This document shows, one piece after another, positions 1-64,000 of a stretch of DNA of 64,000 nucleotides. The translations under genes and the position numbers were made by a program. The notes below the pieces were generated by a model that had not been told where the DNA came from, did no database searches, and saw nothing but the letters and a program-made list of their open reading frames with translations. Numbering within the stretch: the stretch's first letter is position 1; every line of letters begins with the position of its first letter. Origin of the DNA: Sordariomycetes sp. S80-01Y (lineage: Eukaryota > Ascomycota > Sordariomycetes); assembly GCA_037042185.1 (NCBI GenBank), contig JAXQJY010000032.1, positions 1,860,001 to 1,924,000 on the forward strand. Reading direction: 5' to 3'.

Positions 1-1231
1 CGACGACGACCCATGCCTGGGAGCTCTCGGACTTTGAACCCGATCCAAGGCCCGCGCCACATGGCGTGTTTGAGAATTGGACGTGGTGACCGGGAGGCTG
101 CTGCACCGCATGCAAGGCATCTGTAAGGGGTCTGCACATGCGCCTTGGCCGTCGACCGTTGGCTGCTGGCTGCTGGCTGCTGACCGCTGACCGCTGACCG
201 AGTCGCAGAGGGCGCCGACGATTTCAAGAGTGCGTGCGCTCTGCGACTGGACAGTCGGAAATGTTCCCTTTTGTCAGGCTTGAAAGGCTCCAGCCCATAA
301 AATGTGTGCTCTTTAATGTGTTGACCAGCGACGGTGACCCCACTAGACCACTTACCACTTACATGAGCCCCCCTGGCGCGCACACTAACACCCCTGTGGC
401 AGCCCCCCTGTCTCATCATCCGGTGCCCTCAACCCCAGGGGGGGCTCAGAACCCGCAGAGCAAAGCAGAGCAGACCAGAGACGGTGACGGTGACGGTGAC
501 GGGACGCCGCACTCTGTCAAAGGCCCGACTCCGAGCTTCCCGGCCTCCTTCGCAAGCCCAATCTAAATAATCTCCGGTTCCGAAATCCGATCTGAGCTTT
601 CTCAGCATTTGCGTCCGGGACAGGGCGCGTGCGCGCGCGGGAAGTCGACGTCCGGGCGGGGGTGGAAACATGCTCACGTCCCGCAAGCCATCTCTCAGAT
701 AATAATTACCTGCGACCCTCTCGCACCATGACAGTTGCGGTTGCAGCCCCGTTTCAGCTTCTCCAATTGAGCAAGATGAGGATCCTGACGATCGATTTGT
801 TGGCAACTTTGGACCAGAGGTCGTGGAGCCCACCCTCGTGGTCAAGCCGGACGAACAGTCGACAACAGACGAGACTGATCTATGTACAGGCTCCATGCTT
901 TATGCACGAGCTCGCATATTCAAGGATGGCATCACCGATAGGTCAATGTGTCGTAGATGGGCTGAAGCTCAAAAGCTCGAAAAGATCCACACCTCTTTAT
1001 ACCTGTCTAGACGATTTAAGGAAGCTACAGATCAGTCCTCAAGACCAAACCCAGGCTTCCAGGCTTGGGAAAGGAGTGCTCACTGTGCAACCATGATGTA
1101 AAATGGAACGGAGGGAGGGCACATCTTTAAAGGCATGATAAGCAGCGCACAGTAGAGCCCGCGTCAATATGGATTGAGAAGGAGCTTGAACTGCCATTAT
1201 CCCCTTCTATTTGCTGAAGACTCGGATATCA
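1..1231. other. Non-coding left edge
   Basis: I see no convincing gene here. Open frames are short, low in complexity and lack recognisable domains. The stretch holds small tandem repeats: GGCTGCT-like then GACCGCT-like units at about 161-199, and three GGTGAC units at 483-500. The right part is the 3' flank of the PRP28 gene. An exon of a gene lying further left cannot be excluded. Confidence 0.5.
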
Positions 1232-3406
1232 TCATCGCCCGCCATGCTTTCCACCAGCCTCCTCCCTCTTCGCACCACCACCGCCGCCGCCGCCGCCCCT
1301 TACTGGCTTCGACTGCGCCGCCTCGTGCCTCCTCAGCTCATCCGGCACCTTGGAGATGGAGCTCTTGCTGAGCATCTGCTTCAGGTCGTACATGACATCC
1401 GTATCCTCACTTCCGAGGAACGTAATGGCCACACCGCTCTTGCCCGCACGACCGGTTCGACCGATGCGGTGAGTGTAGCTCTCGATGTTGGTCGCCATGT
1501 TGAAGTTGACGACCAGCGACACGTCGGGCACGTCAATACCGCGACCGGCCAGATCTGTTGCGACAAGAACCTGGGTCTCGCCGTTGCGCACCGATGCCAG
1601 TGCTGCTTCTCTCTGTTCCTGGGTCTTGGATCCGTGCAGAGTGACGGTCGACCATCCCATTCTCTTGATATCTCTCGCGACAGCGTCGCAATTCCGCTTA
1701 ATGTTGACAAAGACGATGATGGGCGGCCCGAATTCGTCAGACGAGAGGATCTCCTGGAGGCGCTTCTTCTTGCGATCCTCGTTGGGAACGAACTCGACCC
1801 GTTGCTCGACTGTGTCGACGGCCTCACCCGCGTTGCCGATCATGACGGTTGCAGGGCGACGCAAATACTTCCTTGCAATCTTCTCCACTTGCGCCGGCAT
1901 AGTGGCTGTATACATCATCGTCTGACGATAGCGGTCCCTGCCGCCCACGTAGCGCTTCATGAGTTGCGTGTTCTCGGCGTCATCGGTGTCCGGCTTCTCG
2001 TTTCCGACAGGAAGGGCATCCAAGATTTCGTTGACGGATTCTTCGAAACCAAGATCGATCATTCGATCAGCTTCATCCATGACAACGTAGCAGCACTGTG
2101 ACAGGACGAGGAGTCTGCGTTGGATGCAGTCCACGAGACGACCGGGAGTGGCGACGATGATTTCAGCTCCATCCCGCAGGGCGTAGACTTGCTCCTCTAT
2201 CAAGTGACCACCGACGATGCTGACAGTGTGGAAGCCCAGAGGTTCGGCAAACTTCTTGCATTCTGTCTCGATCTGCTGCACCAACTCTCGAGTTGGCGCC
2301 AGGATGAGGGCGTATGGCCCGTCGTTCTTGTTCATCTCATTGATCTGCGGGAGTTCGGAGATGTACACCAGCAAAGGCAGTAAGAAAGCTGCCGTTTTAC
2401 CGGAACCTGTGACGGCAACACCGATGAGATCCCTTGCTTGCAGCGCAATCGGAATGGCCGCCCGTTGGATCGGCGTGGGCTCCTTGTACCCGACCTGGTC
2501 GACAATGTCGAGTATCCGGGACGGCAGCCCAGACTCCTGCCAGTTTCGCATGGGATTCGGCGTAGCCCCGCCCTTTGTAGCGATTCCAAAGTCTTCCTTG
2601 AAAATGCGCCAGTCTCTTTCGCGCATTTCGTGGAGTGCCTTTTCTGTCCATCTCCTCCCAAGACCTGTCTTGTCTGCGCGCTCCTGTGCGCGGTCCCTCG
2701 CCCTGTAGAAATCCTCCATGATGCCCGCCGCACGTTCTTTGCCGTTCTCAACATCTCTTTGCTCGATCATGCGCGCCCTCTTCTTCACGCGCTCCTCCGC
2801 CTCCTGGTCGAATTCGCCGCCCAACCCAGCGTAGGAACCGCCCCGGTTCACGGTCTGACTGGAGTAGAGGGGGTCGTTATCTCGCCATGTGTCCTCGCCC
2901 GCATCCCAGTCGAAGTTGAATTTCTTGTCCATCGTACGCATGCGTTTCTTCTTGGCTGAGAAGTGGGATTGTTGGTTGACTTCAGGCCCGAGGTACCGTG
3001 ACCGTAGCAGCGAAGCTTCGATGTCCTGAGCTGAGCGCTTATCGCCGGTCTTCTCCTCCTTCTTAGCTTCTTTCCTCCCTCGCCCTGCATCGCGAGAGTC
3101 TCGTCCACCACGCCCGCGGTCGCCGTTCAAAGCCTTGGGCCCTGTTGGCACATTGCTCGCGCCGTTCGGTGTTCCTCGCTCGTCAGGTGTTGCAGTGCTT
3201 CCATTTTGACGAGCTGCCCATTTTCTCTCGTCTTCTTTGCGTTTCCGTGCTGCCTCGCTCTCTTTCCGCTTCTTGTCCTCTTCTTCCTGCTTGGTCTTCT
3301 CTGCGGCGAGCTTTTTGCGCTGGGCTTTGGGGATGAATTTCGGTTTCGCGGCCGCGGCGTCGGCTGCCTTCTTCTTGCGCAAGATTTCTTCGATATCCAG
3401 CGGCAT
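1232..3406 (-). CDS. PRP28: PRP28 pre-mRNA-splicing DEAD-box RNA helicase
   Basis: A 724-residue protein in a single exon. PRP28 is the U5 snRNP helicase that displaces U1 from the 5' splice site during spliceosome activation in the nucleus. A charged Lys/Arg/Glu-rich N-terminus (residues 1-210) precedes a full DEAD-box core: a Q-motif region (GYKEPTPIQ, about 307), Walker A GSGKT (about 334), PTREL (about 371), TPGR, DEAD (about 444), TAT in place of SAT, ARGIDV and HRIGRTGRAG. The large insert between the Q motif and N-terminus and the overall size match PRP28 rather than DED1. I chose the ATG at 3406 because MPLDIEEILRKKK is the family-like start. An in-frame ATG at 3556 would add 50 non-conserved residues. 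The gene is head-to-head with mL59. Confidence 0.93.
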   Translation of the reverse strand: MPLDIEEILRKKKAADAAAAKPKFIPKAQRKKLAAEKTKQEEEDKKRKESEAARKRKEDERKWAARQNGSTATPDERGTPNGASNVPTGPKALNGDRGRGGRDSRDAGRGRKEAKKEEKTGDKRSAQDIEASLLRSRYLGPEVNQQSHFSAKKKRMRTMDKKFNFDWDAGEDTWRDNDPLYSSQTVNRGGSYAGLGGEFDQEAEERVKKRARMIEQRDVENGKERAAGIMEDFYRARDRAQERADKTGLGRRWTEKALHEMRERDWRIFKEDFGIATKGGATPNPMRNWQESGLPSRILDIVDQVGYKEPTPIQRAAIPIALQARDLIGVAVTGSGKTAAFLLPLLVYISELPQINEMNKNDGPYALILAPTRELVQQIETECKKFAEPLGFHTVSIVGGHLIEEQVYALRDGAEIIVATPGRLVDCIQRRLLVLSQCCYVVMDEADRMIDLGFEESVNEILDALPVGNEKPDTDDAENTQLMKRYVGGRDRYRQTMMYTATMPAQVEKIARKYLRRPATVMIGNAGEAVDTVEQRVEFVPNEDRKKKRLQEILSSDEFGPPIIVFVNIKRNCDAVARDIKRMGWSTVTLHGSKTQEQREAALASVRNGETQVLVATDLAGRGIDVPDVSLVVNFNMATNIESYTHRIGRTGRAGKSGVAITFLGSEDTDVMYDLKQMLSKSSISKVPDELRRHEAAQSKPVRGGGGGGGGAKREEAGGKHGGR

Positions 3407-3707
3407 CGTGGTACGTTGAAGGCAGATGGAGATTGTGATGTAAAGATCGAAGCAAAGGTGGGAGTTCCCACGAGGCTGTAGAGCAAGGTCGCGAATCTCG
3501 AAGTCCAAGCCAATCACCACGCGATCTTGCAGTGGAGACCACCAGGTGTCTGACATAAAATGTAACCACTAAATTTGATGATCCAACGGAAAATTACTGC
3601 ATTTATTATGTCACCCGATAGCCAGGGCCAGAAATCTTGGTCCTCAGCCTTGGGCATTTCAATGACAGACGTTGACATTCACACGGTTTGCCATACCACA
3701 CAACACA
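3407..3707. promoter_or_regulatory. Shared divergent promoter region, PRP28/mL59
   Basis: Only 301 bases separate the chosen PRP28 start from the mL59 ATG on the opposite strand, so both promoters must lie here. I see no clear TATA box. The in-frame upstream PRP28 ATG at 3556 falls inside this interval. Confidence 0.6.
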
Positions 3708-4306
3708 ATGGCGCCTCCGACGGCATCCAGCTTCATAGGTCTAGCGAAGCAGCTGCCAGCGCCTCTGCAGCGCTTTTTCGCCCGCTGGCCCCCTGCCGCC
3801 ATCCTTCCCAACAACGGCGTCGGCGTCGAACCAACCGAGTTCCAGAAGCTCCGTCCCAACCCCTTCGCGAAGCAAAAGAACCCCCGAACCGGCAACTGGC
3901 AAGACCCAGTATACTCTCTCCGGAGGCAAGCCGAGCTGTGCAAGCTAGCGAGGGAGCACGGCGTTGAGCACCTGCTGCCGGAGAGCAACAAGGCTTTCGA
4001 GACAAAGCTTGCGAGGCGCGTGGAGCATGGTTTGAGGGTGAAGGGTACAGGTGTTGGACAGCACGTCAAGGGTCACATCCACGAGAGACACATGATCGCA
4101 AAGTACGTGATTCGGATAACGATGTACTCGGTGGCGGCGACTGACCACTCGCAGGATGGAGAGCAGGAGAGAGGCTATGCTGAATATGCCCAAGCTCATC
4201 AAGGAGTGGAAGAAGGCGAGTTCCCCCGTGTGCAAAGCTATGAAACTCCATGCTAACATCTTAACAGACGGGAAGGAGAGGCTGGACGAAGTGGCCAAAG
4301 GTCTAA
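3708..4306 (+). CDS. MRPL25: Mitochondrial large-subunit ribosomal protein mL59 (MRPL25)
   Basis: Three exons, 3708-4102, 4155-4215 and 4268-4306, give 164 residues. mL59 is a fungal protein of the mitochondrial 54S subunit. Support comes from the basic N-terminal region with LAKQLPAPLQRFFARWPP, the central RPNPFAKQKNPRTGNWQDP segment, and the C-terminal GRRGWTKWPK end, which is read only after the second splice. Intron 1 is GTACGT...CAG (52 bases). Intron 2 has a GCTAAC branch and CAG acceptor, but its best donor is GCGAGT at 4216, which makes it a GC-AG intron of 52 bases. A GTGTGC donor at 4228 would keep frame and add four residues but leaves only 40 bases. Confidence 0.85.
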
Positions 4307-4601
4307 GCACCGTGTTGGTGGTCGGTTACGCTATACGACTGTACATACACTATGTATTCCTCTGTATCAATATGAGCCACTCTCGGCGCACTACGCACAC
4401 CACCTGAGTGCCATCTTAGCGTGCTCCAATGGCACGATACTGGATACCTTACCTTAGAGAGGTAGGCGATGCCTCCAAGTCGCCGATAGAAGTTAGTCAC
4501 GTGACCTCCCTCGTAATAACTTCACTAAATTTCCTCCGACGTGCACCATCTGTCCCAACAAGATCCCAACCAAGATCCTCGCAGGCGAGGGTCTTAGCCT
4601 C
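4307..4601. other. Spacer between mL59 and DPH4
   Basis: This interval of 295 bases lies between two genes in the same direction. It holds the mL59 3' end and the DPH4 promoter, with a short CCTTACCTTA stretch at about 4447. No gene seen. Confidence 0.6.
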
Positions 4602-5126
4602 ATGGACAATCATCGGTCATCCAAGCCAGCGACTCACTACCAAGTCCTAAATCTCAGCCCCTCTATCCTCTCAACGCAACACGACCCCTCAACACTCATA
4701 AAACGAGCTTACCACCGCGCTTTACTACAAAATCACCCGGACAAGGCTCAGACAGTCCAGGTGTACGCCATCGACCAGATTACGACAGCATACAACGTTT
4801 TGTCATCACCATCACAGCGCAGCGCTTACGACACTTCTTTGAAGTTGCAGTCGAATGCTGATGGGCAGAGTTTTGGCGCAAGCTTCCAGACTGGAGTTGA
4901 GAATGTCGATTTGGATGATCTAGACTTTGATGAGAAGGAGGCATGCTGGCATCGCTCGTGTCGATGTGGGAATGACAGAGGCTACGTCTTCAAAGAAGAG
5001 GATTTGGAGGAAATGAGTGACGAAGGGGAGTTGATGGTAGGATGTCTTGATTGCAGTCTATGGTTGAGGGTTCACTTTGCAGTTTTGGAGGATGACGAAC
5101 CTCAAGTCAGGGACGGTGGAACCTGA
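4602..5126 (+). CDS. DPH4: DPH4 diphthamide biosynthesis J-domain protein
   Basis: A 174-residue single-exon protein. DPH4 (DNAJC24 family) is a zinc and iron co-chaperone needed in the first step of diphthamide synthesis on elongation factor 2 in the cytosol. The N-terminal J domain (about 12-82) carries the diagnostic His-Pro-Asp triad in NHPDKAQ. The C-terminal half has the CSL-type zinc site: CRCG at about 125 and GCLDCSLWL at about 148, the latter including the Cys-Ser-Leu signature. Length and domain order match the family. It lies tandem to mL59 and converges with the 14-3-3 gene. Confidence 0.92.
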   Translation: MDNHRSSKPATHYQVLNLSPSILSTQHDPSTLIKRAYHRALLQNHPDKAQTVQVYAIDQITTAYNVLSSPSQRSAYDTSLKLQSNADGQSFGASFQTGVENVDLDDLDFDEKEACWHRSCRCGNDRGYVFKEEDLEEMSDEGELMVGCLDCSLWLRVHFAVLEDDEPQVRDGGT

Positions 5127-5515
5127 CTAACACGAACAGAAAGGCCATCAATTTGCACTTTGAAAATTCTAGAAGAATGAGGTTCACGATAGCGCTCATG
5201 GCAAACATATACGCCGGAAACCTCACGAAATAGGCGGTTATGATGTTGATGAAAGGCAATTTTAGTATTTTATTCGTCCGTACGGTCACGCATTAGAAGT
5301 CTAGAAGCAGAACCACAGCAATGTCTCTCCTTTAGGCCTCCGTGCCTCCGTTGGCAAAAGTCAAGCCCCTCCGTTTGTTGTTTGCGCGTTTACCTAAACG
5401 ATGCCGAAGCTCTTGATCAAAAAACGAAGTCTTTCCGTCCACTCCGTAGACACCAACACCAGCGAACTCCAGCTGTAGCCGGAGTCCATGACGCCCCCGC
5501 GAACACCAGTTTTCT
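5127..5515. other. Convergent spacer DPH4/14-3-3
   Basis: These 389 bases lie between two genes that end toward each other, so they hold both 3' UTRs. The middle part (about 5130-5320) is more AT-rich than the surroundings. No gene seen. Confidence 0.6.
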
Positions 5516-6431
5516 TTACTCGGCAGCCTTAGGCTCCTCGGTGGTGGCCGGAGCCTCGGCAGCAGCAGGGGCATCCTCCTTGCTGGCGTCGGCCTGAGCA
5601 GTGCCAGCGTTGTCGGCCTCGGACGAAGTCCACAGGGTCTGTCATCTGTCAGCCTAGATCCATCACGTTCAATCAATAGTACTTACGAGGTTGTCACGGA
5701 GGAGCTGCATGATGAGCGTCGAGTCCTTGTAGCTCTCCTCGCTAAGGGTGTCGAGCTCAGCAATGGCATCATCGAACGCCTGCTTGGCGAGATGGCAAGC
5801 TTGGTCGGGAGCGTTGAGAATCTCGTAGTAGAAGACGGAGAAGTTCAGGGCGAGACCGAGACGGATGGGGTGGGTAGGAGGCAGGTCGGTCTGAGCAACC
5901 TCGGTAGCAGCCTTGTAGGCCTCAAGTGACTTGTCGGCAGAGTCCTTGCGGCGGTCGCCCATGGCGAACTCGGCGAGGTAACGGTGGTAGTCACCCTTCA
6001 TCTTGTGGTAGAACACCTTGGACTCTCCGGACTTGGCGGAGGGAATGAGGTGCTGGTCAAGAACTTCAAGGATGTCGTCGCAAATCTTGGCGAGCTCCAT
6101 CTCGATCTTCTGACGGTACTCCTTGATGAGGGTGACCTGGGAGGAGTTGCCCTTAGTCTCCTCCTTCTGCTCGATGGAGGTGACTATCCTCCAGGAAGCA
6201 CGGCGGGCACCGATGACGTTCTTGTAGGCGACGGACAGGAGGTTGCGCTCCTCGACACTGAGATCGCGGTCCTCAGAAGCGACGATCTTCATGTTCTCTA
6301 CCATCTCTTCTGCAAGTCAGCGCATTGCGGTCACGGAGAATGCGACGAACGCGTCGCCAGCGCAACGTACCCTCATAACGTTCGGCCTGCTCGGCGAGCT
6401 TGGCCAGGTAGACGGCATCCTCTTGACCCAT
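5516..6431 (-). CDS. 14-3-3 protein
   Basis: Three exons on the minus strand, 6371-6431, 5687-6309 and 5516-5638, give 268 residues. 14-3-3 proteins are dimeric cytosolic adaptors that bind phosphoserine/phosphothreonine motifs in many signalling partners. The signature [19 protein letters not shown] lies near residue 45, and the second signature [15 protein letters not shown] is completed across the last intron. The Ala/Glu-rich tail after residue 235 is typical of fungal members. Both introns are GT-AG (GTACGT and GTAAGT donors). The start [21 protein letters not shown] matches the family. A 5'UTR intron lies upstream. Confidence 0.96.
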
Positions 6432-6462
6432 TTTGACGGTTTCGGGAGTGAAAGATTAGGTA

Positions 6463-6958
6463 CTACGGGTGAATCAGTTAGCAAGCCGAAAGTCACTCGT
6501 GAAAGGGGGGTCGGCGTGTGGCGGAAGGCAAAGGCTGCGAGCTTGGCGAAGGCACATCACTATCATCTCGAGGAGCTCCTTGATCAGGCGGACGCCGTCG
6601 AAGTCGAGCGAGTTGGAAGAGTGTCCCCAAGTGCGGAAGGAGGTGAGACGCGCGAGTTGTTGTTCGACGGGAAGCGGCATTCGCGACCCCCGCTCTCCCT
6701 GAGGCCATGGTGGGGTTGGACAAGCCGCGCTCGACTGCCAGGGACGTCGCGATTGCTCGGAGGGGGCCAATCGAGGGCGGAGAAGCGATTGAAAGATCTC
6801 GAGATGCTTCTCAAGGGGTGTCGTCGCGATACAGATAGGTTCGAGTCGCAGCCTTGGCCATTGGGAAGCCGGGTGGGGGAAGAGAATGACGCAGTGCAGG
6901 GTCGAGCTCGAACCAGAGCCAAAAACCCGCCGCTGAACTCAGGGGTTCGCATACATAC
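6463..6958 (-). other. Probable 5'UTR intron of the 14-3-3 gene
   Basis: On the minus strand a GTATGT donor at 6958, a GCTAAC branch site at 6477-6482 and a TAG acceptor ending at 6463 define an intron of about 496 bases. It ends 32 bases before the 14-3-3 ATG. It is about ten times longer than the other introns here. The call rests on splice signals only. Confidence 0.6.
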
Positions 6959-8397
6959 CGTGATTTGTAAAGTAGTACTGAATGAGAGAAGAGCCCAGTC
7001 GGATCGACAAGGAACAGATATATCAGGAAAGCGCGCGGGTGACGAAAGTCGGTCGGGGTTTGTTGTGTTGGTTGTTTAGTCGAGGGTTTGGGGATTCAAG
7101 TGCGAGGTGGGTTGAGGCGCAGGTATTAAGGCAGAGGCGACCGACGGCGAGGAATCCATTGGAAGGCGGAATCCCAGCACCCAATTCGCCCATCCATGTG
7201 GAGATGGGCCTCGTACAGACCACAGCGCTCAGCCCGCTACGGCGTCGCTCGTTACAGCGCTAACAGTCCAGGCTAGCTTCCCAACGAGCAACGTCATTCG
7301 TCCCTCTCAGTCAACCCGCGACATCAGAGCCAATCACTGTCGCATTCTCTACTCACCATTTCTGGCATTGAGCGAATTGACCCGGCACCTCGCTTCTGGA
7401 GCTCACGTGCGGGAGCAATTTGGAGTCTGGGCAAGTCTCGCGGATCACGCTGTCTGGCGGCGAGACCGTGCCGTGACGCTGGCGGCCATTTACATTCGCT
7501 TCATTTTCCCAAGATTACGCCCAGGAGATGCGAGCGGTCTTCCAGTTGTATTCTCGCAAAGGTGCTGCCTTGCATATTCAGGGCATTCTCCATGACGTCC
7601 GCAACCTCACGGCTTGCCTTGCTTTGGTCAGCGTTGATCATGCCTTCTTGTTTCACATCTGTCCCATCAGCAAGGCGTTCATGCGACCTAAGCCTCGCAG
7701 CCCACCCGCATCAAGGTTGACAACGTTGGGCATAAACCACACCTACTCGTGGTGAGGGAGTCAGACCACTAGCGTCTGGCAGTCCTAGCAATCTCTTGGA
7801 GCCGTTGCCAAGTATGGACGTTGAACAACAGCTCTCAGCTGGCCTTTACCAGCATTACGTGTAGCATCGCCTGTAGTGGTGAACCTTTGATCAGCCAAAA
7901 CTCTCCTAGCGACCTGGTGCGCACGATGTAGTTATCCTGTCGGCTTTCTTCTTTCCAGTTTGAAAAGCATCCTTCGAGGATGGGTTCGCATCAGGCCTTA
8001 AGTTTTGCTTGTGTTCGTAGTGGCGTGAGCTCGGAGGCGCCCCTGGAGGCTTCGCAGCGTTACAACGAGGAAGCCGCGCACGACAGCAGTCTAACAGGTA
8101 GAACTCAAATCTTCTTAGACTGCAGTGCAGTACAACCACTTCAGCCTGCTGTAAACGACACGCCACCTTCGTTTTCAACCGATCTCTTCCGCAACGGTTA
8201 TCTCGGTACCTGCCAACCCACCAATCCCCAGCCCGCTGTTCAGGTATCCTCGTATGACGTATTGGCCTCCACCAGTCACAGCTCCCAGCTCCAAGCTCCA
8301 CCCAGCTCTTCCAGCTGCATCCGATCGTCCTCACGTCACATCTTCCAACATCCTCCAACGTTGCCCTCCTCCCCAATTCACCTCCCAAACCGCAACC
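6959..8397. other. Divergent intergenic region, 14-3-3 / IF1
   Basis: About 1.4 kb between the 14-3-3 leader and the IF1 start, which are transcribed away from each other. It should hold both promoters. From about 8260 to 8397 the plus strand becomes C/T-rich, as in many fungal leaders. I see no conserved frame or RNA gene. Confidence 0.5.
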
Positions 8398-8801
8398 ATG
8401 CTTCGCACGACCTTCACTAAGACGGCCGCTTTCCGTCCCCTCCGCGCTACGTTCTCTACGACCGCCCGCGTGATGGCTGAGGGAGACACCGGCGCGCCGC
8501 CCAAGACCGGTGGCCAAGGGTAAGTCGGCTCTCACGGGCGAGGTTCGAGAGGCGAGAACTGACCTTTGGTGCACAGCGATGCCTTCCAGCGCCGTGAGAA
8601 GGCCAGCGAGGATTACGCCATCCGTCAGCGCGAGAAGGAGAAGCTTCTGGAACTGAAGAAGAGGTTGGCCGACCAGAAGGACCACCTGAACAAGCTCGAG
8701 GAGCACATGTATGTTTTTCCTTCATCCTCCCAGGTCTCCGCCGACTACTGACACTCCCCAGCAACGAGATCACCAAGAACCAAGGCGGCGAACAGAACTA
8801 A
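8398..8801 (+). CDS. INH1: Mitochondrial F1F0-ATPase inhibitor (IF1 family)
   Basis: Three exons, 8398-8519, 8577-8708 and 8762-8801, give 97 residues. IF1 binds the F1 part of ATP synthase when the matrix acidifies and blocks ATP hydrolysis. Residues 1-24 are Arg/Thr/Phe-rich and lack acids, as expected for a mitochondrial targeting peptide. The inhibitory segment GDAFQRREKASEDYAIRQRE (about 40-59) is followed by a long charged alpha-helix (KEKLLELKKRLADQKDHLNK) that forms the dimer coiled coil. Both introns are GT-AG, and splicing restores the uninterrupted helix. Confidence 0.93.
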
Positions 8802-9070
8802 GTGTCACTGTTCAAGTACGATTGTATAATGGATAATTCGGGATAACATGGCATGTTGCATTGAGCTTTGCTCTCTGTAGTCGCAGATTGATGCACCTGA
8901 ACCATTTGCTTCTGAGTTCTTTAGGCTAGTGTACAATTACCAAAGGATCATCTTGCGTTCAACCTGACTCATTTGTGCTTGCGAGCCGCAAGGATGTTCT
9001 AGTAGCGCAGCTAAATTCTCCGGAACGCCAATCCAAACAGCAGATTCATGTGTTCCTTGCCATTCGTACA

Positions 9071-11292
9071 CTACCTCCGTCCCATGTAGGAGCGGTAGAA
9101 GCTCTCTGCCGCACCATTGTCTCCTCCATAGTGATTGCCGAGGTTGCTGTTCGACTTCTGTGCTGCCTCTACCTTGGCTTGCAGCGACGAGGCGTTCTGA
9201 TCGATCCATTGCAGTTGCGTAAGGTGTCCATTTAGGACGCGAACGATCTGACTCAACTGGAAATCGTCAGTATTTGCATAAAAGACAGTGAGTGATTCTT
9301 GTTACTTACGGGGTCCTCGGGTTTGGCACCCTTGCTGAGAGTACCAGAGATGTCATTGATTTCCTTGACCATCTTGGAGAGGTCCTTCGACTTCTCGTCC
9401 AGTTGCTGAGTCAACTTCTCGGCCAACTTGTACGTGCGCTCACGCTCTTGGTCGGGCCCAGCAAGCTGTTCGCCAGGGTTCATCTGCTTTGAGAACATCT
9501 CCTGAACCTCCGTCTCATACCTGTCCAGCCATGCCTCGAGCTCATCTTGCTGACCCTCAACGGAAGCAAGTTGGCGCTCGATTTCGTGGCTAGCACGCTC
9601 CGCTTCAAAGGTATCAAGGTACAGCTTCTGGATCTTTTCGCCATTGTTGACTAGTTGTTGATCCCATTTGGAGACCATGGTAGCTTGCTCCTTGAACTCC
9701 TTTTGGTACTTGGTAAGATCGGATGCCCAGCGCGTAACGATGTCTTCCATGGTCTTGTTTTTGAGCCTAGCGATTTGGGACGGCGGCCCGGTTGTGGAAG
9801 CACCGAGAGCGTTGCCGCTGCTTGCGCTAGCAGCTGCCGGAGTGGCAGTATCCTTAGCCTTCTCTCCTTCTGTAGTAGCAGCGGGCTTGGCGCCGAACAT
9901 GCTAGATGCTGCGGTGGTTGCAGGCGCCGCAGCGCCGGAGGAAGTTGTCGCGGCAGTGGTTGCGGCCGGTTGAGAAGCGGCGGTCGAAGTCGCACCCCCA
10001 AAGAGTGATGGCTTCGAGGTCGCAGCCTCACCACCTGAAGCTGTGGCGGGAGCAGCGGCACCGCCGAAGAGCGAAGGTTTCGACGTCGCAGAGTCGCCAG
10101 CTGTGGTCGTCGGAGCAGCGCCGAAAAGAGGCTTCGAGGTTGTCGTAGTAGTTGCTGCGGCGTTTCCGGCAGGCTTCGCACCAAACAAGCCGCCACCAGA
10201 GCTAGGTGCAGTGGTCGTTGTGGTTGGAGCTGGAGAGGCTGATGAGCTCGTCGCACCTTTGTTACCGAAAAGGCCGCCACCAGCAGTTGCCGTAGTAGCA
10301 CCTCCCGAAGAGGCTGCCGATGATGCCGCAGCGCCGCCAAACAGGCCTCCGCCAGCTGTAGAGCTAGGGGCTGCTGAAGTTGTCGAGGCTCCGCCAAAGA
10401 GAGCACCGCCTCCGGCAGAAGTGGTGGCCGTTGTGGAGGCTGCTGGGGCTGCCGAAGAGCTTTGGGACGTGGCACCTCCAGCGTTGCCGAACAGTCCTCC
10501 AGCTCCTCCAGTTGAAGCCGCAGGCGTTCCTGATGAAGCTGGTTTCTGACCGAAAAGACCCCCGCCAGAGCTTGGAGTCGCTGCAGCAGCGCCACCAAAA
10601 AGCCCTCCCGAAGGTGCTGCACTTGTTGTCGCTGCTGGCTGTGAGGCAGGAGTTGAGCTTGCAGCGGATGCACCAGCTCCTCCAAAGAGCTGACCAGCAG
10701 GTTTTGCGGCGCCGCCACCGAACAGTGAGCCAGCGCTTTTGTTGCCATCAGACGGCGGGAATCCGGCGGGTGTTGTAGAGCCGCCTAGAGAGAAAAGGGG
10801 CTTTGCTGGGGTGGCAGCAGGAGCTCCAGGCGTGTTGCTGGATGACTCGGTAGGTTTAGCACCGAAGGCGCCGCCGCCGCCGCCACCGCCGAAGAGACCG
10901 CCAGATGCTGGCGCTGTCGATGTCGTAGGTGTTGAGGAGGCTTGAGTTGTCGTGTTCTGGCCCCCGAAGAGTCCCCCGCCGGTTCCAGGAGAGGAAGCAT
11001 TGTTGTTTCCGAAGAGACCTCCGCCGGTAGAGGCAGGCGTCGAAGATCCGCTACCAGCACCACCACCAAAGAGACCTCCACCGCTTGGCTTGCTGGCCGC
11101 TCCTCCGAAGAGACTTCCCGCGGGCTTGTCGCCCCCTGAAGTTTGAGGTTTGTTACCGAAAGAGAAGCCAGCGCTCGACCCTCCAGCACTCGACCCGCCT
11201 CCACCAAACAGACCTCCCGATGCCGGCGCGGTCGACGTGTTGTTATTGCCAGAGGCTCCTGACGAGCTTGGAGTTCCGAAGCTGAACGACAT
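9071..11292 (-). CDS. NSP1: Nucleoporin NSP1
   Basis: Two exons on the minus strand, 9310-11292 and 9071-9256, give 722 residues. NSP1 is an FG nucleoporin of the central channel of the nuclear pore and pairs with NUP57/NUP49 and NUP82. Residues 1 to about 470 are a low-complexity Gly/Ala/Ser/Thr region with dozens of GLFG, SLFGG and FGAKP repeats. The last 210 residues are the conserved coiled-coil NSP1_C domain (SQIARLKNKTMEDIVTRWAS onward; EDPLSQIVRVLNGHLTQLQW at the splice junction). The first in-frame ATG is at 11292 (MSFSFGTPSSSG). The intron is GTAAGT...CAG. The gene is divergent from the LAA2-like gene. Confidence 0.95.
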
Positions 11293-11963
11293 GCCGGGCA
11301 AATCGTTGGGTATGGGTCGAATGCGTTGGGTTTTGAGCCGTTGGCGAGCTCAGGCAGCGAAGTGATCGAAACGTGCTTAAGCACGTATCGCGCCGGATCG
11401 AAAAGGCTTTCGGCGACCTGTATTTCTATCGATCAATCAGACAAAATCGACCGCGAGACGATTGTGAAGCAGGAAGTTGGAAGAGAGATGCGCAAGCTCG
11501 GAGCTGCTGGGTGTTTGATCGAGTTGATGGTCGTTTCGTAGCCTGAGCTTCACGCGCCTTAGAATTTTGGTAGGCGCGCCTAGGTTTGCGCCACAAACCG
11601 TCGCACCAGCCACAGGTAGCGACCACTGCAGCCACACGACCTTAGCACCGCAGCCGGGGGCAGCACCGGACTGCCAATCAACCCCACGTGATAATCGATA
11701 GCATGAAGGTTGACGTTCTCGACCTTTCCAGATATCACACCTTACAAGCCTCCTTCTGCTGCACTCGACGCTGACTCGCAACATCGCAGCTAAACATTGC
11801 GGCATCGGCATGCTACGACCCTAATCGCTTGAGTTTGGGCACGAAGCCCCTCGATCCGAAATCCGTCTCACCCATCGACGATCGACATCTCCGACCCATG
11901 ACTGCGCGAGCATAGCTTAAACGACAAACCTATTCGCTTCAAGTCCCCTTCGGATCTATCAAT
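11293..11963. promoter_or_regulatory. Divergent promoter region, NSP1 / LAA2-like gene
   Basis: 671 bases between two genes transcribed away from each other, so both promoters and leaders lie here. I see no clear TATA box and no supported gene. Confidence 0.55.
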
Positions 11964-13510
11964 ATGAGCGGCTCTGGGGAGTTGGATGCCCCGGCGGACA
12001 TTCGCAAACAGCAGGACACGGGAGCTCACCAGCTTGGTATGCCCTCTCCGAGCTCTGATGGCAAGCTCCTCAAAGGGCAACGCGGCTAATCATACAGCAG
12101 AGGGCCACTCCGACTCCGAGGACCAATTCACGGATGCGCAGTCGGCGCCTATAAGCGAGAGCGGATCACCAATTCCCAAAACAAGAGTCGAGCGAGTTGA
12201 TGACGAGCCCGCTCACGGCGAGGTCCCAGGGACTGAAGCTCACGCCCTGAGAGAGAGGGACGCTCAACCCGACGAGATAGCCTTGATCCCCAGCGATGAC
12301 GACAAGTCATCGTCCTCCGCTCTCAGTGAAGGCGTGCCCGCTACAGTGGTAGAGGAGGCTTCGGGGTCAGTCGGGGAGCATTCCCAGGAGTTCTTGGATA
12401 AGCGTCAAGCCGATGCTGCGCCTGATGTTCTCGTCGGAGCCGATGGTGTTGAGAAGAGCAACAATGGTACGGGAAAATGAGACCCTGAGATACGAAAGCT
12501 TTGTTTCTGACCTTTTATTTCCTACTATAGATGAAATGTCATCCTCTTTGCACGCTTCCGAGACCGAGACCGAGACTCGGCCTAGGAGGAAATCCTCTAG
12601 AGCCGCGCGACCCCCGATTGTTGAACGTGACGAGGATGAGGACGAAGACGAGGAGAGCAATAACGATGATGGGGAAGATGCGTTCGGCGACGATTTTGAC
12701 GACTTTGAGGAGGGCAATGAGGACGACGAGGACTTCGACGACTTCGAAGATGGGTTCCAACAACCAGACATCACACCACAGCAACAATACCCCCCAGCTC
12801 TACAGACAACCTTACCGTTCCCGATACCTGACCTGGATGGCTTAGCATACGAGGATATCCTTACCGCAACCGAACCCTATCTAGCTACCCTCTTCCCACC
12901 TGAAGAGCTCGACGTGCCCGACTTCCCGCCCCTACCGAAAGACCCATCATCCTTCACCACCCCACGATCAGCCTCATTATGGTCCCAACTCGTCGCCCCT
13001 CCACCCCTCGCTCCTCCAGACTGGATCCGCTCCCGCACCCGCCGCCTCTTCCTCGTCTCGCTCGGCGTACCAGTCGACCTCGACGAGATCCTACCCGCTT
13101 CCAAACAGAAGAAGCTCGTACTACCATCCCTCAACATCCCGTCTTCGACGTCGCCGAGGACGTCGAGCGAGTCGAGATCGGTGTCTCGTCTACGGCAAGG
13201 GGACGGGAATGCCTCGACAACATCTGTCGATACACAAGGCAAGCCAAAGAGGAGGAAAGGACCGCCGCCACAACCGGAGTTCGACATGGTGGCAGCGAGG
13301 CACACGTGCATGATCACAGACGAAGCATTAGACGGCATGACGAACGCAGAGCTACAAGCTCACGTCAAGAAGCTCGAAGGCTTCGAAGTCACGGCCAAGG
13401 AGGTGCTAGAGTACTGGCAAAAGCGGACAGACGAAAAGCTGGCCGAAAAGGATACCTTTGAAGGCGTTATTGAGAATTTGGTGAAGCATGCACGAAAAGT
13501 TCGAAAGTAA
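11964..13510 (+). CDS. LAA2/aftiphilin-like clathrin adaptor accessory protein (probable)
   Basis: Three exons, 11964-12036, 12101-12466 and 12531-13510, give 472 residues. The N-terminal third is acidic and Ser-rich. A very acidic block carries repeated FDDFEEG and DFDDFEDGF motifs, typical of clathrin-box and AP-ear binding segments of aftiphilin and yeast LAA2. A conserved-looking core follows: DWIRSRTRRLFLVSLGVPVD then LDEILPASKQKKLVLPSL, and a C-terminal helix ends in KHARKVRK. The family role (AP-1 accessory factor at the trans-Golgi/endosome) is inferred from these motifs. I am fairly sure it is a real conserved gene and less sure of the name. Both introns are GT-AG and splice in frame. 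Confidence 0.62.
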
Positions 13511-13784
13511 ATACTCCTTTTTAATAGACATGGCCACTCGTGTCGAATTTCATTTATTCTAGCTGGCCAATCTCCTTTGGCAGATTTTTTGACATTCGTC
13601 AAGACCCCCTTGCGCCCGTCCATGCTATCACACAGGAGATCACACCCATGACAAATAGACCACTGCCCTTCGTCCTTGTAGCGCCTGTCTAGTCCGCATC
13701 CGCTCCAGTCGTGGCAACGACCAGCCTTTTTGAGCTTGTGCTTTTTGCTCTATGCTTTCGGTTCATTTCCAAACATTAGTTTAC

Positions 13785-15428
13785 TTAGGTTGTGCTGGGG
13801 CTGACGGTAACACCCCTAGAAAATCATTAGCTTTGATCATAGGGAGGCGGCTTAGGTAAACTTACGCGACGATGGTGGCCCAACCGATCAGACGCCAATG
13901 CTTTTCAATACGACGACTCAGAGCAACCTTCTCACCAATCTTGGTACAAGCGGGCTGAGTGAGAACCAGCTTGGCAGCATCAGACTTGAGCGCAGAGACC
14001 TTAGCACCAGTCGAGTTGGAACCGATGTTAACCATGAGAACCTCGTTCTTCGCCAGCTTGGCGACCTTAGCCTGCTTGCCGTCGGCAGTCTTGACACCCA
14101 ACAAACGACGGAGAAGGTAGAAGTTGACCTCGATCTCACTGTAGATCTCAGGCAGCTTGCCCCTCAATCCGAGGACATGACCGACCAAACGATCGGCACG
14201 GCAGAGCGTGGGGTCGATGATGGTTCCGACACCAATCAACCCTCCGGGGATGGCGTACTTCAGATCGTTTGATTCGGAGTTCAGGGTGACGACTCGGCTG
14301 AAAATCGGGGTACACTTGAGAGCACCGCCATCGTCACGCGAAACGATACCAGGACGGATCTCAATCTCGTCGCCGAGCTTGAGAACACCGTGCAGGATGG
14401 AACCACCAGCAACACCGCCCTTCAGATCGTCAATTTCGGAACCAGGCTTGTTGACGTCGAAGGATCGAATGATGATCATAAGAGGATCCTCGGCGAAGTC
14501 CCGGGGAGGAATTGGAACGGTGTTGACGATAGCGTCCAGCGCCGCATCGACGTTCAGCTTGAGCTGCGCGGAGATGGGGATGATGGGTGACTTGGCGGCG
14601 ACAGTTCCTCGGATGAACTTGAGGATGGACTCGTGATGTTGCTGCGCAACCTCTGGCTTCATCAAATCGACCTTGTTCTGCAGGATGATGATCTTGTCCA
14701 GCTTCATAATCTCGATGGCAGCCAAGTGCTCGGAAGTTTGGGGCTGGGGGCAGGGTTCGTTGCCGGCGATGAGGAGCAGGGCGGCGTCCATGACGGCAGC
14801 ACCTGACAACATAGTGCTCATGAGAATATCGTGACCGGGGCAGTCGACGAAGCTATGTCTTGTTAATGACGAACCTTCTAACGTGTCCAGAGAATACTCA
14901 CGATACATGTCGCACCAACCGGTAGGTGCCCTCACACCCATCCCGCTCACACGGCGGGTCGACCTCCTTCTCGCTGGAGTAGCTCTTGTAGCATGTTGGT
15001 CGTGGGCACGATTGGTTGTCGCACTTGTAGATCTTGGCGTTGGCATAACCAAGCTTGATGGTAATGTTACGGATCAACTCGTTCTTGAAACGAACAGTCT
15101 GAACTCCGGAAATCGACTTGACAACCGTTGACTTTCCGTGTGCGACGTGACCGATGGTTCCAATGTTGATAGTCGCTTGACGAGCGATGATTTCGGACGT
15201 CAGGGGCGAGAGTGTAGAGACATCGAGATCCTTAGGATCGGTTTGCGGGGGCAGCGGAGGTTTTACTTTGGCGGGCTCGGGCTCGACGGGCTTGGACTTC
15301 TTGAGGGCGGACTTGAGCGGCTTCTCGTCGCCAACATCGTCGCCGGCTTCGTTGTGGTCTTGGATCGAGTCACCAGACTCAGACCCCGACTCGATGTCGT
15401 CGTATTTGGGGTCGCCGTTGGCAGACAT
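13785..15428 (-). CDS. GCD11: Translation initiation factor eIF2 gamma subunit
   Basis: Three exons on the minus strand, 14902-15428, 13866-14852 and 13785-13815, give 514 residues. eIF2 gamma is the GTPase core of the ternary complex that delivers Met-tRNAi to the 40S subunit. Visible motifs: G1 GHVAHGKST (about 92), a four-Cys zinc knuckle ([11 protein letters not shown] ... PPCERDGC), G3 DCPGHD at the first splice junction, G4 NKVDL and G5 SAQ. These are followed by domains II and III ending in [11 protein letters not shown]. An N-terminal acidic and Lys/Pro-rich extension is typical of fungi. The last exon is only 31 bases and completes the conserved IVAG end. Splice sites are GTGAGT/TAG and GTAAGT/TAG. 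Confidence 0.96.
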
Positions 15429-17699
15429 TGTGGAGGCGGGGCACGCACGAGGTCGCTTGCTGCGCCGGTTCGCAGGGGGGTCGAGGACTCGAAGGCTTGG
15501 TTTGAGATAAGTCGAGGAGGGTGAAAATTCGATGCGCGTGGCGGGAGCTCGACGCTCTAGGCAGTTCGGTGAGATAGGCGCTACGAAAGTGGATGTCGTT
15601 GAGGCTTCGACGTCGGCGTGGGCAAAATTTCGTGGGATGTCGTTCGAGGTGAGTCACGCTACTGCCACCACAGGCCGTCGGTGGCCGATAAGATAAGGAA
15701 GTGAGGGGCACAACGCGGGACTGGCTGGAAGACTCTACGTTGCTGTACGTACAGAGGAACTACTAGGAAATGGCCACGGAGAGCTCGCAGTTGCGATTGC
15801 CTAAGAATGGGCAAGAATCAGCTCTGGACAACGTGATCTTATATCGTTTAGATCTCGCGTTCCAAGTGCAGCATCAGTCGAAGGGGCATCCTGGCTTTTC
15901 CCGCGCCCTTCCTGAAGCCTGGGCGACCTTCGTGGGCAGAAATGGCTACCCTGAACCAGTGTCCGGCAGTTGACATCACATCGCAGCGTCAGCTCTGAGA
16001 CTGTCTCTTTTCTTGTGCGTACATATTTTCCGATTGCGTACCTTGACACCAATTTCTTCGGGGCAGATGTTGAAAGGTGCGGCACGAAGTATTGATGGAT
16101 GGAAATAGCAACAAGAGGGTGCCGTATAACCACAAAGACGCATGCTGCCACATCGTCTCACTTGCAGAGGATAACAGAGAATTGATAATAAGGCTTCATC
16201 GGTGGCTCCACCGAACAATTACGACGGGAGAACACCGGTCCAGGGCAACAAAGTCGACATTGAGGTCCATTCTCTCTGAGTTGTGAGATAAAATCCAATG
16301 ACTGGCGGGTGAGCTATAAATAGCATAACCGAAATATATGACTTTTTTTCGATATTGCAACGTATGCAACCCAAGATGTGATGGCCAGAGTGGGAGACCA
16401 CCGAGACCTATGCTGTGAAAAGGTGGCGAACTTCCCTTTATAGTCGCTGAACGGACGACTAGTCTAGCCAACCCTTCTCAACACCTGACCGCCTCGTCTC
16501 GTCCGGCTGATGACGATGAATGCCAGTATCCCATGCTTGACGCGACTTCAGATTTAGAGTTTTGGGGGTCCCTCTTTGCGGCTCGATTGAGGGCCAAACC
16601 GATCGCTTGTTCTATTCCCGAGATTCGAATCGATAGTGATGTTGGTGGTGAGACTTCGAGGGACGAATCCGAGGTTTCGTTTTACCGCCCACGTCTGCAT
16701 GTGGCTGGAGCAGTCGTCGCTCGTCACGGCTGTAGCGCCCCTCATTGGCTGCGGGGAGGCACACAGCTGCGCCGACTTGGCCAATCACTGAGCCAAGGTC
16801 CGCCCCCGGCGGCATTAGAAGCGGCAGGCGGTTAGTCGCCGGGCCAGGATCTGAACAATGCGCCAATCAACGGCGACGTTTCCTCCGTCCTCCTCGACAA
16901 CCGCCTGTGATCCCGGTGCTTCCCACCGCTTCCAGACACAGGCAAAGCTTGGTTTGCCATGTCTTTCACGCACTTCCAGGAACCCTGTAGGCTGGAAATG
17001 GAGGGGGGACGCCCGTTGAGGGCTGCTTGGCCTTGTTGCCGCCCACGGACTGCAGCGTCCCTGATCAGCCTGTTCAAGTTGCGGTCCCCTCACGAGAATC
17101 TCGCAACTTCTCAACCTCCTCTCTCCAGGACTCTTATAGCGCAAGTCTTGCCTTGACAGCTTTCCCTCCTGCTCCTCTTGATAATCGAGGTGCATCACCT
17201 GTGGTCGCAGAACCCGCCATCCGTCCGACATTGGCTGAGAGCTGGGCTCGAGGTCTGATCTCCGGCCACCGGCATCCTCGAACCGCTACGCGCCGACTCC
17301 AGACATCGTGGGCGTCTAGAGCTTCTGCCAGTCACTTGCTCGCTCGCGCAGTCTCCCGCATCCTGCCTATCACAGCTCGTCCTCACCACTTACCCATCAT
17401 CAAGGTCGGTTCAAGTCCCACTGCTTCCCTCGTCTTCCCTGCCCTCGGCGCCTGTCCATCGTCGAATGAGCACCACCCGTTGCTGTGTCACTGCCGCCCT
17501 CTTAACGGCCTGCGTCCCTCCTCTTACCCTCTGTTCTATCTCTCCTCCCTCTTCCCGGTTAGCTGGTCTCTCCGTTATTTTTGTATCTCGCCTTCGTCTT
17601 CTGCTTCTCTACTTCAAAGTTGCTTCGACTGTGTCTGAGCCACTGCGTTTTCGTCTTGCTGTCTACCATTATCCACCTTAATAGTCACTCACTTACACA
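15429..17699. other. Long intergenic region, eIF2 gamma / four-helix membrane protein
   Basis: About 2.3 kb between two divergent starts. The first part is the eIF2 gamma promoter. From about 17100 to 17699 the plus strand is strongly C/T-rich, consistent with a long leader for the downstream gene. A TATAAATA element lies at 16315. No frame shows a recognisable domain. Confidence 0.5.
16315..16322 (+). promoter_or_regulatory. Possible TATA box
   Basis: A perfect TATAAATA stands in non-coding DNA. If used on the plus strand it would start a transcript with a leader of more than 1.3 kb for the gene at 17700. It could equally be chance or serve an unseen transcript. Confidence 0.25.
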
Positions 17700-19229
17700 A
17701 TGCCCGGACAAGGTCCGTCACCACCCCAAAGATCAGCAACTCAACAATGGAACTATGCTAACGAAGCCATAGCCGAGGAGAAACGGCGACCTGCCGCCCT
17801 GAATCTCACCCCAGCCCGCACTGGCACCGCGGACTCGTCCTCCTCAGACAACTCTCTCAAGCCGCGAACGCCGCGCTTCGCTGAAGCCACCTCTGTACAC
17901 TCTCCTGTCGAGGCTCGGTCGCCGTTCGCCGACCCTGAGAAGTCACACCTTCCCCAGGCGCAGCCAGGCGACATTGGATTCGGATACATTGGAAACCGCG
18001 AATCGGTAGCCGTCCCAATGACGCCCAAAACACCCCTCAAGAGCGCCATGAGGGTGCCTGGCACCCCGGCCAGGAAGTTCGACAACCCCATGAGCCCGAC
18101 CTTTCGCGAGGAGGACGTCCTGGAGAAGCGCGAGTTCTCCACGGACAAGGAGCAGGCCAAGGACTTGAAGATCAAGATGCGTGTGCGCTTGGCTAAGGTT
18201 GCTCTCCGTGGTGTCAACTTCAGCTGTGCGCTCATCATCCTTGCCATGCTTTCTGCTTCCTTCGCAATCTTCAACGCTACCAAGGTCCTTCCCAGCCAGA
18301 GCAAGATGCCTTCTTGGGCTGAAGACACGAACACCTGGCCGCAGAAGCTCGTTCTGGCCATGGCTTGCCTTTCCCTCTTTGCCTGCATCGTTGTTTTCGT
18401 CGCATACTGCCGCGGAGGTCACAAGCGAGCAGAAAAGGTGGCTACATACTACACCATGTTTGCCCTTGGCTGGTTCATCCTCAGCATGGTACTCTGGGCT
18501 GTGACGGCAGCTCTGTTCCAGAACTCCCGCAACAACTCCGACAACAAGGACATGTGGGGATGGGCCTGCGTCGACAATACCCGCGCGACCGTCTACGGCG
18601 ACAAGGTCGACTACCAACTAGTTTGCCGTCTCCAGAACTGGACCATGATTTGTATCATCATCGAAGTTGTTATCGAGGTCATCTGCATCGCTCTCTACAG
18701 CGTCGTCTTCTACCGCTACTACACCAAGCGCCGTCTCGCCAAGTCTATGGACTTGCGTGATCGCGCCCGGTCTGACCTCTACCTCGCTCAACTGCGCAGC
18801 CAGTCCGCTCCCAACACCCCTGGATTCGGCCCCAAGTCCCCTGCCCTGAGCCAGTACGCCATGTCCCCTCGTCACCCTCCCGCGGCGTACCGCAACCTGG
18901 CCGACATTGGCGAGGAAAGTCCCTTCACCCCCGGTGGCCGCGTTCCCGAACCTCAAAGCCAGTTCAACGCGCCCTCGCCCCAATCCCAGACCAACTTTGT
19001 CCTCCAAGCTCCACCCACCAAGGCCCCCAAGGCTACACCAACCGTCAAGGTCACAAACTTCGTCGAGCCCGCTCGCGAATCCACACCTCCTCAAGAAAAC
19101 GTCCAACAACAAGCCCCCGCTGCCGACGACGAGCCCGTCTACGATGCGGTGCCCATCCCCGGCGCCTATGCTGGTCAGGCTATTAAGAGCCCCCCGCCCG
19201 GTCAGGTCCACTTCGGCCAGGCCAGCTAG
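17700..19229 (+). CDS. Fungal four-helix membrane protein of unknown function
   Basis: A 509-residue single-exon protein that I do not recognise by name. Residues 1-160 are hydrophilic with many Ser/Thr-Pro sites (MTPKTPLKS, NPMSPTF), which look like proline-directed kinase targets. Four hydrophobic helices follow at about 168-192, 216-237, 250-273 and 315-340. A longer loop between helices 3 and 4 contains cysteines at about 290 and 309. This topology resembles MARVEL/claudin-like proteins. After a basic stretch (YYTKRRLAKSMDLRDRAR) a 160-residue Pro/Ser-rich tail repeats Ser-Pro motifs. Both tails are probably cytosolic. The function is unknown, and only the topology is supported by the sequence. 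Confidence 0.75.
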   Translation: MPGQGPSPPQRSATQQWNYANEAIAEEKRRPAALNLTPARTGTADSSSSDNSLKPRTPRFAEATSVHSPVEARSPFADPEKSHLPQAQPGDIGFGYIGNRESVAVPMTPKTPLKSAMRVPGTPARKFDNPMSPTFREEDVLEKREFSTDKEQAKDLKIKMRVRLAKVALRGVNFSCALIILAMLSASFAIFNATKVLPSQSKMPSWAEDTNTWPQKLVLAMACLSLFACIVVFVAYCRGGHKRAEKVATYYTMFALGWFILSMVLWAVTAALFQNSRNNSDNKDMWGWACVDNTRATVYGDKVDYQLVCRLQNWTMICIIIEVVIEVICIALYSVVFYRYYTKRRLAKSMDLRDRARSDLYLAQLRSQSAPNTPGFGPKSPALSQYAMSPRHPPAAYRNLADIGEESPFTPGGRVPEPQSQFNAPSPQSQTNFVLQAPPTKAPKATPTVKVTNFVEPARESTPPQENVQQQAPAADDEPVYDAVPIPGAYAGQAIKSPPPGQVHFGQAS

Positions 19230-20042
19230 GCGGCTTTCTCAAATTGCTTTGGACCGTGCTTCTTCTCTTCTGTGTCGATCGTTCATCTTGACTTGGGTTT
19301 GGCTATGACTTTGGGTTTACATGGGAAATTGGGGACTATACCACCGGCGTTTTAACGGAATGACAAGCTATTAATCTTGATGAGAATGAGCATGGGATAT
19401 GTGCTGGACTAAATATAACTACTTTTTATTTTGTGTCTCAACAGATGTTCATAGCAGATATCGAAATGCATTAGTTGGACAATCCATCTTTCGCCTGAAT
19501 TTGTGGATAATAGGCGCCCAGCCCCACGGATGACCTGAGATGACAGTGGCGCAGAGCGGTCAGTGACACTACATTCCAGCTCCAGATAGAACTCTGCAAT
19601 CTAGTCGCGTCTTACGAAAGCGGGTCACATCTGTCACAAGGGAAAAGTCATCGAGAGGAGCTCAGTTAAAAATCATTTCGTGAGAAGGACCCCGTAGATA
19701 CATAAACAGCCACGGAAAAGCAGCGTAAACAGCCGTGCATTACTTTTGGTAAGCCCCCGAGCACCTTTTTGAAGCCATTAAAGGTGTAAAGGACTTCCTG
19801 AGCCTTCATCACTCGTCACCCCGAAATAAATCCTTCCACCTTTCCGGCAAGACACCGCCAGGCCGCTTCCGTGGCGACCTGTGGTATCTCTCTAAGAAGT
19901 CGAATCTATCGTCAACTGCAAAAAGAAAGTGACAAAAGGAATCGATTATGCCTGATGCCCTGGGTACGCGTTGAGTGTCGTCGGGTAGTGAAGACCTTAA
20001 CGGTGAGGCGAGCAGGCGGGTGTACTGGGTTCTGGAAGCCGT
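19230..20042. other. Convergent spacer, membrane protein / eIF4A
   Basis: 813 bases between two genes that end toward each other. It should contain both 3' UTRs. I see no supported frame or RNA gene in the middle. Confidence 0.5.
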
Positions 20043-21527
20043 TTAGATGAGGTCGGCAACGTTCATGGGCATCTCCTCAATCTGGGTGCTGTAGAACTGC
20101 TCAATCTCACGCATCATGCGGACGTCCTCGGCGGTGACAAAGTTGATGGCCACACCCTTACGTCCGAATCGACCACCGCGACCAATGCGGTGAATGTAGT
20201 TCTCGCGGTTAGCGGGAAGGTCGTAGTTGATGACCAGGGAGACCTGCTGGACATCGATACCACGGGCCAGGAGGTCAGTGGCAATCAGCACACGAGAAGA
20301 TCCGGAACGGAACTCCTTCATAATCAGATCACGCTGAGCCTGGTCCATGTCACCGTGCATGGCGGAGACGGTGAAGTCGCGGGCAGTGAGCTTGTCCGTG
20401 AGCCAGTCGACCTTTCTGCGGGTGTTGCAGAAGATAACGGCCTGTGTGATGGTGACAGTCTCGTACAAGTCGGAAAGGGTGTCGAGCTTCCACTCCTCCT
20501 TCTCAACGGCGATGTAGAACTGCTTGATACCCTCAAGAGTAAGCTCGTCCTTCTTGACAAGAATACGGACGGGGTCGCGCATGAACTTGGTGGTGACCTC
20601 GAGGACGTCCTGGGGCATGGTAGCGGAGAGGAGAACGACCTGGGTGGACTGAGGCAGGAGCTGGAAGATATCGTAGATCTGCTCGGTGAAACCACGCTGG
20701 ATACAAATTAGGATGGGCTTGTGACAACGTTGTCAGGGGTTCTTACAGAAAGCATCTCATCGGCCTCGTCGAGGACGAACATCTTCATGGAGTCGGTGCG
20801 GAGGATCTGGCGCTGGATCATGTCCTGGACACGGCCGGGGGTACCGACAATGACCTGGGGACCATCCTTGAGAGCCTGGATGTCGTCGCGGATGGAAGTG
20901 CCACCGATACAGGCGTGGCACTCGATGTTCATGAAATCGCCAATGGCGACAACGACCTTCTGGATCTGCTGGGCAAGCTCACGGGTGGGAGCGAGGATCA
21001 AAGCCTGGGGCTGCTTGACAGCAGAGTCGAGCTTCTGGAGGACGGAGATGGAGAAGGTGGCGGTCTTGCCAGTACCAGACTGGGCCTGAGCGATGACATC
21101 GTGGCCCTTAATGACGGGCATGATGGCGCGCTGCTGGATAGCAGAAGGGCGCTCGAAACCGTAGGCGTAGACTTTGGCAGAAAGTCAGCATGGTGGATCT
21201 GGCGGCAAGAGGGGCACGGCAACTTACCACCACGGAGCAGCTCAGACTTGAGGCTCATGTCGTCAAAGGAGTCCACGGTCTCATCGTAGTTGGACTCGAT
21301 CTGACCTGCGATAGTGTGTCAGCGCTGCATCGGATGGCTTGCGACTCGATAATTGTCGGTGGACGGGTGGATCGCGGTCGGGCCACAACGAGCGAGCACC
21401 GACTTGGTGCCTACCCCTCGAGACCCTGGCCGGATCATGTATTGCGTCCGCTCGAGCATTTGGTCGCATCGCATTTGAGGTCTCACTTACCCTCGGGGAC
21501 ATCCTCGAGTCCCTTATCGGTAGCCAT
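20043..21527 (-). CDS. TIF1: Translation initiation factor eIF4A (DEAD-box helicase)
   Basis: Four exons on the minus strand, 21491-21527, 21228-21305, 20747-21171 and 20043-20696, give 397 residues, the usual fungal eIF4A length. It unwinds 5'UTR structure as part of eIF4F. Motifs in order: [13 protein letters not shown] (Q motif), [42 protein letters not shown] (completed after the last intron), ARGIDVQQV and [13 protein letters not shown]. The start [20 protein letters not shown] matches the family. Three short introns fall in the 5' half, two of them within the first 40 codons, as is common in highly expressed fungal genes. Confidence 0.97.
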
Positions 21528-22175
21528 GATTGCGGTTGGTGGAAGAAGAGATCTAGATCAAGCACAGCTCGACCTAGACTAAAATTATCGTGGGTGGTGG
21601 AAGAGAAGAAAGATCGCAAACCGCTGGAAGGGTTGCGACGGATGTGAAAAGAAACGTTGGTGTCGAATAGATCTGAGGCTCTCGGATTCAACGAGAGCAA
21701 ACAGTCTAGGAAAAAGCGTGATCTTTGTGGTGAGCGATGTTCCCTTTGGAAGGTTGAAGGGAAGAAAGAGAGGAAAAAAAAATCGACTGAGGGGCTGCTT
21801 GGTTTGTAGGACGGGAGGTTTTCGCCTGCCCCCCAGAGCACTGCTCCAATCACATATCACCGTTGGCTGCGTTGCGGGGCACTCTGGTCGCTCACCACCA
21901 AATTTTCCTAGAAATCCATCCAGCCAGCCCGCCACTTCCAGTTCCCATGTTTTCTCAGCCTCAAGAAACTCAGTCATTGGCTGACTCAGGCCAGATCGTC
22001 TCGTCTTTCTCCTTCACCCTAGCTTTGGGGCTTTGAGTAAAGTTTGTGAGGGCACTTCGCCATATGCGCCTAATCTTTACGCTCAAGATTACCCTAGCCA
22101 AGACAATCCTGAACGTCCAGTCACCGCCAAACTGGTACCTTTGCGCTACGCGCCGAGGCCAGCTCCCCCGTCACC
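21528..22175. promoter_or_regulatory. Divergent promoter region, eIF4A / F-box-JmjC gene
   Basis: 648 bases between two divergent starts. On the minus strand, the part next to eIF4A is rich in C/T tracts, typical of strongly expressed fungal genes. No gene seen. Confidence 0.5.
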
Positions 22176-23761
22176 ATGCCTTCTGCAGTCATCGAAGAGA
22201 GCAACCATGATGGGCTGGCGAATGGGACACTTAAGGCCGCTGGAATCTCTTTTCCAGATCAGGAAGCATCACAAGATGACTATATTCCGTCACACCCCCT
22301 AGGAGTCAAGCCGTTGGGAAATCAGTATTTTTCCCCAGGGTCCAATGCAAAAGCGTCGACTGGTAATTGGGCTGCCTTGCCCGATGAAATTGCCATGACT
22401 ATTCTTGAACATTTCGAGCAACTCGATCTGCTCAAGCTGGGTCATACCTGCCGGTTCTTTTACGCTTTCTGCCATTCTGAGGAGCTCTGGAAAGCCCTTT
22501 TCCTTCAGTAAGACGGCCCCTCTTGCACCTAGCCCGGGCAGCCTCCTGAATCCATCATCCCAAATGTGACTCACACTATTGCAGGCACATGGAGGATCAT
22601 CCTCGGACTGTCAGCTGGCGAGGGTCCTGGAAGTCTACATTGTTGGGCTTACCCAAAGATCAGGAGATCGATATTGATTGTGGGAACGTTTTCTCGGACG
22701 TCCTGCATAGGCCGTTTGTGTGCAGCAACATCAAGCTCTCACAATACGCATCAGGGATACCAAAAGCCAATCAAATAAGGCGCTTTGCCAACCTCACTTA
22801 CGAGGAGTTCGCAGAGAACTGGACTCGAGAGCCGTTTGTGCTCTCCCAGTGCATTCAGGAGTGGCCCGTTGCTTCGCAATGGACAATCCAAAGCCTACTC
22901 AAGCGCTATGGCGACGTAGAGTTTCGGGCCGAGGCAGTTGACTGGACGTTTAGCATGTATTGTAAGTACATGGAACGCAATGCCGATGAGAGCCCGCTTT
23001 ATCTTTTTGATCGAAGCTTTGCGGAGAAGATGGGCATCAAGGTCGGTCGAGAAGATGATGCGGCGTACTGGCGGCCTGACTGCTTTGGGCCTGACTTCTT
23101 TGAGGTCTTAGGCGCTGAGCGTCCAGCCCATCGGTGGTTGATTGTTGGCCCCGAGCGAAGTGGCTCGACGTTTCACAAGGACCCCAACGGTACTAGCGCC
23201 TGGAATGCAGTCATTCAAGGGGCGAAATACTGGATCATGTTCCCTCCTTCGGCGCAAGTTCCTGGCGTCTACGTATCCCAGGATAGCAGCGAGGTGACAA
23301 GCCCGCTCAGCATCGCGGAATGGCTTCTCACCTTTCACGAGGAGGCACGCCAGCTCCCCGAGTGCGTGGAGGGCATTTGCCACCAGGGCGAGATCTTGCA
23401 CGTTCCGAGCGGATGGTGGCATCTCGTGGTGAACCTGGAAAGCGGCATAGCGTTGACTCAGAACTTTGTCCCGCAGTCACCGAGCCTGTATCACTTGTCA
23501 GAAGTACTGACTTTCCTCCGCGACAAGCCCGACCAAGTATCCGGGTTCAACAAGGACGTTGAGAACGCCTTCGAGCTCTTCACGGCGAGACTACAGGAGC
23601 AGTACCCAGAGCAGCTGGAAAGGGCCATAGATTTGGCCGACAGGAGGAGTGGAAAGAAGCGGAAATGGGACGCTGCGGTGGCCGTTGACGAGGAGCAGTC
23701 AGGAGGTGGCGGCGGCTTCAGCTTTGGATTTGGCGGAGACGATGAAGATGAGATCCCATGA
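22176..23761 (+). CDS. F-box and JmjC domain protein
   Basis: Two exons, 22176-22507 and 22585-23761, give 502 residues. An F-box-like segment (LPDEIAMTILEHFEQLDLLK ... CRFFYAFCHSEELWKALF, about 69-110) ends at the intron. It is followed by a JMJD6-type cupin/JmjC domain. The Fe(II) ligands are visible as His and Asp in TFHKDPNGTS (about 307/309) and the distal His in GWWHLV (about 389). The domain also has a PFVLSQCIQEWP entry motif. JmjC proteins of this class are 2-oxoglutarate oxygenases acting on proteins or histones, while the F-box suggests an SCF link. The substrate is unknown. The C-terminal tail is a basic KKRKW stretch, then a Gly/acidic end. The intron is GTAAGA...GCAG. Confidence 0.88.
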
Positions 23762-24911
23762 GACAATGAGTCACGATGGGCTAAGGTATGAAGCAAAGAG
23801 CATGTGCAACGTCATAGCTTGTGAAATCCAACCTCAACCCTACTGTGATGCCGCCAGGCCAACAATGATGTGCCTCTGTGACCCCTTTTTCCAGAGAAAA
23901 AGGGAGGAATGTGGATATTGTGACAATGCCAGTCACTACTCGTTCAGAGTGAAGGCATCAACAGCCAATCGCAGGGCTGAGTGTGCTTCTAGCGCGATCG
24001 TGCATCGCCAACAAAGAAGGCACGGGGGCCTCAACGCGCCCCACCTTGAATTTGCCAGTGCAGTGCCAGCAACTGTGGGACGCGCTGCAACGAACCTGAA
24101 GGCGGCTTTTGTGGCCAGGAAGCCTGCTGTAGCAGAATCGGAAAGATGAGGGTCAGCACTCTGCTGCTTTAGCCGTCACCCATACTAACAGCCTCGCAAA
24201 AGCGCCTTCAAGAAGTCTGCTTGGCTCTGACGGACTAGAGAGTCGATGACGCCGGACAGAGCCAAAGAGCTCGATCTCTCCAGAGGCAACTAGAAAGCCC
24301 AGGGCCACGAGCACGGCCACTAACTGCATTGTCGCGGTAAGGTAAGGTAAGGTAAGGTAAGGTAAGGTAAGGCCTGGGCCCACCTAAGCTCTCCGCCCTC
24401 CACCGTGACCCTCCGCAGGCCGCAGCTCACCCCGTCTCCATTGTCGACAACCGACATTTCCATCCATCTCTACATACCTACCACGCCTAGGGGCCTCTCC
24501 AGACATCTCCCCGCGCCCGCACGCCATGTAAGCCGCGAGACGGCCTCATCGCTGCGCGCTCTCCTTCCTCTCTTGCGTCTCGGGTTGAACAACACTACTA
24601 TTCTTACGTCTGCGTCTGTTTCTCGTCGTGACTTTCTGTTCCACGACTCCGTCTCGACATCGGTTGTCGTAGAGGTCAGTGCCACCCTCTCTCTCTCTTT
24701 GCCCCCCCAGAAACCACATCGTACGGGACTCACAAATGTTCTAGACTGCTTCATCACCGCATCTTTGACGTTGACGCTCGAGCCCATTGTTGCCCGGCCC
24801 GCTACGTCCTCCCACGCTCTCAGTCGCCCCGCCGCCATTTCCGCCTACTCCTCTCCCACCAAGCCACCACTCGTCCTTATCGCATCGTACTCTCCTCGAC
24901 CGACGAGCAAG
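23762..24911. other. Intergenic region with GGTAA repeat and long leader
   Basis: 1150 bases between two genes on the same strand. It holds the 3' end of the JmjC gene, a GGTAA tandem array at 24336-24372, and a C/T-rich leader (about 24400-24911) for the next gene. The leader stays open in the frame of that gene for about 500 bases but has no in-frame ATG before 24912. Confidence 0.55.
24336..24372. repeat. GGTAA microsatellite, seven units
   Basis: Seven perfect tandem copies of GGTAA (TTACC on the other strand) followed by GG. The array lies about 540 bases upstream of the CCCH/SMR start. Shorter TTACCTTACC-like stretches occur upstream of other genes here (about 4447 and 33169). Confidence 0.9.
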
Positions 24912-27197
24912 ATGGTTTCCGACGAGCACTACGAAATATGTCTCCCGATTCTTCAAGATGCCACCCTCCAAGACGAAGATAAGACGGATCAGCTCGAGGA
25001 GCTCTTGAAGGCGCAGACAAACTTATCCGGCCCCGCCCTTGACAATGCCGTGCTCGATGCGCTCTGGCGCTTCCGAGATGGCGAGCAAGTCTCTGCTTCG
25101 CCACCACCAATCCGTCACTCTGTCCTCCGACGAGCCGCTTCTCCAGCTTCGTTCCGATCGCCAACGCCCCTGTCCGGCTCTCCGCGCCTGGCTGTCAGCC
25201 CTCTCGCCCCGCCAGGCTTCATTCCGCCAGCGTTCAATCGAACCATGACGGCCTCGCCATTCTCTTCTCCCAGAGCATCTCCACGACCCAGCTACATTAC
25301 ACCGGCGCTTCCGCACAGTCCCGGCCTCAGCCCGTATGAGTTCGCTAGCGATTCGACGCCAGCTACAGAGATCTTGGGCGACTACCAGACTGAGAATGTA
25401 GATTGGTTGACAAACGACGACGGTGCAAGTGTGACATCTTCTGTGGGCACTGCGGGCACAGGAAGCGGTCTCAACGCAGCAGCACCTGAGTTCTCTTCGA
25501 TGACCTCACAGCAACTCGACATGTCGCCTTACGACATGCTGCGGTCGATACTTGGCCAAACTCGCACCGATGAGGAAATTGAAGCCGCGCTAGCAGGCCA
25601 CGGCTATGATCTCAGTGCTACTATCGCCTCCATCATGGAAAGCCAATCTCCCGATGAAGGGGGAGGTGTGTCGCTGGCTGAAGAACCTCAGAAGAATGTT
25701 CTTGTTGGGAAGTCTGTAACCCCGGAAATCAGGCCTAGCACTCCTGTCAGTCAGCAGAAATCCGGGGTCATCTGCAAGTTCTATATGTCAACCGGCCAGT
25801 GCCTTCGCGCCGACTGTCGTTTCAGCCATGACCTCAGTAATCATCTCTGCAAGTGGGTTCATCGGAGTCCTCTGCATCAGGAGGCAGTATGCTAATAATC
25901 TCAGGTACTGGATGATGGGCAATTGCTTGGCTGGAGACACTTGTATCTTCTCTCACGACCCTGCCAAGCTCATGAACAAGCTCAGCCTTGATGGCACAAA
26001 CACACCACCTTCCAAAAAGGACCTGCACCTACAGGACTTCAGCTCCTTTCCGTCTATACAAGGAACGCAGGATCAGTCCACGTCCTATCCTGGAAGCCCC
26101 GGTCTTCTCGGTACCGGTATGACCCCACCGCCGGGCTTCAGGTCATACCACGACAGTTCTCGTCCAAGGTCTCGGCCCGGTAGTCGTCATCAAATCCGCG
26201 AGCCGGCACCCACGGCGCCATCACTCGACGACACAGAAGCATTTCCATCCCTTGGCTCTGCCGCATCAAAGCAGGTAAAGAAACACCATGGCAAGCGAGG
26301 TGGTCACGGGCATGGCAGTACCAAGGAGAATGCGGCGCCAAGCTCATTAGCCGATGTTGTCAAGATGAGTCCTGCAGCATCACCGCGTCTTGAGCCGAAG
26401 AAACTGGGCAGGAATGGGGCCGCGACGGTAGTCAAGAACGGCGAGAATAGCCTTGCCGCGCAAGCCATCCCAAGCCCGAAGAACGTTCCGTGGCTCGAGA
26501 CGGGGGAGAAGGCAAATAAGGCCTACCTCAAAGCCCGCCAAGAGGCTATCAAGCATGGCGGGCTGAGGAACAAGTTCCTGCAGAGGTATATCACTTCCAA
26601 AAGCGCACCCATTGGATGAATACTAATTAAGACAGCGCCGCCCAAGCGTGGAACCGCAATGATGCACGGGCAGCCAAGGCTCTCAGCCTTCGCGGCCAGA
26701 GCGAGAACGATCTCATGCGGAAAGCACACCGCGAGGCCGCTCGCGAGCTGTACGAAGAGCGCAACAGGAACCAAGCCACGGGCAGTGCGACCGAGATGTA
26801 TGTCGACCTCCACGGTCTGCATCCCGAGGAAGCTGTCGAATACCTTGAGAAGGTTCTCTTGGAGAGCAAAGAGACTAAGCCCATCTACGCCATCACCGGA
26901 TCCGGACATCACAGTAAGAACGGCAAGGACAAAGTCGGCAAGGCAATCCGCAACTTTCTGAACGAGTGGAGATATGCCTATCGGGAGTTCTCGGTCCCTG
27001 GTGATCGTAACAACATGGGGGGCATCTTGGGCATTGACCCCAAGAGTTGGGACAGATCTTTAGCTCGGGAGGGTGCAGCAGAGGATGGAAGCGCTGAGAC
27101 GGAGCCTATCGACCCTCTGGATTCAGCCGTCGAGATAGGGGATGGTAAAGTGAGGCTCCTCGTGCGGGATACGCCGAAGGGCCCGCGGAACCGGTGA
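24912..27197 (+). CDS. CUE-like/CCCH zinc finger/SMR domain protein
   Basis: Three exons, 24912-25852, 25905-26585 and 26636-27197, give 727 residues. Order of parts: an N-terminal helical region; a Ser/Pro-rich segment; a CUE/UBA-like helix set (SPYDMLRSILGQTRTDEEIE, about 210-250); two CCCH fingers (CKFYMSTGQCLRADCRFSH and the next, CKYWMMGNCLAGDTCIFSH, spliced at the intron); a DUF1771 helix (AAQAWNRNDARAAKALSLRG); and an SMR domain with VDLHGLHPEEAVEYL and TGSGHHSKNG. SMR domains can be RNA endonucleases, for example in CUE2/NONU-1 no-go decay. That role is inference here. The introns are 52 and 50 bases with TACTAAT/GCTAAT branches. The first in-frame ATG fixes the start. Confidence 0.9.
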
Positions 27198-27619
27198 CCA
27201 CCTGGCCATAAAGCAGTAAAATAGAAAATCCAAAGATTTGCTCGTACATAAAGTTTGATCGCGTTCTTAAATCAGGGGACAAGGGTCGCCGTCAACTTAC
27301 ACGTGGGAGCAGACGCCACTGGCACGACTATAAGTGGGGGCTACCCCTGGTTCAGGGAACTTATTGGGTTCCGCTGCTGCCGAGGATCGTCACTGACTTC
27401 ATCGCGTAAGCTCTGCCAGGGACACATTCGCGCCAAATTACTTTGCTTCCGGCCTCACCATCTCCGAGAAATCTTCTTTTTACCAAGACGCACGCCAATA
27501 GCCTCACGTTGATACACTCTACCATTCGAGTGACCTTGGACAACGCATGCCTACACGCGCAAGCTGAGCCGACCCTCGAGGCGTCGTCATCGCCATTCCC
27601 AACTCCCACAACCGCCATC
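27198..27619. other. Spacer between CCCH/SMR and TVP38-like genes
   Basis: 422 bases between genes on the same strand. It contains the 3' end of the first and the promoter of the second. No gene or RNA seen. Confidence 0.55.
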
Positions 27620-28812
27620 ATGCCCGCCTCCTACCAATCCACGGCTGAAGCCCTCTCCGTCTCGCCCTCTCGCTCGCCCTCACCGCCATCCTTCTCCGAC
27701 AACCCAGACTCCCGCCCCAGCCGCCGCCTCTCCTCGGCCCGCATCCGCTCCCTCAACCAGGCACCCTCGCGCCGCGACCGCCTCCGCCAGGCGTGGTCCT
27801 ACGTCGAGGCCTACAATGAGTGGTGCCTGGCGACGTACAACCGCATGTCCGTCCTGCAGCGCTGCGCCGCGGTCGCGGGCATACTGGCCATATACGCGCT
27901 CATTGTGCTGGGATGGATCTACTCGCACCGGCTGTTCGACTGGCTGGCCGGCGTGCGGGAGTCGTGGCGCGCCCTGCCGGGCGGCTGGCTGATAGTCTTC
28001 TTCATGGTGTTCGCCACGGCGTTCCCGCCCATTATCGGCTACTCGACCGCCACGACCATCAGCGGCTTCGTCTACGGCTTTCCGTGGGGGTGGCCCATCG
28101 TTGCCGCGGCGTGTACGCTCGGCAGCTTGACGGCGTTTGTTGCTGCGCGGACCGTCTTGAGCAAGCGCGTTGATAGGATGGTCGGCAAGGACCCGAGGTT
28201 CGTGGCGCTGGGCCAGGTGTTGAGACGGGATGGGATTTGGTATTTGACGGGGATCCGGTTCTGTCCGCTGCCGTTCAGTCTGAGCAATGGGTTCCTGGCC
28301 ACGATTCCGAGTATCTCGCCCATGGCATTCACGCTGTCGACTGCTCTATCAAGGTAAGCCCCTTCGTTCTTTTTAACACAAGCACCAGCTAACATCGTCC
28401 CAGCCCCAAGCTCCTCGTGCACGTCTTCATCGGCTCCCGTCTCGCCATCCTAGCCGAGAGCGGCGACGACATGTCATTTGGCGACAAGTTCGTCAACTAC
28501 CTCAGCATGGCCATCGGCGGGGGCGTCGGCATCGCAGTCGGCTGGATCATCTACCGCCGCACCATGGCGCGCGCGGCGGAGATTGCGCGTGAGGATGAGG
28601 AGGGCGCTGGTGCGCAAGAGGAGGGCAGGGCCGGCGGTGGTGCCCCTTACCTTGACAGGGAGGATACCCTGATGGACCCCGAGGACGCGGCAGCGTTGAT
28701 GTCGGATGACGATTTGAGTATGTGGGAGACGCAGGTTGACGAGGATGCCGAAGAGGACGAGGCTGGCGGGAGGAAGAAGAAAACTGGGGACGAGGAGAGG
28801 AATCCTTGGTGA
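27620..28812 (+). CDS. TVP38: TVP38/TMEM64-family Golgi membrane protein (VTT domain)
   Basis: Two exons, 27620-28353 and 28404-28812, give 380 residues. The N-terminus (1-75) is Ser/Arg/Pro-rich and cytosolic. A helix follows (CAAVAGILAIYALIVLGWIY), then the VTT (SNARE-associated Golgi) domain: a hydrophobic hairpin with ATAFPPIIGYSTATTISGF, GFPWGWPI, and the hallmark GIRFCPLPFSLSNGFLA. A last helix (LSMAIGGGVGIAVGWIIY) precedes an acidic C-terminal tail. TVP38 acts in Tlg2-vesicle/Golgi membranes, and VTT proteins are linked to lipid scrambling. The single intron (GTAAGC...CTAAC...CAG) lies just after the VTT core. Confidence 0.9.
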
Positions 28813-29116
28813 GACCTAAGCTGGCGAAAGATTGCGAATATCATTGTGTAAAGCGAACATGTTTAGCATATTATGGTTATTGGTAGAAGGCGTTGGACGG
28901 GTACGCATACGGGAGACACACGGAAAGAGAACGACGTGGACATGGCAAGCTTGTTGATATTATACTTGAAACCAAAGGAACGAAACAAAGGCTTGCTAGC
29001 TATTCCAAACAACGCAATACAATCTCATCAAAGGTACTCGCTCCAAGAAACCATATTCCCATAACGCCAACGCTTTGTACATGAATCGTTACAAGAAGTG
29101 TGAGTAGGCAAACCCA
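28813..29116. other. Convergent spacer, TVP38-like / Cys-Pro motif protein
   Basis: 304 bases between two genes ending toward each other. The interval is AT-richer than its flanks and probably holds both poly(A) regions. No gene seen. Confidence 0.55.
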
Positions 29117-30942
29117 TCAAGGGTTGTTTGGTCGGTATTGGTTGAGAATCTGAATGGCTTGATCAACTGGGTAGCCAATAAAGACAGGGCCGGTGAATAC
29201 CATCTGCGGACCGTTGTTGTCTTTGATGGTCTCAGGACTGATGAAGGCAGGCTGTCCGAGGCCCGAGGGCGACTGCGCTGGTGCCGTCTCCTTACCCGGA
29301 GTGAAGGTGGCCCCCTTCTGGGGTGGCTCAGGCGTGGTCGGCTCCTTGGCTTCTGGCTGGGGTCTGGAGGAAGCAGCCATAGCCTGGAGCTTGGTGTGAT
29401 CGAAGGGACACTTGCCGCCGGTCTTCTTTGGTGTCTGCGTTGGGCTAGGCATCCGAACCGGAGCAGGGGGCGGGGAGAAGGGTTGTTCATCCTCGAAGCC
29501 AGATGGCTCAGGGACGGGGACATGAATACCCCAAGGGCGACTCGGTGACTCTCCTACCCGGACCTCTTTCAGAGGGCGGTCAAAGTGACTTTGTCGGTCC
29601 CCGTCAGCTTCTTCAGACTCCGCTGGCTCAGCCTCAGGATCGGTAGTCTCTGTGACGGCCTTCGCCCAATTCTGAACCCGCTCGTTCGATGCTTTGTCGA
29701 CATCGCCCGACCGACGCTGCTCCTGCTGCTCTTGCTCAAGCTTCTCGCGCTCAGCCTCGGGCAGCATCGGCTGATGCAGCTGACCCAAGCCCTCAATCAT
29801 GCTAACGAGGTTTCCATACTTTGAGTCGAGCTTCTTTATTTGCTGCTCATTGTGTTGATACCTTCGCACGCAGATCTCGTGGCTGCGGGGGAGTTCGTGC
29901 TTGTGTGTCTCGACGTAGTGCGCGATCTCCTCTGGGGAGTGCTGGTCCATGTAGCGGATGGGACACTTGCTACCGTTCGCACCGTTCGCGCCGGTAGCAC
30001 CAGACTGTGAAGTCTCCTCATACATGGCGGCGCAAATGGGATCAGCTGACTGGTGCGGTGTTGGGTCGACGGGGGCATCGACATCATTGTCTCCATCCGT
30101 CGCTGCTTGCTGAGCAGGCTGCTGGAATGGGCATTGTAGGTTTCCCCTTTTGCCTTCGACCGTAAAGTCCTGTTCAAGCGCCGTAGACATCGACGTCCTA
30201 TCTTCGGAAAAGCGATCAGATGTCTCTCTGGTAGAGCCAGTCGTCTTGCTCGCCTCGCCGATGGAAGTCAACTGGCTGGCCACTTTGCGCCCGTCACGGA
30301 TGACAAGAGCAACCTCGTGTTGCGATCGTTCGCCGCGACGCGGAAGGGGCACTGAGGAGGAATCGTTGACGGACTCGTGAGGAGGCAGTTGCAACTTAGC
30401 CAGCGTCTCGGTTATCTCTGGTGTTGCCGGTGCATACTTGTCGGCCAGATACTGAAGCTTTTCAAGACGAGAGTCCGTTAGCATTGGATCGATGTCGAGC
30501 GATGCAGGAAGGAAGGTGTGATGAGGATGGTTGTCAGTGTAAAATGTATGTTGTCACTCTCTGCGGTATTGGGCCGCTTGTGATCTAGAGCTAAGATTGT
30601 TCATCATGATAAAAACAAGACCAAAAGGCCCCCATTCCGGCTGTGACGATTGACGACGAGGCCATCAATCGTGGTGATGTAAGCAAGCCGAGCGGCGTCG
30701 GTGTCGGGCAGACTGACAGACGACGGCCGAGTCGACGTCGGACGCCGAGATCGCAGCGGGTTTGGGGTTTGGGGGCCTTTGGTCGAGGTGCAGAAGGAAA
30801 AACGTGCTTGGCTTACCTGCTCATGCGCGAAGCGCAGCTTGTGCTCGAGGACGATGCGGCGGTCGTTCAGGCCTTGGGCCTCGTCTGCCAGAGTGTTGAA
30901 AGCATCCGCCAGGCTCTGCGTGAGCTCAACGTACGTGCCCAT
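29117..30942 (-). CDS. Hypothetical protein with three Cys-Pro motifs
   Basis: Probably two exons on the minus strand, 30817-30942 and 29117-30457, giving 488 residues. I do not recognise the family. Exon 1 encodes a 42-residue helix (MGTYVELTQSLADAFNTLAD ... FAHEQ) ending at a GTAAGC donor. A branch GCTAAC and AAAAG acceptor join it to LQYLADKYAPATPEITETLA in phase 0. Downstream come three Cys-Pro sites: NLQCPFQQ (about 151), SKCPIRYMDQHSPEEIAHY (about 207) and GGKCPFDHTK (about 392), plus an acidic/Gln-rich coiled stretch and a C-terminal GPVFIGYPVDQAIQILNQYR segment. The last Cys-Pro site resembles haem regulatory motifs. A second ATG at 30484 could start a shorter form from within the intron. 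Confidence 0.68.
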
Positions 30943-33410
30943 GCCGAAGGATGCCGGATGTTGGAGTTGGGGTTGGAAGAGACATGGCCGTGGACGCTGA
31001 AGTTGGGTGCAGGAAGGAAATTTCTGGCGGTGCCGCCGATTCCAGCCACTGCTGAGCCTGGGCCCCCCGGTGCCCGCTGTGGCCTCTCAACCGCCCCGGG
31101 CGGGCAGGGCACCCTCGGCTTGGGGGCCTGAGCTTCCAGGCCAACAGCACGAACTCAGCTACCCTGCACCGCCCCTGAGAGAAAAGGGGTGCCTCAAACG
31201 CACCATAGTTGTTGGGTTAGAAATATCAGGTCGCGGCTTGGACAACCCACATGCCTTGATCATGTTTGTGCTATGCTGTTACAGGAGACATGTTCGTTTC
31301 TTTGTTCTAGAATTCCAAACATCGATCACCAAGGTTACCCTGCGTGAAAATTGTGTCCAACTCAGGCGTGAGAAATACCCAAACAGACCTCATACCTGCG
31401 AAGCCACAACCATATTTTGTATAGCATTGATTGCCTGGCTCGTGATCCCGCCAGCTTCAATGGCGGCTGCCATGACCTCTCTTCCTCGCGGCCGATCTCC
31501 TCTTCTTCTTAGCTTTCCGCCTCTTTCTCTCTTGCCTCTCCCTCTCCTTTCTTTCCGGCCTTAGGCTCCACCATCTGAACATTGGCCCGATCCAGCCGAA
31601 TGCTTGAGATTAATGTTAGGATCGCTAAAGTTTCATCGGGGTTTCCGGCTTACCGCGTTCAAACCTGGACATGACCAGTTTGCGTTGGCCAAGACGTAGG
31701 CTGCGATATGGCTCTGGCTTGGTAGCTGCAGTGTCTGTCGGAAGAATACAGGACAGTTCGAGGCTCGAAGCACAAGGCTTTTGTGAAGTGGAGAGTCCCA
31801 TTAGAGAGTATTTGTAGTTTTCCCAATCGGTATTGTGATTCACATGCGGCAACTGTCTGAAAGAGACTCAGCGCAACCCTTCTTCCTCTTGCCATCATCT
31901 CCGGTGCAAGAATGGGTCAACTATGACCGGAATGGGTTAATCAAGACAGATGAGTGAATAAAGGTGTTACTATCATAGAACCTCAGATGGAGATGGATCA
32001 CAGAAGAAACATGACAAGAGTATCACATCTCAACCCGAGCCAGAGTCTTAACACGGTAGCCACCAAACCGTGACGAGCGCACAATTCTCCAGCAGACGAT
32101 GTCATTCCATGATTTTTTAGCTCAGTACGGATGCGGAGCATGAGGCAGAAGAGGAGTAAAGGACAATTTACGGGTGAGTATAACGCTGTGTATGACACCA
32201 TGAGCATACTGGCGACAACGTACTAGACCCGCGGACGATGGTAGACTCTCCCTCTTCGTCGGTACGTCGAATATACTATACTCTAGGTCGAATTCTCCGC
32301 AGTGGAACTCTCCTCATATACAGAACGCGGAGAATCCGCCTTCAGCCTGCAGCACATACCCCGTCACTAATGCTAGGACGCTGGCAAGCCTCGTACGGAA
32401 GTCGGCTGGGGATATAGTGTGGATCATGAAGTTTTTGCAAAGCCTTTAGTTTTAATCGACGTATTGTAGAGCGCTTTTGTCTCCTTTGTGGTGGGGACAT
32501 ATCCTCGTGCCGAATGAGTCGATGGATAGGAGAAAAGGCCGCTCTCGGTGTGGATTACTTTCCCACGAGACGCACTGATGACAATTCTAACAGTGGCACT
32601 GTATTGGAGCATTTCGTTAAACAATCCAGAGCATCTTGTCACCGCATCTAAAATCTCATTGGCTGCCAGGTCCCGTGATCACGTCTCAGACTGAATGCGA
32701 CGACAAGACTTAGATGCTGACATGCTGTCAACGATACTCGAACGACGCTACCCACGGAACTGATACCCATGACAATAGTTTCCTTGTGCCCTAAGATCTT
32801 TCAGGGCCACACGGATGTAAATTTGACGTGGGACGACAATCGGTCGAAGCCAATTACGCAAATCAGACAGACAAACACTTCCTCAGTTCAGGTTCAATAC
32901 TATCGATACCCTTTCAAAAACTTGACATGTGTGTGACCGATCCAAATTCCCCCTTATAGCGAGGCGGTGTCCCCAATTTTCCAACTGAGATGGTTCCAAA
33001 GCAAAGGATATCAACCTCAATCAAGGGAAGCCTCAAACATGTTAACATTCGAGGCTGGATCAGAATCATGGTATTCTTACTGCTTCGAGAGACCTAGTAT
33101 TTACCACCAATACAAGCTACAGTACCTAATGTAGGCTAATAAGTGCTGCTCAGACAAATCAGGTACTACCTTACCTTTACCTAGCACATGCGAAGTATAC
33201 CTTATTTAGTGCAACATGGAGTTACATTCCGGCAGCCGCTCCCACTGTAACCGCGCGCCTGCCCCTCACCGACGACGATACACCCCACATCCAATCTCAC
33301 TGGACCCTTCACCGTTTCTCCCTCCGGATACTTCGTCCTCAGCCCCCCTGAGATTCAATTCCTGTGTTGTCTAAATTACATCAACTGAGCTACTGGAATT
33401 TTTCTTTCTC
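30943..33410. other. Long intergenic region
   Basis: About 2.5 kb between divergent starts. From about 31900 to 33250 it looks AT-richer than neighbouring DNA, with no frame above about 80 residues and no recognisable domain. Around 33165-33185 there is a TTACCTTTACCT stretch. I see no terminal repeats or target-site duplication that would mark a mobile element. Confidence 0.5.
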
Positions 33411-34826
33411 ATGATGGCGTGTCCCGACAAGTTCCCCATCCCCTCAGCCTCGATCCTCGCCTCCAAAGACCACGTCGTCCCGGGACCTGGACCTCTCCTC
33501 GTCACCGAACTCACCTTTCAAGTGCCACTCACTTACGCGCCAAAAGCCACACCAGGCCTTCCCAAGCACATCACCCTCTTCGCTCGTCGCGCTCGCAAGC
33601 ACGACGTATATTCATCCCCGGGCTCCGAGGATCAGAAACCGTACCTCGTCTACCTCGAAGGAGGTCCCGGCTTCGGAAATCGTGAGCCGCAAGACCATCC
33701 CGTCACGCGTCATGCCATACACAAGGGCTATCAGGTCCTCCTTCTCGACCACCGCGGCACGGGATTGAGTACGCCCGTAGGCGCGGACATGTTAGACATG
33801 ATCGGCGATACAGACGCCAAGTTTGAATACCTCAAGCTCATGAGGCAGGATAACACGGTCCGTGACTGTGAAGCTGTCCGTCAATGCCTTACAAAGGATT
33901 GGCCAGAGGCCAAAGCAAAGTGGTCTATCTTCGGACAGAGCTACGGGGGGTTCGTGGGCATGAGCTACCTGTCCATGCATCCCGAGGGCTTGAAGGAGGT
34001 GTTCCTCACCGGGGGGTTGGCGCCCGTGAGCAGAACCGCAGATGAAGTGTACGCTGCTGTCTTCCCGCGAGTGGCAAAGAGGAACGAGCAGTATTATAAA
34101 AAGTTCCCAGAGGACGTCGCCAACTTGCGTCAATTGGCAGCGTACATTGAGTCGAAGGGGGCTGTCCCTCTACCTTCAGGAGGCCATCTTACTGTCCCGC
34201 GGCTTTTGACCATCGGCATTGCCTTTGGTGGTCACGGGGGCTTCGATCAAGTCCATTCCACAATTCTGCACCTGAAGGCCTCGCTGGATCAACTTGGCTT
34301 CTTCACCCGCGCATCCCTCGCGCCAGTTGAAAGCTTTACCCCTTTTGATACGAACATCATCTATGCCATACTTCATGAAGCAATCTACTGTGATGGCCCA
34401 GGATACGCCTCAAACTGGGCCTCGCAGCGAGTCGGGGAGCAGATCCCGGACTTCCCCTGGATCAAGCCGTCAGCCACCACCGGCCTCGAGAGACCCTTGT
34501 ACTTCTCAGGCGAGAATATCTTCCCCTTCCATTTCGACACGCACCCCGAGCTCATCAAGCTCCGCGAAGTGGCGCAGAAGCTAGCTACATACGACCAATG
34601 GCCGCGTTTGTACGACCTCAAGCAGCTGGGCAGCAACAACGTCCCCGTCTATGCCGCGAGTTACGTGGATGACATGTATGTAGATAACAACTTCGCAAGG
34701 GAAACAGCAAGTCTAGTCGGGGCCAAGACATTCGAGACGAACGTCATGTATCATAACGCCCTAAGGACCAAGAGCGATGAGGTCCTGAGCCAATTATTTG
34801 CGCTCAAGGAAGATGTCATGGACTAA
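33411..34826 (+). CDS. Proline iminopeptidase-like alpha/beta hydrolase (S33)
   Basis: A 471-residue single-exon protein without a signal peptide, so probably cytosolic. The oxyanion motif EGGPGFGN (about 82) is typical of prolyl aminopeptidases. LLLDHRGTGLST follows, then the nucleophile elbow GQSYGG (Ser about 178) in WSIFGQSYGGFVGMSYLSMH. The acid and base are probably Asp in YVDDMYVD (about 420) and His in VMYHNALR (about 447). A large helical cap lies between the core halves. The family removes N-terminal proline or acts as a related peptidase or esterase. The substrate cannot be read from the sequence. The two adjacent ATGs make the start ambiguous by one codon. Confidence 0.87.
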   Translation: MMACPDKFPIPSASILASKDHVVPGPGPLLVTELTFQVPLTYAPKATPGLPKHITLFARRARKHDVYSSPGSEDQKPYLVYLEGGPGFGNREPQDHPVTRHAIHKGYQVLLLDHRGTGLSTPVGADMLDMIGDTDAKFEYLKLMRQDNTVRDCEAVRQCLTKDWPEAKAKWSIFGQSYGGFVGMSYLSMHPEGLKEVFLTGGLAPVSRTADEVYAAVFPRVAKRNEQYYKKFPEDVANLRQLAAYIESKGAVPLPSGGHLTVPRLLTIGIAFGGHGGFDQVHSTILHLKASLDQLGFFTRASLAPVESFTPFDTNIIYAILHEAIYCDGPGYASNWASQRVGEQIPDFPWIKPSATTGLERPLYFSGENIFPFHFDTHPELIKLREVAQKLATYDQWPRLYDLKQLGSNNVPVYAASYVDDMYVDNNFARETASLVGAKTFETNVMYHNALRTKSDEVLSQLFALKEDVMD

Positions 34827-34897
34827 CCAGGGCTCTAGGATATGGCGTTGATTACAAATGAGGCGTCTTAGTTGATCGGGATTTCGGGTCTGGCGGG

Positions 34898-37800
34898 CTA
34901 TTCATCGATTTCTGCCTGCAACTGTATCTCTGATGAAGAGGTCAGATAGAGAGAAACCTAGTAGACTAGAACACACTTACGCCATAGTTTGTTTGCCGAG
35001 GCGGAGATGACGTGGGCTTTGGCCAAGAGTTTTTCTTCATACTTGACTTCGTCTTTACCATTCTGCCGGATCTTGTTCGGTTGTGCCTAAAAACATCAGC
35101 ACACCAGTGGAATGATGGGTTGAAGCGATGCTATGAAAGCAAGACTGACCTGCATCAACACCGGCACAAGCTCCTTAGGGTCGGCGTTCGCAACCGTTCC
35201 AACTGTGCGGAAGCCGTTCTCCCAGAAGACGCGTCTGGAAGCTAAGATTAGCATACGGTCTCATATCTCGGTAGGTAAACCTACGCGGTGCGGCTTTTGA
35301 TGAATGAGATCTTTGCCAGCTCAAGCAGGTCAGTGTGTGCACCAGCCATAAGTCTATCCGAGAAGTGATCCAGAGCCGCAGCGAATACCCTACCGTCTGT
35401 CAATAACTCGTCTTGGCGAAGACGCCGGATTGAACTTACCCCCAGCCCATGGATTGACAAAACTTGATCATACCCGCTGCAAACCCCTGACATGTCTGTG
35501 ACAAGTTTTGGACGGAGCCGCGGGGCATGTCGTACTTTCTTGCCACGGCGTGGATGGGGACCTCGCTGCAGAGATCACGCAGCTGGAGGGCGAGGTAGAA
35601 GCGGCGGTAGATGCGAGAGAGGTCCTTCTCTTCCTGAGTCTTCTCCTTCAGCGAGGCGCCTTGGGCCCTTCCACTCTGTCAGCACTCTACATTCCGCTCC
35701 GCACAGAAGCGGAGGACTTACAGCTTGAGGATCGTTGTGGGCTTGATCCCCAAAAAGCTCAGCACCCTCATCCCACTCTCATCCAACCTTTCCATCTCAT
35801 TCCGGAAAACCTGCCAATTCACCGTCACTCCCATCTCGTGAACCGGGGTGAACGTGTAAAGAATATGCATTTCGCCGTCCATGACGAAGGCACGGAGCGC
35901 CCTACTCAGCTCCTTGTGAATGAAGACGCCGTCGTCAGGGTCGATGGCGGATGCGACAATGGCTTTTCCTAGCTGCGTCGCGGCGTAATTTGAGTGCTCG
36001 TCTTTGGTCACGAAACCCAATTTCTCTATTTCCGTCAAGCTGGCTTCCAAAAGCTCATCCACATGATCTATGCCATGTGTATGGCGGAGCAGGGAACGGC
36101 GGAAGTGGTCACGGATGGATTCGCGAGAGGTTGCTAGACGAATGCATATGACTTCGAGCAATGCGCTGTACGTGTTCAGCGAGGGTGCGACAGCCTTGCG
36201 GGTTGCTTACCGTTGTAGCCGTCTGTTTTCCGTGTTAAGGCAGCTCGTGACCTCCGGGAGGTCGGCGTGCATAAGCTGCACGACTTGCTCGAGGTCACTT
36301 TCCCGACAGCAAAGGTAGGTTTCTCCAACAGGTACCCTGCCCTGCCTACCAGCGCGGCCTCGCATCTGTCTGAGAAGCGCTGGACCCACGAAGTCACGGC
36401 CCATGCGAGCGCCATGGAGTATCACTCGTCTGGCAGGACTGCACACCATCCATCAGTATTCACCTCGGTAAGTATGCGTCCAATGCTTACAGGTTTATGC
36501 CGGCGGCCAGGCTGCAAGTTGCAACACAAACATAAAGAGTACCAGCATCGTAAGCAGCGGCGACAAGGTCGCGTTCCTCAGTGGTTAAACCCGCCTATCG
36601 ATATCAGTCAGTACACCAGGTAGATTTGCCACGCGTGGCGCTCACATCTGGGATCGTTAGCAAAGGACACGGAGGGGAATGTGACTGGTCTTACGATGGA
36701 AGGCTACCCCCTGCAATACCGTCTCCTCCAGGACCGGATCAACACCGGTGCTCAAGCTCCTCAGATCTGAGAGCAGATCCCTTCTCTTCTCAAGCAACTC
36801 TGGGCTGATCTCATGTGTCTGCGGCATTACCCTGGCGATCCATCGAGCATCCGTCTCGCAGATACCCCGGCTTCCGGCGAACACCAAAGCACCAAACCCA
36901 GTTGAAGCCGTTTCATGAGCAAGGGTCACAACAGCATTCAGTACTGGGTCAGCAAGCTCCTTGTGCTTTGATGCTTCTAATTGTTTCACCGGTGCTGCTG
37001 GGTTTTGCGTTGACTGCAGGTTGCTAATCTGGGAAGCTGTCTTCACGAGGCTGCCCGTTGATGCTGCTGGGTAGATTTTGCCTTCGTAAACGAGGTGCTC
37101 GTGGATCGGGACAGGTCGATATTTTGTTTCGTAAGAGTGACCGTCAATCCAGCGTGCCATGAGGTCCATGTTCTAGTGAAAGATTCAGTACGCAAGACTT
37201 TGCTTGTGTTGAGGCGCGCTATACTAACTGGAAGTGTCGCACTCATAGCAATAATCTGGATAGCTTGCTCTGTGTCGAGGCTTAACAATTTGGTCGTCAT
37301 GAGTTCTAGCAAATATCCTCGGTGGGCATCGTCAATCATGTGCAGCTCGTCCAGTACTACACATCGTAGCTGGGAAACGGTGCACTCTTCGATTGCCGTG
37401 TTCACCAGGGCGTTGGCCTTGGGCAGATGGTTAGTAAAAGACTGGATCTACTAGATGTCACGCACCTTTTCCATTGTGCAGACTCCGATATCGAAGTCAT
37501 GCCACGTAGCACGCACTTTGCCCCCGCCAAAGAAACCCACCACCCTGACTGTATCCTCATCTGCCCTTTTCCGCCATACCCGTGATGGGTCGTCTTGCTC
37601 TTGACAAGGCGGATAACGCAACCCATCCACCATACTCCGGAGCCATCGTACCTTCTCCTGTACCAGGGCGACGTAAGGCAGAACAAGGAGTGCCTTGGAC
37701 CCCTTCTCCCCCATCACCCTCTTCAGCATAAGCACTTCGGCAGGGTAAGCTAGGGATCTTCGTAGTGCACGGGGATCACGAACAGTCAGCCACAAGTGAT

Positions 37801-38276
37801 TTGCCACCTCCGGTCGGTGCACAGTAAACCAGATTTTTAGATCCCGCCAACAGCCCCGGTCCTTTCAAGCAAGTTTTCTGCCAAGGGTATATCTGCTTGA
37901 TCCCCAGGGAAGCAAAATTCTCAACCAGCCGCGGCAGAAGCTCGTACGTCGGGTGCGCTAAGCTCAACTCAGGATCACACGAAGATGTCGGCGTGGAAGC
38001 GAAGACTCTTCGTTGGGAGTACTCCGTCATCCCCTCTGATATCTGTTCCAGGTTGACGATAGTGCTGGGCTGTAGTCGAGGTGCTGCCCCTGTGGCGCTA
38101 ATCGCTCGTTGAAATTTGACAGGACCTTGAGGCTTCTGGTCTGACTGTCGAAACTCGGTGCCATTGCTAGACCAGCTTCGCTTTTGACCGGCTATTGCGG
38201 CTGCCTCAAAGTCCTTTTGCCGACCCTGCGCGGATTGCAGGCTGGTCTCATGCTGGAGACCTCGCATGTTGTTCAT
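34898..38276 (-). CDS. HELQ/POLQ-type superfamily 2 DNA helicase
   Basis: Thirteen exons on the minus strand give 922 residues: 37784-38276, 37466-37734, 37229-37417, 36695-37172, 36646-36647, 36491-36594, 36211-36438, 35722-36165, 35440-35673, 35285-35389, 35150-35234, 34981-35086, 34898-34929. Motifs: IKQIYPWQ, Walker A PTGGGKS (about 155), DELH box (about 277), MSATLPN (about 318), GVAFHHAGLTTEERD (about 474), GINLPARR and QMRGRAGRQG. A winged-helix/helical domain then runs to AKAHVISASANKLW. HELQ/POLQ helicases act in repair of replication-linked breaks and crosslinks. There is no polymerase domain in the gene, which favours HELQ. An in-frame TGA lies 13 codons before the chosen ATG. The 2-base exon is the odd feature. 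The first intron has a weak GTTCGT donor. Confidence 0.88.
36646..36647 (-). other. Two-base coding exon in the HELQ-like gene
   Basis: Upstream, exon coding ends CAT C at 36695. The next bases form a canonical intron 36694-36648: GTAAGA donor, TTTGCTAAC branch, CAG acceptor, 47 bases. Then come the bases AT, then a second canonical intron 36645-36595: GTGAGC donor, CTGAC branch, TAG acceptor, 51 bases. Coding resumes GCG GGT TTA. C+AT+GCG reads His-Ala, giving HHAGLT. Without the two bases the remaining exons are out of phase. Confidence 0.75.
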
Positions 38277-41200
38277 GGCGAGCTGTCCACCACGATTGAG
38301 TCGTAGGAAGGCTCATTGGGCTATAACTTCGTCAAACAAACATAGTGGACGTTTTCGAAGCTCTCTTGTAATCACACGCCAGCTCGAACAAATTGCGTGG
38401 AACAGGTTTGATCTTCGAACGTACTTTGATGGATTGTTGTCTGAGCTTGCGTGACGTGACGCGACCGCGTTAAGTCTTCGAGATGCGCGGGGCAAACGCC
38501 AGAACACGTGACGTCGTACGAGGCCATCTTGCCGTTTGGTTGTAGGTGGTTATGGATTTCTCCTACGACGAGCTCGATCGTGAACCAAAGGGGCTGCGTG
38601 CTTTCAGCGTTGTTCCTCCCATTTCATGTTCCTATCAACAGCACTTGGCGCTGGAGCGATCGCCACACGCCCGTCCATAAGCTTTTTGAGGCAAGAACGA
38701 GCACCATATGGAGTGCTGTTTAGCGCGCACTTATTCACTGAGAGACTTAAATATATCCTGAATGAGCCCTTTGCCGATACACCCTGAGCATGCGCAGCCG
38801 ACACGCAACTCGACATCTCACAATGTTTTCGAGATCCGACGTGGAGGATTCGAGCAATGAGCGCGACTCGAAGCGGGACAGGGACGGTTGAAGGAGAAAT
38901 AAAGTGATTGGTCAGGCGCCACATGGTGGGGCCGCATTAGACGCGGGGCGCTGCCCGCGTTCCTGACACCAGCAGCGAAAATCTAGATTTGGAATCTGGG
39001 ACGAGATTGGCTGGGCAGAACCCGTGACGGCAGAGCGGCTCGACTGCAGCGATTTGCAGGGCTCCAGTCCCTCCTGCCCCCGCGGCCCGCCATTGGTTAG
39101 CCAGGTCATCGGGTACGAGTACTCCCTACACCGCACCGCACTCGAAGGCCACGACTCCCCTCAACTTGAGGCTGGCATTGAATGAGGGTAATATTCATCC
39201 TCAAGGTAACTCACTTTCTGCTCAGACTTGCGAGTAGTCAGCCATGACGCTGGCTTGGTTTTCCTCCGAGAGTCCATTCAGCGATGTGGGTGGTTGGACA
39301 TGTTCACAGCAGATGCAGCGTGGAAGGCCTCGGTGGCAAATTCGTTGGGTTGGGGGTTACCGAGACTGGGTTGACCTACCCGACGTCGACCAACAAAGAT
39401 GACCAAGAGCGGCTGCTCGGGTGTTATTTCAGTCGTCTGTGGTTTGCACAGGCTCTGGGAAACAAATATTCACATGCGCTTCGCCAGTTCAGAAGCTTTT
39501 TTATTTAAGCTAAATCTGTTGGCTCATAACAAAGGTCGGAGAGTCATTATCGTCACAGCTGACGACACGGGAACCACGCCGGCCTGGTGATCTGCTGCTC
39601 TTCGTCATCACACTCGACGAGGTGACAGGCTGAAAGATAGGCTGGTCGACATTGTGCTCTTGCCCGCCCGGGTCTCTCAACGCCAATCTTGAACCGCACA
39701 GACGGCCATATTTTCCCGAGGCATACAGGGCTCATTAGCACACCTGAGACTGGGTGAATCAGCGTTTTGCATGCCAGGTGAAATTGAGCCCCAACCGTCC
39801 TCAGATAGTTTGCTTGGCTGGTGGTATGCCGTGCCACCGACAGCCGCTGGACATGGCAACGGCGTACAGTACTAAGGTAATTGCTGCTGCCATTGACATG
39901 ACTTGCGCCGGCGCACAGATGCAAACTCAGCCTGCAGTAGTCAGGCGACAGGCCGCCCACAGGTCTTCGCTAGACTGCATGCATTTCCTAGGGTTAGCAT
40001 GGCCGCCTGGGGTTGGAATCGAAGATGGCGATTGGGACCCAGGTTACCGATGGCGGAGCCTAGCCCTGACCCGTCGGAGCTCCTCGTCCTAGAATCCTAC
40101 CAGCGCGATATCACTGGCAAATACCGAAATTGAGACGCCAGTCAAAGAAACCAATGTATTGTGGTGAAGCGCGCAGTTCAAGAAAATGCAGCATCATTAA
40201 GTCTCATCTCTCATTGCTCGCAGCGAAAGAATACCAGGGCAGGCGTGCGCGGAGGTGAAGGGGAGGTCAAACGTGGCGGAAACAACGGATGGGAGTTGGC
40301 ACTCTCTTCTCACGGTTCGCCCACAGGATCCTCAGCGGCTCGCGAAGCCCCATGTTCCGCCATCGTGTCAACGGAACGACCTTGCAGCACCCCAGAATGG
40401 CATCACCGCAAATCAGCTAACGGTGATTCTCTCCATGTCGCAGTGAGAGACTTCTGCCTGCTGGACGACTGCACGAGCCTATTGCCCACGAGGGCTCACG
40501 GCCGATAGGAGGAGATACGGAGGTCAAACGTTAACACGTTTAGAGAATACTTCGCTAGCTCAAAATGACGACGAAGCCCCCCCAACGAGTCGCTGAAAAA
40601 GGTAGGCAGAGGTGGTCAGCCCCGAGACTCCGCCCGCCGAGTCCATCGCTGGGAGACGGTGTGATGCTCGTCGTGAGGCTCGCCCGCACGTTCGAGCAGC
40701 TCAAGGAGCCTAATGGCAAGGGTGAGGGCAAAGCTATAATTTACCGGTAGGTAAGTTCCCTGTCGACCGAAGACGACGTTTGAGATGCCTCGGAGCTATC
40801 ACGACGAGATCCTGTCGATGGAGATCATTTGGGATCCGTCGGGCTTTGATGATGGGCGAGCCTGTCTGCTGCTCCTCATCGAAATCTTGCCCTCGACGGC
40901 ATGAAGCCAACGCCAGTGTGGTGACGGTAGGTATTCTTGGTGTGAAGCTTATCTGAAACCCGGGGGATACTGGTGTGCTGGTGTTAGCGCGCGCAGAATG
41001 GAGACTCTGCTCTAACGACACTCCTGGGTGTCGGGGATGGAGCAAGGCTTACCAGGCCTCGCTCTTACTGGCTGGACATGGGTGACGGTGGCCGTTGCTG
41101 GCCCCCGGCAGTGCCTCCGCCGCTCAGCGTTCAGTGAGCTGCAAGCACTGAGTGAGAGGAAATTCAGTGAGAGAGCGAGCCCACTTTTGCACCAAAGCCA

Positions 41201-41547
41201 CGTCCCACGCCCGTCGGCATGGCACGCCCACTCCCACCTCTGGCAGCAGCCAGCGCAGATACCCTCCCCGTCCGTATGGCTCCATCCATCAATCTCTCTT
41301 CTTCTCTTTCACTCATCCAACTTCACCTCAACCACGGTCACTCTGCCGGGGCAGCCTTCGATTTGATTTCTCTCTCACTGATTTTGCTCTGTCGCCAACG
41401 GTACAGAACTTCCGACAGTGACCAAGACTTGTCTGCTGCCCTCCTCTCCCTTCTTCACCTTCCACTGCCGACTCACCTCGCCCGGGCATGCATTCATACG
41501 TGATCCGCAGCATCTCACCTTTGCACACATAGCACTTGGATGCTGCC
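38277..41547. other. Long intergenic region, HELQ-like / SNT2
   Basis: About 3.3 kb between divergent starts, the largest gene-free stretch here. I find only short frames without recognisable domains and no tRNA. The last 350 bases (from about 41200) are C/T-rich and probably form the SNT2 leader. Short species-specific genes or non-coding RNAs cannot be excluded. Confidence 0.5.
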
Positions 41548-44500
41548 ATGGCTCAAGATGTGAGTTCCCTGCCGAGCCAACCCGTCACCTCATTTTCTTT
41601 TCACTTTTCCCTGCTCGCGCTTTTACCTTGACTTTGTCGATATCTGACCCGATGGCAGGAATCCAAGGCCACCGAGCCGGACATCAAGCCGGCCAGTGAC
41701 CCGACCATGACTTCCGCCGCCGCAGAGGCAGCGGACAAGGAGCTCAGCGCCGAGCTCGCTGCTGGATATGGCACCAGGTCGCGAAATCGCACTGGAAATG
41801 CTCGGCCAAATTACGCTGAGGACCGAGATTACGACGTGGAAATGTTCGATCATGATCACGACAAGGCACAGCAGACATCCAAGAAGGGATCGCGACTGTC
41901 GAACGCGGCCAACCAAGGCGATGGCGCGCCGGCGAACGCCAGCGCGCGCAAATCATCTGGCGATGAACCTCGAGGCGCAATGTCGCAGAATGGCTCCAAG
42001 GAGCACACTCCCGGCGGTACCACAGGGTCGTCAAGCGCAGCACAAGCATCCAACGGCACGAGTCAACCGTCACGGAAGCGCAAGGCTGCTGGCGCCGCGC
42101 AACAAGCCAACAGCAGCGCTGCCGCGACATCATCGCGGCGGGCGGTGACCTCAACCGAAAATTCGACGGCATCGCAATGGACCGGAACCAACTTGCTGAC
42201 CTTTACCAACAGTCGTGCGCGACTGCAGGAAGGGCGGCTGGTGGCCGACGATGGAACTGTGTTGGAGGCAAATGGTACGTAGTGGCACCCTTCCCGAGAT
42301 CCACCGCGGTGCAAGAGCAATTTCAGGCTGGACACGCACCAGCGGCACCACCTCAACCTCACTTGACCACGAGTCTCGCTCTCATTACACTTGGCTGCAC
42401 CGCACCACCCCGCAAGATAACCGGCTAACGACTCATCACAGATCATGTCTACCTTGTGTGTGAGCCCCCAGGGGAGCCATATTACCTCGGTCGCATCATG
42501 GAATTTCTGCACCCGCAGAATGACAAGACCAAGCCCATTGATGCATTGCGCATCAATTGGTTCTATCGCCCCAGGGACATCGGCCGCAAGGCCGCCGACA
42601 CGCGAACGGTCTTTGCGACGATGCACTCCGACATCAGTCCCTTGACGGCGCTGCGAGGCAAGTGTCAGATCCGCCATCGTAACGAGATCGACAACATGGA
42701 TGCCTATCGCCGCACGCCCGACAGCTTCTGGTTCGAGAAACTGTACGATCGCTACATTCAGAAAAATTATGATCTGATCCCGACATCGAAAATCGTCAAT
42801 GTGCCGGAAAAGGTGAAAAAAGTCCTCGACGACCGCTGGAGGTTTGTCTTAGTCGAGCAGGGGCGTGGCAAGGAGCTCACTAGCGCCGTCAAGACCTGCA
42901 AGAGATGCAGCGGCTATTGCGCCAGGTACGTCCCTCATTTTGGATGACGCTTCATGGTCGCTTGTACCCCCCGACCGGGTTTTGGGTGTGGCACCCACCA
43001 CGAGACCCCGGTCGAGGTACATGCGACCCGTCCGTGCACCGTCCCTCCCCGCTGTCAACGGGATGCTGATGCTGACCCAAATCGTCACAGCAATAATTCG
43101 GTGGATTGCGCTCACTGTCAAAATACTTTCCACATGGACTGCGTCAGGCCTCCGTTGCTGAAAAAGCCGTCGCGTGGTTTTGGGTGGTCATGTGCTGCGT
43201 GCAGTCGGGCCCAGGAGCGGAAGCTCGAGGCGCGGCACACTCCGAACCTAACTGAGCCCCACGGCAATGTTGAGGAAGAAGAGATTATCGAAGAAGAGGA
43301 AGAAGACGTTGGCGCCGCGACCGGTCGCTCTACCCCCGACCACAATGATGAGGATCATCACCACGGGACCGAAGAACAGGTATACAATGCCAGTCTATGG
43401 CCATGGAGGTATTTGGGAATGCACTGCAAACCTGAAGACGCCCTTGACTACGACGATCGAATTTATCCTCGCGCCAGTACCCGAATAGGTCCGCGCCACC
43501 AAGCGCCTGTGGGTCCTTGGCCTGGCCGACCCGTACACTACGTGAAGCCCCCGGAAAAGAAGAAGGGCAAGAAGGATGCGATCCGGGCAGCAGAAGAAGC
43601 TCAGGCAGCGGAGCTCTACCCAGATGGGAAACGCCCGAAATGGGTACAGGACATGCCGCCGGGTTACATTGCTAGAGGAGAGGATCCGATCGACCCCGAC
43701 GACCCAAACGCTTCCTCGACTTTACTATGGAAGCCTCCTGCTGATGAAGAGGATATGAAACAAGTGGACTTCTGCATGAAGGAAGCCAGGTGTATGGCCA
43801 AGGGACTAGGCTTGCCGGAAAGATCGACTCAGCTGCAGGACGTGGCTATCAAGAAGCTGTTCCGCAAGAACTACAACGCTGACGAAGCCTTGAAGGCCCT
43901 AGCTGAGACCCCCAAGGCAGAGTTCGACGAGCCCACACTGAGCGCCACGGAGCTAAAGAAATTTGAAGAAGGCGTCAACAAATACGGTTCTGAGATTTAC
44001 CTCATCAAGCGACACGTCAAGACAATGACACCAGGCCACGTCACTCGATTTTACTACACTTGGAAAAAGTCAGACAAGGGACAGAGCATCTGGAGCAACT
44101 ATCCCGGCCGCAAGGGCAAAAAGGAGGCTAAACGAGCAGAGGCTGTAGCCTCGAAACTTGCAGACGACGTTGCCGACCCCGACGACGACTCGGCTTTCGA
44201 TTCGGCAAAAGCCGCTGAAAGGAAACGGGCTTTCATGTGTCAATATTGCTCGACAACGAATTCCCGTCGATGGAGACGAGCACCGAATGCTGCGCTTGGG
44301 CTGGTCAACGAGCATGGCGCAAAGGCCACCAGCAAGGACAAAGGGAACCAATATGTCGTTGCCCTCTGCACACGTTGTGCCGAACTGTGGCGACGATATG
44401 CCATCCGATGGGAAGACGTCGAAGAGATGCAGAAGAAAGTCAACGCAGCTGGTAAGGTCTGGAGACGCAAGCAGGATGAAGAGCTCATCAAAGAGCTCCA

Positions 44501-46802
44501 AGCAGCAGACGAAGCTGGCCTTCCAACGCCCGACCGGCACCTCAGCCCGGTCAATGGTGCGTCTCATGGCCAAGAACCCCCGCGCAAGAAAATCAAGGCC
44601 GGCGACAGAGACACCGATTCTGACAGCGGCTCTGGAGCGGTCAAGAAGCTGGACAAGGGATCGGAGACTCCGGTCATGCCAGAGATGCCAAAGCCTCGCA
44701 CGTTGCCTTGCGCAGTTTGCGAGCAGATGGAGCCAATCGCAGATCACCTCACTTGTCGCGAGTGTCGTCTCTCTGTTCATCGAAACTGCTATGGCATAGC
44801 AGATGCTCGTGCTACAGCGAAGTGGACTTGCGATATGTGCCTAAACGACAGGAACCCGCAAGTATCCACGAGCTACAAATGCGTCTTGTGTCCGGTCGAG
44901 CACACCGAACATGTGCTGATAGAGCAACCGAAGCTCACGCACCACAAGAAGAAGATGACAGAGAAAGACCGCGAGCGTGAGAGACTGGAGGTCCAACAAG
45001 CCCGCAAGGCTCTTGACCTTTATAGGAAGAAGCAAGAAGATCTCAACCGACCACTTGGCCCTCGCGAAGCTTTGAAGCGCACTGCAGACAACAATTGGGT
45101 GCATGTTACCTGCGCGATCCTGACGCCTGAGGTCAAATTCGGTGACGCCAAAGCCATGGAGCCCTCAGAGGGCATCCCCTCGATACAAAGAGCAAAGTAC
45201 GAAGAGGTTTGCCATGTTTGCAACGACATTGGCGGTGCCTGTGTCAGCTGCCTCTCTTGCCGGGCGTTCTACCATGTTGAATGCGCAAGAAAACAAGGCC
45301 ATGTTTTAGCCTTTGAGATCATTCCTGTCAAGAGTTCCCGCAGAGAACAAACACACATCGTGAGCTTCAACGGGGAGAGCGGTGTGATGGCCCCTGGGAT
45401 TTGGTGCAAAGATCATGTCCCGAAAAAGAGCATTCACTACATGCATGAGTCGATGGACGATACTGGTCTCAATGCACTGCAAACATACGTGCAGAACTAC
45501 AAGCAGGCGGACCTCACCCTGACTGGCACCGTCCGCAAGGCCACTCTGATGACGGACGCGGCGAAGACAGCCGGGACCGCGGTCAGAGCTGGATTCCGCC
45601 GAATGTCGACCACCACGCTCCCTCATGGTGGAGCAGCCCAGTCTCGTGCAAATGGCACCTCAGTCGAGCCAGCGAACGATGCGCTGCTACCAGGCGACAA
45701 GGTGTGCATAAGTTGCGGCATCGATGTCAGTCCAAGGTGGTGGTCCAGGGAGGATGGCGCGGGAAGCCCTTTCCACGCGATATTCGGCAAGCTAAGTAAG
45801 GAAGCGGAGAAGTGGGCTTCGCAGAGGAATTTTCAGTGCCACAAGTGCCATGCTGCGCGTCTCCCTATGAAGCCGCCATCGCCAGAGCCTTCGAACGAGC
45901 CTCGGGAACCGCCACGCACAGTGCACGAACCAACCATGGCCGCGACAGCATCGGCGACAGCATCGGTCTTGGGTGGTCCCGAGCAAGGGCCACACCCTGC
46001 CGAGAACGCGGACTCACATCCTAGACCATATGTGTGGCCAACACAGTCTAGAGGTGCCCCGAATCCCCTTCCGCCGCCGCCCTCGACAAATCCCATCGAC
46101 GTCAACACCCACGCTCCGCGTCCTCTGCCGGGTTCCTCCAAGTACTATCGAGCGTCGGTCTACCCCACGGCACCTCCACCGATGAGCGGTCCTCCACCGG
46201 CACATGGTCCCTCAGGACCTCCAGGGCCGCCATACAGCGATTGGAATCGACCTCCGAGCCAGCATAGTTCCCCTCCTCGCCGTTTTCACGAAGGGTCCCC
46301 CCCCTTGAGTGCCGGACCCCCGCTCGGTGGCAGCAACTCATCACTCCGGCCACCATCAATGTCTGGGCCAACTCCAGTGGGACCGGCACCTATGAGCGGC
46401 CACCTGCACACCGCAGCCCATGGACCGGCACCTTATCCCAATGGAATGCCACCATCACCTCACCGTGCATCGGGGCCGGCGCCCCCTTCGCCCTACACTA
46501 GCCCGTATGTCCAAGCGCCGGTTCACGGTGGTCCGCCTCCGCCACCTGTTGCCCATGGACCATCCCATGGCCTGAGCAACGGTGCGCCGGCTGCGCATGA
46601 TTCATACCCATCAGGCTACCCGCCGCCTCCAAGAGTACCTTATCCGGGACCTCATGGCAGTCCACTTGGGTCGAGAGCAGGCATTTCACGTGGTCATGAG
46701 CATTCCGGATCAGTGGGATCGAACACATCGCGCGGCGGGAGTGATGGGAGGCCCACGAGCGGTGCTAGTGCGAACCCATCTCTCCGGAATCTCTTGTTGT
46801 AG
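41548..46802 (+). CDS. SNT2: SNT2 chromatin reader (BAH, PHD, SANT, zinc fingers)
   Basis: Four exons, 41548-41559, 41659-42274, 42442-42925 and 43091-46802, give 1607 residues. SNT2 with ECM5 and the RPD3 deacetylase forms a complex that reads histone H3 tails and regulates stress genes. Parts: disordered N-terminus; BAH domain (VYLVCEPPGEPYYLGRIMEF, about 211-340); PHD finger 1 (CKRCSGYCASNNSVDCAHC, completed across intron 3, about 360-410); SANT/ELM2-linked helix (about 648-697); GATA-like finger CQYCSTTNSRRWRR ... CTRC; extended PHD region (CAVCEQMEPIADHLTC onward, about 908-1147); second GATA-like finger CISCGIDVSPRWW ... CHKC (about 1240-1290); and a Pro/Gly/His-rich tail. The first exon is 12 bases (MAQD). 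Splicing is GT-AG throughout. Confidence 0.94.
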
Positions 46803-47808
46803 CAAGTTTCGGCGACGAGCTCGACAGAGAATCTACGAGAGAGTATTGCAGCATCTTCATCCCAGACCCGCTTAGTGGGTCTTTTTGCTTTTGTCTGTCG
46901 TTGGAGCATAGTGATTGATAGTAGATGGGAACAGGGTTTGGCGTTTCATGACCAGCCTAAGGGCGGGTTGGCTTATTTGATACATTGAAGTGCTGCTCTA
47001 GCAGCAACACCGAGAGTCCGGCCAAAGATTTAGCACGGCGCTCACAGGATACATGTACTATGTCGGATGAAGGCTCACGGCTTCTCGCAACCGGAGACTA
47101 GGTGTTGGAAGCTTTCAAAGAGGAATAGATAAATAATACAGAATCTCCGAGTACACGAAGCGAATGGATCTAGAGACGTTATGCGCTGTAGTGACATGGG
47201 CTCAATAGAGCAAATGTTAGAACAGGATCATCAAGATTCCGAGACAGACCAAATCAGCCACGCAGGTACCCGCCGTTAAGGATCAGAGAATCTCCAGAGA
47301 CTCCATTTCGATGTCGTGGTTGAAAACGCTGGTGGTCATAGTCAGATCGAACAGCGTCAGTGCCAAGGTTGTATGGGAAGTGGATCTCGCCCAAAAGGGG
47401 GCCGAGACGCAGCACCCCTGAAGGCTAAGCTTAGCAGCTGTGGCGCCGACGGTGGCGCCCCGGACTGCTCCTGCGCCACGCGTCACGACCGAATCCGATC
47501 TGTCTGACACGAAGGAGCAACAACTTGAGGCCGCGACGGAAAGGTCACACACCAGCATTGCATCTCCCATCGAGCGCGCTTCACTTTCTTGCCGAGGCTC
47601 AATTGAATTTGTCCTCACGTCGAGCGATCTGTCCCCCGCCTTCTCCCCCCCGGTATCTGCCAACCCGTCTGTCTGCGCCTCGAGACGACGCCCAGCCGGA
47701 GCTCCGAGACAGAGCCATTGCGACGTCCACGATAGCTTCACCTCCTCGATCTCGTACTCACTCACACTCAAGCAGACGCGCAGTGGCGGGACGCCCAAGA
47801 CCGCGAAC
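46803..47808. other. Spacer between SNT2 and the ENV7-type kinase
   Basis: About 1.0 kb between genes on the same strand. It contains the SNT2 3' UTR, the kinase promoter and a C-rich leader from about 47560. No separate gene supported. Confidence 0.5.
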
Positions 47809-49135
47809 ATGGCGCAGCTAATCTACGACCTCTTCTACTCGATCGGCAACTGCCTCAACTGCTTCCCCGGCTCGCCGACCCTCAAGATCAACCAGCGCAG
47901 CTTCAAGATCCTGCGCCTCCTGGGCGAGGTGCGCCCCTCCACTCATTTCACCCAAGCTTTGTTCAAGCTGCTAACAGCGCCCAGGGCGGCTTCTCCTACG
48001 TCTACCTCGTTGAGGACACCACCTCCCACCAGCTCTTCGCCCTCAAGAAGATCCGCTGCCCCTTCGGCGCCGAGTCCGTCCAGCAGGCCATGCGCGAGGT
48101 CGACGCATATGCCCTCTTCGCCCACGTGCCCACCATCATATCCGCCGTCGACCACTCCATAGCGACCGAGCGCGGCGCCGACGAGGCCACCAAGACCGTC
48201 TACGTCCTGCTGCCCTACTACCGGCGGGGCAACCTGCAGGACATGATCAACGCGAACCTCGTGAACCACAGCAGCTTCCCGGAGCGGAGGCTGATGATGC
48301 TCTTCCTGGGCGTGTGCAAGGCGCTGAGGATGATGCACAACTACAGGCCACCCGTGGAGAGGATGGAGATGGGGCGGGAGGAGGATCAGAACGGCGGTGG
48401 CAGCACGGGAGCGACGAGGGGGAAGCGGACCGAAGAGGAGGAGGAGGGAGAGCAGGAGAGGCCGTTGATGGAAGGTGAGAACTCAGTTGCCGGTGGTGGA
48501 AAGATAAAGTCATATTCGCACCGTGACATCAAGCCAGGTGAGCATCCCTTTTCGATATTCTCATTTATGGCTGTACTGACTTGACAAACCCAGGGAACAT
48601 TATGATCGACGACTCCGGCTCAACCCCCATCCTCATGGATCTCGGATCCGTCGCCCCTTCACCCATCGCCGTAACCTCACAGTCAATGGCGCTGCAGATC
48701 CAAGACACGGCTGCCGAGCACTCAACCATGCCCTACCGCGCCCCGGAGCTCTTCGACGTGAACACGGGCGTCGTCATCGACACCAAAACCGACATCTGGT
48801 CCATGGGCTGCACGCTCTACGCCTGCTTGGTTGGGAAGTCCCCCTTCGAGATGCGCTCCGACGAGACGGGCGGAACCCTCAGCCTCTGTGTCCTGGGAGG
48901 TGATTGGAGGTTCCCCGACGAGGGACCTCAGGGCGTCAAGCGGACCAACAGCATGCGGCACCCGCAGGGACAAAGTCCCAACGGTGCGGGGACCCAGACA
49001 GTTGAGATCAGTGAGCCTATCCGGGAGGTCGTGAGGAAATGTCTCAAGGTTGAGCCGGCGGAAAGGCCTGACATTAATGAGCTGATTGAGATTGTGGAGA
49101 AGGTCATCGAGGAGCTTCCCGAGGACTCCGAGTAG
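47809..49135 (+). CDS. ENV7: ENV7/STK16-type serine/threonine kinase
   Basis: Three exons, 47809-47928, 47985-48537 and 48594-49135, give 404 residues. This NAK-related group includes yeast ENV7, a palmitoylated vacuolar-membrane kinase, and human STK16. The N-terminal CLNCF cysteines could be acylated, as in STK16. Kinase landmarks: LLGEGGFSYVYLVE (Gly loop, spliced), FALKKIRC (Lys), HRDIKPGN (catalytic loop, spliced), MDLGSVA (DLG instead of DFG), YRAPELF (APE) and DIWSMGCTLY. An insert of about 50 residues rich in Glu/Gly precedes the catalytic loop. The NAK-type DLG and the STK16-like YRAPELF support the assignment. The gene is convergent with AMS1. Confidence 0.88.
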
Positions 49136-49438
49136 GACGGTCGACAGGTGGTGATAGCTTAAGGCCAGCGAGAACAGTTGGATGGACGTCACTACGCGTT
49201 GTATGACTTGTATATCACGGGGATTGGATTCTAAGGGTGCGAGCTGATGGCTCACTCCTGTCACATATTCATTTATTGGGGGCATCGGCGTTAGGGACAG
49301 TCTGTCTTCGAATAGAAGTACCTGATGGATTGATTTAAGGAGCCACCGAACGCCAAACTACCTTTGCATGATTCATAAGATGCCAAGCATGATCCGGATA
49401 GACGATCTTGGACATGTGCATTCATCCTCCTCGCCGTC
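49136..49438. other. Convergent spacer, kinase / AMS1
   Basis: 303 bases between two genes ending toward each other, holding both 3' UTRs. No gene seen. Confidence 0.55.
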
Positions 49439-52400
49439 CTACAGCTCGAGCTTGAAAGTCGCCACTTCGAAAGGTCGGAGCTTGATCGGGACCTTGCCAT
49501 CCTTGATTGGGATCTCGACAATCTCGTCCTCGAGGATGTTGACCTTGGTGGCACGCTTGACGTCGAACTTAGTGTGGAATGTGCCCCTGCTGTGTCCGCC
49601 CAAGGATTCGTACACGCGGAGAATGATGCTTTGACCAGCATTGACCCGCATACCAACATCGTTCCGCGTAACATCCTCATCATCGTGACCGCGCTTGATC
49701 GTGTCCAACACGAGGGACTCAGAGCTGTCCTCATTGATCAGCTTGATGGGGCAGCCAGAGAAGCTAGCAATGGTCTCCTTTGAGCCTGAGCACAGCTTCA
49801 GGGGATTGTTGAAGGCATAGGCTGCCTTGACAGTGGCGGATCCAAGAGCGTCCTTGTGCGGGAATATGGCCCATCGAATGACGTGACGTCCCATGTCGGC
49901 GTGGGCATCTGGGGCCTTGGGCGAGCGCAGCAGCGAGAGACGCATCAGCTTACCAGCAGTAGCGAAACCGTACTTGCTGTCGTTGAGGATAGAAACACCG
50001 TAGTTGTGCTCTGATAGGTCTGCAAATTTGTGGCAACAGACCTCGAACTTGGCCATATCCCAGCTGGTGTTGTAGTGCGTTGGGCGCTTGGTGATGCTGT
50101 AGGCTGTCTCGTACGAGGCCTCGGTATTGACGATATCGACCGGAAACTCGACCTTGAGGAACTTGGAGTTCTCATGCCACTCCACTTCCGCAGAACAGTC
50201 TACTTGGGACGGCTGACCCTTGAGCGAGGCCCCCAGTGTAATGTACGACTTCAGAGAGCTGTTCTCACTGATGGTTATGTCGGTGACCAGGGTGACCTTG
50301 TGTGCCTTCTTCTCGTGAATCTGAGTCTTCCCATACTTGAGCTGGCGCTTTGTGCCCAGATGGTAAACCTCCACATCCCATGCCTGCCAGTATAGGGGGA
50401 TGTCATCGAAGATGACGAATTTGTTCGCCTCGCCACCCTTCTCGATAACCTCACGCTCGGCCCCACGATCGTAAAGAGAAGTGACGACTCCCTTCTCAAC
50501 AACAACGCGGAGCTGATCATTCTCAAGGACAAAGACTTCTGTAGCCGTTTCGGTAACGCTAACGGCTGGCTTCTCTTCTTCAACATGGAAGGTTCGTAGT
50601 TGAAGCATCTGGCCATCTCCACAGGCAACACCGACCTGGTCATTGCAGAGCTCGACGAGCTCCTTGCGATGCCACGGCAGGGTATTGATGGCTACAGCTT
50701 CGTCCAAGGACGCAACGTGAGCGTCCGCGATGCCAAATAGCTCGTAAAGCTCCTTAAGAAGCTTGTGACCCGTCTTGAAAACACCAGCGTACAGCTGTGA
50801 TTTGTTAGCATGCTGAGCCATATCTTGACAGGTCTGACTTACCTTGTCAGAGTCATCATAGCACATTTCGATGCAGCTACCAGGCAGGCAATCGTGGAAC
50901 TGGCAAAGAAGAACAGACTCCCACATGGTGTCGATCTCTTCCGTAGGATACTTGTAAGACTTTGACTTGATAGAGGCGATGGTCGCAAGCTGCTCGATAT
51001 CTCGTAGCATGACTTCAGATTTGCGGTTGTAATACTTGTTGTTGGCTTGGGTTGTGTACGTTCCTCTGTGCAGCTCAAAGTAGAGCTCTCCATACCATGT
51101 TGGGAATTCGCTGGCCTTGGGCGCCAGGCGATCGAAGAAGTCGTCTACAGTGTGTCCTAGCTTCACCTTGGGAATGCCTCCAACGGTGTTGCTGATACCG
51201 GCGCAGCGACGCAGCTTCTCGAGTTGCTGCCATGTGGGCCCGCCACCACCGTCTCCTTTTCCGAACAGAAGAAGCGAAGAGTCATCAACGCGCATCGTCT
51301 TGTGCTGGGTAATACTTCGCTTGACATCTCCGAAGTTCGCTTCGGCGGTGTAAGTCTCGGAAGGTGGCATGTGGCACACAACCTGGCTTCCATCGGGGCT
51401 TACCCACATGAATGTGGTGTGGGGGAAGTTGTTGATGTTGTTCCAGCTCAGCTTCTGGGTTAGGAAGCGGTCCATGCCCGCCAAACGGCAGAGTTGTGGG
51501 AGTTGACTCGAGTAACCAAAAGTGTCAGGTAGCCAGAAAGTGCGGCATCGCGACCCAAACTCGCTTTCAAAGAGCCTTTGTCCGTAGAAGAACTGGCGCA
51601 CGAGAGATTCACCGCTGGGCATGTTGGTGTCGTGTTCGACCCAGCTACCGCCGATAGGGATGAACTGGCCTTCGCTTATCTTCTTCTTGACACGGTCGTA
51701 CGCCGCAGGATAGTACTGCTTCAGCCACTTGAACTGCTGTGCCTGCGAAGCTGCGAATGTAGCTTCGGGATACCGGTCGAGCAGATCGCACTGATTTGAC
51801 CAAGAACGCACCACCTTGCGCTTCGTCTCGGCCCACGGCCACAGCCAGCAAGTATCAATATGGCAATTTCCAATGCCGAAGACGACTGGTTCCTTTCCAT
51901 TCTCGTATACGCGGTGAGAGTCGACATCCGGGCCAAGAATCTCCTGCGCCAGCTTGCGACACTCGATGATAGATTCTTGATTGTTGACTTGGAATGTATC
52001 GATAATCTTCATTGCGACAGCCAGAGCATGGTTTTCCTCTGAAGAATTGTCGGGAAGCTCACGGGCAGCGTCACCAATCTCCCACATGTCGATATAAAGC
52101 ATGCGTGCTTGGTAGTTGACGGAGACAATGTCGGCCTTGCTAAGCGTGAAATACCTGTCAGGATCCGGCGGCGCAATACTAGTGCTGCCATCTGGGGCAT
52201 TTCCAAACATGCCATTACACGCCATCTCGATATAAATCATGTGCTCCTTGCCATCCTTGAAAGATTGGGGGATGATCCATTCGATGCGTTCGCCTCCACC
52301 GGTCAAGCCCTGTAAGGGCTTCCCGTCTTCGGTCCACACAAGACCCTCATTGTTGGCATCCCAGTGGAGCTCAAGCAGCTCATCGTTGGCAATGTCTTTG

Positions 52401-52729
52401 GGAATTGTCAGGATGACCTTGAACCAGTGTGTTGACCAGGAAGGACCGAACGAGTCTCCAATTTTGGTCTCACGAAACTTCTGAGATGTGGCCTCTTCGA
52501 AAGTTGGTCTTTCTTGACCCGGTGCGTCCCAGACGTAGAGCTGAACGTTTGGTTTGCCAGAGTACCTTGAGTTGTACAAGTTGGCGAGCAGATTGACCTT
52601 CTCGTACTGCCCGGGCTTATAGAACGGTTCGATACGGCCTTTGAGAATGCTCGCCTTCGGGACACCGACGGGCTTCTCAGCAAAGATAGGGTAGGAGATG
52701 TTACTCCTCGTCTCGGCGCCTCCACCCAT
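49439..52729 (-). CDS. AMS1: Alpha-mannosidase AMS1 (glycoside hydrolase family 38)
   Basis: Two exons on the minus strand, 50843-52729 and 49439-50794, give 1080 residues. AMS1 hydrolyses free oligomannosides and reaches the vacuole by the Cvt pathway in yeast. There is no signal peptide, as expected for this class. GH38 signatures: GNCHIDTCWLWPW (about 285), then FWLPDTFGYSSQLPQL with the nucleophile Asp, and CQFHDCLPGSCIEMCYDD. The C-terminal beta-sandwich region ends in RPFEVATFKLEL. The first in-frame ATG is 52729 (MGGGAETRS). The intron 50795-50842 (GTAAGT...GCTAAC...CACAG) is 48 bases with no stop, so an unspliced message stays open and adds 16 residues. Confidence 0.94.
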   Translation of the reverse strand: MGGGAETRSNISYPIFAEKPVGVPKASILKGRIEPFYKPGQYEKVNLLANLYNSRYSGKPNVQLYVWDAPGQERPTFEEATSQKFRETKIGDSFGPSWSTHWFKVILTIPKDIANDELLELHWDANNEGLVWTEDGKPLQGLTGGGERIEWIIPQSFKDGKEHMIYIEMACNGMFGNAPDGSTSIAPPDPDRYFTLSKADIVSVNYQARMLYIDMWEIGDAARELPDNSSEENHALAVAMKIIDTFQVNNQESIIECRKLAQEILGPDVDSHRVYENGKEPVVFGIGNCHIDTCWLWPWAETKRKVVRSWSNQCDLLDRYPEATFAASQAQQFKWLKQYYPAAYDRVKKKISEGQFIPIGGSWVEHDTNMPSGESLVRQFFYGQRLFESEFGSRCRTFWLPDTFGYSSQLPQLCRLAGMDRFLTQKLSWNNINNFPHTTFMWVSPDGSQVVCHMPPSETYTAEANFGDVKRSITQHKTMRVDDSSLLLFGKGDGGGGPTWQQLEKLRRCAGISNTVGGIPKVKLGHTVDDFFDRLAPKASEFPTWYGELYFELHRGTYTTQANNKYYNRKSEVMLRDIEQLATIASIKSKSYKYPTEEIDTMWESVLLCQFHDCLPGSCIEMCYDDSDKVSQTCQDMAQHANKSQLYAGVFKTGHKLLKELYELFGIADAHVASLDEAVAINTLPWHRKELVELCNDQVGVACGDGQMLQLRTFHVEEEKPAVSVTETATEVFVLENDQLRVVVEKGVVTSLYDRGAEREVIEKGGEANKFVIFDDIPLYWQAWDVEVYHLGTKRQLKYGKTQIHEKKAHKVTLVTDITISENSSLKSYITLGASLKGQPSQVDCSAEVEWHENSKFLKVEFPVDIVNTEASYETAYSITKRPTHYNTSWDMAKFEVCCHKFADLSEHNYGVSILNDSKYGFATAGKLMRLSLLRSPKAPDAHADMGRHVIRWAIFPHKDALGSATVKAAYAFNNPLKLCSGSKETIASFSGCPIKLINEDSSESLVLDTIKRGHDDEDVTRNDVGMRVNAGQSIILRVYESLGGHSRGTFHTKFDVKRATKVNILEDEIVEIPIKDGKVPIKLRPFEVATFKLEL

Positions 52730-53835
52730 AGTATATGCGTCGAGATGGCCGGGAGCAGACGGTGCGGATAAGTTCAAGGTTCGGCGACGCCTTCCAGGCA
52801 GTTGTCGTGAGATGAGATGTCGTGGACAGTCGGGATCGGTGGGGAGGAGGTGATGGATGAGGCGACTGGTAGCGGGGACGCTCGATTGACTGCTGGCGTC
52901 GCTGTTGGGGGTCGTCAGCGATCAATTGAGAAGGAGAAATCCGCTCAAATCACATGGGACAACACAGAAACTCCTCAAACTGGGCTTGAGATGGAGTCAA
53001 AATAGAGGCATGTGATGAGGATGTGATGGTGGTGGTGTAACGTTAACGCGGGGAAAAGGTGGTTGGTCTGCCACTTGTACAGTGGTCGAGGTGCGTCAAT
53101 CTGCCCGTGGGGAAGCCAATCGGCCCACTGCCGCCATCGCCAACAGGGGCGCGCTATCCTGCTATGCGGGGGAGATGCAGCCCGCCTTTATTCCCGCCTA
53201 GTTTGACCTCAGGTTGATATGTATGGAGTCTTGGCTTCTGGATGCCACCGTGGAGCGTCGAATGTCTGAAAGCGAAGTGCTCACCTCATTTTGCTGGTTG
53301 TGCCGTTATCCAAGATGTCTGTCTTTCAGATTCGCAGTGGCCCTGCGCATTTGGCTCTGGAGGCCGTGGCGGGAAACGCAAACCAGTATATTTTTTTTGT
53401 TTTTTGACGCGAGACACCACACAAAGTATTCGGAATCAAGTGTAGGAATCAAAGGTGAGGATAGTTGACGTAGGGATATACCGTGAGACGTTTTGTACAG
53501 GGTGGGCTGCTTGAGGGCTCGGAAGTGTCGAACAATGAGGAAGAAGAAGGATGGAGATTGGTGCTCCAAGGCCAACCAAAAGATGGCGACCTTGACATGA
53601 CCAGGATTAGCACTGTCACTGAACGTATTTCTGAGATAGAAGGTGCAGTCGACACCGACGTGGTCGACGCAGGAGGAGCCGCGTGAAAAGGGGTGACTCC
53701 TTAGGACCTGGTAAACAGTGCAGACACTGCTGTCCACACAGTCCAAGCTTATCGATCAAAAATATCCCGAACCGACGCGGTGACCTCGTCAACATCTATG
53801 ACCGCGTCGCCACGCTCACTTCGCTCAAAGCCCTC
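52730..53835. other. Divergent intergenic region, AMS1 / MSH1
   Basis: About 1.1 kb holding both promoters. The MSH1 frame stays open upstream to about 53683 but contains no ATG before 53836. No other gene supported. Confidence 0.5.
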
Positions 53836-56800
53836 ATGCTTCGTTCCGCCGGAGCTCAAGGGCTTCGTCATCGCGCGAAGCATGATGCGTGGGCGTTTGT
53901 AGTGCCCTGCGCGGCGCACCGTCCCCTACTCTTACCGCTCACGCAAGCGCACGCGGGCCGACCAGCTATGCAAGTCAGGGGCAAAAAGACAAAGACAACA
54001 GTCAATCTCGAAGACTTACCCCAGGGTGCACTGCCAAAGTTGGACCCTCTGCCGGAGGAGACAGCCGTCAAGGATGACCCCCCCTATCCGACAGTCGTGT
54101 TGCAGGCCAAGCGCAACATGCAAAAGTTCGACAATTGCGTCTTGTTGACGCGTGTTGGTGGTTTCTATGAACTGTATTTTGAGCACGCGGACGAATATGG
54201 ACCGCTCCTGAACCTCAAGGTTGCATCCAAGAAGACGGCGGCCGGCCCAGTTCCCATGGTAAGTGTTGCATGCTATGCCCGTCTTTGTCGGGATGAGTGG
54301 CTGACTTGAAAAGGCAGGATTTCCTTTCTTTCAGCTGGACCGGTTTCTCAAAATTCTGGTTCAGGACCTAAATCGTTACGTCGCTATCGCAGAGGAATTT
54401 CCCAACGATGCTGCAGACAAGATCAAATCCGGTGGCTTGATGCACGACAGAAGAGTGGCACGCATCATCACACCTGGCACGCTGATCGATGAGAACTTCA
54501 TGGACCCTTACGTCAACAACTACGTTATGGCTATTCACGTTCGATCCCGTGACTTCGATGCTGCCTCGCTGGATAAGACAGCGGCAAGCGGGACCACAGA
54601 GTCTCTCTCAGCAAAGGAGCCACTGCCTCTAGGTCTGGCGTGGCTGGATCTATCCACGGGCCACTTCTTCACGCAGTCAACAGACATTTCATCGCTGCCA
54701 GCAATCCTGTCACGCGTGAGTCCGAGAGAGATCGTTTTGGACCAAAGCTTGGAGTCCCAGAGGGACCATGGTATCTTCTCGATCCTAGCCGAGGATCGCC
54801 ACCTTATCACATACGCAACCCCAGGTGGTCTCTCAGATATGTCGCTCTGGACTCCCTATCTGGAAGCCGAGGTACCATCTATTGCCAGGGAAGCGTTTGT
54901 AGAAGACGAAGTGCTTGCTGGCGATCTCGTACTGAACTACGTCAAAGACCGACTTCAGGGGTTGAGCATGAAACTGCAACCACCACTACGACACGAAAAT
55001 ATGGAAATAATGAGTGTCGACAAGAACAGCCTAAGAGCTCTTGAAATCAAGCAAACAATTCGAGATGGCCAATTCCGCGGGAGCCTGTTGCATGCTATCA
55101 GGCGGACAGTCACCAAGAGCGGCGCACGTTTGCTTAATGAATGGCTCAGCTCGCCATCGACATCCCTCGAAGTTATCAAGGCTCGCCAAGACCTTGTTTC
55201 CCGCTTCATAGACGCTGGAGATCTAAGGGACACTATAGTCGTCTTGTTGAGGCGATGCTACGACTCTCAAAGACTGGTCCAGAAGTTTGCACTCGGCCGC
55301 GGTGACCCAGACGATCTACTTGGCCTTGCCAGCACCATTCGAGCCACTGAAGATGTTGTGTCCCACCTCAAACGGGCTTGTACTGGGTCCGAGGACTCGG
55401 AGCATCCCGATTGCCTCGAGTCACTTACCCGTCGCATCAGTTCTGCGGAGCCCTTGAAGCTGGCAAAGCGCATCAACGATGCGATCGACGAAGAAGGCGT
55501 TGTACACCAACAAGAGGCTCAAGAAGCGACAGCTAGCGAAGTCATGGCTTTGGCTGAGAATATTGTATCCACGGAGGGGAATCAAGAAGATGCAAACAAC
55601 TTGCCCAAGGCCAAGAGAAAGCGCGTTCAGTCTGTCAGAGAGGCATACGACAACGAGAATGAGTCGTGGGTAATGAAGCCTGCGGCCAGCTCAGGACTGA
55701 AGAAACTTCACGCAGAGCTAGCCTCCCTCCAGCAAGAGAGGATCGATCTAGCGGAAAGCCTTCGCGAAAGATTCCAAGCCTCCTCACTCACTCTTCGCTG
55801 GACCCCTGGTCTCGGTCACATTGCTCACATCAAGGGCAAAGATCTCAAGCATGTTAACGACATTCGTACACTGTCATCAAGTCGGAGCACGCGCTCATTC
55901 CACCTTCCCGAGTGGACATCCCTCGGCCAGCGTCTAGACCAAGTCCGCTTCCACATTCGCAGCGAGGAGACAAAGGTATTTCAGTCTCTTCGCGAACATG
56001 TGGTTCGCAATCTTGTCAAGCTTCGCCGCAACGCAGCTGTTCTTGACGAGCTCGACATTGCCACCTCCTTCGCTAAGCTGGCCGTCGAGCAGAACTTGGT
56101 GAGACCTCAGCTTAACAACTCAACATCACACAAGATCATCGGTGGCCGTCATCCTACGGTCGAGGGTGGTCTGTACGAGCAGGGCCGGAGCTTCGTGCGC
56201 AACGACTGTCTGGTGGGCACACCTTCCGCTGGGAGGCTCTGGCTCATCACAGGGCCGAATATGGCTGGCAAAAGTACATATCTTCGACAAAACGCTCTCA
56301 TCACAATCCTTGCGCAAATAGGTTGCTATGTTCCGGCTTCGTTTGCAGAGATAGGCATCGTGGATGCGATATTTAGTCGCGTAGGATCAGCAGACAACCT
56401 CTACCGCGACCAGAGCACCTTCATGGTGGAGATGTTGGAAACGGCCCAGATCTTGAAGCAGGCCACACCACGCTCCTTCGTCATTATGGACGAGATTGGC
56501 CGCGGGACAACACCCGAGGACGGCACCGCGGTGTCATATGCCTGCCTCCAGCACCTGGTCACCGTGAACCAATGCCGGACATTGTTCGCAACGCACTTCC
56601 ACGCAGTTGCCGATCTTGCTGCCGCCGAAGGCTTCGGGGAATCTGACAGCGGTTCTGTGCATACATACTGCACTGACGTGGAGGAGGACGGCCAGGGAGG
56701 GTTCGTCTACGTGCACAAGCTACGAAAGGGCGTCAACAGGCAAAGTCATGCGCTTAAGGTGGCGCGGCTGGCCGGTATGCCGGAGGCTGCCATTGGGACT

Positions 56801-56875
56801 GCACGTCGCTTACTAGAACACGAGGGCAACATGTTGGAACAGTCGTTGAAAAAACAAGCAGCCGCATCTGGGTAA
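53836..56875 (+). CDS. MSH1: Mitochondrial DNA mismatch repair protein MSH1 (MutS)
   Basis: Two exons, 53836-54258 and 54314-56875, give 994 residues. MSH1 is the MutS homologue that keeps mitochondrial DNA stable in fungi. The N-terminus (MLRSAGAQGLRHRAKHDAW) is basic and suits mitochondrial import. MutS domain I shows FDNCVLLTRVGGFYELYFEH, with the mismatch-contacting aromatic-x-Glu region as GFYEL, and continues after the intron as AGFPFFQLDRFLKILV. The ATPase has Walker A TGPNMAGKST (about 788), Walker B/signature DEIGRGTTPEDG (about 866) and FATHFHAV. Length and domain order match fungal MSH1 rather than nuclear MSH2-6. The intron is GTAAGT...AAAAG. Confidence 0.94.
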
Positions 56876-57341
56876 GACGGAACAGGAGATAGTCGTTGTT
56901 TGAAGCATGTGCCTGTGGACTTTTGGATGTTAGCTTTGATACCCTTGTAACGATGCGTGCAACAAAATTTTGATTCATGAATTGGAGTCATACAATAGTG
57001 ATGTATAGTGTCATCAGGAGATATCAGGGTTAAAAAGCTCTTGATACGTTTTCATAATCATCCAACGAGGGGGAAAATTGAGAAATGGACTAACCTTTCC
57101 AGGAATGGAAGACGTGCCGCGAACACATGTCACTGAGTAGCACCTTGACGGGGTCTTCGCTCTCTAGCGTTTCACCACCGTACTGAATCATACGTTTCGA
57201 AGATCATGTCTCATTTCGCATCGCAGTGGGCCCTTTCGAGCTGTCCACAGTCTATGTAGTCGTTTGATGTTAAACCCCATAAGTCGCGATTCGAAATCAA
57301 GACCATAACTCCGATCCGTCATCGAGAGCGGACATCTTCGT
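56876..57341. other. Convergent spacer, MSH1 / P0
   Basis: 466 bases between genes ending toward each other, holding both 3' UTRs. No gene seen. Confidence 0.55.
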
Positions 57342-58373
57342 TTAGTCGCTGGGAAAATTGTTAGCAGAAGATCGGAGAATTCACTAAGAAAAACGTACAA
57401 GAGACCACCGAAGCCCTCGTCGTCGGATTCCTCCTCCTCTTCAGCCTCCTTGGCGGCGGGAGCAGCCTCGGCGGCACCACCAGCGGCAGCAGCCGGCGCA
57501 GCGGCGGCGTAAGCGTCAGGGTTGGCGATGCGGTCCTTGAGCTCCTCAATCTCGGGCCAAGAGAAGTCGGTCTCGATGGCGACAGCGAGAACCTTCTTGT
57601 AGCCGTTGACAACGGAGTGGATGACCGAGGGGACGGTGGGGAAGTTGAGCGCCAGGGAGATGGTGGCAATCGTGGTGATGGCCTTGGACAAGGTGCTCAG
57701 GAGCTCGTCCTCGGTGATGTCGAGGACGGAGGCGGGGAAGGTCTGACCCTCGTCGTAGACCTGAGCGATACCCATACCGTAGGTGAAGGGGGAGATGTTG
57801 AGCATGTTCAACAGGGTGGCCTCGGAAGGACCGACCTTGGTACCAGCCTCAACGAGCTTCAGGTCCGTGGTGATTTCAATGGTACCACGAGCAATCTTGG
57901 TGGGGACACCGAGAGCCTGGAAGAAAGAGGTCTTGCCAGGCTCCATACCGGTGTTGCCAGCGGGAACCCAGACATCGGCGGGAGCGAAGGCACCAGCACG
58001 GGCAGGGGCGGCGACGCGGTTGGCGAGAATCTTGTCACGGGTGTCCTTGAGGTCGGAGTTGGTGAAGACGAAACCGATGTTGCCACGGACGTGAGGGAGG
58101 AAACGCTCGTACTCGGGGTGGTCGGCCTGGAAGGTCTTGAGGGCACGACGAACCTGTTCTCGTTAGTCTCTATTGTCCATGGATTGAGCTCTTTTTGAAA
58201 CGCACCATGGTGTTCTTGCCCATCAAGACGACCGCCTGGTTGCGGAGCGAGTGACGGATCTCGTGCATCTGCTGCGAGGAGACATTGTCAATCTCGACGA
58301 TGAAGACCGACTTGTACTCCTCGAGCAGAGCTCGGAGCTTCTCGAAATAGCTGGACTTGTCCTTGCCCCCCAT
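57342..58373 (-). CDS. RPP0: 60S acidic ribosomal protein P0 (uL10)
   Basis: Three exons on the minus strand, 58206-58373, 57399-58153 and 57342-57348, give 309 residues. P0 anchors the P1/P2 stalk on 25S rRNA and recruits elongation-factor GTPases. Conserved parts: [20 protein letters not shown] start, [25 protein letters not shown] across intron 1, [32 protein letters not shown], and GEAT-like region [15 protein letters not shown]. The Ala-rich hinge leads to the stalk tail [11 protein letters not shown]. The last Phe-Asp and stop come from a 7-base terminal exon. The introns have GTGCGT/CAG and GTACGT/GCTAAC/CAG signals. Confidence 0.97.
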
Positions 58374-58742
58374 TGCTTCTTTTTGTATGAAGGTAGGTTG
58401 TTTAAGGGCGAGGTGTCGGGTATATGGGTTGGTTGTAGTGGTTGGAAATGCGGTTGGCGATTGCTCGTGATAATTTTGCGGCCGACCAGGAAAGTGTGCT
58501 GCTCCAATTCCGCTTTAGGGCTTGCGGCGCGCTAGTCCGAATAGGTCAAAGTGTAGTGGAGAAGGCGCCGAGACTCTAAGGTACGTACCTCGGGCGACCC
58601 GCATCGCGACTAAGATTCAATGTCCAGTCTTTTTCAGCAGATCCTGGCGGCTTATTAGAACGGCTCAAGCGCCTTTGTCATGCAGGACTTGGAAATCAGA
58701 TAGTCTCATAGAGTGCTCTCTGTGTCTTCATTCCAAGCCACC
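58374..58742. promoter_or_regulatory. Divergent promoter region, P0 / TRM82
   Basis: 369 bases between two divergent starts, so both promoters lie here. No clear TATA box. Confidence 0.55.
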
Positions 58743-60423
58743 ATGAAGATCCCCTACAACCAGGTCCACATCAATGGCACTGTCCTGTTCGCCGCTCGTT
58801 CTGGCCGAATTCATTCCTTCAGCCTCCCTGATGGCAAACTCGTTGCGGCCTGGCACCATCCTGATGTCGAGAAGGTCTCAAAAGCTGTAGAGAGCAACAG
58901 GGCAGCAGAAACGCCGAGCCTCGCCATAGAAGCCTCTACCGAGGTCAGCATGCCGCAGACGTCACAGGAGGATGACGATGAGCCGCCGGCAAAGCGACAG
59001 AAGACTGCTGTGCAAGAAGATGTAAGCACCTCCAAACCAGCAGAGGAGGCTTCTACGAAAAAGGGTGGGAAGAAGGCAAAGGACCGAAAGAAGGACAAGC
59101 CACGTGTATCTCGCGTGCCCGACCGACCAATTGTCACACATCTCACTAGCACACCTGATGGGAAGCATGTGCTTGCTGTAACGGGCCATGATAAGACGAT
59201 CTGGGTTTTTGAACATGACGGGAAGGGTAACCTGACACCAATCAGCCAAAGGTAGGGTGTTCTGAGCACAGTACCTGACGCCCTTATTAACAGCCAATGT
59301 AGGGCGATGCCCAAGCGACCAAGCGCCATTGAGATCTCCTCAGACTCTCAGATTATCTGCGGCGACAAGTTTGGTGACGTTTACTCCCTACCGCTCATTC
59401 AAGACGCTTCTTGGGTAGCGCAGAAGCCTGCACCTAAGGCTCGCAACAAGCCCGCAGCGAACGAGTTGACGGTGCACTCGCAGCGTAACCTCGAAGCCCT
59501 GAGGGACCAGCAGAAGCAGATCGAGAAAGATCTCCAGGCAAAGGCCGAAGAGAAAGAGGATGGTGTCAACTTCGAGATGCATCTTCTCCTGGGCCACGTC
59601 TCCATGTTGACTGCCCTGACCCTTGGCGAGGAAGACGGCCTAAAGTACATCATCTCAGGGGACCGAGATGAGCATGTCAGGGTCTCTCGCTATATACCCC
59701 AGGCACACGTGATTGAGAACTTCTGCTTTGGGCATGAGCACTTCATCGGCGCGCTTCACACCCCGCCCACGAGACCAGAGATCCTTGTCTCGGGTGGTGG
59801 CGACAACGAGCTCTTTGTTTGGAAATGGCTTGGCGGCGAGAAGCTCTCTACAACGAGTGTCCTTACCCTGGCCCAACAGATCAATCCAGAACTGAAGAAG
59901 GTCGCCGTTACCAATTTGTACTCCCTCGAGTATGGGACTGAATCCGGCAAACTGACATATATCCTAGCTATCTGCGAAGGGTAAGCCCTGTCATACCCTC
60001 ATCAACATAACATATTGACAAAAGCGCAGGATCAAAGCCATCTTCTCATGGCAGTTAAATGGTGAAAATATACTTAATCACCCAGGCGTCACGCAGCTTC
60101 CTGGCAATCCCCAATCCCTCGCCGTCGAGCAATGCGAGGATATAACCCCCAAGATCGTCGTGGCCTTGGACCCCGGAAGCGAGGTTCCTGCAAAGAGTGT
60201 ACAAGTCTTTTCTCTGACGCTTAACGAGGGTCGTCTGTCCGTCGATTCTATCGCTCACGTCGAGGAGGAAGCCGTCGACACTCCTGATCTGGAGATGAAT
60301 CCGGAGGAGGTCGGGAATTTGCTCTATAATATCGAACATCTGCGGAAGCAGAAGGAGATCGAAGGCGAAGGACTCGATGAAGGAGGGGAGGAGGAGCTGT
60401 CGGAACCGCAAGCTGTTGAATAG
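58743..60423 (+). CDS. TRM82: TRM82, WD40 subunit of the tRNA m7G46 methyltransferase
   Basis: Three exons, 58743-59251, 59303-59980 and 60030-60423, give 526 residues. TRM82 stabilises the catalytic TRM8 and with it forms m7G46 in many tRNAs. Beta-propeller blades are visible: ARSGRIHSFSLPDGKLVAAW, LTSTPDGKHVLAVTGHDKTIWVFE, DSQIICGDKFGDVYSLPL, LLGHVSMLTAL, ISGDRDEHVRVSRYPQ-like (actual RVSRYIPQAHVIENFCFGH) and EILVSGGGDNELFVWKW. The GDRDEHVRVSRYP-type blade is characteristic of TRM82/WDR4. A Lys-rich insert (KKGGKKAKDRKKDKPRVSR) at about 110-130 is typical of fungal members. Both introns are GT-AG and phase 2. Confidence 0.92.
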
Positions 60424-61154
60424 TGTTGAGTATAGTCTAGATAGTGGTGAGTGGCAGAAGGGAAGGCTATTGGCGAGGCACCGGTACAGTAACAGGAGTG
60501 AGGCAGTGTTACTAGGTAGATACTAGTAGTAGTAGCATTGGCAGCAGCAGTGGCAGCAGCAGTACCTGGCCAGTCATAGTACCAGACAGTGGACAGCCCA
60601 AGTGAAGCGAGCAACAGTGTGCAGTGCATTGCCCACTGCCACTGCCCCGCGGGTTGCCCCTTAAAAGGACAAGTTTTTCAACTCGCTGCTCCTTGAGTGA
60701 TCATTCCCTCTGTCATCAACACAACCTCCAGCCTTATCACTGGGACCTGGGTGTTGCAAACCATCAGTTCACATCCCGACCTTTGAGACGCGTTTCCTTT
60801 CACTCGTCTAGAGTACAAGGCCAAGGTTGATCTTTGAACAGAAAGGCCTAATCATCGCACGCGTTGTTCCGTTCGCCCCTTTATTTTCCTACCCTCACCC
60901 CAACGAACTTCACAGCTTTAACTTGCTTCGAAGCTCATCCCCTTGTTCACCACCTGCTCACTCGACACGGTCTTTGACACGCACTCTTTGGTGCACCTGG
61001 AACGATCACTTCTGAGCCTCTACCTGTTTCAGAGACCTCACAGAACCATCGCCCGTTACACCCAAACATCCTAGGCTGTATGGGCGAGCACCGTCAACGC
61101 ATCAACGAACACAAAGTTCTTTACCCCCACTAAGTGATTAGCTCCACGATCATC
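60424..61154. other. Spacer between TRM82 and the gene at 61155
   Basis: 731 bases between genes on the same strand. Small GCA/GTA triplet runs occur at about 60520-60565. The right part (60650-61150) is C/T-rich and probably the leader of the next gene. No separate gene supported. Confidence 0.5.
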
Positions 61155-62031
61155 ATGTCGTCGTATGTATTCTCACTCCTCATTCGAGCCCGCGTCCCGT
61201 AAGGGGGATCAGTTCGAAAGACTGTTTCACAATAGTTCCCGAACATAAATACAGCCTTGCGAAACCCAGGTACTGATTGTATCCAGCTCGCCCGCCTTTC
61301 CGGAGTTCGAAACCCTAAAGAGGGTCCCTCGGGCAACCTTCGAAGGTCTGCGTCGACTATACGACAGCCTCCAAAACACTTTGACCCAAGAGGAGAAGGA
61401 GGTCTTTGTCGCCATCGTCCCCCGCTGCCACTTGTCCGGCACAACCACGAAGCTTTCCAGTATCTCTCCAGGGAGGTACCTCAACAGTGGCTCCGAGACG
61501 GTGACGCGTTCGCACATTTACGTGCTAACACACATTTTCGGGTACACGGCAGTGGTCGAGAACAAGAAATTCTGGCCTGAATTCGTCCAGAGGTTTCCCG
61601 AGGACGCCGCAAGATTCATAGCCTCAGCCAACAGCGAAGGGACTCGGCGTCCACGTGCACAAATCGCAACATTTGCGGAAGAAGAGGACGGCGAAACATC
61701 CAGCACCCAGAGAAAGCGCACGAGATCGAGCACTGCCAAAGACGAAGACCAGGATGACTCCGCTGACAAAGCCATGACACGGACTGCTCCCACCGCCCGT
61801 GGCGTTTGGACTGGCTTTGCCCGTGCTCAGGGCCAACAGGATAGCGCTTCGGAAAGCGAAGAGCCCCGCGATCCATGCCTCAAGGCTGCTTTTGAGCGCA
61901 ACACGAGGCTGGAGAGTGAGAACACTGAGCTCAAGGCAAAGTTGCGAAGGCTCGAAGCGGAGATTGAGGAACTCAAGGACAGCAAGTCAGGTCCAGGTCA
62001 AGAGGAACCTGAGGAATATGAGTTCTTTTGA
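61155..62031 (+). CDS. Small unrecognised protein with C-terminal coiled coil
   Basis: Two exons, 61155-61162 and 61287-62031, give 250 residues that I do not recognise. The first exon is 8 bases (ATG TCG TC), then a GTATGT donor and a CAG acceptor at 61286. Splicing gives MSSSPAFPEFETLKRVPRAT, continuous with the long downstream frame. Residues 10-95 look folded (FEGLRRLYDSLQNTLTQEEK, VENKKFWPEFVQRFPEDAAR). Residues 100-175 are charged and disordered with a KRTRSS basic patch. Residues 190-230 form a heptad-like coiled coil (AFERNTRLESENTELKAKLR). An acidic end, EEYEFF, closes the protein. It is possibly nuclear, but no function can be assigned. Confidence 0.65.
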
Positions 62032-63821
62032 GATCAAGACCCTGTCGTTTGGGCATGGTGAAGGAGTAGCTGTGGCATTGTACATAACAAGGGGAACAAC
62101 GGAACGGAATCTTGCTGCCGTCAAGGTTCTAGATGGAAGCTAATTCGGCTCTTCCATGTATCTGGCAACTGAATTAAGGTGCATAAGAGCCAGTAATCGA
62201 CGTCGTGGAGGATACAGCGAAACTGACTAGGAAGAGCGTCTTGTGACTTGAAGAGACTCATCTGAAGCCACGCTCGGAAGGAACAAGGACCTAATGAAGG
62301 CACTACTAATACAATCCTTGTTCAACATATATTTTCTTGCTAATTTGAATGATGCGTTTGTTTCGATGGATCGTAGTGGAAGGTCACCATTCTTCGACTG
62401 AAACGGAAGTTACCTTGGCCTCGACAATCCGTAAACGTTCAGATGGAAAATGCAGCTGGGAAAGAAACCACCCAGAAGAACCAAATTTGTGTTGCTCTCT
62501 CCATGGGAAAAGACCATTAGTCTTCAGTTTCGAATACTTTGCGGGCCTCTTTAACTGAACATACACGGAAGTTTCCCATAGGAACAGTGTTATAAGTGAG
62601 CTGTCGCATCTATGTTGTCTCGCGCACGTCAGGCATCATCGAGCAGCGTTTCGCGAACATCACTGACGTTCCATTTATACGTCCGAGCTTCCCTAATTTG
62701 GCAGTTCGTGTCGACCAGAGTGCACCCGCCACTCCAATCACTACAGTGAAGAATCCTCAAGGTGGTTTCGTGGAACGAAGCACAGGACGGGTAGCAGGCT
62801 CAGCTCGACGTGAGGCACAAGTGGTAAAGTATTAGGCGCTACATGGTTTTGTTCAGTTTATTTGACTGCCTTGAGGCCAATTAGGAAGATGTAAGGTAGT
62901 CAGTGACAGCTTTTCGAGTACCCTGAGGTACACGCCAGCTGCCTCTGATCAACAAGCTCGAAGCACGGGGTCTAGTAGCGATGAGACGTTAGGGGCGACC
63001 ATATTGTGACACTTGTGATGTAAGCAAGAACATCAGACGTCCATAGACTTTTTAAGAATATTGTCTGTTCTATTAAGGTCCAACATTCAGCTTCAATCAT
63101 TGTCTGGGGCTGGTCGCTGAACCAAGAATGAAGCTCACGGGGTGGATGTTTACTTCGGGAGCAATGACTGACTCACAAACAGCAGCGACTCCTGGTCCCA
63201 CCGCCTTGTCTGAATTCCTCCCCTTTTCACTTAGAATAGTGCGATGGTCTCGCGGCCTTGACAAAGCGAAGATGAGGAGACGTGGTGCCCGCGGGCAGCT
63301 TTGGGGATTTTGCGGGCCACTCCACCCTTTCACAGGTCATGTTCAGAACAAAGACAGCCATTTCTGAGGGTAGCTTTTAAGTATTAGCTCGCTCACCTGA
63401 TCTGCCGCAAAAGCACGACGAGCAAGTAGTTTGCTTGATGTACGAACGTGGATGAGACAGGTCGATCTCAAATCTGCATGGGTAAACTCAAATTCATTGA
63501 ATCATCGTCTATGTCCTCTAACGCCGACCCTGCAAATCCGCCATGCTCGGCTATCTTCTTCTGCTACATCTCCACTGCCCTGAACACCTCGCCGTCCCCT
63601 TTTCATTATGCGCATGCTTCAACCGCGTTTCAAATCCGAATGTAAAATGTGACGCAGCCTGAGTTGGTATCAATACAGCGAAGGGAGTCGCAGGTCTCGG
63701 AAACAGCGGGTTGCCTCGACCCATTGGGTCAGCAAGAAGGCAACTAATTCTGTGAAGCAAGTCCAGGATTTGCGAAGCCAAGGCATGGGTCACGCCCCTA
63801 GCCGTTCAATTCGCCCATCCT
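62032..63821. other. Intergenic region near the right edge
   Basis: About 1.8 kb between two genes ending toward each other. Frames are short and without recognisable domains. The stretch from about 62150 to 62600 is AT-richer. I see no RNA gene or mobile element. Confidence 0.5.
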
Positions 63822-64000
63822 TTACTGCGAGGCGCACTGCACGCGCTCAGCGCCGGGGTGGCCGTCTTCATCGTCGTCATCCATGACGCCGCCGTTGTTG
63901 AAGACGCGGTTCTGCGATGTGCTGTCCATGTCCTCGAGATCGGCAGGCTCAGTCATAGCGTCTTGCGGGGGCACACTCTGGACTGCAGGACCAGGCAAGA
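63822..64000 (-). CDS. 3' end of an unidentified gene (partial)
   Basis: An open frame runs in from the right edge on the minus strand and ends in TAA at 63822. It covers 58 codons: a Pro-containing stretch (VQSVPPQDAMTEPADLED), then MDSTSQNRVFNNGGVMDDDD and the end HPGAERVQCASQ. The acidic, low-complexity tail gives no family. It is listed because the frame is open to the edge and its composition is coding-like. Confidence 0.45.
   Translation of the reverse strand, partial: LPGPAVQSVPPQDAMTEPADLEDMDSTSQNRVFNNGGVMDDDDEDGHPGAERVQCASQ

Follow-up and report, generated by a model that had tools for sequence, protein, structure and literature searches.

A helicase gene of the ascomycete Sordariomycetes sp. 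S80-01Y contains, as a strong prediction from its sequence, a coding exon of just two bases, AT, set between two short introns. We consider it very probable that AT is a coding microexon, probably constitutive, and that the introns on either side of it are spliced out in succession, each recognised by intron definition. Positions refer to the window, i.e. the whole stretch of 64,000 nucleotides analysed, which lies on contig C15 of a genome of 30.9 Mb in 16 contigs. The features are as follows.

34898–38276, minus strand: HELQ/POLQ-like helicase gene (gene model, DNA polymerase theta alignment and domain matches)
36695–37172, minus strand: exon 4, ending ...GVAFH plus C, the first base of the second His codon
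36648–36694, minus strand: intron 4, 47 nt, phase 1 (donor GTAAGA, branch GCTAACG, acceptor CAG)
36646–36647, minus strand: exon 5, the predicted two-base coding exon AT, completing CAT, the second His of motif IVa (F/YHHAGL)
36595–36645, minus strand: intron 5, 51 nt, phase 0 (donor GTGAGC, branch ACTGACT, acceptor TAG)
36491–36594, minus strand: exon 6, starting AGLTTEERDLV...

On the minus strand, exon 4 ends in ...GGGGTAGCCTTCCATC (last bases CATC) and exon 6 begins, after the 51-nt intron, with GCGGGTTTAACC..., the AT exon supplying the last two bases of the second His codon. With AT included, the product reads GVAFHHAGLT, identical to DNA polymerase theta in the alignment over query residues 114–889; with AT skipped, a stop is reached at codon 482. 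The earlier note had described two canonical introns around AT and the rebuilding of HHAGLT through C+AT+GCG, and both descriptions hold, the former in sequence as well as in coordinates. The reference set comprised 81 confident introns from predictions over 264 kb of the genome; these short GT-AG introns (median 54 nt) point to an ascomycete-like filamentous fungus. Against this set, intron 4 stands at the 80th percentile for total signal and the 10th for length, with its donor GTAAGA at the 62nd, and intron 5 stands at the 36th and 42nd percentiles for signal and length, respectively. Exon 5 is well within the size range of microexons (≤15 nt), is predicted to be bordered on both sides by canonical GT-AG introns with branch sites, and is needed both for the frame and for a conserved protein sequence. 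F/YHHAGL is motif IVa, described in excerpts of PMC10484726 as highly conserved in Hel308/HELQ, where replacement of its phenylalanine changes unwinding and annealing; in the M. thermautotrophicus protein, His297 shares an interaction network with Phe295 (same excerpts). Judging from the spacing of the motif, we read His297 as the probable equivalent of the second His here.

The helicase gene and its protein

The gene model built here comprises 13 coding exons and 920 codons (minus strand, 38276–34898). The earlier note had likewise counted 13 exons but arrived at 923 codons, a difference that may sit at uncertain boundaries. In our model the start codon at 38276 was imposed, the two boundaries between exons 1 and 2 were placed by hand, and exons 3–13 follow the top-scoring model of the program at penalties −6 and −4, in which exons could be of any length. 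The boundary between exons 1 and 2 (intron 37783–37735, donor GTTCGT) was set manually because it restores GGGKSLVADLLMLKRV; the intron preferred by the program near this place deletes the Walker A region and was rejected. This first intron (minus strand) combines a poor donor with an AAG acceptor, and the sequence following Walker A is recovered only with both. The gene is intron-rich, with 12 introns in the model, one of which (35149–35087, minus strand) has the less common donor GTCAGT.

The best relative of known structure is the helicase region of DNA polymerase theta (5a9f, which we take to be the human enzyme; E 1.4e-119, query residues 114–889), and among solved structures the alignment of Hel308 to the protein is weaker. 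The protein contains DEAD, Helicase_C, HTH_61 (winged helix), POLQ_helical and DUF7898 domains, i.e. the DEAD and Helicase_C core together with the HTH_61 and POLQ_helical domains of Hel308/HELQ/POLQ-type helicases, in agreement with the HELQ/POLQ-like identity proposed from sequence earlier. NCBIfam Hel308 models also match (E 5.5e-61), but below their own curated cut-offs. The single POLQ_helical match found in the genome is this gene, and the single match found for an A-family polymerase domain (DNA_pol_A) lies on another contig (G000:C9:1504850-1505677). Since the model ends at 34898 without a fused A-family polymerase domain and the sole match to such a domain lies elsewhere, the protein looks like a stand-alone, HELQ-like helicase, whose best solved relative is nevertheless DNA polymerase theta. 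Protein scans of prokaryotic and viral contig collections gave 15 and 5 pattern matches, respectively, and no relative. The same window also encodes, at 1235–3568 (minus strand), a DEAD-box helicase carrying a DDX23-like domain, which may act in splicing.

Alternative readings of the interval and the role of chance

We enumerated splice readings within 36491–36790, keeping those that hold the downstream frame without a stop; single introns were at least 30 nt long with GT, GC or AT donors and AG or AC acceptors, and paired GT-AG introns were at least 38 nt each. HHAGLT results from exactly one of the 73 open two-intron GT-AG readings, the one with the AT exon. Within the same interval it is found in none of the 48 open single-intron readings and in none of the 93 open nested GT-AG readings, and no single intron of at least 30 nt, whatever its ends, yields GVAFHHAGLT. 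Among the enumerated readings, the motif is kept by the AT-exon reading only. The earlier note had gone further, holding that any single-intron reading either shifts the frame or needs a non-AG end; this is not the case, as 10 of the 48 are single GT-AG introns that hold the frame without a stop, although all 10 lose HHAGLT.

Three of these 10 introns were scored, namely 36707–36595 and 36719–36595 (both at percentile 8.6) and 36668–36595 (percentile 2.5). Use of a single in-frame intron such as 36707–36595 (113 nt, dropping VAFHH, 915 aa) or 36668–36595 (74 nt, giving VAFHRKTSHIPLRAGLT, 928 aa) is very improbable. Both candidates are GT-AG introns that keep the frame to the end, and a gene caller that sets a lower limit on exon size might pick either of them. 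However, their donors, GTAGCC and GTCCTT, respectively, are poor, their total signal is at percentiles 8.6 and 2.5 of the 81 confident introns, and both wreck a motif that is conserved across Hel308/HELQ and polymerase theta. Moreover, their use would leave the adjacent, better donor GTAAGA idle. Given the ten in-frame introns, a long protein from a product lacking AT is conceivable. Automatic gene callers, as the earlier note supposed, are likely to overlook the AT exon.

A sequencing or assembly error, or a real 2-bp deletion, would offer a different account, in which the true gene has one intron of ~100 nt, CATCAT is exonic and the inner splice sites arose by chance. Consistent with it, the 100-nt interval taken whole reaches percentile 65 and would pass as a fair single intron, but the inner sites are difficult to obtain by chance. 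We made 100,000 dinucleotide shuffles of the interval, leaving its first 6 bases and its last 3 unchanged. In 174 of them an inner two-base exon appeared that completes His and whose two introns both exceed the 5th percentile of the confident set. In just 2 was neither intron weaker than the weaker of the observed pair, i.e. the inner branch, acceptor, AY and donor had the observed strength, which makes this account very improbable. An exon of at most 14 nt that restores the frame was obtained in 1,708 shuffles.

The arrangement is also rare in its surroundings. Across both strands of 264 kb, this is the sole site at which two introns of 42–75 nt lie 1–10 nt apart, with thresholds just under the observed scores, and three block-shuffled versions of the 264 kb contain no such paired-intron site. 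The gene models picked AT unprompted, and the segment containing it gains 7.35 nats over a model with a 15-nt minimum exon, ~1.4 of which is attributable to an 11-nt candidate also located there. In the models of the 264 kb, exons shorter than 15 nt occur at four sites (2, 6, 11 and 13 nt), AT alone being shorter than 6 nt, and the 6-nt and 11-nt candidates have no independent support. The 13-nt exon (56934–56946), likewise unsupported, is predicted at both penalties, and its segment gains 13.63 nats, more than that of AT; a 1-nt exon at 53441, predicted at a lenient penalty, also lacks independent support. Taken alone, the ab initio choice of tiny exons is therefore weak evidence for the AT exon. 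The 13-nt and 1-nt exons lie near a MutS-family gene (54305–56872, plus strand; MutS domains I, II, III and V), and in our judgement they are probably artefacts of joining unrelated frames. Retraining the splice model ab initio drifted towards weak introns and was dropped in favour of fixed parameters.

As for the origin of the paired introns, the alignment of introns 4 and 5 scores 6.0. This lies inside the range obtained when they are compared with 41 further introns of about their length, where the maxima are 9.5 and 12.5, and although only 1.4% of 500 shuffles of the first of the pair reach it, we see no case for duplication. The genome search, with its caveat on common words, found no second match of the 100-nt interval, which therefore gives no sign of being a repeated introner-type element.

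Proposed intron definition and the probable order of removal

Each of the two flanking introns would be an ordinary short intron of the U2 type, complete in itself and recognised as a unit across its length. In ascomycetes, splice sites are paired across introns (excerpts of PMC6616335 and PMC12403724), so a two-base exon would need no recognition of its own. For the same reason, the objection raised in the earlier note, that such an exon is hard to define on both sides at once, matters little here. The acceptor CAG and the donor GT are two bases apart, and their joint occupancy by both machineries is unlikely on steric grounds; we infer that the introns are removed stepwise, since acceptor and donor would be too close for simultaneous use. 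The same argument was made for the 1-nt exon of Arabidopsis APC11 (available text of PMC4674806).

With regard to order, there is a weak lean towards removal of the 5' intron (36694–36648) first. Once that intron is gone, the second donor would read CAT/GTGAGC, with 6/9 consensus matches compared with 5/9 before. The first donor has 5/9 matches, no better than the second, but its intronic bases and branch score higher; the lean is only weak because the first donor does not exceed the second despite these stronger intronic signals. The opposite order is known from a 9-nt potato exon, where, according to excerpts of PMC4674806, the second intron is removed before the first.

Four partial products can be written for the locus, namely AT skipped, either intron kept and both kept. 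All of them stop early, at codons 482–491, with 7 or 8 junctions downstream. Thus, among the complete form and these four, only complete stepwise splicing would give the full helicase. Decay of early-stop products is expected.

Comparison with known tiny exons and paired introns

A close fungal parallel in arrangement is the stwintron, in which one intron interrupts a splice element of another and so forces the order of removal (excerpts of PMC6616335 and PMC12403724). Like ascomycete stwintrons of the [D], [L] and [A] types described there, introns 4 and 5 are two short U2 introns packed together, for which consecutive splicing and intron definition are proposed. In contrast to stwintrons, two coding bases remain here and the sequence forces no order: no donor, branch or acceptor is interrupted, and each intron already has all its elements before any splicing, so that an internal intron need not leave first. 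Because no splice element is interrupted, the locus is not a stwintron, and the analogy drawn in the earlier note is a loose one, of which stepwise removal remains plausible. A true stwintron, in which one of the two introns would lie inside a splice element of its partner and the order would be forced, can be regarded as extremely improbable. Such introns do occur in ascomycetes and need consecutive splicing (excerpts of PMC9024468 and PMC12403724), but introns 4 and 5 are each complete without removal of the other, and the open nested readings fail, as noted above, to give HHAGLT.

With the stepwise AT-exon reading as the preferred one, the nearest counterparts are the 1-nt exons of plants, reported for APC11 and VPS55 in the available text of PMC4674806 and PMC8831610; the Arabidopsis one is constitutive, and stepwise splicing was proposed for it (PMC4674806, excerpts). 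In both the plant cases and ours, a tiny coding exon that is essential for the frame lies between introns, and stepwise removal is proposed; the plant exons were absent from annotations. They were, however, confirmed by cDNA, RT-PCR and RNA-seq, whereas the present exon is fungal, 2 nt long and predicted from sequence alone. At a 1-nt exon, a standard mapper placed reads wrongly (PMC8831610). An annotation of sago palm lists a shortest exon of 2 bp (excerpts of PMC8760474). Recursive splicing and zero-nucleotide exons, as named in PMC4674806, share with our locus an acceptor beside a donor and stepwise removal, but here two bases are predicted to stay in the mRNA, and the introns are ~50 nt rather than long.

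In fungi, small internal exons have been described in Trichoderma virens Xlr2 (20 nt, alternatively used; excerpts of PMC11121469), Aspergillus niger rtnA (exon II, 15 nt, alternatively used; excerpts of PMC6616335) and Phanerochaete chrysosporium P450 genes (down to 6 bp; excerpts of PMC1184071). All of these are at least 6 nt long, compared with 2 nt here. According to the accessible part of PMC11121469, functional microexons had not previously been described in filamentous fungi. No fungal 2-nt exon appeared among the literature matches listed, with most subscription papers outside the reach of the search. A second literature candidate for a two-base exon turned out, in the text available, to be a table phrase that does not concern a 2-nt exon, and no small-exon passages were found in PMC5639578 and PMC9024468.

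Overall, the two-base exon appears to add one more, very small case to a known phenomenon, that of microexons, which in plants extend to 1 nt. The two introns, two bases apart, in phases 1 and 0 and at the same His codon, would form a natural intermediate for a two-base shift: descendants losing either intron would show an apparent two-base intron shift. Intron sliding is debated (excerpts of PMC7730772). Furthermore, since the four simple error products stop early, splicing efficiency could tune the level of the repair helicase. A bolder reading takes AT as the smallest fungal exon yet seen and the locus as a living intermediate in an apparent intron slide, with splicing efficiency setting the helicase level; it is tentative, and we regard it as rather unlikely. 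In practical terms, gene callers that impose a lower limit on exon size would probably lose or corrupt motif IVa of this repair helicase. If confirmed, the AT exon would mean that fungal intron-definition splicing tolerates an exon below any fungal size among the matches listed; it would also offer a simple test of stepwise splicing and bear on apparent intron sliding.
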